In this document: one piece after another, positions 1 to 34,944 of the stretch
Layout: the number at the start of each line of letters is the position of its first letter
How positions within the stretch are numbered: position 1 is the first letter of the stretch
Source: an uncultured Chthoniobacter sp.
Lineage (GTDB): Bacteria; Verrucomicrobiota; Verrucomicrobiia; Chthoniobacterales; Chthoniobacteraceae
NCBI GenBank assembly: GCA_903874975.1
Contig: CAIQUL010000011.1
Location: forward strand, 1 to 34,944
DNA: 34,944 nucleotides
Direction: 5' to 3'
The notes under the pieces: generated by a model
Told to the model about the DNA's origin: nothing
Seen by the model: only the letters and a program-made list of their open reading frames with translations
Database searches by the model: none
Program-made: the position numbers and the translations under genes

Positions 1-368
1 TCCTTCACGGCGTCCATCACATCAATGAGCTTTTGCACGGGGAGATCGCGATCCGACCGGATGACCACGGCGGCGGCGGGCTTCTCTTCCCGCAGCGCGA
101 CGAGTTGGCTGGCGAGTTCCGCGAGGGCGAGCGGCTGGCCGTTGAGGGCGAGCTCCGCCGCGTTGTTGATCGTGATGGTTTGCACCATCTGCGGATCGAC
201 GGCGTTCTTCGCGGCGGAACTCGTCGGCACTTGCAGGTCCACGCTGTTTTCCATGAGCGGCGTGGTGATCATGAAAATGATGAGCAGCACGAACGCGAGA
301 TCGAGCATCGGAGTGACGTTCAGCTCGTTGAGCGAGTGCAGGCTTTGGCGGTCGGAAAAGCGGCGCAT
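1..368 (-). CDS. exbD: ExbD/TolR-family biopolymer transport protein (3' end outside window)
   Basis: This is the partner subunit of a proton-driven inner-membrane motor of the Tol/Ton type. The reading frame starts at ATG 366-368 and stays open to the left edge, so 122 residues are visible and the C-terminus is missing. A short cytoplasmic N-terminus is followed by the signature ELNVTPMLDLAF and one transmembrane helix (about residues 20-42). Asp23 is in the place of the channel aspartate that is essential in ExbD and TolR. The rest is the periplasmic domain, ending in sight with a helix around LPVQKLIDVMD. The ELNVTP signature is closer to TolR than to classical ExbD. It lies just downstream of the TolQ/ExbB gene on the same strand, and an inverted repeat fills the junction. 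The start codon is only 4 bp from that repeat and has no clear Shine-Dalgarno sequence. Confidence 0.88.
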   Translation of the reverse strand, partial: MRRFSDRQSLHSLNELNVTPMLDLAFVLLIIFMITTPLMENSVDLQVPTSSAAKNAVDPQMVQTITINNAAELALNGQPLALAELASQLVALREEKPAAAVVIRSDRDLPVQKLIDVMDAVK

Positions 369-372
369 TTCT

Positions 373-473
373 CAAATCCCGAATGACGAATGACGAATGA
401 CGAACGCGGCGGGCGCGCTCTGGCGGATCATTTGGGTTTCGTTATTCATTCGTCATTCCTCATTCGGGATTCG
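373..473. repeat. Imperfect inverted repeat of heptamer units in the TolQ-TolR junction
   Basis: The left arm (373-406) and right arm (440-473) are 34 nt each and match at 30 of 34 positions when one is reverse-complemented. They are separated by a 33-nt GC-rich loop. The arms are built from tandem 7-bp units of the type CGAATGA (three in the left arm) next to the shared block AATCCCGAATGA. On the right the repeat runs outward to about 482 with the motif GGAAATGACGAAT, which contains the TGA stop of the upstream TolQ/ExbB gene. The outer motif is nearly the same as the outer end of the repeats at 4415-4450 and 4805-4840. In the minus-strand transcript the arms would form a long hairpin between the two cistrons. 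There is no ORF in the loop. It could be a gene-less relative of the 4415-4840 element. Confidence 0.85.
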
Positions 474-1244
474 TCATTTCCAAGTCTGTTCCCGCGTGCC
501 GTGGTCCACGTATTTGTGCTCAAACTCGGAGCCGAGTTCCGCGCCGAAGTTGTCCAGCCCGACGATGATCCCGCGCAGCGTGGTGACGAGGTAGTTGTAG
601 CCAAACATGGCGGGAATCGCGACGAGCAGTCCGGTGACCGTGGTGATCAGCGCGGCGCTCACGCCGGGGGCCATCGCGGCGAGATTCGCCGAGCCGGCCT
701 TGGCCACGTCGCTGAAAGTTTCCATCACGCCCCAGACCGTGCCGAGCAGCCCGAGGAAGGGCGCGCCGCTGACCGCCGTGGCGAGCACGATCATTTGCGA
801 CTCCAGCTTCAGCGCCGTCTCGCCCACCGCACGCTCCATCGCGCTGATGACCACGCGCATCTGCGCGGGCGAAATGCGCGGCGCGCTGTCGAGGCGGTCG
901 CGAAACGTTTCATCCACCTCCGCCGAGCCGAGCAGCTGGAAGGTCAGCTCCTGGCAGCCCGCTTTATAGACGGCGAAAAGCGGCGCGCCATCGAAGCGGA
1001 TCTGGTCGGTGTAAATGCGCAGCGGCTGACGGGCCGTGCGGAAGAGCGAGAGGAATTGGTCGCGCCGCGCCTGCGCCCGGCGGATGATGCGGAACTTCGT
1101 GATCATCACCGTCCAACTGAAGATCGAAGCAATAAACAGCGAGAGCAGGACGAGTCGGCCCGGCAGCGTGGATTGCTCGAACGCGAAGATCAGGCTTTCG
1201 GCGCCGCTGGCGGCGAGGAGATGGGGAATAAACGGAGCCGCCAT
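474..1244 (-). CDS. exbB: MotA/TolQ/ExbB-family proton channel protein
   Basis: This 256-residue integral membrane protein would form the channel of a proton-driven motor with the TolR/ExbD protein encoded next. It has a transmembrane helix near residues 28-48 (a LVLLSLFIASIFSW-type segment), a cytoplasmic region of about 80 residues, and two more helices around residues 150-175 and 185-215. These contain the family motifs PFLGLLGTVWGVM and TTVTGLLVAIPA. The architecture and length are closer to TolQ than to ExbB. The C-terminus ends TWK, and the TGA stop lies in the repeat motif GGAAATGAC. The last codons may therefore have been shaped by repeat insertion. The start ATG (1242-1244) is 57 bp downstream of the hydrolase stop, so the two may be co-transcribed. 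No tolA or tolB is visible; they could lie beyond the left edge. Confidence 0.92.
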   Translation of the reverse strand: MAAPFIPHLLAASGAESLIFAFEQSTLPGRLVLLSLFIASIFSWTVMITKFRIIRRAQARRDQFLSLFRTARQPLRIYTDQIRFDGAPLFAVYKAGCQELTFQLLGSAEVDETFRDRLDSAPRISPAQMRVVISAMERAVGETALKLESQMIVLATAVSGAPFLGLLGTVWGVMETFSDVAKAGSANLAAMAPGVSAALITTVTGLLVAIPAMFGYNYLVTTLRGIIVGLDNFGAELGSEFEHKYVDHGTREQTWK

Positions 1245-1301
1245 GAGATGCCGGTTGCTTTAGCGGAAAGTCGCGCGGGATGAAAGGGAAAGCCGGCGGC
1301 G

Positions 1302-2348
1302 TTACCGGCCCGCCGCGGGCGGCTGGGGAAAAGTGGCGGCGCGGACGGTGCGCATCACGGCGCGATATTTTTCGGGTTCTTCGAGGTGCGGGACGTGGTC
1401 GGACTTTTCGAACCACACGAGATGCTTCCCGCGCGGGGCCCGCAGGGTGCGGAAATAGCGCGCGAGCACGGTGGAACTGATGAGGGTGTCGTTGCGGCCC
1501 ATGAGGAACCAGGACGGCACCTCGAGGCGCGGAATTTCGCGGAAGAGATCTGCGGCGTAGATGTCTTTTTCGAGGCGTTGGTAGGAGTGCTCGGCATCGG
1601 CGGGCAGGCGCAGCATGTCGCCGAGCGAGTAGGTGGGGGAGGTCAGGGCGAGGAGGGCGAACCGTGGCGGGGTCACTTTATTCGGCGGACCGGGGAAGAG
1701 TTTCCGGGACCACCGCTTGACGGTTTCCTCGCCCGCGCCCTTCCACGGTGGCGGTCCGGCCTGGGTCAATTCCCGGAGGGCCAGCGGCGCGTGCGACCGA
1801 CGTGCGGCGCGGAGCGCCTCGCGGTACAAAGTGCTTTCCGCCTCGGGGATGTTCACGAACTGGCTGATCCCGACAAAGGCGGCGTAGAGTTGGGGTTCGC
1901 GCTGCACCGCGCGCGCGGCCACGAGTGAGCCCCAGGAGAAACCGGCGAGGTAGATTTTGCGCCCGCCAAAACGGCGCTGCAATGCGCGGCTCAATTCCAA
2001 GGTGTCGCGCGTGATTTGCTCCGCCGTCAGGTCGGGCGTCGGGCCACGCCGGGACCGGCCCGCGCCGCGCTGGTCCCACTGGACGACGGTGAAGTCGCGC
2101 TCGAGGTCGGCGTTGTGATGCGCCACGGGCATCTCCGGGACGCCGGGCCCGCCGTGGACGAAGAGGAGCACGGGGTTGCGGAAGTGGTCATCGCCGCGGA
2201 TCCGGATCGCCTGCGGCACCCCGCCGAGCGTGATGCGCTCCATTTGGGAAATGGACCGGCGCGAGTCGGGCGCCCGCCTTTCCAGGACTGCGCAACCGGT
2301 GAGGGCGAGGGCCGTGAGGAGGAGGAGGGCGCGCGGGAACGGAAGCAT
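1302..2348 (-). CDS. Alpha/beta hydrolase lipoprotein, proline-iminopeptidase-like
   Basis: The 348-residue protein starts at ATG 2346-2348. This start is chosen because it gives a lipoprotein signal (hydrophobic LLLLTALALTGC) with the lipobox cysteine near residue 19; the open frame extends further upstream but into sequence belonging to the divergent gene. The mature part is an alpha/beta-hydrolase fold with the oxyanion motif HGGPG, the strand motif WDQRGAGRS typical of peptidase family S33, and a nucleophile elbow GFSWGS with Ser138. Asp287 (in GRNDTL) and His318 (in SDHVPH) complete a plausible triad. The substrate is unknown: peptidase, esterase or lactonase are all possible. The lipobox predicts a membrane-anchored enzyme in the periplasm. 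It lies upstream of the TolQ/TolR genes on the same strand and is divergent from the GNAT gene. Confidence 0.88.
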   Translation of the reverse strand: MLPFPRALLLLTALALTGCAVLERRAPDSRRSISQMERITLGGVPQAIRIRGDDHFRNPVLLFVHGGPGVPEMPVAHHNADLERDFTVVQWDQRGAGRSRRGPTPDLTAEQITRDTLELSRALQRRFGGRKIYLAGFSWGSLVAARAVQREPQLYAAFVGISQFVNIPEAESTLYREALRAARRSHAPLALRELTQAGPPPWKGAGEETVKRWSRKLFPGPPNKVTPPRFALLALTSPTYSLGDMLRLPADAEHSYQRLEKDIYAADLFREIPRLEVPSWFLMGRNDTLISSTVLARYFRTLRAPRGKHLVWFEKSDHVPHLEEPEKYRAVMRTVRAATFPQPPAAGR

Positions 2349-2446
2349 GGTGGAAGGCGGGCAGCTTCGGGCCGATGTCCCGGAGAAGCGAGCCCGGCCA
2401 GGGCGGGGAAATTTTGCGACGGAAGCGGGAGTGGGGCCGCGGAGTT

Positions 2447-2475
2447 TGACCGTGCTCGCCGAGTCTGTGCATGTT
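2447..2475 (+). promoter_or_regulatory. Possible promoter of the GNAT gene
   Basis: A -35-like TTGACC (2447-2452) is separated by 17 bp from CATGTT (2470-2475), a poor -10 match. The ATG at 2484 would then be 8 nt after the -10 hexamer, about where transcription starts, so the mRNA could be leaderless. Spacing supports the call more than the -10 sequence does. Confidence 0.28.
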
Positions 2476-2483
2476 CTGCCGAC

Positions 2484-3164
2484 ATGGAATCCACCCGGCT
2501 TTTCGAGATTCGCGCCTACCAGCCTGCCGACCGCGCGCGGGTGCGGGAGTTGTGCTGCGCGACGGGTTTTTTGGGCAACCCGATCGACCCGGTGTTTGAG
2601 GATCGCGAGCTGTTCGCGGATTACCTTACGGCCTACTACACGGACTGGGAGGCGGAGAGCTCCTTGGTGCTGCTGGTGAATGGCGAAATCCGCGGCTACC
2701 TCATGGGCTCGCGCTTTCCGCTGCGCCAGCAGTGCTACGCGTTTTACCAAAACATCAGCCTCTTTCTGCGCGGCATTTTCCGCTACCCGCGCTACTCGAC
2801 GGCGTCGAAAAAATTCGTCCAGTGGATCTTTCGCACGGCGTGGCGGGAGGTGCCGGCGGCTCCCCGGCGGACCGCGCATTTTCACATCAATCTGCTCGCC
2901 GATGCGCGCCAGGTGGCGACCTCGCGGGCGCTGGTGGATTCGTATCTGCGCTACCTCCACGCCTGCGGCGAAAAGCGCGTCTACGGCCAGATGGTGGTCT
3001 TCGAGGATCGGCGCGGGGCGAAGATGTTCGAGCGTTACGGCTTCAAGGTTTTGAACAAGTCCGAGATCACCAAATACCGCGCTTTTCACCCGGAGCCGGT
3101 CTATCTCTGCACGGTCGTGAAAGACCTCGACGAGAACAGCCAGTGCTACGCGAAGGCGGGGTGA
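2484..3164 (+). CDS. GNAT-family N-acetyltransferase
   Basis: The 226-residue protein fits the GNAT fold. It opens with FEIRAYQPADRARVREL, the usual first strand and helix. A strand with LVLLVNGEIRGYLMG follows near residues 55-70, then a middle section with HFHINLLADAR, and a helix with SRALVDSYLRYL. The C-terminal part VVFEDRRGAKMFERYGFKVL (about 172-191) corresponds to the last acetyl-CoA-binding helix and strand. The acceptor (small molecule, peptide or antibiotic) cannot be told from sequence. The start at 2484 is preferred because the first strand begins right after it and a possible promoter sits just upstream; the frame is open further upstream but overlaps the divergent hydrolase. 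It converges with the TPR membrane gene, with 3 bp between the stop codons. Confidence 0.85.
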   Translation: MESTRLFEIRAYQPADRARVRELCCATGFLGNPIDPVFEDRELFADYLTAYYTDWEAESSLVLLVNGEIRGYLMGSRFPLRQQCYAFYQNISLFLRGIFRYPRYSTASKKFVQWIFRTAWREVPAAPRRTAHFHINLLADARQVATSRALVDSYLRYLHACGEKRVYGQMVVFEDRRGAKMFERYGFKVLNKSEITKYRAFHPEPVYLCTVVKDLDENSQCYAKAG

Positions 3165-3167
3165 CGG

Positions 3168-4412
3168 TCACTCCGCGGGCCGGCGGAGTGCGGGGACATT
3201 GCCGAGCCAGGTGGTGGCCAGGCAGCCGATGGCGCCGACGGTGAAAATCTGCCGGGCGGTGCCCTGGTCGCTGAGCGGCACCAGATGCGCGAGGGCGGTG
3301 AGCGCCGCGCCGAGCAGGGTGACCGCGGCGACGGTGCCGAAGAGCCAGGTGCCGGGCCGGGAGCCATTGGTAAAGGTCATCGAGAGTGGAAAGGAGGCGG
3401 CGATCAGGCCGATGCCGAGGGTGACCACCGCGGGCCAGCCGAAGGCGAAGCTGGCGATGAGGAGCGCGAGGCCGGGACCGAGCGAGCCGCCGACCGCGGC
3501 GGCTTCCAGTTTCTCCCGCGGGCGGAGCGCGTAGCGGGCGAAGGAGTCGAAGAGCAGAAAGAAATTGCCGACGGGTTTGGCGACCCAGACCCAGAGGACG
3601 AAAAGCATGTAGAGCGCGACGAGGGCGTCGCCGCCGGGAATTTGACCCGCGAGTTTGACGCCGAAATAAAGGCCAATGATGACCGCCCAGCGCGCGCCGG
3701 AGCTGAGGCGCTGCATGAAAAAGCAGTAGCGCAGATAGGTGCGGTAGATCGGCGAGCGGGCGCGGAAGCTGTTGAGCAGGCCGTCGCGGGCGGATTCGAA
3801 GTCGGGGTCGAGGCGGAGGGCTTCGCGGAAGTGCGTCTCGGCGGCCCGGTGCTCGCCGCGCTGGAGGGCGGTCCAGCCAGCGTTGGCGTGGGTGAAGGGA
3901 TCCTCGGGATCGCGGGCGAGCATGCCGGCGAGGTGCGCGGCGTTTTCGGCATTCTTGTTTTGCAGGCGGAGCGCCTGGGCGAGTTGGTTGGCGGCGGCGG
4001 AGTTGTCGGCGTCGAGCGCGAGGGCCTGCCGGGCGGATTGCTCGGCGCGGGGCCATTGCTCGGTTTGCAGATGCGCCTGGGCCTCGGCCGTGAAGGCGCC
4101 AGCGTGCTGCGGATCGAGGCTCAGCGCCGTCTGCGCGGCGGCGAGACCGTCGCGCGGGCGGTCGAGGACGGAGAGGATGTAGCTGCGCAGGACGTGGTGG
4201 TCGGCGTCGTTGGGCTCCTTGGCGATGGCGCGGTCAATGGTCGCGAGCGCCTCGCGTTTTCGCTGCGGCTGGTGGAGTTGGCAGGCGGCGAGCTGGTGGA
4301 GGGCGAAGGCGTCGTTGGGCTCCTGCGCGAGCGCTTCGCGAAAGGCGTTTTCGGCATCGGCGTAGCGGCCGAGGTCTTTGAGCTGGAGGCCGCGGAGGAT
4401 TTCGGGAGGCAT
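3168..4412 (-). CDS. TPR protein with C-terminal multi-pass membrane domain
   Basis: The 414-residue protein starts MPPEILRGLQLKDLGRYADAE. The first ~225 residues are about six tetratricopeptide repeats, recognisable by phrases such as AENAFREALAQEPND, ALSLDPQHA and HFREALRLDPDF. The rest carries about six hydrophobic segments (first around WAVIIGLYFGVKLAG, last around IFTVGAIGCLATTWLG). The TPR part is presumably cytoplasmic and binds a protein partner, but no catalytic motif is seen. It is the last gene of a minus-strand series that begins with an AAA+ ATPase, which also has an N-terminal TPR region. The two may act together, but the S23 element lies between them. The start codon is only 2 bp from the end of that element's inverted repeat, and no Shine-Dalgarno sequence is visible there. 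Confidence 0.85.
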   Translation of the reverse strand: MPPEILRGLQLKDLGRYADAENAFREALAQEPNDAFALHQLAACQLHQPQRKREALATIDRAIAKEPNDADHHVLRSYILSVLDRPRDGLAAAQTALSLDPQHAGAFTAEAQAHLQTEQWPRAEQSARQALALDADNSAAANQLAQALRLQNKNAENAAHLAGMLARDPEDPFTHANAGWTALQRGEHRAAETHFREALRLDPDFESARDGLLNSFRARSPIYRTYLRYCFFMQRLSSGARWAVIIGLYFGVKLAGQIPGGDALVALYMLFVLWVWVAKPVGNFFLLFDSFARYALRPREKLEAAAVGGSLGPGLALLIASFAFGWPAVVTLGIGLIAASFPLSMTFTNGSRPGTWLFGTVAAVTLLGAALTALAHLVPLSDQGTARQIFTVGAIGCLATTWLGNVPALRRPAE

Positions 4413-4414
4413 GG

Positions 4415-4450
4415 GGAAATGACCGATGGAAAATGACCAATGACCAATGG
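4415..4450 (+). repeat. Left terminal inverted repeat of the S23 element
   Basis: The 36 bp begin with the outer motif GGAAATGACC and contain tandem 7-bp units AATGACC toward the inner end. The repeat matches the reverse complement of 4805-4840 at 31 of 36 positions. It starts 2 bp beyond the start codon of the TPR membrane gene (4410-4412) and ends exactly beside the stop codon of the S23 gene (4451-4453). Confidence 0.88.
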
Positions 4451-4798
4451 TCAGGCGCTGCGCGCTTTGCGGATGATGGTGGAGAAGATGGCTTTGAGTT
4501 GGCGGGTTTCTTCCAGAAGAGGGGTCATTGCTTCGGGTTTAGTTGTTCCGCTTTCGATCAGTAGTTCGAGCCAGTATTCGGTCTCGCTGAGTTCGCGCAG
4601 CGAGTCTCCCATTTTCGCGATGAACTCGGCCTTGGAACGTCCCTCGTCAGCCTCGCGATAATTTGCGCCCACCGATGTTGCCGAGCGCAGCACTTGTTTG
4701 CCCATGACCTGCGCGACCGTCGTCTTCGGAAGGCGCGAGTACAGGCGGATGACACGCAACGCGAAAGCCTTCGTCCTCTCCTTCAAATCCCGCTCCAT
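4451..4798 (-). CDS. Four-helix-bundle protein, 23S rRNA-intervening-sequence (S23) family
   Basis: The 115-residue protein is all-helical and fits the S23/IVP family (TIGR02436 type). The hallmark LRSATSVGANYREAD lies near residues 39-53, followed by FIAKMGDSLRELSET and YWLELLIES. Relatives are encoded inside intervening sequences of 23S rRNA, and the accessory protein Avd of diversity-generating retroelements shares the fold; Avd binds nucleic acid and the reverse transcriptase. No enzymatic motif is present. Start 4798 is chosen because GAGGGG lies 4 nt upstream. An in-frame ATG at 4820-4822 would add eight residues encoded mostly by the repeat. Inverted heptamer repeats flank it almost exactly. 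No reverse transcriptase, variable repeat or rRNA is in the window, so neither the DGR nor the rRNA context applies here. Confidence 0.88.
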   Translation of the reverse strand: MERDLKERTKAFALRVIRLYSRLPKTTVAQVMGKQVLRSATSVGANYREADEGRSKAEFIAKMGDSLRELSETEYWLELLIESGTTKPEAMTPLLEETRQLKAIFSTIIRKARSA

Positions 4799-4802
4799 TA
4801 TT

Positions 4803-4808
4803 CCCCTC
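4803..4808 (-). promoter_or_regulatory. Shine-Dalgarno site of the S23 gene, partly inside the right repeat
   Basis: GAGGGG on the minus strand lies 4 nt before ATG 4796-4798. It decides the start of the S23 gene. Four of its six bases belong to the inner end of the right inverted repeat, so pairing of the two repeats in RNA could partly mask the ribosome site. Confidence 0.5.
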
Positions 4809-4840
4809 TGGTCATTGGTCATTCTCCCTTGGTCATTTCC
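4805..4840 (-). repeat. Right terminal inverted repeat of the S23 element
   Basis: Read on the minus strand, the 36 bp begin with GGAAATGACC and carry the same AATGACC heptamers as the left repeat. The TGA stop of the AAA+ gene (4833-4835) lies in this outer motif. The TolQ-TolR junction shows the same arrangement, where the stop at 474-476 lies in GGAAATGACG. Confidence 0.88.
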
Positions 4841-6191
4841 TGATCCCCAGAAACTCCAGCACGTCGTCGTAGAAGCCGCTCTGGTTGGAATAGATTGCGT
4901 AGTTTTTTGCGCTCTCGAACCACGCTTTCGTCGAGGGCTTCACATCTTTCGCAGACTTCAGCAGGTCGTCGGTGCCGAGCGGGATGACGCGGCCTTCGTT
5001 CATGGCGCGGGCGAGGGAGCGCTCGATGGCGATGTCAAAAACGGCTTTCAAATCCGCGCCGGAGAAGTCGCGCGTCTTCTTCGCCACGGCGGCGGCGTCG
5101 AGCGCGTGCATGGGTTTGTTTTTGGCCATGACCTCGATGATGGAGCGGCGCGCGGGCTCGTCGGGCGGCGGGACGAAAAGGATGCGGTCGAAGCGGCCGG
5201 GCCGGCGGAAGGCGGGATCGAGATGCCACGGGGCGTTGGTCGCGCCGAGGATGAGCAGGCCGTCGTTGTCGCCGACGTTGCCGTCCATCTCGGCGAGGAA
5301 CTGGTTGATGAGCGTGCGGCCGGCGCTCTGTTTGAGGTCGTTGCGGTCGGCAGCCAGGGCGTCCACCTCGTCGAAAAAAAGCACCGCCGGCGCGTGGGTG
5401 CGGGCAAGCTCGAAAAGGGCGTGGAGGTTTTTTTCGGAGTTGCCGAGGTAGAGGTCGAGGATCTGATGGATGCCGATGGAGAGAAAGTTCGCCTTGATCT
5501 CCCCGGCGGTGGCGCGGCTGAGCAGGGTTTTGCCGCAGCCCGGCGGGCCGTAAAGCAGCACGCCGCCGCCGATTTTTTTGCCGTAAGCCTTGAAGAGCGC
5601 CGGGTTCTTCAGCGGGTGGATGATCTTCATCCGAATCTCCTCTTTCACGGACTCCATGCCGCCGATGTCGGCAAAGTTCAGCGTGGGCCGCTCGATGTCG
5701 GTGGGACCGACGGCGGGCTGTTCCTCTTTGTCACTTTCGGGCGTCCAGCCCTGGACCGTAACCTTTTCCGGCTCGGCGCGCGGTGGCTCGGCGTGGCCGC
5801 GACCGGTGAGTTCCTTTTCCAAACCGGCGTCGCGCAGCGTGGGGTCGAGGGCCAGCGCCTGGTCGTAGCAGGCTTGCGCGGCAGAGCGGTTGCCTTCGCC
5901 GGCGTGGAGCCGGGCAAGCAGCAGGTGCGCGGGCGCAAAGCCGGGGACGTCGGCGAGCAGCGACTCGATCCGCACCACGGCTTCGCTGGTTTTGCCGGTG
6001 AGGTGGAGCACGCGGGCGACGCCCACTTTGGCCTCCGGCCGCGCGGGATCGAGCCGCTGGACGCGCTCGAAAAGGGCGCGCGCCTCATCGATCGACCACT
6101 CGTCCAGGCAGGACTGGGCGAGGAGGAGGAGGAGCGGGACGTTTTCTGGAGAAACGGCCACGGCCTGGCGGAGTGGGTCGAGCTTGGACAT
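4833..6191 (-). CDS. AAA+ ATPase with N-terminal TPR region
   Basis: The 452-residue protein has TPR-like helices over residues 1-130, a charged linker rich in Pro and Glu, and one AAA+ module of the classical FtsH/CDC48/katanin type. Walker A is GPPGCGKT (215-222, Lys221). Walker B is VLFFDEVDAL, with Asp274 and Glu275. The second region of homology reads NAPWHLDPAFRRPGRFDR and supplies the arginine fingers. A helical lid with DFSGADLKAVFDIA follows. The module begins with LNFADIGGMESVKEEI, like the start of D-domains in CDC48-type unfoldases. No protease domain is fused. A role in remodelling protein complexes is likely; the target is unknown. ATG 6189-6191 is preferred over an upstream in-frame ATG at 6225-6227. 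The last codons AGG AAA TGA coincide with the end of the inverted repeat. Confidence 0.88.
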   Translation of the reverse strand: MSKLDPLRQAVAVSPENVPLLLLLAQSCLDEWSIDEARALFERVQRLDPARPEAKVGVARVLHLTGKTSEAVVRIESLLADVPGFAPAHLLLARLHAGEGNRSAAQACYDQALALDPTLRDAGLEKELTGRGHAEPPRAEPEKVTVQGWTPESDKEEQPAVGPTDIERPTLNFADIGGMESVKEEIRMKIIHPLKNPALFKAYGKKIGGGVLLYGPPGCGKTLLSRATAGEIKANFLSIGIHQILDLYLGNSEKNLHALFELARTHAPAVLFFDEVDALAADRNDLKQSAGRTLINQFLAEMDGNVGDNDGLLILGATNAPWHLDPAFRRPGRFDRILFVPPPDEPARRSIIEVMAKNKPMHALDAAAVAKKTRDFSGADLKAVFDIAIERSLARAMNEGRVIPLGTDDLLKSAKDVKPSTKAWFESAKNYAIYSNQSGFYDDVLEFLGIRK

Positions 6192-6329
6192 GGTCGGGAT
6201 TCTCCGGCGGCAGGCGAGGGGTGACAAGCGGGAGATTTTCGAGAAAATGGGCTATCATCGCGCGGCGAAAAAGCCGTATCTGATGGCACAGCCGCTGCTA
6301 GTTCCCAAATTGCTCAAACCATCTATTCC

Positions 6330-6704
6330 ATGAATTTTCTCGTTGTTGACGATAACCGGCTCCTGAATCGCTTTCTGACCACCTACCTCCGCGGCAAAGG
6401 CCACGTGGCTTCGTCGCTCGCGGACAGCACGAAGGTGGAATCCTGGCTCGATCTGAACCCCTGCGACGGGCTGATCCTCGACATCGGCATGCCGAAAATC
6501 GACGGGCTGACACTGATCTCGCACGTGCGGGCCACGCATCCCGATCTGCCGATCGTGATGTTCACCGGGCTGGGCTACGACGAGGACGCGATGCAGGCGG
6601 CGCGCAAGGCGGGGGCCAATGGCTACGTGAGCAAGGGGCTCGGGCCGTCGGAGATTTATTTGGCGCTCATGCGGGTGCTCGCGAGTCAGCCGGCGAAGGC
6701 GTGA
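6330..6704 (+). CDS. Stand-alone response-regulator receiver domain
   Basis: The 124-residue protein is a complete CheY-like receiver with no output domain. The acidic pair Asp7-Asp8, the phospho-acceptor Asp51 (in LILDIGMP), Thr79 (in MFTG) and Lys102 (in VSKG) are all in place, so it should be phosphorylated by a histidine kinase or act as a phosphorelay intermediate. No histidine kinase is encoded in the window. It is divergent from the AAA+ gene and convergent with the dehydroquinate dehydratase gene. The 138-bp divergent upstream region must hold promoters for both sides, but I cannot assign hexamers there with confidence. Confidence 0.9.
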   Translation: MNFLVVDDNRLLNRFLTTYLRGKGHVASSLADSTKVESWLDLNPCDGLILDIGMPKIDGLTLISHVRATHPDLPIVMFTGLGYDEDAMQAARKAGANGYVSKGLGPSEIYLALMRVLASQPAKA

Positions 6705-6760
6705 ACCGTGCGGCGGGAGCCGAATCGCGCGCGGGGAAAGCGACGCGGTAGTTCAGTTTC

Positions 6761-7468
6761 TTACGCGGCGGGAGCGGTCAGTTCGGCGAGCCGTTTTTGC
6801 AAAAGCACGGCCTCCCATTGTCCGCTGGCGTTGGGCTGGTCGAGGTAGCCGTAGTTCAGCACGGAGCCGGCTTGCGCGAGGAGCAGGCGCGAGATTTTCC
6901 CGAAGGTCCCCATGCCCATGACGCTGAGCGGGAGCGCCGGGCGGCGGGAGAAAAGGGCCAGGAGTTGCGCGAGTGCGGCCGGCGTGTCCGCGCGGGCGGC
7001 AAGCTTGCAGATGTCGGCCCCGGCGGCGCGGGCGCGGCGCATGGTCTGCCGCAGGCGCGCGGTGGTCGGCGGGGTTTTGAAATGATGCTCGGAGACGATC
7101 ACGCGCACCCTGGCGGCGCGGGCGTCGGCGATGGTCGAGGCGAGGGCGACACAGGAGCGCAACTCGATGTCGATCAGCGCGGCGAATGGCAGAAACTGCG
7201 CGAACAACTCGCGTCGGCGAGGAAAGCCGAGCCGGTGCAATCCGCCCTCGGCGGGATGGCGGACGGTGATGATGAGCGGGACCCGCAGCCGGGGCAGCGC
7301 GCGGAGCAGCGGGGCAGGTTCGAGGGCAAAGGAATCCACACGGATTTCGAGGAAGTCCACCTCGCCGGGCTGAATTCGCAGCGCGCGGCGCAGGGCGCCC
7401 GGCGAATGAACAGCGCCAACAACTTGCGGTCTGGCGCTCAAAATTCTGGTAGTCTTGGTGCCGCTCAT
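6761..7468 (-). CDS. aroD: Type I 3-dehydroquinate dehydratase
   Basis: The enzyme dehydrates 3-dehydroquinate to 3-dehydroshikimate in the shikimate pathway. The 235-residue protein has the class I signature: the strand FLEIRVDS with the substrate-binding EIR motif, the His128/His129 pair in SEHHF, and the Schiff-base Lys155 in DICKLAA. The closing motif ASGQW lies near residues 215-219. Length is typical for the family. The start codon (7466-7468) is 26 bp from the ATG of the divergent sugar transferase, and even less from that gene's alternative GTG. One of the two genes may therefore start later, or the promoters overlap coding sequence. Another shikimate gene, the DAHP synthase at 24597, is in the window but not linked. 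Confidence 0.87.
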   Translation of the reverse strand: MSGTKTTRILSARPQVVGAVHSPGALRRALRIQPGEVDFLEIRVDSFALEPAPLLRALPRLRVPLIITVRHPAEGGLHRLGFPRRRELFAQFLPFAALIDIELRSCVALASTIADARAARVRVIVSEHHFKTPPTTARLRQTMRRARAAGADICKLAARADTPAALAQLLALFSRRPALPLSVMGMGTFGKISRLLLAQAGSVLNYGYLDQPNASGQWEAVLLQKRLAELTAPAA

Positions 7469-7494
7469 ATTCTGTGCAGCCCGCAGACAAACCG

Positions 7495-8886
7495 ATGCTA
7501 GGTCGAAAACAAGAACTCAATCTCCAGGCGCTGCAGCTTGCCGATGGCATTCTGTTGGTGGCGGCCTTTTGGGTGGCGCACACGCTGCGCTTCTTTGGGC
7601 CGAACTGGTTCCTGTTCGATACGCCGATCGGGCCGTTCAAAGACTTCCAGTGGCTGCTTTTCGCGATCATGCCGTTTGGGCCGATCTGTCTGGAAATGCA
7701 GGGCTTTTACAGCAACCCGCTGCAAAAGGAGGGAGGCAAGTCGCTCGGGCAGATCGCGCGGGCGTTTTTCTGGCTCGGTCTGCTGATCGCGGCGGCGGCG
7801 TACTTTTTAAAACTGGATGTCCCCTCGCGGGCGGTCATGCCGATGTTTGCGGTGGTCTCCGTGCTCGCGCTGCTGGTCCGCGAGCGCATCTCGATCGTGC
7901 GCTATCGGGCGCGGGCGAAACGCGAGGATCTGCGGGAGCGGCTGATCCTCGTGGGCACGCCGGCGGATTTGCACCAGTTGCGGCACTCGTTCACGCCTGA
8001 ACAAGTGATCGAGACGGAGGTCGCGGCGGAGATCGACATCGAAACCCAGTCGGTCAACGAGCTGATTGAGGCGCTGCACAAGTATTCCGTCGGGCGCGTG
8101 ATTTTTGCGGGCGGACACAGCCATCTGAACCGGCTGCAGGAAGGCATCGCGGCGTGCGAGGTGGAAGGCGTGGAGGCCTGGCTCGCGGCGGACTTCATCC
8201 GCACGGCGATCGCCCGGCCGGATTTCGATGTTTTTGGCAACCGTCCGATGCTCGTTTTTCGCACGACGCCGGATGTGTCCTGGGCGCTGCGCTTTAAGAC
8301 GCTGATCGACCGCGTGGGTGCGCTGGTCGGGCTGGTGCTGCTGTCGTGGGGTTTCGTCATCGCCATCGTCGGCATCAAGCTGACCTCGCCGGGGCCGATC
8401 ATTTTCCGGCAGAAGCGCGCGGGCAAAAACGGGCAGCCGTTCACGATGTATAAATTCCGCTCCATGCACACCGACGCCGAAATGCGGCAGGCGGAACTCG
8501 TGGCTTTCAATCAAATGGAAGGACCGGTTTTCAAGATTGAGAACGACCCGCGGGTGACGCCGTTCGGGAGGTTCCTGCGCCGGACGAGCATCGACGAATT
8601 TCCCCAGCTCCTGAATGTGCTGAAGGGCGACATGAGCCTCGTCGGCCCGCGCCCGCTGCCGATCTACGAGGTCGAAAAGTTTGCGAACACCGCCCAGCGG
8701 CGGCGGCTCTCGATGAAGCCGGGGCTGACCTGCCTGTGGCAAATCAGCGGGCGCAGCGCGATCAAGAATTTCGACGAGTGGGTGAAGCTCGACCTGCGCT
8801 ACATCGACCAGTGGTCGCTCTGGCTGGATGCCGAGATCATCCTTAAGACCTTCCCTGTGGTTTTTCTGGGATCGGGCGCGCGTTGA
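7495..8886 (+). CDS. Exopolysaccharide polyprenyl-phosphate sugar-1-phosphate transferase
   Basis: The 463-residue membrane enzyme should transfer a sugar phosphate from a UDP-sugar to undecaprenyl phosphate, the first step in making a surface polysaccharide repeat unit. About four hydrophobic segments (residues ~15-130) are followed by a Rossmann-like region (~130-270), another membrane segment (~280-302) and the bacterial sugar-transferase domain (~303-455). The last domain shows [29 protein letters not shown] and [14 protein letters not shown] 7495 is chosen; a GTG at 7474 in frame would add seven residues but comes within 5 bp of the divergent aroD start. The next three genes make nucleotide sugars, which supports the role. 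The sugar specificity is not visible from sequence. Confidence 0.88.
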
Positions 8887-8911
8887 GCTTCTTGTCGCCT
8901 TCTTTTTTTGC

Positions 8912-9763
8912 ATGGAAATCCGTAAAGCTCTCATCACTGCCGCTGGAAAAAGTCAGCGCACCCTGCCGCTCCAATCGCTGGTTGATCGCGACGGTGTCAC
9001 GAAAACGGCGCTCGCGATCATCATCGAGGAGGTGCTCGGCGCGGGCATCGAAAACATCGGTGTGGTCATCAGCCCCGGCGACGAAACTGCGTATCGCATC
9101 GCCGCGGGCTTGCATGCGGGGCGGCTGACTTTCATTCCGCAAACCGCGCCGCTCGGCTACGGGCACGCCATTCACAGCGCGGCGGCCTTTTGCGGCGACG
9201 ATCCGTTTTTGCTGCTTGTGGGCGATCATCTCTATCTCAGCGCGGCGGCCAAAGGCTGTGCGCAGCAGCTCGTGGAACTGGCGCAGGCGGAAAAGTGCAG
9301 CGTCTCGGCGGTGGAATCGACGCACGAAAGCCAGCTCCCGTATTACGGCGCGGTCGGCGGCACGCTGGTCGATGCGGCGCGGCGGCTTTACCAGATCGAC
9401 ACCGTGCTCGAGAAGCCGACGCCGACTGAGGCCGAGCAGAAGATCGACGTACCGGGCCTGCGCGCGGGCTACTACCTGTGCTTCTTCGGCATGCACGTGC
9501 TCACGCCTGCGGTGCAGCGGTTGTTGGGCGCGGCTTTCGCCAAAGCGGAGGGTCGCGAGAACAGCGTGAACTTCCGCGCGGTGCTCGCCGAACTCGCAGC
9601 GCAGGAACGCTACCTCGCCGCGGAATTGGACGGGCGGCGCTATGACTTCGGTGTGCGCTACGGGCTGCTCACTGCGCAACTCGCGCTCGCGCTCAATGGC
9701 ACGGATCGCGATGAAGTGCTCCGCGGCATTGTGGAGCTGATGGCGGCGAAGATCGCGAAATAG
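8912..9763 (+). CDS. GalU-like sugar-1-phosphate nucleotidyltransferase
   Basis: The 283-residue protein begins [19 protein letters not shown], a nucleotidyltransferase start in which the usual GLGTR signature is changed to GKSQR while the following TLP is kept. Other family features are [12 protein letters not shown] (like the GLGHAV motif), the metal-site strand [10 protein letters not shown], the VLEKPTP segment and a C-terminal [12 protein letters not shown]. The nearest known activity is UTP-glucose-1-phosphate uridylyltransferase, but the changed signature makes the nucleotide and sugar uncertain. The start at 8912 is where homology begins. It lies 25 bp after the sugar transferase and 6 bp before the large kinase-pyrophosphorylase, suggesting an operon. 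Confidence 0.82.
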
Positions 9764-9769
9764 CCGCGC

Positions 9770-12700
9770 ATGTCCCTCGGCCTGCTCGACCTCATCACCT
9801 CGCCGGATCCCGCGCTGCGCGACCGTTCGCTCGACGATGCCTGCGCGCCGGCCTCGGCGGAGGAGCTGCTCGCGGAGTGCGATGCGCTCGATGCGTTCCG
9901 CCGCACTTCGCCCAATCTCTACGAGCGCGTGCGCGCGCTGTTTTTCCTCTACGCGATTCATCGCTTTCATCTGCCGGCGCGCTTGCCGCGTGGCGCGGAC
10001 GCCCCGTCCGCCGATGTCCGCCGGACGCCCTCGTCCGGCGAGCGTGAGGAAAGCGTCGCCGGACGCGGCGTCCGGCAGACGGACGCGGACGGGGGCGTCC
10101 GCGCCACGCAGATTCCGTTTCACGGCTACGAGCATTTGCTGGCGCGCCGGTTCGAGGAGGCGATCGAGGTTTTCTGCCAAAAGCAAAAGTCCGATGGACC
10201 GAGCGACGCGCTCAGCTCGGCGCTCGCCGCGGCGTTTCACCGTCTGGCCTTCCAGACGCTTGCGGATCAGGTCCGGCGCAGCGTCCGCACGGTGCGCGGG
10301 AACCAGTGGATGTTTCGCATGGGCCACCCGAACGACCAGCCGTTGCGGCTGCGGCCCGAGTTGCTGCGCGCGGACGCGGAGGGGCTGTATCCGATCCTGC
10401 GCGAGCGCACGCCGGTGCGGATGGATCTCACGCACTCGGCGTGGAGCGACATCTTTTTTCTCGGCATGGATTTCCCCGCCGGCGCGCGCGTGCTGAACAT
10501 CTCCGTCGATCTCGGCGTCCACGGACGCGACGCCGAGCCGCAGCCGCCGGTGAGCGCGTGGCTGCGGGTGATCGATCAGCCGGTGCTGCGGCTCGTGTCC
10601 GTCGATCTCGGGGCGAGCGCGGAGATTTCCTCGCTCGGGGAAGTGTTCGATTTTGCGAAGGATTACCTCGGGCTGTTGAAAGCGGCGGTCATCGCCAGCG
10701 GGCTGGTGCCGCCGGGCATCGAGGGCTCGGGGCAAAGTCTCGGCGATCTGCTCGCGCAGATGCTCGGGCCGGGCCGCGGGCTGGAACTGGTGTCGAGCGT
10801 GAACGACATCCCGAAAGGCTCGCGCCTCGCGGTTTCCACAAACCTGCTCGCGGCGCTCATCGGCGTGCTCATGCGCGCGACCGGCCAGGCGGAGTCGCTG
10901 ACCGGGCCGCTGAGCGAGGCCGAGCGGCGGCTGGTGCTCGCGCGCGCGCTGCTCGGCGAATGGATCGGCGGGAGCGGCGGCGGCTGGCAGGATTCGGGCG
11001 GCGTGTGGCCGGGGATCAAACTCATCGAAGGCGTGGCCGCGCAGCCGGGTGATCCCGAGCACGGCGTTTCGCGAGGGCGGCTGATGCCGCGGCATCACGT
11101 TTTCACGCGGGAGGAAATCCCCGACTCCGCGCGGCAGGCGTTGCAGGATTCGCTCGTCGTGGTCCACGGCGGGATGGCGCAAAACGTGGGGCCGATTTTG
11201 GAAATGGTGACGGAGAAATATCTGCTGCGCTCCGCCGTGGAATGGCACGGACGGCAGGAGGCGCTCGGCTTTCTCGATGAAATCCTCGACGCGCTGCGGG
11301 TCGGCGACATCGCCCGTGTGGGTGCGGCGACGACGCGCAATTTCGACGGGCCGATCCAGACGATCATCCCGTGGGCCTCGACGTACTACACCGAGCGGCT
11401 GATCGAGCAGGTGCGCGCAGAGTTCGGTGCAGATTTTCTAGGGTTCTGGATGCTCGGCGGGATGAGCGGCGGGGGCATGGGCTTCATGTTTGCGCCTGCG
11501 CGGAAAGCGGAGGCACAGCAGCGGCTCGGCGAGATCATGCGCGCGACAAAGCAGGAACTCGCGGCCTCGCTGCCGTTCGCGATGGAGCCGGTGGTCTATG
11601 ATTTCCGCATCAATGAAAACGGAACTTTTGCGGACCTCCTGCCCGGTCGCACCGCGCTGATGCCGAAAGGTTACTACCTCCTCCGCGCGCCCGCGCTGTT
11701 GCGGCGCGATCCGAAGTCGCTCCCCGCGCTGGATCGCGCGGAGCTGGACAAATTCGCCGCCGCCTGCCGCACGCAACCCGAGCTGCGCGGCGTGGTGCAG
11801 GAGCTGTTCGACGCCCTGCTCCCGCGGGGTCGCGAGGACCGCGCCGGCGCGCAATCGCTCGAAGATCTGCTCGCCGAAAACGGTTTCGATCCCGAGGCGC
11901 ACGCGCAAATCCGCGGCGACCTCCGCGCGGGTCGCATCGGCCTCGCGCAGAATCGGCTGCCGGCGAATACCGTCATCGAGGACGTGCGGGCGGAGGACGT
12001 CACCGACGCGCGCGCCAACGCCACGCGCCGCGCCCCGCCGCGGGGCGCGGCACCGGCGCACGCGCGCGGGCTGGACGCCTTGCGCGCGGGTGAGGCGGCG
12101 GTGGTGACGCTCGCGGCGGGCGCGGCGAGCCGGTGGACGCAGGGCGCGGGCGTGGTGAAGTCGCTGCATCCGTTTTGCAAACTCGGCGGGCGGCATCGCA
12201 CCTTTCTGGAGACGCATCTCGCGAAGTCGCGCCACATTTCCCAGCTCGCGGGAACGGCGGTGCCGCACATTTTCACCACGAGCTATCTCACCCACGGGCC
12301 GATCGCGGCGATTCTCGAGGCGCGGAAAAACTACGGCTACGCAGGGCCGCTGGTGCTTTCGCGCGGGAAGAGCGTGGGCCTGCGCCTCGTGCCGACGGCG
12401 CGCGATTTGCGCTTCGCGTGGGAGGAGATGCCGCAGCAGGTGCTCGATGAGCAGCAGCAGAAAGTCCGCGAATCTCTGCGTGCCGCGCTGCTCCGCTGGG
12501 CGCAGGGCGCGGGCGAGGCCACGGACTACCGCGACAACCTGCCGCTGCAATGCCTGCACCCGGTCGGTCACTTCTACGAGATCCCGAATTTGCTCCGCAA
12601 CGGCACGCTCGCCGCGCTGCTCCGGGAGCGTCCGCAGCTCCGCACGCTGCTGCTGCACAACATCGACACCGTCGGCGCGAACCTCGATCCCGCCTTGCTC

Positions 12701-13216
12701 GGCCAGCATCTGGAAAGCGGCGCGACGCTGAGTTTCGAGGTCATCACGCGCCGGCTCGAAGATCGCGGCGGCGGGCTGGCACGCGTGGACGGGCGGGTGC
12801 GGCTGGTGGAGGGGCTCGCGGTACCGCGGGAGGAGGCGGAATTCGGCCTGACCTATTACAATACGATGACCACGTGGATCGACATCGACGGCTTGCTCTC
12901 GGCTTTCGGCCTCACGCGGGGCGAACTCGACGACGAACCGCGCGTGAGCGCCGCCATCCGCGCGCTGGCGGCGAAAGTGCCGACCTACATCACGCTCAAA
13001 GACGTGAAAAAGCGCTGGGGTCACGGGCAGGAGGACGTTTTTCCGGTCGCGCAATTTGAGAAGCTGTGGAGCGATCTCACCGCGCTGCCGGAGATCGCCA
13101 GCCGCTTCGTGGTTGTGCCGCGGCTGCGCGGGCAGCAACTCAAGGAACAGGCGCAGCTCGACGGCTGGCTGCGCGACGGCTCGGCGGCCTCCGTCGAGGA
13201 GCTGTGCGCCTGGTAG
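9770..13216 (+). CDS. Large fusion: fucokinase-like GHMP kinase plus UDPGP-family pyrophosphorylase
   Basis: The 1148-residue protein has two recognisable halves. Residues ~215-590 resemble the kinase half of fucokinase/FKP proteins: [11 protein letters not shown] (ending Asp227) stands for the usual [19 protein letters not shown] (~348-358) for GSGLGTSS, GGGWQD (Trp406) is kept, and [10 protein letters not shown] (~563) replaces GAGGGG. From ~780 a UDP-glucose-pyrophosphorylase-like domain follows, with [30 protein letters not shown] and [12 protein letters not shown]. Such a protein could phosphorylate a free sugar at C1 and then form the UDP-sugar. In FKP of Bacteroides the order is the reverse (pyrophosphorylase first). 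The degenerate kinase motifs leave its activity uncertain. Residues ~73-113 come from an inserted palindrome. It is followed by UDP-glucuronate decarboxylase, so UDP-glucose or UDP-glucuronate are candidate products. Confidence 0.78.
9988..10109. repeat. 122-bp palindromic repeat inserted in frame in the kinase-pyrophosphorylase gene
   Basis: The outer arms 9988-10011 and 10085-10109 are identical in inverted orientation except for one extra base. A second, nested pair of inverted segments (about 10015-10040 and 10055-10079) makes almost the whole 122 bp self-complementary. It is read through in the host gene and encodes a low-complexity linker of about 40 residues (beginning RGADAP, ending GGVRAT) between two helical parts near the N-terminus. 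It has no ORF of its own. The size and symmetry suggest a MITE- or REP-like element. It shares no obvious sequence with the heptamer repeats elsewhere in the window. Confidence 0.82.
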
Positions 13217-13282
13217 CAGGCGGCGGATATTTTCCAAACGATCGGACTTTTCACGGCGCGCCGTCTCGGTCACGTTCGCCCG

Positions 13283-14239
13283 ATGTTCATACGTTCGTCC
13301 GCTTCACCGATCTCCGTCGTGACCGGCGGCGCCGGCTTCCTCGGCTCGCATCTCACCGACCGTCTGCTGGCGGAAGGCCACCGCGTTGTCGCCATCGACA
13401 ACTTTCTCACCGGCTCGACGGCGAACATCGCGCACCTCGCCGGCAATGAAAATTACCGCCTCATCCGGCACGATGTTTCGAACTTCATCTTCCTGCCGGA
13501 CGACGTGGATTTCATCTTTCACTTCGCTTCGCCCGCGTCGCCGATCGACTACCTCGAGCATCCGATCCCGACGTTGAAAGTCGGCTCGCTCGGCACGCAC
13601 AACGCGCTCGGTTTGGCGAAGGACAAGAAGGCGGCGTTCCTGCTCGCGAGCACCAGCGAGTGCTACGGCGACCCGCTCGTGCATCCGCAGCGCGAGGACT
13701 ACTGGGGCAACGTGAACCCCATCGGGCCGCGCGGCGTTTACGACGAGGCGAAGCGTTTCGCCGAGGCGATCACGATGGCCTACCACCGCTACCACCACGT
13801 GAACACGCACATCGTCCGCATCTTCAACACCTACGGCCCGCGGATGCGCCTGCGCGACGGGCGTGTGGTGCCGGCGTTCATCGGCCAGGCGCTGGCCGGC
13901 GAGCCGCTGACTATCTTTGGCGACGGCTCGCAGACGCGTTCGTTTTGCTACTGCACGGACCTGATCGACGGAATCTTCCGGCTCTCGCAATCCGCTTTTC
14001 ACGAGCCGGTGAACATCGGCAACCCGCGCGAAATGACGATCCGGCAGTTTGCCGAGGAGATCATCCGCCTCACCGGCACGACCTCGAAAATCGAGTTTCG
14101 CCCGCTGCCCGAGGACGACCCGAAAGTGCGACAGCCGGACATCGCGCGGGCGAAAAGCGTGCTCGGCTGGGAGCCGCGCGTGGAGTTTGATGAAGGAATC
14201 AGGAAAACCATTGAATACTTCGGCACCCGCATGAAATAA
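13283..14239 (+). CDS. uxs: UDP-glucuronate decarboxylase (UDP-xylose synthase), SDR family
   Basis: The enzyme converts UDP-glucuronate to UDP-xylose with bound NAD. The 318-residue protein is an extended short-chain dehydrogenase. The NAD-binding motif [10 protein letters not shown] is near residues 13-22. [15 protein letters not shown] and [16 protein letters not shown] are close to diagnostic for the UXS group. STSECYGDP (usually STSEVYGDP), [19 protein letters not shown] with catalytic Tyr153 and Lys157, and the C-terminal [10 protein letters not shown] complete the pattern. Length is as expected for a soluble bacterial UXS. It lies 66 bp after the kinase-pyrophosphorylase fusion in the same direction and completes a set of nucleotide-sugar genes for polysaccharide synthesis. 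No UDP-glucose dehydrogenase is in the window, so that step must be encoded elsewhere. Confidence 0.9.
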
Positions 14240-14342
14240 GGGCGCGTCCAGTGGAGGTGTTTTTTCTTCCCATCCGCTGGCAAATCGACAACAACCCCAG
14301 CGCCTTTTCCGCACTAACGAAAAACCCCGACGACAACCTCCC

Positions 14343-14894
14343 ATGAAAATCTTCTTAATTACGGCCGGCGCGCTTCTGGCGCTTGCGCTGCACGCCTCCG
14401 CCCAGGCCCCGACCGGTGCGATCAAGCTGGGCAAAGTGCAACCCGCAGTCGTCAAGACGCCGGAGTTTTCGGTGAAGTCGGGCGTTGAAAAGCGCTCCAA
14501 GCCCGGCGACTGGCTGGAGATTGAGGTCGAGTTTGACACCAAGGGTGCCGAAATCGAAGAGCTGACGCTGGAATACACGGTGCAGTTCGAGAACAAGCTG
14601 CTCGAGGGACAGGTCACGCATGTGAACATTCCTGTGGGGCGGGAGCACTATTCGGTGATGTATGTGGCGCCGCGCTCGCTGGAGAAACTCACCGGCGGAA
14701 AGACGCTCACCCACGGGAGCATTCAGAACGCGTGGATTATCGCCAAGATCAAGGGACAGATCGTTGATCAGGCGGCGTTTCGTAAGGAGCCGATTCCGAA
14801 TTTGCAGAAGACTCCGGGGATGTTGCTGAACAAGCCCGAGACCCCGTTCGCACCGCTTTACTTCGACCGCTACGAAGCGACGAAGTCCAAGTAA
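14343..14894 (+). CDS. Exported protein, Amuc_1102-like, first gene of the pilus/secretin block
   Basis: The 183-residue protein has a signal peptide (MKIFLITAGALLALALHASA, cleavage probably after residue ~20) and a mature beta-rich domain with no enzymatic motif. The phrases GDWLEIEVEFDTKG and VTHVNIPVGREHYSVMYVAPRSL suggest an immunoglobulin-like or similar beta sandwich. Position and size match Amuc_1102 of Akkermansia, which opens the same five-gene series there; this assignment rests on gene order and architecture. The product should be periplasmic or surface-linked. The following PilM-like gene starts 19 bp downstream. The 103 bp before the start probably hold the operon promoter, but no convincing hexamers are seen, and there is no Shine-Dalgarno sequence. 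Confidence 0.78.
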   Translation: MKIFLITAGALLALALHASAQAPTGAIKLGKVQPAVVKTPEFSVKSGVEKRSKPGDWLEIEVEFDTKGAEIEELTLEYTVQFENKLLEGQVTHVNIPVGREHYSVMYVAPRSLEKLTGGKTLTHGSIQNAWIIAKIKGQIVDQAAFRKEPIPNLQKTPGMLLNKPETPFAPLYFDRYEATKSK

Positions 14895-14913
14895 GCGCCG
14901 CTCCAGAGCTTTC

Positions 14914-16632
14914 ATGGCGGCGTCCAACCACATTCTCAGCCTCAGCCTCGGCAACCAGACGGTTGCAATGGCCGAGTTCAAGACCGACACCGGCGGCGGA
15001 CTCGTGCTTTCCTCCTACCAGACCCGCGAGTTGCTGGCCGATCCCGCCGCCGATGCCACGCGCCTCGCGCAAACCAAGCTCGCGCTCGGGGAGATGGCGC
15101 AGGTGACCAAGCAGAAAGGGGCGGCGGTCCATTACGCCATTTCCGCGCAATCGGTCTTCACGCGCTTCGTCAAGCTGCCCTCGGTCGGCGAGGAGCAGGT
15201 GGACCAGATCGTGAGCTTCGAGGCGCAGCAAAATGTGCCGTATCCCATCGACGAGGTAGTCTGGGACTACGCGCTCGTGGATAGCGGACAGGCCAAGGAG
15301 GTCGAGGTGGTCATCGTGGCGATCAAATCCGATCTACTCGACGGCATTAACGAGTCCGTGGAAGAGGCCCAGTTCAAGACGGCCATCGTCGATGTGGCCC
15401 CGATGGCGATCTACAACGCCTTTCGCTACAACTACAGCGACGTGGATGGGTGCTCGCTGATCATCGACATCGGCGCCCGCTCGACGAATCTCATTTTCAT
15501 CGAGCCGCACAAGGTTTTCAGCCGCAGCATCCCCAACGCCGGCAGCACCATCACCCAGGCCATCGCCAAGGACTTCAACGAGCCATTCGGGGCGGCGGAG
15601 GAGCGGAAAAAGCGCGACGGTTTCGTGAGCCTCGGCGGATCCTACGCCGAACCGGAAGACCCGGATGTCGCCCGCGTTTCCAAGATGATCCGCAACTCCA
15701 TGACCCGCCTGCACGCGGAAATCGCGCGATCCATCAGCTTCTATCGCTCCCAGCAGGGGGGATCCGCGCCGCAGCGCGTCTTCCTCAGCGGCGGCAGCGC
15801 CGGGCTGCCGTACCTACGGGAGTTCTTTCACGAGAAATTTCAGCTTCCGGTCGAGTTCTTCAATCCGCTGCGCAATGTCGCAGTCGGCAATGACCTGAAC
15901 ATCGAGGAAATCGGCCGGAGCGCCCATCGGATGGGTGAACTCGTGGGCCTCGCGCTGCGCGGGTCGAGCAATTGTCCCATGGAGCTGAATCTGCGTCCGC
16001 GCAGCGTGGTGCAGCGCCAGGAACTCGCGCGGCGCCGTCCTTTTATCCTGCTCGCGGGAGTCTGCACGCTGCTCGCCCTCGCCGCGTGGTGGCTGTATCT
16101 CGATCGCGTGGCCGTCATCACCGCGGAAGTGGCCGGCAAGATCGCGCCGAAGGTGGCCGCCCTGAAAGGTCTCGACACGAAGATGAAGGTGGCGAAAGAC
16201 GAAATCGCGGCCCAGCAGGCCACCGTGGCGCCGTTGGTCCGAGCCGTCGAGGAGCGGGGCTACTGGTTGAAAATCATCGAGGACATCAATCTCCGGCTGC
16301 CCAAGGAACTGGTGTGGATCACCTCCTTCGAGGCCAAGGTCCAAGCTCCTTTGGACGAGGGTGCGGAGCCGGCACCGGGGCCCAAAGGACAGGCTGCTCC
16401 CAAGCTGGAAACGGTCCTACTTTTGAAAGGCCTCTACCTGACCAACAAGCGGGCGAACCAGGCATCCGTCGCGGATGAGTTCAAGGACAAGCTCCTCGAG
16501 TCGCCGCACTACACCTTGGATCAGCAGCCGCCGCGGTATAAACGGAGCGTGCCCAACGACGCCGAACTGGCTTTCGATTTCGAGTTTCCGCTCATTTTGA
16601 AAAACCCGATCAAACTTCCCGACCGCAAATGA
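14914..16632 (+). CDS. pilM: PilM-like actin-fold ATPase fused to a PilN-like membrane segment
   Basis: The 572-residue protein combines two pilus inner-membrane platform parts. Residues ~1-350 are PilM/FtsA-like, with the phosphate-binding segment LIIDIGARSTNLIFIE, a helix region RVSKMIRNSMTRLHAEIARSI, and VFLSGGSAGLPYL near the end. A loop with PMELNLRPRS resembles the INLLP motif at the start of PilN. Then come a basic stretch, one transmembrane helix (~372-392) and a PilO/PilN-like helical and ferredoxin-like periplasmic part (to 572). In type IV pili PilM binds the cytoplasmic tail of PilN, so a fusion is consistent with that contact. The arrangement agrees with Amuc_1101. The stop codon overlaps the next start (ATGA), implying coupled translation. 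No pilus motor ATPase or pilin is in the window. Confidence 0.88.
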   Translation: MAASNHILSLSLGNQTVAMAEFKTDTGGGLVLSSYQTRELLADPAADATRLAQTKLALGEMAQVTKQKGAAVHYAISAQSVFTRFVKLPSVGEEQVDQIVSFEAQQNVPYPIDEVVWDYALVDSGQAKEVEVVIVAIKSDLLDGINESVEEAQFKTAIVDVAPMAIYNAFRYNYSDVDGCSLIIDIGARSTNLIFIEPHKVFSRSIPNAGSTITQAIAKDFNEPFGAAEERKKRDGFVSLGGSYAEPEDPDVARVSKMIRNSMTRLHAEIARSISFYRSQQGGSAPQRVFLSGGSAGLPYLREFFHEKFQLPVEFFNPLRNVAVGNDLNIEEIGRSAHRMGELVGLALRGSSNCPMELNLRPRSVVQRQELARRRPFILLAGVCTLLALAAWWLYLDRVAVITAEVAGKIAPKVAALKGLDTKMKVAKDEIAAQQATVAPLVRAVEERGYWLKIIEDINLRLPKELVWITSFEAKVQAPLDEGAEPAPGPKGQAAPKLETVLLLKGLYLTNKRANQASVADEFKDKLLESPHYTLDQQPPRYKRSVPNDAELAFDFEFPLILKNPIKLPDRK

Positions 16633-17525
16633 ACTGGATCAAGGAGAACAAGTTCCTCAGCGGGTTTCTGGGCGTCCTGACCGTCGGCATCGGGGTGCTG
16701 GGCTACTTCGTCCTGGACGCCATGGACAGGGTGGATACCGCCCAGGAAAACTACACCGCGCAGGCTTCCGACCTCGCGCGACTGCAAAATCTCCCGCTCA
16801 CACCGAGCAAGAAAAATCTCGACGCGCTCGTCGCGCAGAAAACGGAAGCGGTCAACGTCATTGCGGAATATCAGGCCACGCTGGGGGCGAAGTCGTTTCC
16901 GCTGGAACCGATGACTCCCGAGCAGTTTCAGGACCAGCTCAAGGCCACGAAAACCGCCATCTTTGCCCGTGCGGCCGAGGGCGGAACCAAACTGCCGCCG
17001 AAATTTTTCCTCGGCTTCGAAGCCTATGAAACCACCCCTCCGAAACCGGAAGCCGCCGCCCCGCTCGGGCGCCAGCTAAAAGCCATCGAGTGGGTGCTGA
17101 ACCAAGTTTTCGAGAACCGCATCCTCGAGATCGATGACAAGGAACCAATGAAACGCGAGCTGCTACCGGAGGAAACCGGAAGGAAAGCCGCGGAGCCGCC
17201 GAAGAAAGGTGGGGGGGGCGCACCGAAACAGAAACCTCTGGTCGTGACCCATTCGTTTGAGTTGAAGATGAAATGTCGGCAACAGCAACTGGCTGGCTTG
17301 CTGAATGTCATCGTCGGTCCGAAGGCGCCGCAGTTTTACATTCCGCGCTTGGTCCAAGTGGCCAATGAGAAGCCCGGCGTATCCCGGGTCGATCCGGCCA
17401 AGGCGGCCGACGGAAAACCCGGAGGGTACTTTCTCGGCAACGAGCACCTCGTCGTGACTCTGTTGATCGAGGTGGTGAATTTCGCGGAGCCCGCCGCGGG
17501 CACGAAGAACCCGAGCGCCCCATAG
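16629..17525 (+). CDS. Amuc_1100-like single-pass membrane protein
   Basis: The 298-residue protein has an N-terminal anchor (residues ~10-30) after MNWIKENK, then a helical, lysine- and glutamate-rich periplasmic part and a C-terminal beta-alpha domain. Several phrases line up with Amuc_1100 of Akkermansia: NWI-x-(E/D)NK at the start, LTPSKKNLDAL, MTPEQFQDQLKATK, and FFLGFEAY followed by GRQLKAIEWVLNQ. Amuc_1100 is known as an abundant outer-membrane-associated protein that signals through TLR2; its two-domain fold resembles PilO/PilN-type components. Here it probably bridges the inner-membrane platform and the secretin. A glycine-rich lysine linker (around GGGGAPKQK) splits the two periplasmic parts. 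It overlaps the PilM gene by 4 bp and is followed after 3 bp by the next gene. Confidence 0.85.
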   Translation: MNWIKENKFLSGFLGVLTVGIGVLGYFVLDAMDRVDTAQENYTAQASDLARLQNLPLTPSKKNLDALVAQKTEAVNVIAEYQATLGAKSFPLEPMTPEQFQDQLKATKTAIFARAAEGGTKLPPKFFLGFEAYETTPPKPEAAAPLGRQLKAIEWVLNQVFENRILEIDDKEPMKRELLPEETGRKAAEPPKKGGGGAPKQKPLVVTHSFELKMKCRQQQLAGLLNVIVGPKAPQFYIPRLVQVANEKPGVSRVDPAKAADGKPGGYFLGNEHLVVTLLIEVVNFAEPAAGTKNPSAP

Positions 17526-17528
17526 CCT

Positions 17529-18557
17529 ATGGACTGGATCAAAAAGCACTACGATCAGTTTGCGCTCGCGCTCCTCGCCGTCGCTTTGATCGCCGTCTCG
17601 ATCATGCTGATCCTGACAACGCAGGGTTTTCGCGAAGCGTTTGCCGCGGCTACGACGACGCCTCCGACCCGCGACAAGGTTCCGCCACTGGTGCTCGAGC
17701 CGATCGAGGAAGCCAAGAAGGCCCTGGCGAATCCGCCGTTCTGGAACGAAGTCGAGTCGAGGGACGTGGGAGGGGAGGCCGCCCGGAAACGGGGGTCGCT
17801 ATTCGTGTCCGACCTCTACATCCTGGATCAGAAAACGGGGCTACCCGAGAAGCCGGGCAAGGGATTCATCTACACCGACACGCTGAGTGGCAAGCCGATC
17901 CCCAACGACTGGTTTGTGAATCAAAAACTGCCCCTCCTCGATCCCGGGGTGCCGCTGCAAGACCCGGACAAGGACGGTTTTGCCAATGAAGACGAGTGGC
18001 GCGATGGGACCGATCCCAATGCCAAAGATTCCCATCCCGCCTACCACACCAAGCTCTTCGCCAAGAAGTTCTTTGCCCACCCCTTCCGGCTGGTTTTCAA
18101 AGCCTACGACGGCGACCCCAAAAAGCCCAAGCCCGCGTCCGACGGCTATCAGGTGAACACCGTGGACCTCCGCCAACCCAGCGAATACCTGAAAATCCGG
18201 GAGCAAGTGGCGAATACGAAATTCAAGCTCGTGAAATTTCAATACAAGACGCGGCCCAATCCCAAGACGGAAGAGGATGAGGACATCTCCGAACTGACGG
18301 TGGAGAATGTCGAGACGAAGGAAGAGATCGTCCTCGTGCTGAATCGGGTCACCGATTCCCCGGACTATTTCATGGACTTCGTTTACAAATGGCCCAATCC
18401 GCAGAAGGAATTTCGCGTCAAAAAACGCCAGGATTTCGCCCTGTCGACCCCGGGCGGCAGCGAGAAATACAATCTCGTTGACAGCAAGGAGGGCCGAGCC
18501 GTAATACAGGCACCCGACGGGAAGAAAATCGACATCCTGCCGGACCCGCGCAAATGA
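17529..18557 (+). CDS. Amuc_1099-like membrane protein with a calcium-loop motif
   Basis: The 342-residue protein has one N-terminal membrane anchor (about residues 11-32) and a long periplasmic part. It is the fourth gene of the block, in the place of Amuc_1099. Residues 145-150 (DPDKDG) followed by FANEDEWRDGTDPN form a calcium-binding loop of the EF-hand/thrombospondin-type-3 kind (D-x-D-x-D-G then acidic residues). The C-terminal part has beta-rich stretches, with KFKLVKFQYKTRPNP and AVIQAPDGKKIDILP. No enzymatic motif is seen. It likely belongs to the same envelope complex as its neighbours, perhaps as an adaptor whose fold is stabilised by calcium. The start is 3 bp after the previous stop. 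A 103-bp gap with a small hairpin separates it from the secretin gene. Confidence 0.8.
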   Translation: MDWIKKHYDQFALALLAVALIAVSIMLILTTQGFREAFAAATTTPPTRDKVPPLVLEPIEEAKKALANPPFWNEVESRDVGGEAARKRGSLFVSDLYILDQKTGLPEKPGKGFIYTDTLSGKPIPNDWFVNQKLPLLDPGVPLQDPDKDGFANEDEWRDGTDPNAKDSHPAYHTKLFAKKFFAHPFRLVFKAYDGDPKKPKPASDGYQVNTVDLRQPSEYLKIREQVANTKFKLVKFQYKTRPNPKTEEDEDISELTVENVETKEEIVLVLNRVTDSPDYFMDFVYKWPNPQKEFRVKKRQDFALSTPGGSEKYNLVDSKEGRAVIQAPDGKKIDILPDPRK

Positions 18558-18601
18558 TGTCAGCCGCTGACCGTTTGTTCTACCCCCTCAACTCCCAAGC
18601 T

Positions 18602-18621
18602 GCGCCCGGCCTGCCGGGTGC
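18602..18621. other. Short GC-rich hairpin upstream of the secretin gene
   Basis: Arms of 9 nt (18602-18610 and 18613-18621) around the core CCCGGC-CT-GCCGGG can pair, with one G-U. No T-run follows, so it is not a typical intrinsic terminator. It could protect or process the mRNA between the fourth and fifth genes. Confidence 0.35.
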
Positions 18622-18660
18622 GAATTTCGACCAATCACAGCCTACCAACCTATCGCATCC

Positions 18661-21294
18661 ATGACCAGACCCCCGCTCGCTACCGCTATCTCCTCGCTCC
18701 TCGCCGCGTCGATGATCATTACTCCGTCGTTTGCCCTCGCCGAGGGTGGCGTTCAAGGTGCCGCGGAGAAGGAGCTGTTGCGTCGTCAGGACTATCAGCG
18801 GCGGGGCGAGCAGATGCTCGAAAACGCGGATGCGGCCATGAAGGTCCGCGACTACGAAAAGGCCACGGCGAGCTACAAGTTTTCCTGCGATTTTATCCCA
18901 AACTCCGAACTCACCCGGGCGTCCTATGACCGGGCGCTCCGGGGCTTTTGCGCGGCGAGTTGCCGGCTGGCCGAACAGCGCATCTCCGAAGGCCGCTACG
19001 CGGACGCCGAAAGCACGCTGCGCGTCGTCACCGACGAGCGCTACGACCCGCGCTGCCGGGAGGCCATTCTCATCCTCGCCCACCTCGAAGATCCCGATTA
19101 CTACAACAAGACCATCGGGCCAGGCCACCGCGCCAACGTGGAGAAAGTCAAACAGCTCTTCATCGAGGCCAAGGGCTACCTCGAAACCGATCGCTACGAC
19201 ATCGCCTTCAAGCGGTGCGAACAAATCCTGAATATCGACCCGTACAACAAGGCCGCGCGGATGCTCCAGGAGAGAATCAGCAAGGCGAAGAGTGATTTCC
19301 ATGCCGTCAGCGCCCTCGAAGCGCGCGGGCGCTACCTGGAGCGGGTGTCCAAAGCGTGGGCCATCCCGGTGCGGAAATTCAATGTCGATCCGACGCTGGG
19401 AAACTTTGTGGCGGAGAAAAAGGAATCGGGCAACATCGACAGAATTCAGAAAAAACTCGAAAGGACGATCATTCCCAAGCTCGACTTCAAGGATGCGACC
19501 ATCCGCGAGGCAGTGGAGTACCTGAAGAAGAAGAGCATCGAACTGGACCCGGTTGATGAACCCAAGACCGGAGTCAATATCGTCCTGAAACTCGACGCCG
19601 GATCGTCCGTGGGAGTCCCGGAAGCCCTGCCACCACCACCCGTCGCTCCGGGAGGTATTCCCGGTCTGGACGCTATGCCTCCGCCAGTCGCTCCGGCTCC
19701 GGCGTTGGGAGGAGGTGGTTCCGATGCCCGAATCACCGTCGCGCTTTCCAACATCCCGCTGATCGAAGCGCTCCGCTACGTCACCGGCCTGGCCAATCTC
19801 AAGTTCAAGGTCGAGCCCTTCGCGGTTTCCGTCGTCCCGTTGAGTGTGTCGACCGATGTTTTAATCACGAGGGAGTGGAAGGTCCGCCCCGATATGATTC
19901 CGCGCACCCCGGCAGGCGCGGGCGCGGGGGGAGCCGCAGGGGGATTTGGCGCTCCGGCTCCGGGCGATGCCACGAAAGGAGGTTCGGGGATTGCGGACCG
20001 CGAGTCCGCCAAGGCTTGGCTGATTTCGCAGGGCGTCCAATTCAATGGCGCGGCCTCGGCGGTCTATATCGTGACGAACAGCCGGCTGATCGTGCGCAAT
20101 ACGCAGGATCAACTCGAGCTGATCGACACCATCATTCAAGGCGGACCCCAGGGTGGGCCTACCCAGGTCGAGATCGAGGCCAAATTTGTCGAGATTTCGC
20201 AGTCCAATTTGAAGGAACTCGGCTTTGACTGGACCCTCGGGCAGTTCAATGCCCCGGCGAGCAACAACCTCTTTTTGGGCGGCGGAACGACCGGCTTCAC
20301 TTCGGTTCAGAATCCGGCGAACTATCCATTTGTGGCCCCGGGAGGAAGCATCGTGGGGACCAACCCTTTGACCGCAGGCAACCGCAGCGGCCAGGCGGCA
20401 ATCTCGGCCAGCGCCATCGACGCCTTGCTCTTTGGAGCCTCGGGCGGGGGCACAAAGCTGGCGCCGGCCATCGGAGCCATCGCGGGCGTTTTTACCGATC
20501 CTGCCTTTCAGGTCGTGATTCGTGCGCTCAATCAGAAAAAGGGGGTGGATTTGCTCTCCTCCCCGCGCGTCACAACCAAGAGCGGCCAGCGTGCGGTCAT
20601 CGAGATCATCCGGGAATTTAAATACCCCACCGAATTCGACCCACCGCAGATTCCTCAGACCAATATCGCAGGCGGCGGCGGCGGTCTCGGTCTCGGAGGG
20701 GCGTTGTTAGGGGGGGGCGGCGGCGCGAACAACGCCTTTCCGGTCACCCCGACGACCCCGACCGCCTTTGAGACGCGAAATACGGGTGTCACCCTCGAGG
20801 TGGAGCCAGTTGTGGGACCGGACGGCTACACCATCGACCTCAACCTCGTGCCGCAGGTGGTCGAGTTTGAAGGATTCATCAACTACGGCAGCCCCATCCA
20901 GACGACCTCGACGAACCCCCTCACCGGCGTCACGAGCACTCAAGTCCTGACGGAAAACACCATCAACCAGCCGATTTTCAGCACGCGCAAGGTCACGACC
21001 AGCGTGAGCGTATTCGACGGCAGCACGGTGGTGATCGGCGGCCTCATGCGCGAGGACGTGCAGAAGGTCGAGGACAAGGTGCCGCTCTTCGGCGACCTCC
21101 CGATCATTGGGCGTCTGTTCCGTTCCAGCGTGGACCAGCACACCAAGCGCAACCTCATGATCTTTGTCTCGGCCCGCCTGATGAAGCCGGATGGCGACCC
21201 GGTCCGCTTCGATGAAGAGAAGGAAGAAGTCGTCGAAATTCTCGCCCCGCCGGATCTCGGTGCGATCCAGGAGCTGCCGTTGATGCCCAAGTAA
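18661..21294 (+). CDS. Secretin (PilQ/GspD-like), Amuc_1098-like
   Basis: The 877-residue protein should form an outer-membrane ring. A signal peptide covers about residues 1-28. Residues ~30-215 are TPR-like helices, unusual at the front of a secretin. N-domains follow, first around LDFKDATIREAVEYLKKKS, then around ARITVALSNIPLIEALRYV. The secretin core begins near VEIEAKFVEISQSNLKELGF. It continues with DLLSSPRVTTKSGQRAVI and a VSVFDGSTVVIGGL segment, and closes with VPLFGDLPIIGRLFRS and KRNLMIFVSARL, the strongest family signature. Glycine- and proline-rich inserts lie around residues 320-360, 415-440 and 675-695. The TPR front could replace a separate pilotin or bind the Amuc_1100-like proteins. 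The next gene, coaE, starts 6 bp after the stop. Confidence 0.9.
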   Translation: MTRPPLATAISSLLAASMIITPSFALAEGGVQGAAEKELLRRQDYQRRGEQMLENADAAMKVRDYEKATASYKFSCDFIPNSELTRASYDRALRGFCAASCRLAEQRISEGRYADAESTLRVVTDERYDPRCREAILILAHLEDPDYYNKTIGPGHRANVEKVKQLFIEAKGYLETDRYDIAFKRCEQILNIDPYNKAARMLQERISKAKSDFHAVSALEARGRYLERVSKAWAIPVRKFNVDPTLGNFVAEKKESGNIDRIQKKLERTIIPKLDFKDATIREAVEYLKKKSIELDPVDEPKTGVNIVLKLDAGSSVGVPEALPPPPVAPGGIPGLDAMPPPVAPAPALGGGGSDARITVALSNIPLIEALRYVTGLANLKFKVEPFAVSVVPLSVSTDVLITREWKVRPDMIPRTPAGAGAGGAAGGFGAPAPGDATKGGSGIADRESAKAWLISQGVQFNGAASAVYIVTNSRLIVRNTQDQLELIDTIIQGGPQGGPTQVEIEAKFVEISQSNLKELGFDWTLGQFNAPASNNLFLGGGTTGFTSVQNPANYPFVAPGGSIVGTNPLTAGNRSGQAAISASAIDALLFGASGGGTKLAPAIGAIAGVFTDPAFQVVIRALNQKKGVDLLSSPRVTTKSGQRAVIEIIREFKYPTEFDPPQIPQTNIAGGGGGLGLGGALLGGGGGANNAFPVTPTTPTAFETRNTGVTLEVEPVVGPDGYTIDLNLVPQVVEFEGFINYGSPIQTTSTNPLTGVTSTQVLTENTINQPIFSTRKVTTSVSVFDGSTVVIGGLMREDVQKVEDKVPLFGDLPIIGRLFRSSVDQHTKRNLMIFVSARLMKPDGDPVRFDEEKEEVVEILAPPDLGAIQELPLMPK

Positions 21295-21300
21295 CCGCCT

Positions 21301-21903
21301 GTGCCCGTCCTCGGCGTCACCGGAGGAATTACCACCGGCAAGTCGTCGTTCACCAATTATCTGCGGCGCGAGTTGCCGGGGGAGTTCTTCGATGCCGATG
21401 CCTGCGCGCACGAGCTTCTGGCCCACGATGCCGGAGTCCAGCGCGCGATCCTTGCGACTTTTGGCCCGGAGGCTTGCGACCCTGCAGGAAAGCCCGACCG
21501 TCCGAAACTGCGGGCGCTGGTTTTTTCCGACGAGCGGAAGCGGCACCAACTGGAGGGCATCCTCCATCCGGCGATTCGCGAACGCTGGACGGAGCGCGCC
21601 GCGCCGTTCTCCCGCGAGGGAGGCTGGTTCGTGGCGGACATTCCGTTGCTTTTTGAGACGCGGGCCGAAGCCAGCTTCGACCACCTCGTGGTGGTCGCCT
21701 GCTCGCCCGCCACGCAGCGGCGGCGCCTCGCCGAAAAACGCGGCCTGAGCGCCGATCTGACCGAGAAAATCCTCGCCTCACAACTGGACCTGCCGACGAA
21801 AATCAACCAAGCCCATCATGTCATCTGGAACGACTCCACCCTCACCTGTCTCGAACGACAATCCCGACTCTTGGCCGGCTGGCTCCGCGCCCGCGCCGGC
21901 TGA
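21301..21903 (+). CDS. coaE: Dephospho-CoA kinase
   Basis: The enzyme phosphorylates dephospho-CoA at the 3'-OH with ATP, the last step of coenzyme A synthesis. The 200-residue protein begins with GTG (21301) and has the P-loop GGITTGKS at residues 8-15. FFDADACAHELL follows, with the substrate-site aspartate, then GILHPAIRERW, ADIPLLFE, VVVACSPATQRRRL and the C-terminal KINQAHHVIWND. All usual motifs are present and the length is normal. It lies 6 bp after the secretin and its 3' end overlaps the rho gene by 86 bp in another frame, so these genes are probably co-transcribed. Confidence 0.93.
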   Translation: MPVLGVTGGITTGKSSFTNYLRRELPGEFFDADACAHELLAHDAGVQRAILATFGPEACDPAGKPDRPKLRALVFSDERKRHQLEGILHPAIRERWTERAAPFSREGGWFVADIPLLFETRAEASFDHLVVVACSPATQRRRLAEKRGLSADLTEKILASQLDLPTKINQAHHVIWNDSTLTCLERQSRLLAGWLRARAG

Positions 21904-23212
21904 ACCGCCTGCCCCGGCCAACCCGCTGCCGACGCCGCAAGCCGCCACGCCGAAGGAAATCTGGATCGCCGAACTGCACGCCGAGCCGCTGGCCGCGCTC
22001 ATCGTGCGCAGCAAGGCGATGCACCTCCGGATCGATGCCGATCGCACGCGGCACCAGATCGTTTTCGAGTTGCTCAAGGCCTACGCGTTTTACGGTTGCG
22101 AGATTTTCGTGGATGGCGTGCTGGAGACTTCCGCGCAGGGCAGCGGCTACCTCCGCTGGCCGTGCTACAATTTCCGCTCGCTCCCGCAGGACGTGCAGGT
22201 TCCGTCCGCCGCCGAGCGTCAGTTTGGCCTCCGCAACGGCAACCGCCTCACGGCCCGGGTCCGCGCCCCGCGCCATCAGGAGCGCTTCCTGACGATCGAG
22301 AAAGTGCTCAGCATCGAGGGCATCCCGGTGGAGGCGTGGAAACCGACGAAGGAATTCGACCTTCTGACCGCGCTGCATCCGACCGAGCGCATCGTTTTGG
22401 AGAACCAGAAAAGCCCCTCCATCACCGGGCGCGCGCTCGACGTCATCGCGCCGCTCGGGCGCGGCCAGCGCGGGTTGATCGTGGCCCCGCCCCGCACCGG
22501 CAAGACGCTCCTGCTGAAAGACATCGCGCAGTCCATCCTCGTCAATTCGCCCGAGACGCACGTCATCCTGCTGCTCGTCGATGAACGCCCGGAGGAAGTC
22601 ACCGACTTCCGGCGCACCGTGAACTGCGAGATCTACTCGTCCACTTTTGACGAAAGCCCGCAGCGCCACACCGCGCTCGCCGAACTGGTCAGCGAGCGGG
22701 CGAAACGGCTCGTCGAAGTCCAGCGCCACGTCGTCATCCTCCTGGATTCCATCACGCGCCTCTCGCGGGCCTACAACAACCTGCAGGGCAACCGTGGGCG
22801 CACCATGTCCGGCGGCGTGGATTCCAAGGCGCTGGTGAAGCCGAAGAAGTTTTTCAGCAGCGCGCGCAACACCGAGGAGGGCGGCAGCCTCACCGTCCTC
22901 GCCACCTGCCTCGTCGAGACCAACAGCCGCATGGACGACCTCATCTTTGAGGAATACAAAGGCACCGGAAACATGGAAATCCGCCTCGACCGCAGCCTCA
23001 GCGACAAGCGCGTGTTTCCCGCGATCAATTTCCTCCAGTCCGCCACCCGCCGCGACGAACTGCTCTACCATCCGGACGAGTTTGACCGCATTTCCATCCT
23101 CCGCCGGCAGCTCGCCGTCCTCCCCACGCTCGAGGCCACGGAGGTTCTCGTCCACGCCCTTCACGCCACGAAAAACAACGCCGAACTCCTCCTCACCGGA
23201 CTCCGCGGCTAA
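21818..23212 (+). CDS. rho: Transcription termination factor Rho
   Basis: Rho is a hexameric RNA-dependent ATPase that ends transcription. The 464-residue protein has a proline-rich N-terminal tail (residues ~5-45) and an RNA-binding cold-shock-like domain around YGCEIFVDGVLE and GSGYLRWPCYNFRSLPQDV. The ATPase has P-loop APPRTGKT with Lys229, LLLVDERPEEVTDF, and VVILLDSITRLSRAYN. The Q- and R-loop segments are GRTMSGGVDSKAL and LQSATRRDELL. The tail is short compared with the long insertions of some Rho proteins. ATG 21818 lies inside coaE. The next ATG in frame would remove part of the RNA-binding domain, so the 86-bp overlap is probably real. Four bases separate its stop from the RNase D start. 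Confidence 0.95.
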   Translation: MSSGTTPPSPVSNDNPDSWPAGSAPAPAEPPAPANPLPTPQAATPKEIWIAELHAEPLAALIVRSKAMHLRIDADRTRHQIVFELLKAYAFYGCEIFVDGVLETSAQGSGYLRWPCYNFRSLPQDVQVPSAAERQFGLRNGNRLTARVRAPRHQERFLTIEKVLSIEGIPVEAWKPTKEFDLLTALHPTERIVLENQKSPSITGRALDVIAPLGRGQRGLIVAPPRTGKTLLLKDIAQSILVNSPETHVILLLVDERPEEVTDFRRTVNCEIYSSTFDESPQRHTALAELVSERAKRLVEVQRHVVILLDSITRLSRAYNNLQGNRGRTMSGGVDSKALVKPKKFFSSARNTEEGGSLTVLATCLVETNSRMDDLIFEEYKGTGNMEIRLDRSLSDKRVFPAINFLQSATRRDELLYHPDEFDRISILRRQLAVLPTLEATEVLVHALHATKNNAELLLTGLRG

Positions 23213-23215
23213 GCC

Positions 23216-24274
23216 ATGCAACCTCTCATCGACACGCCCGATGCCCTCGCCGGCATCCTCCCGCTTCTCGCTCCGCACGCGCGCATCCCCATCGACACCG
23301 AGGCGGACTCGCTGCACTGCTATTTTGAAAAGCTCTGCCTCATCCAGATCAGCGTCCCCGAGCGGGATTTGCTGATCGATCCGCTCGCGCCGATCGACCT
23401 CGCGCTGCTCTTTCACGCGATCGCCGGGAAGCAACTCATCATCCACGGCGCCGACTACGACTTGCGTCTGCTGCGCCGCGTCGGCTACCCCGGCCACGAG
23501 CCCGTTTTCGACACCATGCTCGCCGCGCGGCTGGCTGGCATCGAGCAGTTCAGCCTCGCCGCACTCATTCTGAAATACTTCGGCGAGACCATCGCCAAAG
23601 CCTCGCAGAAGGCCAACTGGGCGCTGCGTCCGCTCCCGCCCCAGATGAGCGACTACGCGGTCAAGGACACGCACTACCTTTTGGAAATCGCCAACATCCT
23701 CGAAGCCGATCTCGTCCGCCTCGGGCGCACCGAGTGGCACCGGCAGGCGTGCGAGAAAGCCATCGCCGCTTCCGCCATCACCAAAGAGCGCGACCCCGAC
23801 GAAATCTGGCGCATCTCCGGCAGCCACGAGCTGCGCGAACGCTCCGGCGCCGTGTTGCGCGCGCTTTGGCACTGGCGCGACCAGGAAGCGCAGGCCGTGG
23901 ACAAGCCCGCCTTTCACATCCTGCACAACGAACAACTCCTCCGCGCGGCGGCGGAGTTCGATGCCGGCAATGAAGTGCGTTTTCACCACCTCCACGGCTC
24001 GCGCAAGCAGCGCTTTTACGCCGCCGCGCAGCAGGGTCTCGGCACGCCTGAACCCGAGTGGCCGCGCCGCGAGCGCAGCCCGCGCCCGCGTCCCACGCCG
24101 GACTTCGACCGGAAGCTGAAAGACCTCAAAACCCGGCGGGACAAACTCGCCGCCGACCTGCAACTCGACCCCTCACTCATCGCGCCCAAAACCATCCTGG
24201 AAAATCTCGCCGCCGGCAATGCGGACATCCTGGCGAAAATGATGCCGTGGCAGCGCGAACTGCTCGGCGTGTGA
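23216..24274 (+). CDS. rnd: Ribonuclease D-like 3'-5' exonuclease
   Basis: The 352-residue protein has the DEDD exonuclease domain in residues ~1-190: ExoI is IDTEADS with Asp27 and Glu29, ExoII is HGADYDLRLL, and ExoIII is YAVKDTHYLL with the tyrosine before the last aspartate (DEDDy). An HRDC-like helical domain follows at ~205-280 (LRALWHWRDQEAQAVDKP). A basic Pro-Arg stretch (~285-297) leads to a last helical part, with LDPSLIAPKTILENLA resembling a second HRDC unit. RNase D trims the 3' ends of tRNA and other small RNAs. It follows rho after 3 bp and probably belongs to the same transcript. Confidence 0.9.
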   Translation: MQPLIDTPDALAGILPLLAPHARIPIDTEADSLHCYFEKLCLIQISVPERDLLIDPLAPIDLALLFHAIAGKQLIIHGADYDLRLLRRVGYPGHEPVFDTMLAARLAGIEQFSLAALILKYFGETIAKASQKANWALRPLPPQMSDYAVKDTHYLLEIANILEADLVRLGRTEWHRQACEKAIAASAITKERDPDEIWRISGSHELRERSGAVLRALWHWRDQEAQAVDKPAFHILHNEQLLRAAAEFDAGNEVRFHHLHGSRKQRFYAAAQQGLGTPEPEWPRRERSPRPRPTPDFDRKLKDLKTRRDKLAADLQLDPSLIAPKTILENLAAGNADILAKMMPWQRELLGV

Positions 24275-24277
24275 GGC

Positions 24278-24291
24278 GGACCGGCCGGTCC
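24278..24291. other. Perfect 14-nt palindrome between converging genes
   Basis: GGACCGGCCGGTCC is fully self-complementary and lies between the RNase D stop (24274) and the lipoprotein stop (24301). It could act as a two-way stop signal, but no T-run is present on either side and its loop would be too tight without opening central pairs. Confidence 0.3.
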
Positions 24292-24300
24292 CCCGGCGCA

Positions 24301-24489
24301 CTACCGCGGCCTGGGCTGTTCGCCGCCACTCACCGGGCCGCCGCGTGTCCTCCACGATCCATCCTCCAGCGAGCGCGTGTCCGGGCCGGAAGGTTCGGTG
24401 GGCGAATACAAACTGCGCCGCCGGGCGTTGGGGTTTGAGCAACCGGTGAGCAAAAGGACGAGCGCAAGAAGCGGGAGGAGAAATTTCAC
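24301..24489 (-). CDS. Small lipoprotein of unknown function
   Basis: The 62-residue product starts at GTG (24487-24489) with a lipoprotein signal: FLLPLLALVLLLTGC, with Cys17 as the lipidated residue. The 45 mature residues are Pro-, Ser- and Arg-rich (LYSPTEPSGPDTRSLED) without a domain. The open frame extends to an ATG at 24591, but that start would place 34 arginine-rich residues before the signal and would abut the divergent DAHP synthase start, so GTG is preferred. No Shine-Dalgarno sequence is visible. I do not recognise a family. It may be a small envelope lipoprotein conserved among relatives; a chance frame is less likely given the clean lipobox. Confidence 0.62.
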   Translation of the reverse strand: MKFLLPLLALVLLLTGCSNPNARRRSLYSPTEPSGPDTRSLEDGSWRTRGGPVSGGEQPRPR

Positions 24490-24553
24490 GGCGCGCAGGC
24501 AACCAGCATTGCCGGAGCCTGTCAACCTCCGCCTCGGACGTCGAAAATTGCCT

Positions 24554-24581
24554 TTGCCGAAAACGGCCAGACCGCTAATTT
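24554..24581 (+). promoter_or_regulatory. Possible promoter of the DAHP synthase gene
   Basis: TTGCCG (24554-24559) and TAATTT (24576-24581) are separated by 16 bp and lie 15 bp before the ATG at 24597. The -35 fits TTGNNN; the -10 keeps only the first two and last bases of the consensus. Confidence 0.35.
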
Positions 24582-24596
24582 CCCGACCCATTTTCC

Positions 24597-25613
24597 ATGA
24601 TTATCGTCACCAAACCCGAGGCCACAGAAGAACAGATCGACCACATTATCGAGCGGATCGCCGAGTGGGGTTTCAAGACGGACGTGAGCCGCGGCGCGAT
24701 GCGCACGGTCATCGGCGTCATCGGCGAAGAGGGCGCGATTCGGGAGAAGCCCATCGCCGCCATTGCCGGCGTGGAATCCGTCACCCCGGTGCTGAAACCC
24801 TACAAGCTGGTCGCGCGCGAGTTTCGCGGCGGCAATGACAGCGTGGTGAAGATCGGCGGCGTCGCCATCGGCGGCCCAGAGATCGTGATCATGTCCGGAC
24901 CGTGCTCGGTGGAAAACCGGGAGCAGATCACCTCCATCGCGGCGGATATCAAGAGCGCCGGGGCCAAGGTGCTGCGCGGCGGGGCCTTCAAGCCGCGGAC
25001 CTCGCCCTACGCTTTCCAAGGACTCGGCCTCGAAGGTCTGAAGCTCCTCGCGGAAGCGCGTGAGGTCACCGGCCTGCCGGTCATCACCGAGATCATGGAC
25101 ACGAAAGACCTGGAGATGATCGAGCAATATGCCGACTGCCTCCAGATCGGCGCGCGCAACATGCAGAACTTTTCCCTCTTGAAAGAAGTGGGCCGCAGCA
25201 AGCTCCCCGTCATGCTCAAGCGCGGGATGAGCGCCACGATCAAGGATCTGCTCATGAGCGCGGAATACATCCTGAGCGAAGGCAACTTCAACGTGCTGCT
25301 CTGTGAGCGCGGCATCCGCACCTTCGAGACCTACACGCGCAACACGCTCGATCTAAATGCCGTCCCCGTACTGAAGGCGGAGACGCATCTGCCGGTCGTC
25401 GTCGATCCCACGCATGGCGTCGGTCTGCGGGAACACATCGGCGCGATGGCGCTGGCCGCGGTCGCCGCCGGTGCGGATGCGTTGATGGTGGAGGTGCATA
25501 ACTCGCCTGAACTCGCCAAGAGCGACGGCGAACAGGCGCTGCTGCCGCAGGAGTTTGCCGACCTCGTCGCGCGGGTGAAAAAGGTCGCCGAGGCGGTCGG
25601 ACGCTCGGTTTAG
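24597..25613 (+). CDS. aroF: 3-deoxy-7-phosphoheptulonate synthase (DAHP synthase, type Ibeta)
   Basis: The enzyme joins phosphoenolpyruvate and erythrose 4-phosphate in the first step of the shikimate pathway. The 338-residue protein starts with a ferredoxin-like regulatory domain (residues ~1-70, [17 protein letters not shown]), as in the Thermotoga-type enzyme. The barrel follows, with [13 protein letters not shown] (metal-binding Cys), [60 protein letters not shown], and [15 protein letters not shown], which holds metal ligands. The N-terminal domain of such enzymes mediates feedback inhibition by aromatic amino acids, so allosteric control is likely. The 3' end overlaps the stop of the converging TauE gene by 4 bp. 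Confidence 0.95.
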
Positions 25614-26344
25614 CGCACGAAGATCAGCTTCACCCCGGCGATGAGCAGCACCGCGGCGAGGCAGCGTTTGATTGCCGCGGGCTGGAGATGCCGACTGCCC
25701 CAGTAGGAGCCGACGGCACCGCCGAGCACGGCCGACACCGCGAGCACCGGGGCGCAGGTGGGAAGGTGCGTGGTGCTGGCGAAGTTTCCGACCAAACCGG
25801 CCGCCGAATTCACGAGAATGAACAGCGCGGAAACCGCCGCTGCCGTTTTAGTTCGCGCCCACCGGAGGTGCAGGAGCAGCGGCGTGAGAAAGATCCCGCC
25901 GCCCGTGCCGGTCAGCCCCGCGAGCAGGCCGAGCCCACCACCGAGCGCGAGGGCCACGGGCCGCGCAGGTTCGTGCGCGACTTCATCCGCCGCCGGACGA
26001 ATCAGAAAACGCAGCGCGGAAAACAGCAGCACCACGCCGAGGAGGATTTTGAAAACGGGAGCGGGCAGGTGCGCGTAGCCGCCCACGAACGCCAGCGGCA
26101 CCGCGAGCACGGCCAACGGCCAGAACAGTCGCCACGAGAAATGCCCAGCCCGCCAGAAATGCCACGTGCCGATGCCGGCCACGAGGACATTGAGCACCAG
26201 CGCAGTCGGCTTGATGACCTCCGGCGCGAGGGAGAAAAGCGCCATCACCGCGAGGTAGCCCGACGCCCCGGCGTGACCCACGGACGAATAAAGCAGCGCC
26301 ACGATCAGCACGGCGACCGCGAGCCAAGGCAGGTTTTCCGGCAT
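25610..26344 (-). CDS. TauE/SafE-family membrane permease
   Basis: The 244-residue integral membrane protein has about eight hydrophobic segments arranged as two homologous halves. The first half contains [14 protein letters not shown], the second half [20 protein letters not shown], the motif by which the family is recognised. Members export or import sulfite, sulfoacetate or other sulfonated compounds, but many are uncharacterised and the substrate here is unknown. The start is ATG 26342-26344; an upstream ATG (26374) would add ten basic residues. It lies 30 bp after the zinc-ribbon gene of the Ton-type cluster, so it may be transcribed with it. Confidence 0.88.
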
Positions 26345-26374
26345 GCGCGGGACGCTGGGACGTTTCCGCGGCAA

Positions 26375-26614
26375 CTAAAACCGCGGGAGCTGCGCGCGTT
26401 CATTCAGCGCGCCGCAGTGGGGGCAGCGGGAGAGAGCGGTGCTCGTCGGGTCGGCGTATTCGCCGGCGCAGAGTTTGCAGCGGAGCACCGCGCGAAAGGC
26501 CGCGTGCTCGCGGCGTTGGCGGCACCACTCGGCGAGCAGCCAGGCGCCGCAGATCGGGCACAGCATGATCCCGAGATAAAGGCAGACGAGGGCGGAGAAA
26601 CTGACGTGGATCAC
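26375..26614 (-). CDS. Small membrane protein with C-terminal zinc ribbon
   Basis: The 79-residue product begins with GTG 26612-26614, which overlaps the TGA of the TonB-like gene (GTGA), indicating translational coupling. A hydrophobic segment covers residues ~8-30, with an extra CPIC at 19-22. The rest is cytoplasmic or periplasmic and holds a four-cysteine zinc ribbon: Cys46-x2-Cys49 and Cys64-x2-Cys67 (in RCPHCGALNE). I know no family member in a Ton system with this form. It may assist assembly of the neighbouring motor or sense metal. An alternative is that it is only a conserved downstream gene without a functional link. Confidence 0.68.
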   Translation of the reverse strand: MIHVSFSALVCLYLGIMLCPICGAWLLAEWCRQRREHAAFRAVLRCKLCAGEYADPTSTALSRCPHCGALNERAQLPRF

Positions 26615-27366
26615 GGCGTTGGCGGCTTCCCGGCGTAGGCTTCGTCGCCCCACGTCACGACCACAGCGACCCAGGTGATGGGGGCCTCGTCCGGCGCGAA
26701 GACGAGGTCTTTCAAATGCGCCGCGGCCTGCGCATCGAGCGCGGGATTGCCGGAGGAGTTTTGCAGAAAAACGAAACGCACTTCGCCTTTCGCCGTCACG
26801 CCGATGAGGTGGCGCGTGGGCTCGATGGGAGCGGTTGCGCGGCTCTTCGCCACAAGCGACGGAAGCGGGTCCGGGATGCGGCGGGCCACGCTTGCGGAAA
26901 AGCTGAGGGCGGTGGGCTGCGGCGCGGTGTGAACGACTGGCGGTGCGGGTTGCGCGGCGGTGCTGGTGATGACGGCGAGCGCAGCGCGCGCCGCCGGAAA
27001 CGGCACGGCCACGGGGGTCTCGGCGGGATCGAGCGGGGTGGTGCGGATGGTGGCGTAAGAAGGCCGGTAGGTGGTGGCGAGCAGGCCGGGGGGCGGGACG
27101 CTGGCCGTGGTGGCGGCGCGCGCGGGATCCTGCGCGGCCACCCAATCCAGTAGCGCGATGGCCTCCGGCGAAGACGGCGTGAGCACGCTGACCTGCGGCG
27201 CCGTGCGGGCGATTCGCGTGCTCGGCGGCTCGGCGACGCGGAAGAGAAAAAACGTGGCCGCGTGCGCGGCGAGCGACGCCACGATGCAGCCGCAGAGCAG
27301 GAAGGGAAAACCCTCGTCGCGCGGCCACTCGAAAGTCAGCCCGGGGTCACGTGCCTCCGCTTTCAT
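26611..27366 (-). CDS. TonB-like energy-transducing protein
   Basis: The 251-residue protein has a short cytoplasmic start, one membrane anchor (about residues 22-42), a long Pro-, Ala- and Thr-rich periplasmic linker (~45-165) and a C-terminal domain (RHLIGVTAKGEVRFVFLQNSSGNPALDAQAAAHL), which resembles the TonB C-terminal fold. The YP motif of classical TonB is not evident, so the call relies on architecture and on the preceding ExbB and ExbD genes. It would carry motor energy to outer-membrane transporters or another periplasmic partner. Its ATG overlaps the ExbD stop (ATGA at 27363-27366) and its stop overlaps the next GTG. The four genes 28469 to 26375 form a tight operon. Confidence 0.75.
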   Translation of the reverse strand: MKAEARDPGLTFEWPRDEGFPFLLCGCIVASLAAHAATFFLFRVAEPPSTRIARTAPQVSVLTPSSPEAIALLDWVAAQDPARAATTASVPPPGLLATTYRPSYATIRTTPLDPAETPVAVPFPAARAALAVITSTAAQPAPPVVHTAPQPTALSFSASVARRIPDPLPSLVAKSRATAPIEPTRHLIGVTAKGEVRFVFLQNSSGNPALDAQAAAHLKDLVFAPDEAPITWVAVVVTWGDEAYAGKPPTP

Positions 27367-27767
27367 CGCGGCTCGGCGCCGGTGGCGAGGATGACGGAAA
27401 AGCCAAGCTTCAGCGCCTCGTCGGTGACCTGCACGACGAGCGCATAGGGCGTGTCGCGGTCGGCTTTGATGATGACCGAACGGTCTTGCGTCGGGTTCTC
27501 GGTCAAGTGCCGGCCCAGCTCCGCGAGGGTCACGGCCTGGTCGCGGTGATAGATGGACGGGATCGGTGCGGAGGTGATGCTGATGATCTGTGCGCCCGCG
27601 CGCGGCGCGAGGGTGAAGGAGGAGGCCGGCAGGGTGACGGCGAGGCCCGACTGGAGGACGAAGCGGGAGCTGAGCGCGAAAAAGATGACGACGAGAAAGA
27701 CGACGTTGACCAGCGGGATGAGGCTGAAAAGCCAGATCGGGATTTTCTGCGTGCGCGTGAGTTTCAT
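27363..27767 (-). CDS. exbD: ExbD-family protein with Asn in place of the channel aspartate
   Basis: The 134-residue protein has the ExbD layout: a short basic N-terminus, one membrane helix (residues ~12-34) and a periplasmic domain with AVTLAELGRHLTENPTQD and SVIIKADRDTPYALVVQVTDEALKLG, the usual C-terminal pattern. The helix reads IPLVNVVFLVVIFFAL. In ExbD and TolR the residue after PLV/PLI is an aspartate that carries protons and is needed for function; here codon 27705-27707 gives Asn21. The rest of the helix is well conserved, so the gene is not degenerate. Either proton transfer uses another residue, or this motor works differently. The other ExbD in the window (1-368) keeps the aspartate at residue 23. 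Confidence 0.88.
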   Translation of the reverse strand: MKLTRTQKIPIWLFSLIPLVNVVFLVVIFFALSSRFVLQSGLAVTLPASSFTLAPRAGAQIISITSAPIPSIYHRDQAVTLAELGRHLTENPTQDRSVIIKADRDTPYALVVQVTDEALKLGFSVILATGAEPR

Positions 27768-27794
27768 GCCGGTGGGGCGAGCGTCGCCGCGCGG

Positions 27795-28469
27795 CTACTC
27801 CGCACCTTGGCGCGCCGCGCGGGTCGCCGGGCCAAACTCGATGATCTCCGGGCCCGGCGGGTGCCGGTGCTCGGTGATGAGGTTCACGATCTCGATGCCT
27901 GCCCGCTCGAGATCGTGCATGAGCGCATTGACGCGCGCCGAGAGGTAGCTGTAACCGACCGCGCACGGGATGGCCACGATCAGCCCCGCAGCGGTGGCGA
28001 GCAGGCTCTGGTAGATGCCGCTCGCGATGTCGGCGGAACCGGTAAAGCCACTCTGCGCGGACACTTTCACAAACGCGTCGATGAGCCCGATGATCGTGCC
28101 CAGCAGGCCGAGCAGCGGCGCGATGAAAGCGATGGTCGCGAGGAGGCCGAGCCGGCGCTCGAGTTGCGGCACTTCGAGTTGGCCGGCTTCGGTGACGATG
28201 TCTTTCAGCTCCGCGCGCGTGGCCTGGTGGCGGAGGATGGCGGCGTGGATGACGCGTGTGACCGGCGTCGGCGTGCTCGCACATTCCATCTGCGCTTCGG
28301 AAAAGCGCCGGTGCTCGATGAGGTTTGCGAGGCCGCGCATGAACTCGCCCACGCGGACCGTGATCCGGTGGAAGTAGGTCGCGCGTTCGAGGAAGACGGC
28401 GCCCGCGAGGACGCTGCAGAAGAGAATAGGCCACATCATCGGACCGCCTTTTTGCATGTAGTCGAACAT
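27795..28469 (-). CDS. exbB: ExbB/MotA-family proton channel protein
   Basis: The 224-residue membrane protein has an N-terminal helix (GGPMMWPILFCSVLAGAVFLE, residues ~7-26, in parts), a cytoplasmic region, and two further helices with the motifs IAPLLGLLGTIIGLIDAF and LLATAAGLIVAIPCAVGY. Both conserved threonines of the pore helices are present. Together with the next gene, ExbD, it would form a proton-driven motor. ATG 28467-28469 is preferred over one at 28505 because a promoter with a TATAAA box ends 6 bp before it. ExbD follows after 27 bp. The C-terminal tail is Pro- and Glu-rich and disordered. Confidence 0.92.
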   Translation of the reverse strand: MFDYMQKGGPMMWPILFCSVLAGAVFLERATYFHRITVRVGEFMRGLANLIEHRRFSEAQMECASTPTPVTRVIHAAILRHQATRAELKDIVTEAGQLEVPQLERRLGLLATIAFIAPLLGLLGTIIGLIDAFVKVSAQSGFTGSADIASGIYQSLLATAAGLIVAIPCAVGYSYLSARVNALMHDLERAGIEIVNLITEHRHPPGPEIIEFGPATRAARQGAE

Positions 28470-28475
28470 GGGGCG

Positions 28476-28505
28476 TTTATACGGCGCAGCGCGCACGGCT
28501 GGCAA
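28476..28505 (-). promoter_or_regulatory. Promoter of the second ExbB operon, likely leaderless
   Basis: On the minus strand TTGCCA (28500-28505) and TATAAA (28476-28481) are 18 bp apart. The ATG (28467-28469) follows the -10 box by 6 bp, so transcription would begin at or next to the start codon. There is no room for a ribosome-binding site. Confidence 0.55.
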
Positions 28506-28531
28506 GGATTCGGCGCGGTGGCGAAATGCTT

Positions 28532-28560
28532 TTGACCCCCGGTTCCGGCGCTCTTAGAAC
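28532..28560 (+). promoter_or_regulatory. Promoter of the zinc-ribbon coiled-coil gene
   Basis: TTGACC (28532-28537) and TAGAAC (28555-28560) are 17 bp apart, 23 bp before ATG 28584. An inverted repeat GGTTC-N11-GAACC (28541-28561) overlaps the -10 box and could be an operator. The promoter lies back to back with that of the ExbB operon. Confidence 0.55.
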
Positions 28561-28583
28561 CGCGGTGAGGAAGACAAAATACG

Positions 28584-29732
28584 ATGAAAGCCGACAGCAC
28601 TGTGATCAAGTTTGCCTGCGCGCACTGCGGCCAGCGCATCTCGATCGATGCGGCGGGCGCGGGGATGACGGCGACCTGCCCGAACTGCTCTCAGCCCCTC
28701 GTGGTTCCCAAACTCGGAAGCCTGCATCACCGCACCTACGGGGAGGACGTGACCAGCGCGCCGAGCCGGAGCGGCGGGGGGGCGGCGCCGGAAACCAATG
28801 CCGCTGTGGTGCTGCGGGAGTTGCGGGGAAAGCTGGCGGAGACGGAGTGCGCGCGCGGGGTTGCGGAGGCCTCGCTCGCGATGATCCGGCGGGAGAATGT
28901 TCAGCTCGTCGAGCGAATCGGCAGGCTTTCCGCCGAGTGCGGGCAGCGCGTCGGTGATGGGGCGGTCGCGGCGCAAAAGCTCGCGCAACGGGAGCAGGAA
29001 CTCGCCGCTTCGGTCAAAAGCGCCGACCAGCTTTCCGTGGAGATTTCCGCCCGCGAAACCGAACTGAGCGAGACGCGGGCGCGTCTCGCTGCGAGTGAAA
29101 CCGCCACAGAGCGGGCGCGGGAGGAAGTAGGCGCACTCACTGCCCAGAACGCGGAGTGGCGGCAAAAACTGGCTGCCGCGGTGGGAGCGCAGGATGTGGA
29201 TGCGATGCGCGCCGCGCTCGCCGGCGCGGAGGAAAAGCTGACCGCGGAGCAAAGCGCGCGCGCCGCCGCGGAGACGCAGCGCAACCTCCGGGCCGGCCAG
29301 TGCCTGCTGCTTCAGGAAGAGATCGCCCGACTCCGGAATGACCTCGCCGAGGGACACGCCGGCCGCGAACTGCTCGCTTTGCGGGACCGCTTCGAAGTGC
29401 TCGAAAGCAAGCACCAGAAAGCGACCGCCGCGCTGGAGAACCTGGAAAGTGCGCACGCGACGCTGACCGCCGCCGAGCGGCAACTCCGCACCGAAGCCAG
29501 CGCGGCCCGCGCGCGCGCGGCCGCCGCTGAGAACCGCGCCGAAGCGTCCACCGACTCCGCGCTGGCGCGCGACATCGCCGTCCTCCGCGGCATCATCGAA
29601 CGGCAGAAAGCCGAGTTGGAAGAGCGCTTCGTCGAGTTGCGCCGCTTCCAGCGCGCCCGCCTCGTCCTGCGCATCGTCTACGCAGTTTTCGCCCTCGCAT
29701 TTCTGGTCGTCCTCACGCTCATTTTTTTGTGA
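28584..29732 (+). CDS. Zinc-ribbon, coiled-coil protein with C-terminal membrane anchor
   Basis: The 382-residue protein has three parts. Residues ~8-40 are a zinc ribbon with Cys12-x2-Cys15 and Cys32-x2-Cys35 (CAHCGQ ... CPNCSQPLVVP). Residues ~75-355 are Ala-, Glu- and Arg-rich with heptad-like spacing and should form a long coiled coil. The last ~22 residues (RIVYAVFALAFLVVLTLIFL) are a membrane helix, so this is a tail-anchored protein with the ribbon and coil in the cytoplasm. I know no function for it. It could be a membrane scaffold or tether. Coiled-coil composition makes similarity searches misleading. It is divergent from the ExbB operon, with a promoter between. GAGGAAG lies about 11 nt before the start and may serve as the ribosome site. 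Confidence 0.78.
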   Translation: MKADSTVIKFACAHCGQRISIDAAGAGMTATCPNCSQPLVVPKLGSLHHRTYGEDVTSAPSRSGGGAAPETNAAVVLRELRGKLAETECARGVAEASLAMIRRENVQLVERIGRLSAECGQRVGDGAVAAQKLAQREQELAASVKSADQLSVEISARETELSETRARLAASETATERAREEVGALTAQNAEWRQKLAAAVGAQDVDAMRAALAGAEEKLTAEQSARAAAETQRNLRAGQCLLLQEEIARLRNDLAEGHAGRELLALRDRFEVLESKHQKATAALENLESAHATLTAAERQLRTEASAARARAAAAENRAEASTDSALARDIAVLRGIIERQKAELEERFVELRRFQRARLVLRIVYAVFALAFLVVLTLIFL

Positions 29733-29791
29733 CTCCGCCGGCTCCGGTGAAGCAGTTTCTCCACGATTGGTTTGGCCTGTGACCCTGCGCC

Positions 29792-29820
29792 TTGCGCGCG
29801 CTGCACGCGGCTCCTAGCCT
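29792..29820 (+). promoter_or_regulatory. Promoter of ruvC, likely leaderless
   Basis: TTGCGC (29792-29797) and TAGCCT (29815-29820) are 17 bp apart, and ATG 29829 follows the -10 box by 8 bp. The expected transcription start falls at or very near the start codon. Confidence 0.45.
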
Positions 29821-29828
29821 GCGCGCCT

Positions 29829-30332
29829 ATGCGCATCCTCGCCATCGATCCATCGCTCCGCGGCACTGGCTTTGCCATCTTGGAAACCGCCGGCCCCAAA
29901 GTCCGCGCGCTCGCCTACGGCACGATCAAAAACCGCGCCGATCTTTTGCCCAGCGGCTGCCTCGTCGCCATCCACGAACGGATCAGCGACCTCATCCGCG
30001 AGCACACGCCCGAATGCGCCGCCGTGGAGGCCGTGATCTTTGTCCAAAGCTACCGCACCGCGATCACGCTCGGCGCGGCCCGCGGCGCGGCGCTGCTCGC
30101 GGCGGCGGGGCGTGGGCTACCCATTTATGAGTACGCACCGCGGCGGGTGAAACAGAGCGTCGTCGGGCAGGGCGGGGCGCAAAAGGGCCAGGTCGCCTTC
30201 ATGGTCCGCGCGCTCCTCGGCCTCACCGAGACGCCGGACGCCGATGCCGCCGACGCCCTCGCCATCGGCCTCACGCACCTGCGCGCCGGCGAGAGCGCCG
30301 CCCGCGGTCTCACGGCTCCGGCGAGGATTTAG
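29829..30332 (+). CDS. ruvC: Holliday junction resolvase RuvC
   Basis: RuvC cuts Holliday junctions symmetrically during recombination, together with RuvAB. The 167-residue protein starts MRILAIDPSLRGTGFA and has the four acidic catalytic residues Asp7, Glu67, Asp139 and Asp142, spaced almost as in the E. coli enzyme (7, 66, 138, 141). VEAVIFVQSYRTAITLGAAR and YAPRRVKQSVVGQGGAQKGQV are typical for the family. Start 29829 is chosen because homology begins at once; an in-frame ATG at 29772 would add 19 unrelated residues and cover the promoter. ruvA and ruvB are not adjacent. Confidence 0.94.
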   Translation: MRILAIDPSLRGTGFAILETAGPKVRALAYGTIKNRADLLPSGCLVAIHERISDLIREHTPECAAVEAVIFVQSYRTAITLGAARGAALLAAAGRGLPIYEYAPRRVKQSVVGQGGAQKGQVAFMVRALLGLTETPDADAADALAIGLTHLRAGESAARGLTAPARI

Positions 30333-30369
30333 CCGGTGCGGTGTGGCGCTATCGGCGCTAACTTTTCCC

Positions 30370-31077
30370 ATGTCTTCCGAGGTCGAAAATCCCACCATCA
30401 TCCGCCACCCGAACCGGAGTCTCTGGGACGCCGCGGTGGCCGGGCATCGCGAAGCGCTGAGCCTGCTCGCGGGCCGCTGCTGGCCGCCGGTCTATGTGTG
30501 GCTGCAGGCGGCGGGCAGCAGCGCGGCGGAGGCGGCGCAGCGGACCGAGGATTTTTTCGCGCGACTCCAGTCCGTGGATCTGCCGCGCCCCGAAGAGGAG
30601 GTCGTGTCGCACTTTCAGGATTTCGTTTTGCAACGCATCGCGGCCTACGCGGAGGCGGGGTATCCGCCGGCGGACGCCACGGCGCAGGCTGCGGCGTCGT
30701 TGCTCATCGAGCGCGCGTGGGCGGAGAAGCGGTTCGGGCAGGAGCCGCCCGGCCGCGCGCTCGACGACCTCTTTGCCCGGTGCTGGGCGCTGACCACCCT
30801 GGAGGCCACACTGGCTTCGCTGCGGTCGGAGTATGAGGCGGAGGGAAAGGAAAAGTTGTTCGCGTTTTTGCCGTCGTTTCTCGGTTTCAGCGGCGTCGAG
30901 GAGCGCTACACGGCGGTGGCTCCGCAGGCCGGTCTTTCGGTGAGCGCGCTGCACGTCACGGTCTTCCGTTTTCGGCAGCGCTTCCGCGATACGCTCCGCC
31001 ATTTCGTGGGCGATACGGTGCGCGATGAGGCGGACTTGGATAGCGAATTGACCAAGCTGCTCGTCGGGGCTAGCTAA
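30370..31077 (+). CDS. ECF-like sigma factor of the kinase-paired type
   Basis: The 235-residue protein looks like the large ECF-type sigma group found in Planctomycetes and Verrucomicrobia next to Ser/Thr kinases. The front half has SLWDAAVAGHREALSLLAGR, VYVWLQAAG and QRTEDFFARLQ, as in region 2 of that group. The back half has LFARCWALTTLEATLASLRSEY, GKEKLFAFLPSFLG and YTAVAPQAGLSVSALHVTVF followed by RFRQRFRDTLR, which form the region 4 helix-turn-helix. The tail DELDSELTKL-like segment also fits. Region 2 is divergent, so DNA binding and core binding need proof. The kinase gene starts 9 bp downstream; in this arrangement the kinase may control the sigma factor. The frame is open upstream, but ATG 30370 fits the homology. 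Confidence 0.75.
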   Translation: MSSEVENPTIIRHPNRSLWDAAVAGHREALSLLAGRCWPPVYVWLQAAGSSAAEAAQRTEDFFARLQSVDLPRPEEEVVSHFQDFVLQRIAAYAEAGYPPADATAQAAASLLIERAWAEKRFGQEPPGRALDDLFARCWALTTLEATLASLRSEYEAEGKEKLFAFLPSFLGFSGVEERYTAVAPQAGLSVSALHVTVFRFRQRFRDTLRHFVGDTVRDEADLDSELTKLLVGAS

Positions 31078-31086
31078 CCGACCGAG

Positions 31087-32877
31087 ATGCCTGACGAGTC
31101 GGAAATTCCGCCTGCGCAAGACACCGTTCCGCAGCCGGGGGCGCTGCCGTCCATCCTCGGCGGGATGAGCCCGGACGAGCTTTTCGCCCGCGGCCTGCAG
31201 AGTGTGCGCATGACCGGCGGAGGCAGCCTGCAAAGCTGGGAGCCGCCGACCGTGGCGGAGGCCGCCCGCCTTTTCCCAAACTACGAGATCACCGAGATGA
31301 TCGGGCGCGGCGGGATGGGCGTGGTTTACAAGGGCCGCCAGACTTCGCTCGACCGCATGGTGGCGATCAAACTCCTGCCACTCGAGGTCAGCATTGATCG
31401 CGATTTCGGCGACCGCTTTGTGCGCGAAGCGCGGACGATGGCGAAGATGAACCACCCGAACATCGTGTCGGTGTTCGACTTCGGAAACACCACGGAGGGG
31501 CATCTCTATTTCGTCATGGAGTTCGTCGAGGGGACGACGCTGCACCATTTGATTAAGAGCGTGGGGCTGAAGGCGAGCCAGGCTCTGGAGATCATTGTGC
31601 GCGTTTGCGAGGCGCTGCAGTACGCGCACAGCGAGGGCGTCATTCATCGCGACATCAAGCCGGCGAACATCCTCGTGGATACCAAAGGGCGGGTGAAAGT
31701 GACGGACTTCGGCCTCGCGCGGATGGACACGTCGAAGACGCCCGAGGAATGGGGCCAGACCATGACGGGCATGGTGCTCGGCACGCCGGACTACATGGCG
31801 CCGGAGCAGAAAAAGGGCATCCGCGTGGACCATCGCGCGGACATCTACAGCCTCGGTGTGATGCTTTACGAAATGCTCTGTGGCGAAATTCCGGCGGGCA
31901 TTTTCGACCCGCCCTCGCTGCGCGTGGCGGTGGACGAACGCATCGATCAGGTCGTCATCTGCGCCATGCAGCAGGAGCCCGACCGGCGCTACGCCAGCTC
32001 GGGCGAGATGAAGACCGCGGTCGAAACGATCCGCGACACTCCCCTGCCGCAAAGGCCCGCCGACCAAGTGACCGCGACCGTCCCGCCGCCGCCGCCCCCC
32101 AAACCCGACCAGGCGCGCACCGAGCATGGCGCGCCGCCGAAACAGGGCGCGCCGATCGGCACGCTCATCGCCGCGGGTTGCGCGCTCGTCGCGGTGGGAG
32201 TTGTGGCGTGGAAAGAATTCCACCCTCCGGCTCCGGCCGCCAAGATTCCGGAGAGCACGCCCGCGCCGCTCGTCGTCGCGGCGACTCCCGAGCCGAAAAC
32301 CGAGCCGCCGAAAGAGGAGCCGGTGGTCGTGCCGGCCACGCCGCCGCAAGTCGCCGTGGCCACCCCGCCGCCGGAAAAACCGCGCGAACCCGTGGTCCCC
32401 GTGGCGCCGCCGCCGCCGGATCGCCCGATCGCCGTCGTGCAGGTGCCGCAGGTCATGCCGCCGCCGGTGCTGGTGCGCCCGCGGGAGTTCATCACCGGAC
32501 CGGCGCGACCCCCACCCATCACCCCGATTCTCGGCGGAGGAGAGGAGCCGGTGGAATCCGGCGGAGCTGGCGTGTCGGAGGACTGGCGCACTTTTGTGAC
32601 CTCCGGCGACAACTACCTGCGCTTCCGCAAAACCGACGCTGCGATCGAGGCTTACCAGGCCGCGCTCGAAGTCGCGCAGGCGAACCCGAGGAGTGTCCCG
32701 CCCGGCGAGTTCAGCCGGGTCTGCATGAGTCTCGGCGCTCTGCAAATCCAGAACGGTTCGCCCGCTGAGGCGCGTCGCACTTTGGTCCAAGGCCGGCAGT
32801 TTCTGATCAGAAACAAAGGTGCCGCCGGGTCCATCGGGCAGATTGAGGGCATGCTCAAGAAGCTCCCGCGGGACTGA
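31087..32877 (+). CDS. Membrane Ser/Thr protein kinase with periplasmic proline-rich and TPR-like part
   Basis: The 596-residue protein has a Hanks-type kinase domain at ~70-330: glycine loop IGRGGMGVVYKG, Lys95 in VAIKLL, HRDIKPANIL with Asp189, DFGLA with Asp207, and GTPDYMAPEQ. All catalytic residues are present. A transmembrane helix (~356-378) follows a Pro-rich juxtamembrane stretch. The exported part is a long Pro-Pro-repeat linker (~385-475) and then TPR-like helices (~500-590, with DNYLRFRKTDAAIEAYQAALEVA). The layout suggests an external or periplasmic signal sensed by the TPR part and passed to the kinase, with the sigma-like protein encoded just upstream as a candidate target. The kinase-sigma link is inference from context. 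Confidence 0.92.
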   Translation: MPDESEIPPAQDTVPQPGALPSILGGMSPDELFARGLQSVRMTGGGSLQSWEPPTVAEAARLFPNYEITEMIGRGGMGVVYKGRQTSLDRMVAIKLLPLEVSIDRDFGDRFVREARTMAKMNHPNIVSVFDFGNTTEGHLYFVMEFVEGTTLHHLIKSVGLKASQALEIIVRVCEALQYAHSEGVIHRDIKPANILVDTKGRVKVTDFGLARMDTSKTPEEWGQTMTGMVLGTPDYMAPEQKKGIRVDHRADIYSLGVMLYEMLCGEIPAGIFDPPSLRVAVDERIDQVVICAMQQEPDRRYASSGEMKTAVETIRDTPLPQRPADQVTATVPPPPPPKPDQARTEHGAPPKQGAPIGTLIAAGCALVAVGVVAWKEFHPPAPAAKIPESTPAPLVVAATPEPKTEPPKEEPVVVPATPPQVAVATPPPEKPREPVVPVAPPPPDRPIAVVQVPQVMPPPVLVRPREFITGPARPPPITPILGGGEEPVESGGAGVSEDWRTFVTSGDNYLRFRKTDAAIEAYQAALEVAQANPRSVPPGEFSRVCMSLGALQIQNGSPAEARRTLVQGRQFLIRNKGAAGSIGQIEGMLKKLPRD

Positions 32878-32908
32878 CCCCAGCGCGGAGAAATTCGTCC
32901 GCGAACCT

Positions 32909-32937
32909 CTGGAAATCTGCGCCCGGCCCGCTACCGT
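32909..32937 (+). promoter_or_regulatory. Possible promoter of hisC
   Basis: CTGGAA (32909-32914) and TACCGT (32932-32937) are 17 bp apart, 10 bp before ATG 32948. The hexamers are weak matches. The layout resembles the ruvC promoter, with a very short or absent leader. Confidence 0.28.
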
Positions 32938-32947
32938 CCGGGCTCTT

Positions 32948-34063
32948 ATGTCACTTTGGAATACCGCCCACCCGTGGCTGCGCGAACTCGTCTCCTACGA
33001 ACCGGGAAAACCGATCGAGGACGTGGCGCGCGAACTCGGGCTCAAGCCGGAGGAGATCATCAAGCTCGCCTCCAACGAAAACCCGCTCGGCCCGTCGCCC
33101 AAGGCCCTCGACGCGATGCGCGCGATGCTCGAGCGCTCCCACTTTTACCCCGACGGCGGCGGCTACTATCTGCGCGAGGGCATCGCCGCGAAGCTCGGGC
33201 TGAAACGGGAAAACGTGATCCTCGGCTGTGGCTCGAACGAAGTCATCGAGTTCATCGGCAAAGCCTTTCTCAACCCCGGCGACGAGATCGTCTGCGCGCG
33301 CCACGCCTTCGTCGTTTACAAGCTCATGGCCACGCTTTTCGGCGCGACCACCGTCGAGGTGCCCGATCCCGGTTTCGCCCACGACCTCGACGCCATGGCC
33401 GCCGCGATCACGCCGCGCACGCGCGAGGTTTTCATCGCCAATCCGAACAACCCCACCGGCACGCTGCTCTCGCAGACGGAGATCGACCGTTTCATGGACA
33501 AAGTGCCCGAGCACGTCGTCGTGGTCTTCGATGAGGCGTATTACGAGTTCCTCGAAAACCCGCCCGACACGCTGAAGTTCGTCCGGGAAGGCCGCAACGT
33601 CGTCGTGCTGCGGACGTTTTCGAAAATCCAGGGCCTCGCCAATCTCCGCATCGGCTACGGCCTCGCGAAGCCCGACCTGATCGACGTGCTGCAAAAAACG
33701 CGGCAGCCCTTCAACGCGAATGGCATCGCCCAGGCCGGCGCGCTCGCCGGTCTCGCCGACGACGATCACCAGCGGAAGACGCGCGAGCTGACCATCATTG
33801 GCCGCGACCACATGCAGCGCGAGTTCGCTGCGCTCGGCCTCGAATTTGTGCCGAGTTTCGCGAACTTCATCCTCGTCCGGGTCGGCGACGGCAAAGCGGT
33901 TTTCCAGGCGCTCCTCCGCAAAGGCATCATCGTCCGCGACATGACCTCCTACGCGCTGCCCGAGTGGATCCGCGTGAGCATCGGCACCGCTGCGCAGAAC
34001 GCGCGTTTCCTCGATGAACTGCGCCAGCTCCCCGACCTGGCGATTGCTGCCTCCGCGCGGTAG
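32948..34063 (+). CDS. hisC: Histidinol-phosphate aminotransferase
   Basis: The PLP enzyme converts imidazole acetol phosphate and glutamate to histidinol phosphate in histidine synthesis; relatives act on aromatic amino acids. The 371-residue protein is a fold-type I aminotransferase with IKLASNENPLGPSPKAL (residues ~38-54) and FYPDGGGYYLREGIA. IANPNNPTGTLLS follows, then VVFDEAYYEFL with the PLP-binding aspartate and tyrosine. The catalytic Lys226 lies in RTFSKIQGLANLRIGYG. The C-terminus has IIVRDMTSYALPEWIRVSIGT. Length is standard. ATG 32948 is preferred over an upstream start in the kinase gene. It converges with the glycosyltransferase, 9 bp apart. Confidence 0.93.
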   Translation: MSLWNTAHPWLRELVSYEPGKPIEDVARELGLKPEEIIKLASNENPLGPSPKALDAMRAMLERSHFYPDGGGYYLREGIAAKLGLKRENVILGCGSNEVIEFIGKAFLNPGDEIVCARHAFVVYKLMATLFGATTVEVPDPGFAHDLDAMAAAITPRTREVFIANPNNPTGTLLSQTEIDRFMDKVPEHVVVVFDEAYYEFLENPPDTLKFVREGRNVVVLRTFSKIQGLANLRIGYGLAKPDLIDVLQKTRQPFNANGIAQAGALAGLADDDHQRKTRELTIIGRDHMQREFAALGLEFVPSFANFILVRVGDGKAVFQALLRKGIIVRDMTSYALPEWIRVSIGTAAQNARFLDELRQLPDLAIAASAR

Positions 34064-34072
34064 CGCGCAGGG

Positions 34073-34944
34073 CTACCCCGCTCCCGTCGCCGGGCACCGC
34101 GCCGCGCGGTGCTCGCGGATGACTTCGCGGTAGAGGGCGAAAAGGTTTGTGAAGACTTCGCTCCAGGAATACTGCGCGGCGACGAGCTGGCTGACCCGGG
34201 TGTTGCTCGCCTTGAGATCGGCGCGACTGGTTTCCTCGATGGCGGCGGCGAGCGCGGCGGGGGAGTTTTCGCGCGCCCAGAGGGTCTGGTCGCTGTGGAT
34301 GATGCGGTCCATGTAGCTGCCGTGGATGCCGATGACCGGTGTGCCGCAGGCCTGCGCTTCGAGCGTCACGAGGCCGAAGGTTTCCTGCACGCCGGGGTGG
34401 ACGAAAATGTCCGCGGCGCGGTAGTGCGCGGCGAGCTTGGTGGCGTCGGCGCAGTAGGGCAGGTGGGTGATCGGTGATGGGTGATCGGTGAATTGTGATT
34501 GGAGATCGCGGAGATCCGAGCGCTGGAGGCCGTCGCCGATGACGAGGAGGTGGAAGCGATCGGGGAACTCGCGCGCGAGCTGGCGGAAGGCGGCGAAGAG
34601 CGTTTGCGTGTTTTTTTCCTGCGCGAGCCGGCCCACGTAGAGGAGCAGGGTGCGGTCGCGGGGGATGGCGAGCTGGGCGCGGAGATCTTCGCGGGGTGCG
34701 GGTTGGGGGTGAAAGACGGCGGTGTCTACGCCGAGGTCGGTGTGCGCGATGTTCGGAACGCCCCACGTGGCGAGGAGGTCGCCGAGCGCGGGGGAAGGGA
34801 CGATGGTGCGGGCGAAGCGGCGGTAGAGGCTGCGGATGTAGCGGCGGGAGAGGTCGTGGAAAAACTCCGTGACGGTGTGCCCGCAGAATTTCCGCACGGT
34901 GCGGATGTAGGCCTCGGGAAAGTGCGAGTGGTAAAAACCGACGA
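34073..34944 (-). CDS. Family 4-type glycosyltransferase (5' end outside window)
   Basis: The frame is open to the right edge, so the N-terminal part is missing; about 290 residues are visible. The C-terminal GT-B domain shows TIVPSPALGDLL, LLLYVGRLAQEKN (phosphate-loop strand), LLVIGDGLQRSDL, the donor-site helix HYRAADIFVHPGVQETFGLV with the E-x7-E arrangement (ending TLEAQACGTPVIG), and DLKASNTRVSQLVAAQYSW. Such enzymes transfer a sugar from a nucleotide donor to a lipid or saccharide. An array of 7-bp repeats (34466-34507) is read in frame and yields the segment QFTDHPSPITHLP. In relatives this place usually holds a short loop and strand (pattern like VRFLGYV). The gene may be slightly altered by the repeat, though the frame is intact. 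Confidence 0.85.
   Translation of the reverse strand, partial: VGFYHSHFPEAYIRTVRKFCGHTVTEFFHDLSRRYIRSLYRRFARTIVPSPALGDLLATWGVPNIAHTDLGVDTAVFHPQPAPREDLRAQLAIPRDRTLLLYVGRLAQEKNTQTLFAAFRQLAREFPDRFHLLVIGDGLQRSDLRDLQSQFTDHPSPITHLPYCADATKLAAHYRAADIFVHPGVQETFGLVTLEAQACGTPVIGIHGSYMDRIIHSDQTLWARENSPAALAAAIEETSRADLKASNTRVSQLVAAQYSWSEVFTNLFALYREVIREHRAARCPATGAG
34466..34507. repeat. Tandem heptamer array within the glycosyltransferase gene
   Basis: Six consecutive 7-bp units fill 42 bp: GGTGATC, GGTGATG, GGTGATC, GGTGAAT, TGTGATT, GGAGATC. The core NGTGATN resembles the NATGACN core of the units at 373-473 and 4415-4840, and the period is the same. The length is a multiple of three, and the array is translated as about 14 residues. 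No inverted partner is seen nearby. Confidence 0.75.

Follow-up and report, generated by a model that had tools for sequence, protein, structure and literature searches.

A probable non-autonomous insertion element: an S23/IVP gene looped between inverted heptamer arms at an operon junction of an uncultured Chthoniobacter sp.

The window analyzed here, the whole 34,944-nucleotide stretch of contig CAIQUL010000011.1 from an uncultured Chthoniobacter sp., carries on its minus strand an operon in which the genes for an AAA+ ATPase and a TPR protein are separated by a small S23/IVP gene enclosed by inverted repeats. A hairpin of similar build, with no open reading frame, lies elsewhere in the window.

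4833 to 6227, minus strand: upstream host cistron, TPR + AAA+ ATPase (PF00004, E 2e-37), found together with the TPR gene, as orthologues, in 8 relatives
4805 to 4847, minus strand: 5′ arm (upstream in the S23 sense), GGGATCAGGAAATGACCAAGGGAGAATGACCAATGACCA, containing the AAA+ stop and lying just ahead of the S23 Shine-Dalgarno site (repeat search, shuffles)
4451 to 4798, minus strand, with the open reading frame reaching to 4822: S23/IVP four-helix-bundle gene, 115 aa from its likely start (PF05635, TIGR02436 and AF2 fold; start predicted)
4408 to 4450, minus strand: 3′ arm (downstream of S23), TGGTCATTGGTCATTTTCCATCGGTCATTTCCCCATGCC, with the TPR start codon (4410-4412) in its outer end (repeat search, shuffles)
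3168 to 4412, minus strand: downstream host cistron, TPR protein of 414 aa (TPR Pfams; orthologues lie directly behind the AAA+ gene where S23 is missing)
380 to 467, no strand assigned: ORF-less hairpin of GAATGAC heptamers with a 41-nt loop, between two other genes, built like the arms of the S23 element (repeat analysis)

The inverted repeat was recovered exactly as a first-pass annotation of the sequence had described it, with 31 of 36 positions identical between 4415-4450 and 4805-4840, and could be extended to 4408-4446 and 4809-4847, where 33 of 39 positions match. Its arm score of 24.5 compares with a maximum of 13.5 in dinucleotide-shuffled flanks, and none of 2000 shuffles scored as high. 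Both arms are made of tandem heptamers (ATGACCA and TGGTCAT) and the S23 stop codon TGA (4451-4453) abuts the left arm, as had also been annotated, while the AAA+ stop TGA (4833-4835) lies inside the right arm, within its outer heptamer. The proposed identity of the enclosed gene was borne out by profile matches to PF05635 (72.5 bits) and TIGR02436 (93 bits), and the proposed four-helix bundle by the predicted S23 structure (AF2, pLDDT 93), which matches PDB entries 2rld and 2gsc and the Avd protein 4dwl; two solved S23 relatives have five chains each. Translation likely starts at the ATG at 4798 (MERDLKERTKAF..., 115 aa) rather than at the heptamer-internal ATG at 4822, because a Shine-Dalgarno-like AGAGGGG precedes the former. 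The unit contains no transposase, again as first annotated.

Comparison with relatives supports the earlier proposal that the unit was inserted into the operon. The insert sits at the ATGA stop/start junction of the AAA+ and TPR genes, which are conserved as a pair. In seven relatives (L017-L023) the stop of the first overlaps the start of the second or lies directly against it, and no S23 gene is present; one of the seven is a congener with an AAA+ protein 83% identical to that of the window. An eighth relative (L024, genome G035) carries an ORF-less heptamer hairpin at the same junction. Empty sites were found at two further junctions occupied in the window's genome. Between trpE and trpG, a 434-nt insert contrasts with a 9-nt gap in a congener with a 97% identical TrpE, and another congener (L211, genome G004) has an ORF-less TTAATCC hairpin there; the second further empty site is the pyruvate dehydrogenase E1-E2 junction. 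No target-site duplication was visible at the junctions compared, for which the relatives are too divergent to give base-exact ends. The trpE-trpG junction of another relative (L218, approximately 1415-1485) holds a hairpin of period nine, built from CGCAAAGGA units, which perhaps belongs to a separate hairpin family.

A search for further copies, with and without an open reading frame, had been proposed, and many were found. The window's genome encodes six PF05635 genes, of which the sixth looks degenerate, while the five intact ones all occupy tight junctions, namely trpE/trpG, the pyruvate dehydrogenase E1/E2 pair, two MoxR/DUF58 sites and the AAA+/TPR junction of the window, the flanking genes outside the window being named by sequence inspection. 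All five have inverted heptamer arms, with the heptamers differing between them (ATGACCA, GATGAAG, AGCATTT, AAATCCG and GTGATTG). Units some 430 nt long, 81-82% identical with their arms, were found between unrelated flanks when species of the same genus were compared (L279/L283 and L303/L305); such diverged between-species pairs were the only ones recovered, and the high-copy genomes searched yielded no element present in near-identical copies within one genome.

The association of S23 genes with inverted arms extends across phyla. With an arm score of 16 as threshold, arms were called at 159 of 244 usable S23/PF05635 loci (65%), compared with 10 of 3851 random segments (0.3%), in organisms that include Chloroflexota, Acidobacteria, Cyanobacteria, Proteobacteria, Nitrospira, Armatimonadetes and Bacteroidota. 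By the score used, roughly one fifth to one third of the S23 genes have no clear arms, possibly through erosion. Arms match within a locus specifically: at 73 loci of relatives the mean score was 22.2, falling to 9.2 when arms were swapped between loci. Self-match of the arms at a lag of seven nucleotides was 0.66-0.70 (control, 0.26), a signal that is not built in, as the arm alignment ignored period. An arm typically comprises about four to five tandem heptamers, the majority of the form GANNNNN when read inward, and the inward reading is purine-rich (GA over TC in 81 versus 9 elements). Each copy has its own 7-mer, common to both of its arms, a pattern also seen in Cyanobacteria, Chloroflexota, Acidobacteria, Bacteroidota and Proteobacteria, and up to 60% protein identity the arms of different copies show a similarity of just 0.15-0.24, with no terminal sequence common to all copies. 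In a 666-kb sample not selected for heptamers, which includes contigs of the window's genome known to carry S23 genes, every inverted heptamer pair enclosed either a geneless loop of 19-69 nt or an S23 gene in a loop of 358-373 nt. The ORF-less hairpins of like build are probably non-coding relatives of the S23 element, and S23 genes with inverted heptamer arms appear to form a class of small insertion elements that is widespread and undescribed. In genome G112, open reading frames of 228-261 aa contain two adjacent PF05635 matches (e.g. C12:7582-10081, C37:232-918, C74:6594-7283 and C77:18624-19331), which suggests tandem-duplicated S23 proteins.

Placement of these genes is strongly biased. 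Among 138 loci at which a simple self-trained codon score could identify both flanking genes, S23 was in the sense orientation relative to both neighbours at 104 and antisense to both at 9, and the stop codon of the upstream gene lies at the border of the 5′ arm, with a median offset of -3 nt. The heptamers themselves show no excess of all-frame stop codons over shuffled heptamers. On finished plasmids, S23 genes are found between annotated csx2 and cas1, DrmD and PglX, or helicase and N-6 methylase genes. At two loci (L314 and L321), from cyanobacterial and Chloroflexota plasmids, a DUF1156 gene, S23 and a Swt1-type HEPN gene follow in the same order, and this putative defence pair may carry the S23 insert along.

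S23 is itself under strong purifying selection (dN/dS 0.07-0.17, with several dS values near saturation), as would be expected if it were an ordinary, conserved operon gene and the heptamers incidental slippage repeats; heptamer repeats are common in bacteria (PMC4679880). Retention of a copy over time also fits such a gene. The first-pass annotation had set against its own proposal a pattern in which gene and repeats stay at one place in relatives, with no empty sites and no other copies; since empty sites and other copies exist, the window locus does not show it, but elsewhere part of it does occur, as an orthologous S23 gene is kept between gltB and gltD in four species of one genus. Several S23 elements persist at one site throughout a genus; some copies are for this reason old residents, and some may have been domesticated; in one of the four species the heptamer has been altered in both arms together. 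Against an ordinary host gene stand the empty sites, the related units at unrelated sites, and the shared junctions that hold S23 proteins just 25-46% alike, which are best read as separate insertions, along with the enrichment of arms at S23 loci over random segments. We regard this explanation as highly improbable.

The transcript is predicted to fold into a stem of 10+20 bp (z -5.2), and in the rRNA intervening sequence (IVS) of Coxiella burnetii an S23p gene is accompanied by a 28-bp stem and by tandem heptamers upstream of the open reading frame, at the RNase III site (PMC4990558), a published parallel that strengthens the likeness to rRNA IVSs drawn in the first-pass annotation. Together with the sense orientation within operons and the known cutting of S23-bearing IVSs of 23S rRNA by RNase III, these features could be accommodated by an IVS-like element residing in mRNA, whose arms would pair in the transcript and be cut by RNase III, freeing the S23 mRNA and separating the host cistrons. 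Arms maintained for pairing in the sense transcript should, however, show more G:U than A:C mismatches, and across 161 loci there was no such excess (176 G:U versus 210 A:C). The suggestion that an RNA stem keeps the arms matched was therefore not sustained; because the mismatches are not enriched in G:U, the arms look matched by a process acting on DNA. The transcript could nevertheless fold and may yet be cleaved. Moreover, none of the 359 fetched loci contains either of two conserved 23S motifs used to search for a 23S gene context, and the window has no Rfam match. An mRNA-resident element of this kind is accordingly a possibility that we entertain with some doubt.

At the DNA level, arms can be homogenized when inverted repeats switch templates, a process described in the literature (PMC8604942; PMC7202029), usually with shorter spacers than the approximately 360 nt found here (up to 70 nt in the cited yeast study, PMC8604942). 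At shared junctions with S23 proteins at least 60% alike, the two arms of an element had a similarity of 0.70, as against 0.53 for arms compared between species. Among pairs below 60% protein identity, likeness of the heptamers follows relatedness of the S23 proteins (Mantel r 0.27, p 0.001), a pattern that either common descent or arm recognition by S23 could produce.

No mobilizing enzyme was found, with reverse transcriptase and Y1_Tnp examined as candidates. The match of the S23 fold to Avd and to ribonucleoprotein structures of diversity-generating retroelements (DGRs), and again the sense orientation at transcribed junctions, would suit a retroelement in which an Avd-like S23 recruits a reverse transcriptase in trans and RNA is copied into new operon junctions. 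However, the window's genome (96% complete) contains no RVT_1 match, and over 57 genomes the number of reverse transcriptases is unrelated to that of S23 genes (rho -0.08), which leaves such a route unlikely. For Y1 (REP-associated) transposases, copy number does correlate with that of S23 after genome size is accounted for (partial r 0.51, uncorrected for shared ancestry), and a MITE-like hairpin mobilized by them in trans would agree with the lack of a visible target duplication, as far as relatives too divergent for base-exact ends can show it. Yet 20 Y1_Tnp genes were flanked by other, REP-like inverted repeats and none had a heptamer array within 700 bp, so that we hold mobilization by Y1 to be quite improbable. 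The flanks of the Y1 transposase genes (L343-L359) carry long REP-like inverted repeats (TAGCC...).

We therefore favor, as the probable though by no means certain reading, that the feature in the window is a non-autonomous insertion element of about 430 bp, belonging to a widespread class in which an S23/IVP gene is looped between inverted heptamer arms. Its arms would stay alike at the DNA level through slippage of the arrays and template switching between them. S23 may bind the arms or the hairpin that they form, which would account for the correlation between heptamer likeness and S23 relatedness. The element would ride in the transcript of the host operon, with S23 translated by re-initiation past the upstream stop, and would move by means of an enzyme supplied in trans. 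A bolder and distinctly tentative extension is that this is a mobile-element class of its own, the ends of which are known by a seven-nucleotide period and a short GA anchor instead of a fixed sequence; each copy could therefore rewrite both of its ends in concert and stay recognizable to a pentamer of the single S23 protein, and rRNA intervening sequences would be copies that landed in rRNA genes.

To our knowledge, no function is known for the S23/IVP proteins, although they are common and conserved. Their association with heptamer arms gives them an anatomy, an insertion rule (in sense, at operon stop codons) and a candidate binding partner, and concerted evolution of arms with a copy-specific word is unusual for any mobile element. 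It would also connect three puzzles, namely the rRNA intervening sequences, the heptamer hairpins of bacteria and the Avd fold. We found no paper in the open-licence literature that joins S23 genes to inverted heptamer arrays.

Heptameric tandem repeats of intergenic DNA are known in Cyanobacteria as STRRs. In other bacteria, TAACTGA repeats (PMC4679880) and Geobacter elements (PMC2700814) have been reported, and the accessible text of these papers describes no link to S23. To judge from that text, the arms described here resemble all three in having tandem seven-nucleotide units that are mostly intergenic and sometimes paired in inverse orientation; they differ from the TAACTGA and Geobacter repeats, as there described, in their tie to S23 and in matching within a copy while differing between copies. 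With transposons and MITEs the element shares empty sites and copies elsewhere, and with MITEs or REP elements served by a transposase in trans (RAYT) its small size, lack of a transposase, inverted ends, intergenic location and ORF-less forms. Unlike these, it ends in heptamer arrays that share no sequence across the family, and the repeats at Y1 genes are different. S23 shares the fold of the DGR protein Avd (4dwl, TM 0.72-0.81), but a DGR differs from this single-gene unit with inverted arms in its reverse transcriptase, which was not found in the window's genome. The element is also close in build to the 23S rRNA IVSs of Coxiella burnetii and Leptospira, in which an S23/IVP open reading frame is likewise looped by complementary ends in about 430 nt. 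In contrast to these, the unit in the window lies in a protein-coding operon (AAA+/TPR) and not inside a 23S rRNA helix, its heptamer varies from copy to copy, and it bears no sign of selected RNA pairing. An IVS-like origin of the window unit is nevertheless plausible, and the Coxiella rRNA IVS, for its part, looks like a member of the class that may have landed in rRNA.

Follow-up and report, generated by a model that had tools for sequence, protein, structure and literature searches.

Can a motor of the ExbB-ExbD type run on protons when its ExbD carries Asn in place of the Asp of the membrane helix? The question is raised by a locus in the window, the whole stretch of 34,944 nucleotides analyzed here, from a contig of an uncultured Chthoniobacter sp. 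(CAIQUL010000011.1). The Asp concerned is the residue underlying models of ExbBD, TolQR, and MotAB. A 2026 review, in the passage available, describes it as absolutely required for activity (PMC12905483). The original prediction placed an Asn-bearing ExbD in an intact ExbB-ExbD-TonB operon. The features at the locus are these:

27795..28469, minus strand: exbB, MotA/TolQ/ExbB family, 224 amino acids from an ATG start, 98.7 bits to Pfam model PF01618
27363..27767, minus strand: exbD, ExbD/TolR family (Pfam model PF02472), 134 amino acids, with a single membrane helix followed by a periplasmic domain
27705..27707, minus strand: the AAC codon for Asn21 of ExbD, at the position of E. coli Asp25
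26611..27366, minus strand: tonB-like gene, 251 amino acids, a membrane helix with an S-x3-H motif (S31, H35), a linker, and a C-terminal domain of predicted TonB/TolA fold
26375..26614, minus strand: small protein, 79 amino acids from a GTG start, one hydrophobic segment and then a C-x2-C...C-x2-C zinc ribbon

The N-terminus of ExbD reads MKLTRTQKIPIWLFSLIPLVNVVFLVVIFF, with Asn as residue 21, part of a P-x-x-[D/N]-hydrophobic motif in the single membrane helix. The protein scores 62.6 bits against PF02472, well past the curated cut-off of 25.4, and its AlphaFold2 model (mean pLDDT 71.7) has a helix at residues 11-34 followed by a mixed alpha/beta domain (helices 81-90 and 108-120, plus strands). 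Proton-driven 5:2 motors (ExbBD, TolQR, MotAB) are recognized by an Asp in the middle of the axle helix, the place taken here by Asn21. Strong orthologs, defined by E-values below 1e-30, occur in 36 of the 40 genomes of the window's family. The pore residue was read in 32 of these 36 (those of G006, G012, G036, and G037 were left out) and is Asn every time, encoded by AAC in 25 cases and AAT in 7. N21 is one of 13 invariant columns in a 24-row alignment, with most of its neighbors in the helix variable. Because every relative read shows Asn, by way of two different codons, Asn21 is no sequencing error, and there is next to no chance that sequencing or assembly produced it. The original prediction had named two outcomes against itself, an error at the codon and relatives that all have Asp; as judged from the relatives, neither was found. 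The replacement at the channel position is real and a fixed trait of the family.

The claim of an intact operon stands for its first two genes, with exbD directly behind exbB across a gap of 27 bases. It needs qualification for the third, which overlaps exbD by 4 bases. The window's copy of this protein has no Pfam match at an E-value of 1, hence no TonB_C match, and is TonB-like by its predicted fold and through a relative. The AlphaFold2 model has a helix at residues 22-41 and a strand-strand-helix-strand domain at 184-238, with pLDDT near 98 for that domain. In structure comparison, ranks 1 to 23 are all C-terminal domains of TonB, TolA, HasB, or FusB, with Z from 8.1 to 3.8, and unrelated entries start at Z 3.0; the best match has Z 8.1 and rmsd 2.3 over 78 aligned residues. 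Plain Foldseek E-values are weak, the best being 0.011. Among 37 aligned relatives, His35 is conserved in 90% or more, and the relative in genome G229 weakly matches TonB_C (1.6e-5). The predicted fold, together with that weak match, identifies the third gene as TonB-like at the level of a structural model. The operon claim had no place for the fourth gene, whose start overlaps the stop of the tonB-like gene; its GTG start was picked by analogy with relatives, and its product has weak Pfam zinc-ribbon matches.

The cluster of exbB, exbD, tonB-like gene, and zinc-ribbon gene is conserved and is not a plain ExbB-ExbD-TonB set. A zinc-ribbon motif lies downstream in 88 of the 184 ExbD rows of our phylum survey, in which the flag for the tonB-like gene undercounts, missing even the window's own copy, whose open frame starts far upstream. 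Every row with the cluster genes has a single ExbD, contrary to the suggestion of a second ExbD subunit in the operon; the only two-ExbD loci are non-cluster Asp-type pairs of the window's genome (L002, L008). Values of pN/pS against three relatives are 0.20-0.24 for exbB, 0.34-0.41 for exbD, and 0.56-0.66 for the tonB-like gene, which indicates, from sequence comparison, purifying selection on exbB and exbD. The genes flanking the cluster gave no functional clue. The divergent neighbor of exbB (28584-29732, plus strand) encodes a protein whose N-terminus has a zinc-ribbon-like stretch and whose C-terminus has a hydrophobic helix, with a long region in between; its Pfam matches are weak only.

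The pore residue was then compared across the order, where 91 of 97 sampled genomes have an ExbD ortholog (E-value below 1e-25). The count combines the 32 orthologs of the window's family with all 77 strong orthologs of other families. Among these 109, the residue is Asn in 41, Asp in 33, Thr in 11, Gly in 9, Ser in 6, Glu in 4, Gln in 3, and Cys and Ala in 1 each. The position thus holds small or polar residues only, with no bulky hydrophobic and no basic residue seen. By family the residues are distributed as follows:

f1 (the window's family): Asn in 32 of 32
f2: Asp 12, Asn 1
f48: Asp 7, Glu 4
f52: Thr 10, Asn 1
f53: Gly 6, Ser 4, Ala 1
f4: Asp 9, Gln 3, Gly 2
f47: Asn 4, Cys 1, Gly 1, Ser 1
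f49: Asn 2, Asp 2
f3: Ser 1, Thr 1
f45, f46, and f50: Asp 1 each
f51: Asn 1

The four f48 rows with Glu for Asp (L057, L058, L059, L061) form one clade. Of two 0.9 Mb genomes from a single genus, G075 retains the cluster and has Ser as its pore residue, and G096 has no ortholog and a single ExbD.

For the phylum as a whole, an exact DNA pattern scan proved too strict, finding the motif in 1 of 145 genomes, the window's own, and was replaced by profile searches, of whose matches the rows used here are a part. A search of plasmids found nothing. Removal of identical sequences left 184 of 199 ExbD rows, and 136 of the 184 entered the tree on the requirement of an ExbB at the locus plus a tonB-like or zinc-ribbon gene. 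On this tree of 136 clusters, a quick one built without the pore column and having some long branches and a few unsure deep placements, the pore residue changes at least 30 times, and at least 18 of these changes are between acidic and non-acidic residues. Restricting the count to rows that show the zinc-ribbon gene leaves 15 changes. The 25 rows of the window's family form one clade (SH-aLRT 98), which bears out the suggestion that Asn defines a clade. Asp is kept in 59 of the 136 clusters; a proton-driven role must therefore suit at least those members.

A site this labile could belong to a decaying system on its way out, as could the loss of the ortholog in G096. We consider this very unlikely: the ortholog persists in nearly all genomes of the order sample, pN/pS is low for both exbB and exbD, Asn is invariant among the family members read, and the four-gene order is kept.

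We take T148, E176, and T181 as the E. coli ExbB numbering and place these positions here by motif. Thr at the T148 position is thought to be part of the proton path. It is present in 136 of 136 clusters, and Thr at the T181 position in 23 of the 25 family rows; the window's ExbB has Thr at both and Gln at the E176 position. Since both Thr positions are kept, the pore is not visibly decayed in the window's family. Across the clusters, a hydroxyl residue (Thr or Ser) occupies the T181 position in 63 of 63 members with an acidic pore residue versus 51 of 72 with a non-acidic one, as if a proton path decays after the acid is lost. On independent pairs the trend runs nearly always in the same direction and is non-significant (median p 0.25-0.5; few informative pairs).

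A compensating acid in the partner ExbB had been proposed. A conserved ionizable residue inside helices 2 and 3 was looked for in the 136 clusters, and none was found in these pore helices. Near the ends of the helices, the family rows do have acidic residues, at profile column 129 in 21 of 25 and at column 145 in all 25. The complex might thus still be proton-driven, through water and two rings of Thr, or by way of these acids at the helix ends, with Asn acting as a polar gate; the universal Thr at the T148 position would agree with this. On the other side, acidic residues at these two columns are frequent across the whole set too, 4 of the 25 family rows have Gln or Lys at column 129, and by motif both columns fall outside the middle of the membrane. 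Gly, found at the pore position in several relatives, has no polar side chain. The D25N form of E. coli ExbD is, according to the portion seen of a review, inactive and fails to cross-link (PMC11658791), in agreement with what the original prediction said of the E. coli protein. Taken together, we regard continued proton drive as quite unlikely.

A coupled loss of Glu at the E176 position of ExbB appeared striking at first, with Glu in 0 of 30 family loci and in 1 of 52 pairs with Asn-type ExbD. Specificity for the Asn type was rejected, as Glu is found in only 20 of 73 Asp-type pairs. Because 53 of 73 Asp pairs lack Glu as do 51 of 52 Asn pairs, the change is no signature; across clusters there is no association (Glu in 12 of 63 acidic versus 9 of 72 non-acidic members, p 0.35).

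Another ion, for instance Na+, could take the place of the proton, with the oxygen of Asn or of Thr/Ser as ligand. Side chains of Asn, Thr, Ser, Gln, Asp, and Glu could all, as a matter of general knowledge, ligate Na+. The residues seen at the site in relatives include Gly, Ala, and Cys, which speaks against such coupling, and we hold it improbable.

The Asp might also be supplied by a different protein. The window's genome encodes 12 ExbD proteins in all, and of the 11 others, the 9 that were read all have Asp; the two outside this count lie on contig C75. Non-cluster ExbDs in 22 other such genomes have Asp in 30 of 30 cases read. At least one further ExbD occurs in each of the 20 cluster-bearing relatives (of 22 scanned) as well as in the window's genome, so an Asp-type subunit could come in trans. 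Contig C318 combines an Asp-type ExbD with a TonB_C protein (1.9e-24) and a receptor fragment, likely the genome's canonical Asp-type Ton set, separate from the cluster. At the contig edge, the window itself holds a second ExbB/ExbD pair (3-368 and 474-1244, both minus strand), presumably resembling TolQR-type pairs; it is Asp-type (NVTPMLDLAFVLL), with its ExbD cut by the contig end.

Gene pairs for Asp- and Asn-type ExbDs are seen in Proteobacteria. A scan of species genomes found Asn-motif ExbDs at at least 119 loci. Among the 119 listed, 78 are from Alphaproteobacteria, 34 from Gammaproteobacteria, 3 from Omnitrophota, and one each from Verrucomicrobiota, Nitrospinota, Bacillota, and Bacteroidota. 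Of the 119 listed loci, 102 have an Asp-type ExbD immediately upstream, encoded on the same strand. In 6 others the partner is truncated short of the pore column. A further 9 have no partner upstream, of which 4 are at an edge and 5 are not, and the last 2 yielded no ExbD. The 226 ExbDs of the listed loci have Asn in 117, Asp in 103, and an unread residue in 6. A second sample covered 274 genomes from the class of one of the genomes listed; the motif occurs in 21 of them, and an Asp partner is upstream in 22 of 22 loci. The next gene has a transmembrane His motif in 76 of the 119 listed loci, consistent with tonB by pattern rather than by profile. This operon order, exbB-exbD(Asp)-exbD(Asn)-tonB, points to an asymmetric motor in which each ExbD pair would have a single Asp. 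Asn-type ExbD is thus common in these bacteria as the latter member of an Asp/Asn pair, whereas the window's family has it without such a partner in the cluster. Three Omnitrophota loci (L268, L295, L302) have an Asn-type ExbD with no second ExbD nearby and keep Glu at the ExbB E176 position. In the full-text literature, with preprints excluded and judged by titles and the openings of abstracts, no description was found of a natural ExbD without Asp or of Asp/Asn pairs.

By analogy, the Asn-type ExbD of the cluster might join an Asp-type ExbD from elsewhere in the genome, one of each per ExbB ring. The Proteobacterial pairs, and the 11 further ExbDs of the window's genome with Asp in every one read there and in relatives, are what favor such a mixed motor. 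Against it, no row with the cluster genes has a second ExbD in the cluster; G075, at 0.9 Mb, retains only the Ser-type ExbD and one Asp-type ExbD behind an ExbB of its own; and Gly, Ser, Thr, and Gln, all found at the site in the order, were not seen in the Proteobacterial pairs listed. The window's locus gives no indication of a mixed Asp/Asn motor, and we judge the assembly of one in trans unlikely.

Receptors offer a further view of function. The window's genome has 4 matches to the receptor model PF00593. No PF00593 receptor was found in 11 of 23 genomes searched; these 11 include 10 of the 21 cluster-bearing genomes, 7 of those 10 being at least 90% complete. As judged by PF00593 alone, the cluster therefore does not appear to be tied to receptor-driven uptake.

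The simplest reading is that the complex would serve as a static or passive anchor for its TonB-like arm, probably uncoupled from proton flow. The pore position would have been released from the need for a proton-binding carboxylate and then fixed as Asn in the window's family. Asn would be unable to cycle between charged and neutral forms, so that, we infer, the complex is not proton-driven through this site, and the ExbD pair would stay in a state that mimics the protonated form. The complex may then be an anchor in the inner membrane, either fixed or passively mobile, by which the TonB-like arm is held or oriented toward the outer membrane; the zinc-ribbon protein might exert control over it. 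The fixed Asn of the family, the lability of the site elsewhere, the lack of an acid in the ExbB pore helices, purifying selection, the Asp of other ExbDs, and the failure to find PF00593 receptors in nearly half of the cluster-bearing genomes tested all agree with an uncoupled anchor. The strongest objection is that Thr at the T148 position is completely conserved. We tentatively favor, at somewhat less than even confidence, a Ton-like complex that no longer needs a proton-binding carboxylate, is separate from the canonical Ton system, and acts as a passive anchor for the TonB-like arm. The wider proposal joins two parts: a Ton-like lineage without the carboxylate, whose rings would not be run by protons and would be kept by selection for anchoring or regulating a TonB-like arm that has a zinc-ribbon protein as partner, and, in parallel, the evolution in Proteobacteria of asymmetric motors whose two axle subunits differ, one having Asp and the other Asn. 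As a whole it is possible, short of probable.

The repeated natural replacement of the Asp questions whether such motors always run on protons, the more so as it took place in the cluster, and Asp was retained by all other ExbDs read in those genomes. The natural series of Asp, Glu, Asn, Gln, Ser, Thr, Gly, Cys, and Ala bears on what the pore residue does beyond carrying protons. The Asp/Asn pairs of Proteobacteria offer, without engineering, a natural test of whether one Asp per ExbD pair suffices and of how far the ring turns per proton.

Among known systems, the cluster resembles the Ton system of E. coli (ExbB-ExbD-TonB) in its ExbB and ExbD, both recognized by Pfam, and in an adjoining tonB-like gene whose product has an S-x3-H helix and a domain of predicted TonB/TolA fold. 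It differs in having Asn for Asp25, a third protein not recognized by TonB_C, a fourth gene for a zinc-ribbon protein, and many host genomes in which PF00593 receptors were not found. The Proteobacterial exbB-exbD(Asp)-exbD(Asn)-tonB operons share the motif and the Asn within it, but there an Asp-type ExbD lies directly upstream, whereas here exbB is upstream and ExbD is single. In the tonB-exbB-exbD1-exbD2 genes of X. campestris, compared here without the pore residue of ExbD2, the ExbDs are likewise in tandem, and exbD2 is dispensable for iron uptake according to the part of the report available (PMC3551730). The MotB D22N mutant of Campylobacter jejuni also has Asn at the proton site and is described, in the text seen, as protonation-mimetic (PMC9389320), but that is an engineered change in a flagellar stator, and the present case is a natural clade. 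Uncharacterized ExbBD-type motors, including some from Verrucomicrobia, also occur with vWA force transducers, encoded with tolQ-like and paired tolR-like genes and in some cases having an S-H helix motif; the sections available report Asp as kept in a second vWA family (PMC12204202). There the arm is a vWA domain, whereas here it is TonB-like and the Asp is gone. The parts of the cluster are known, and the variant is new.
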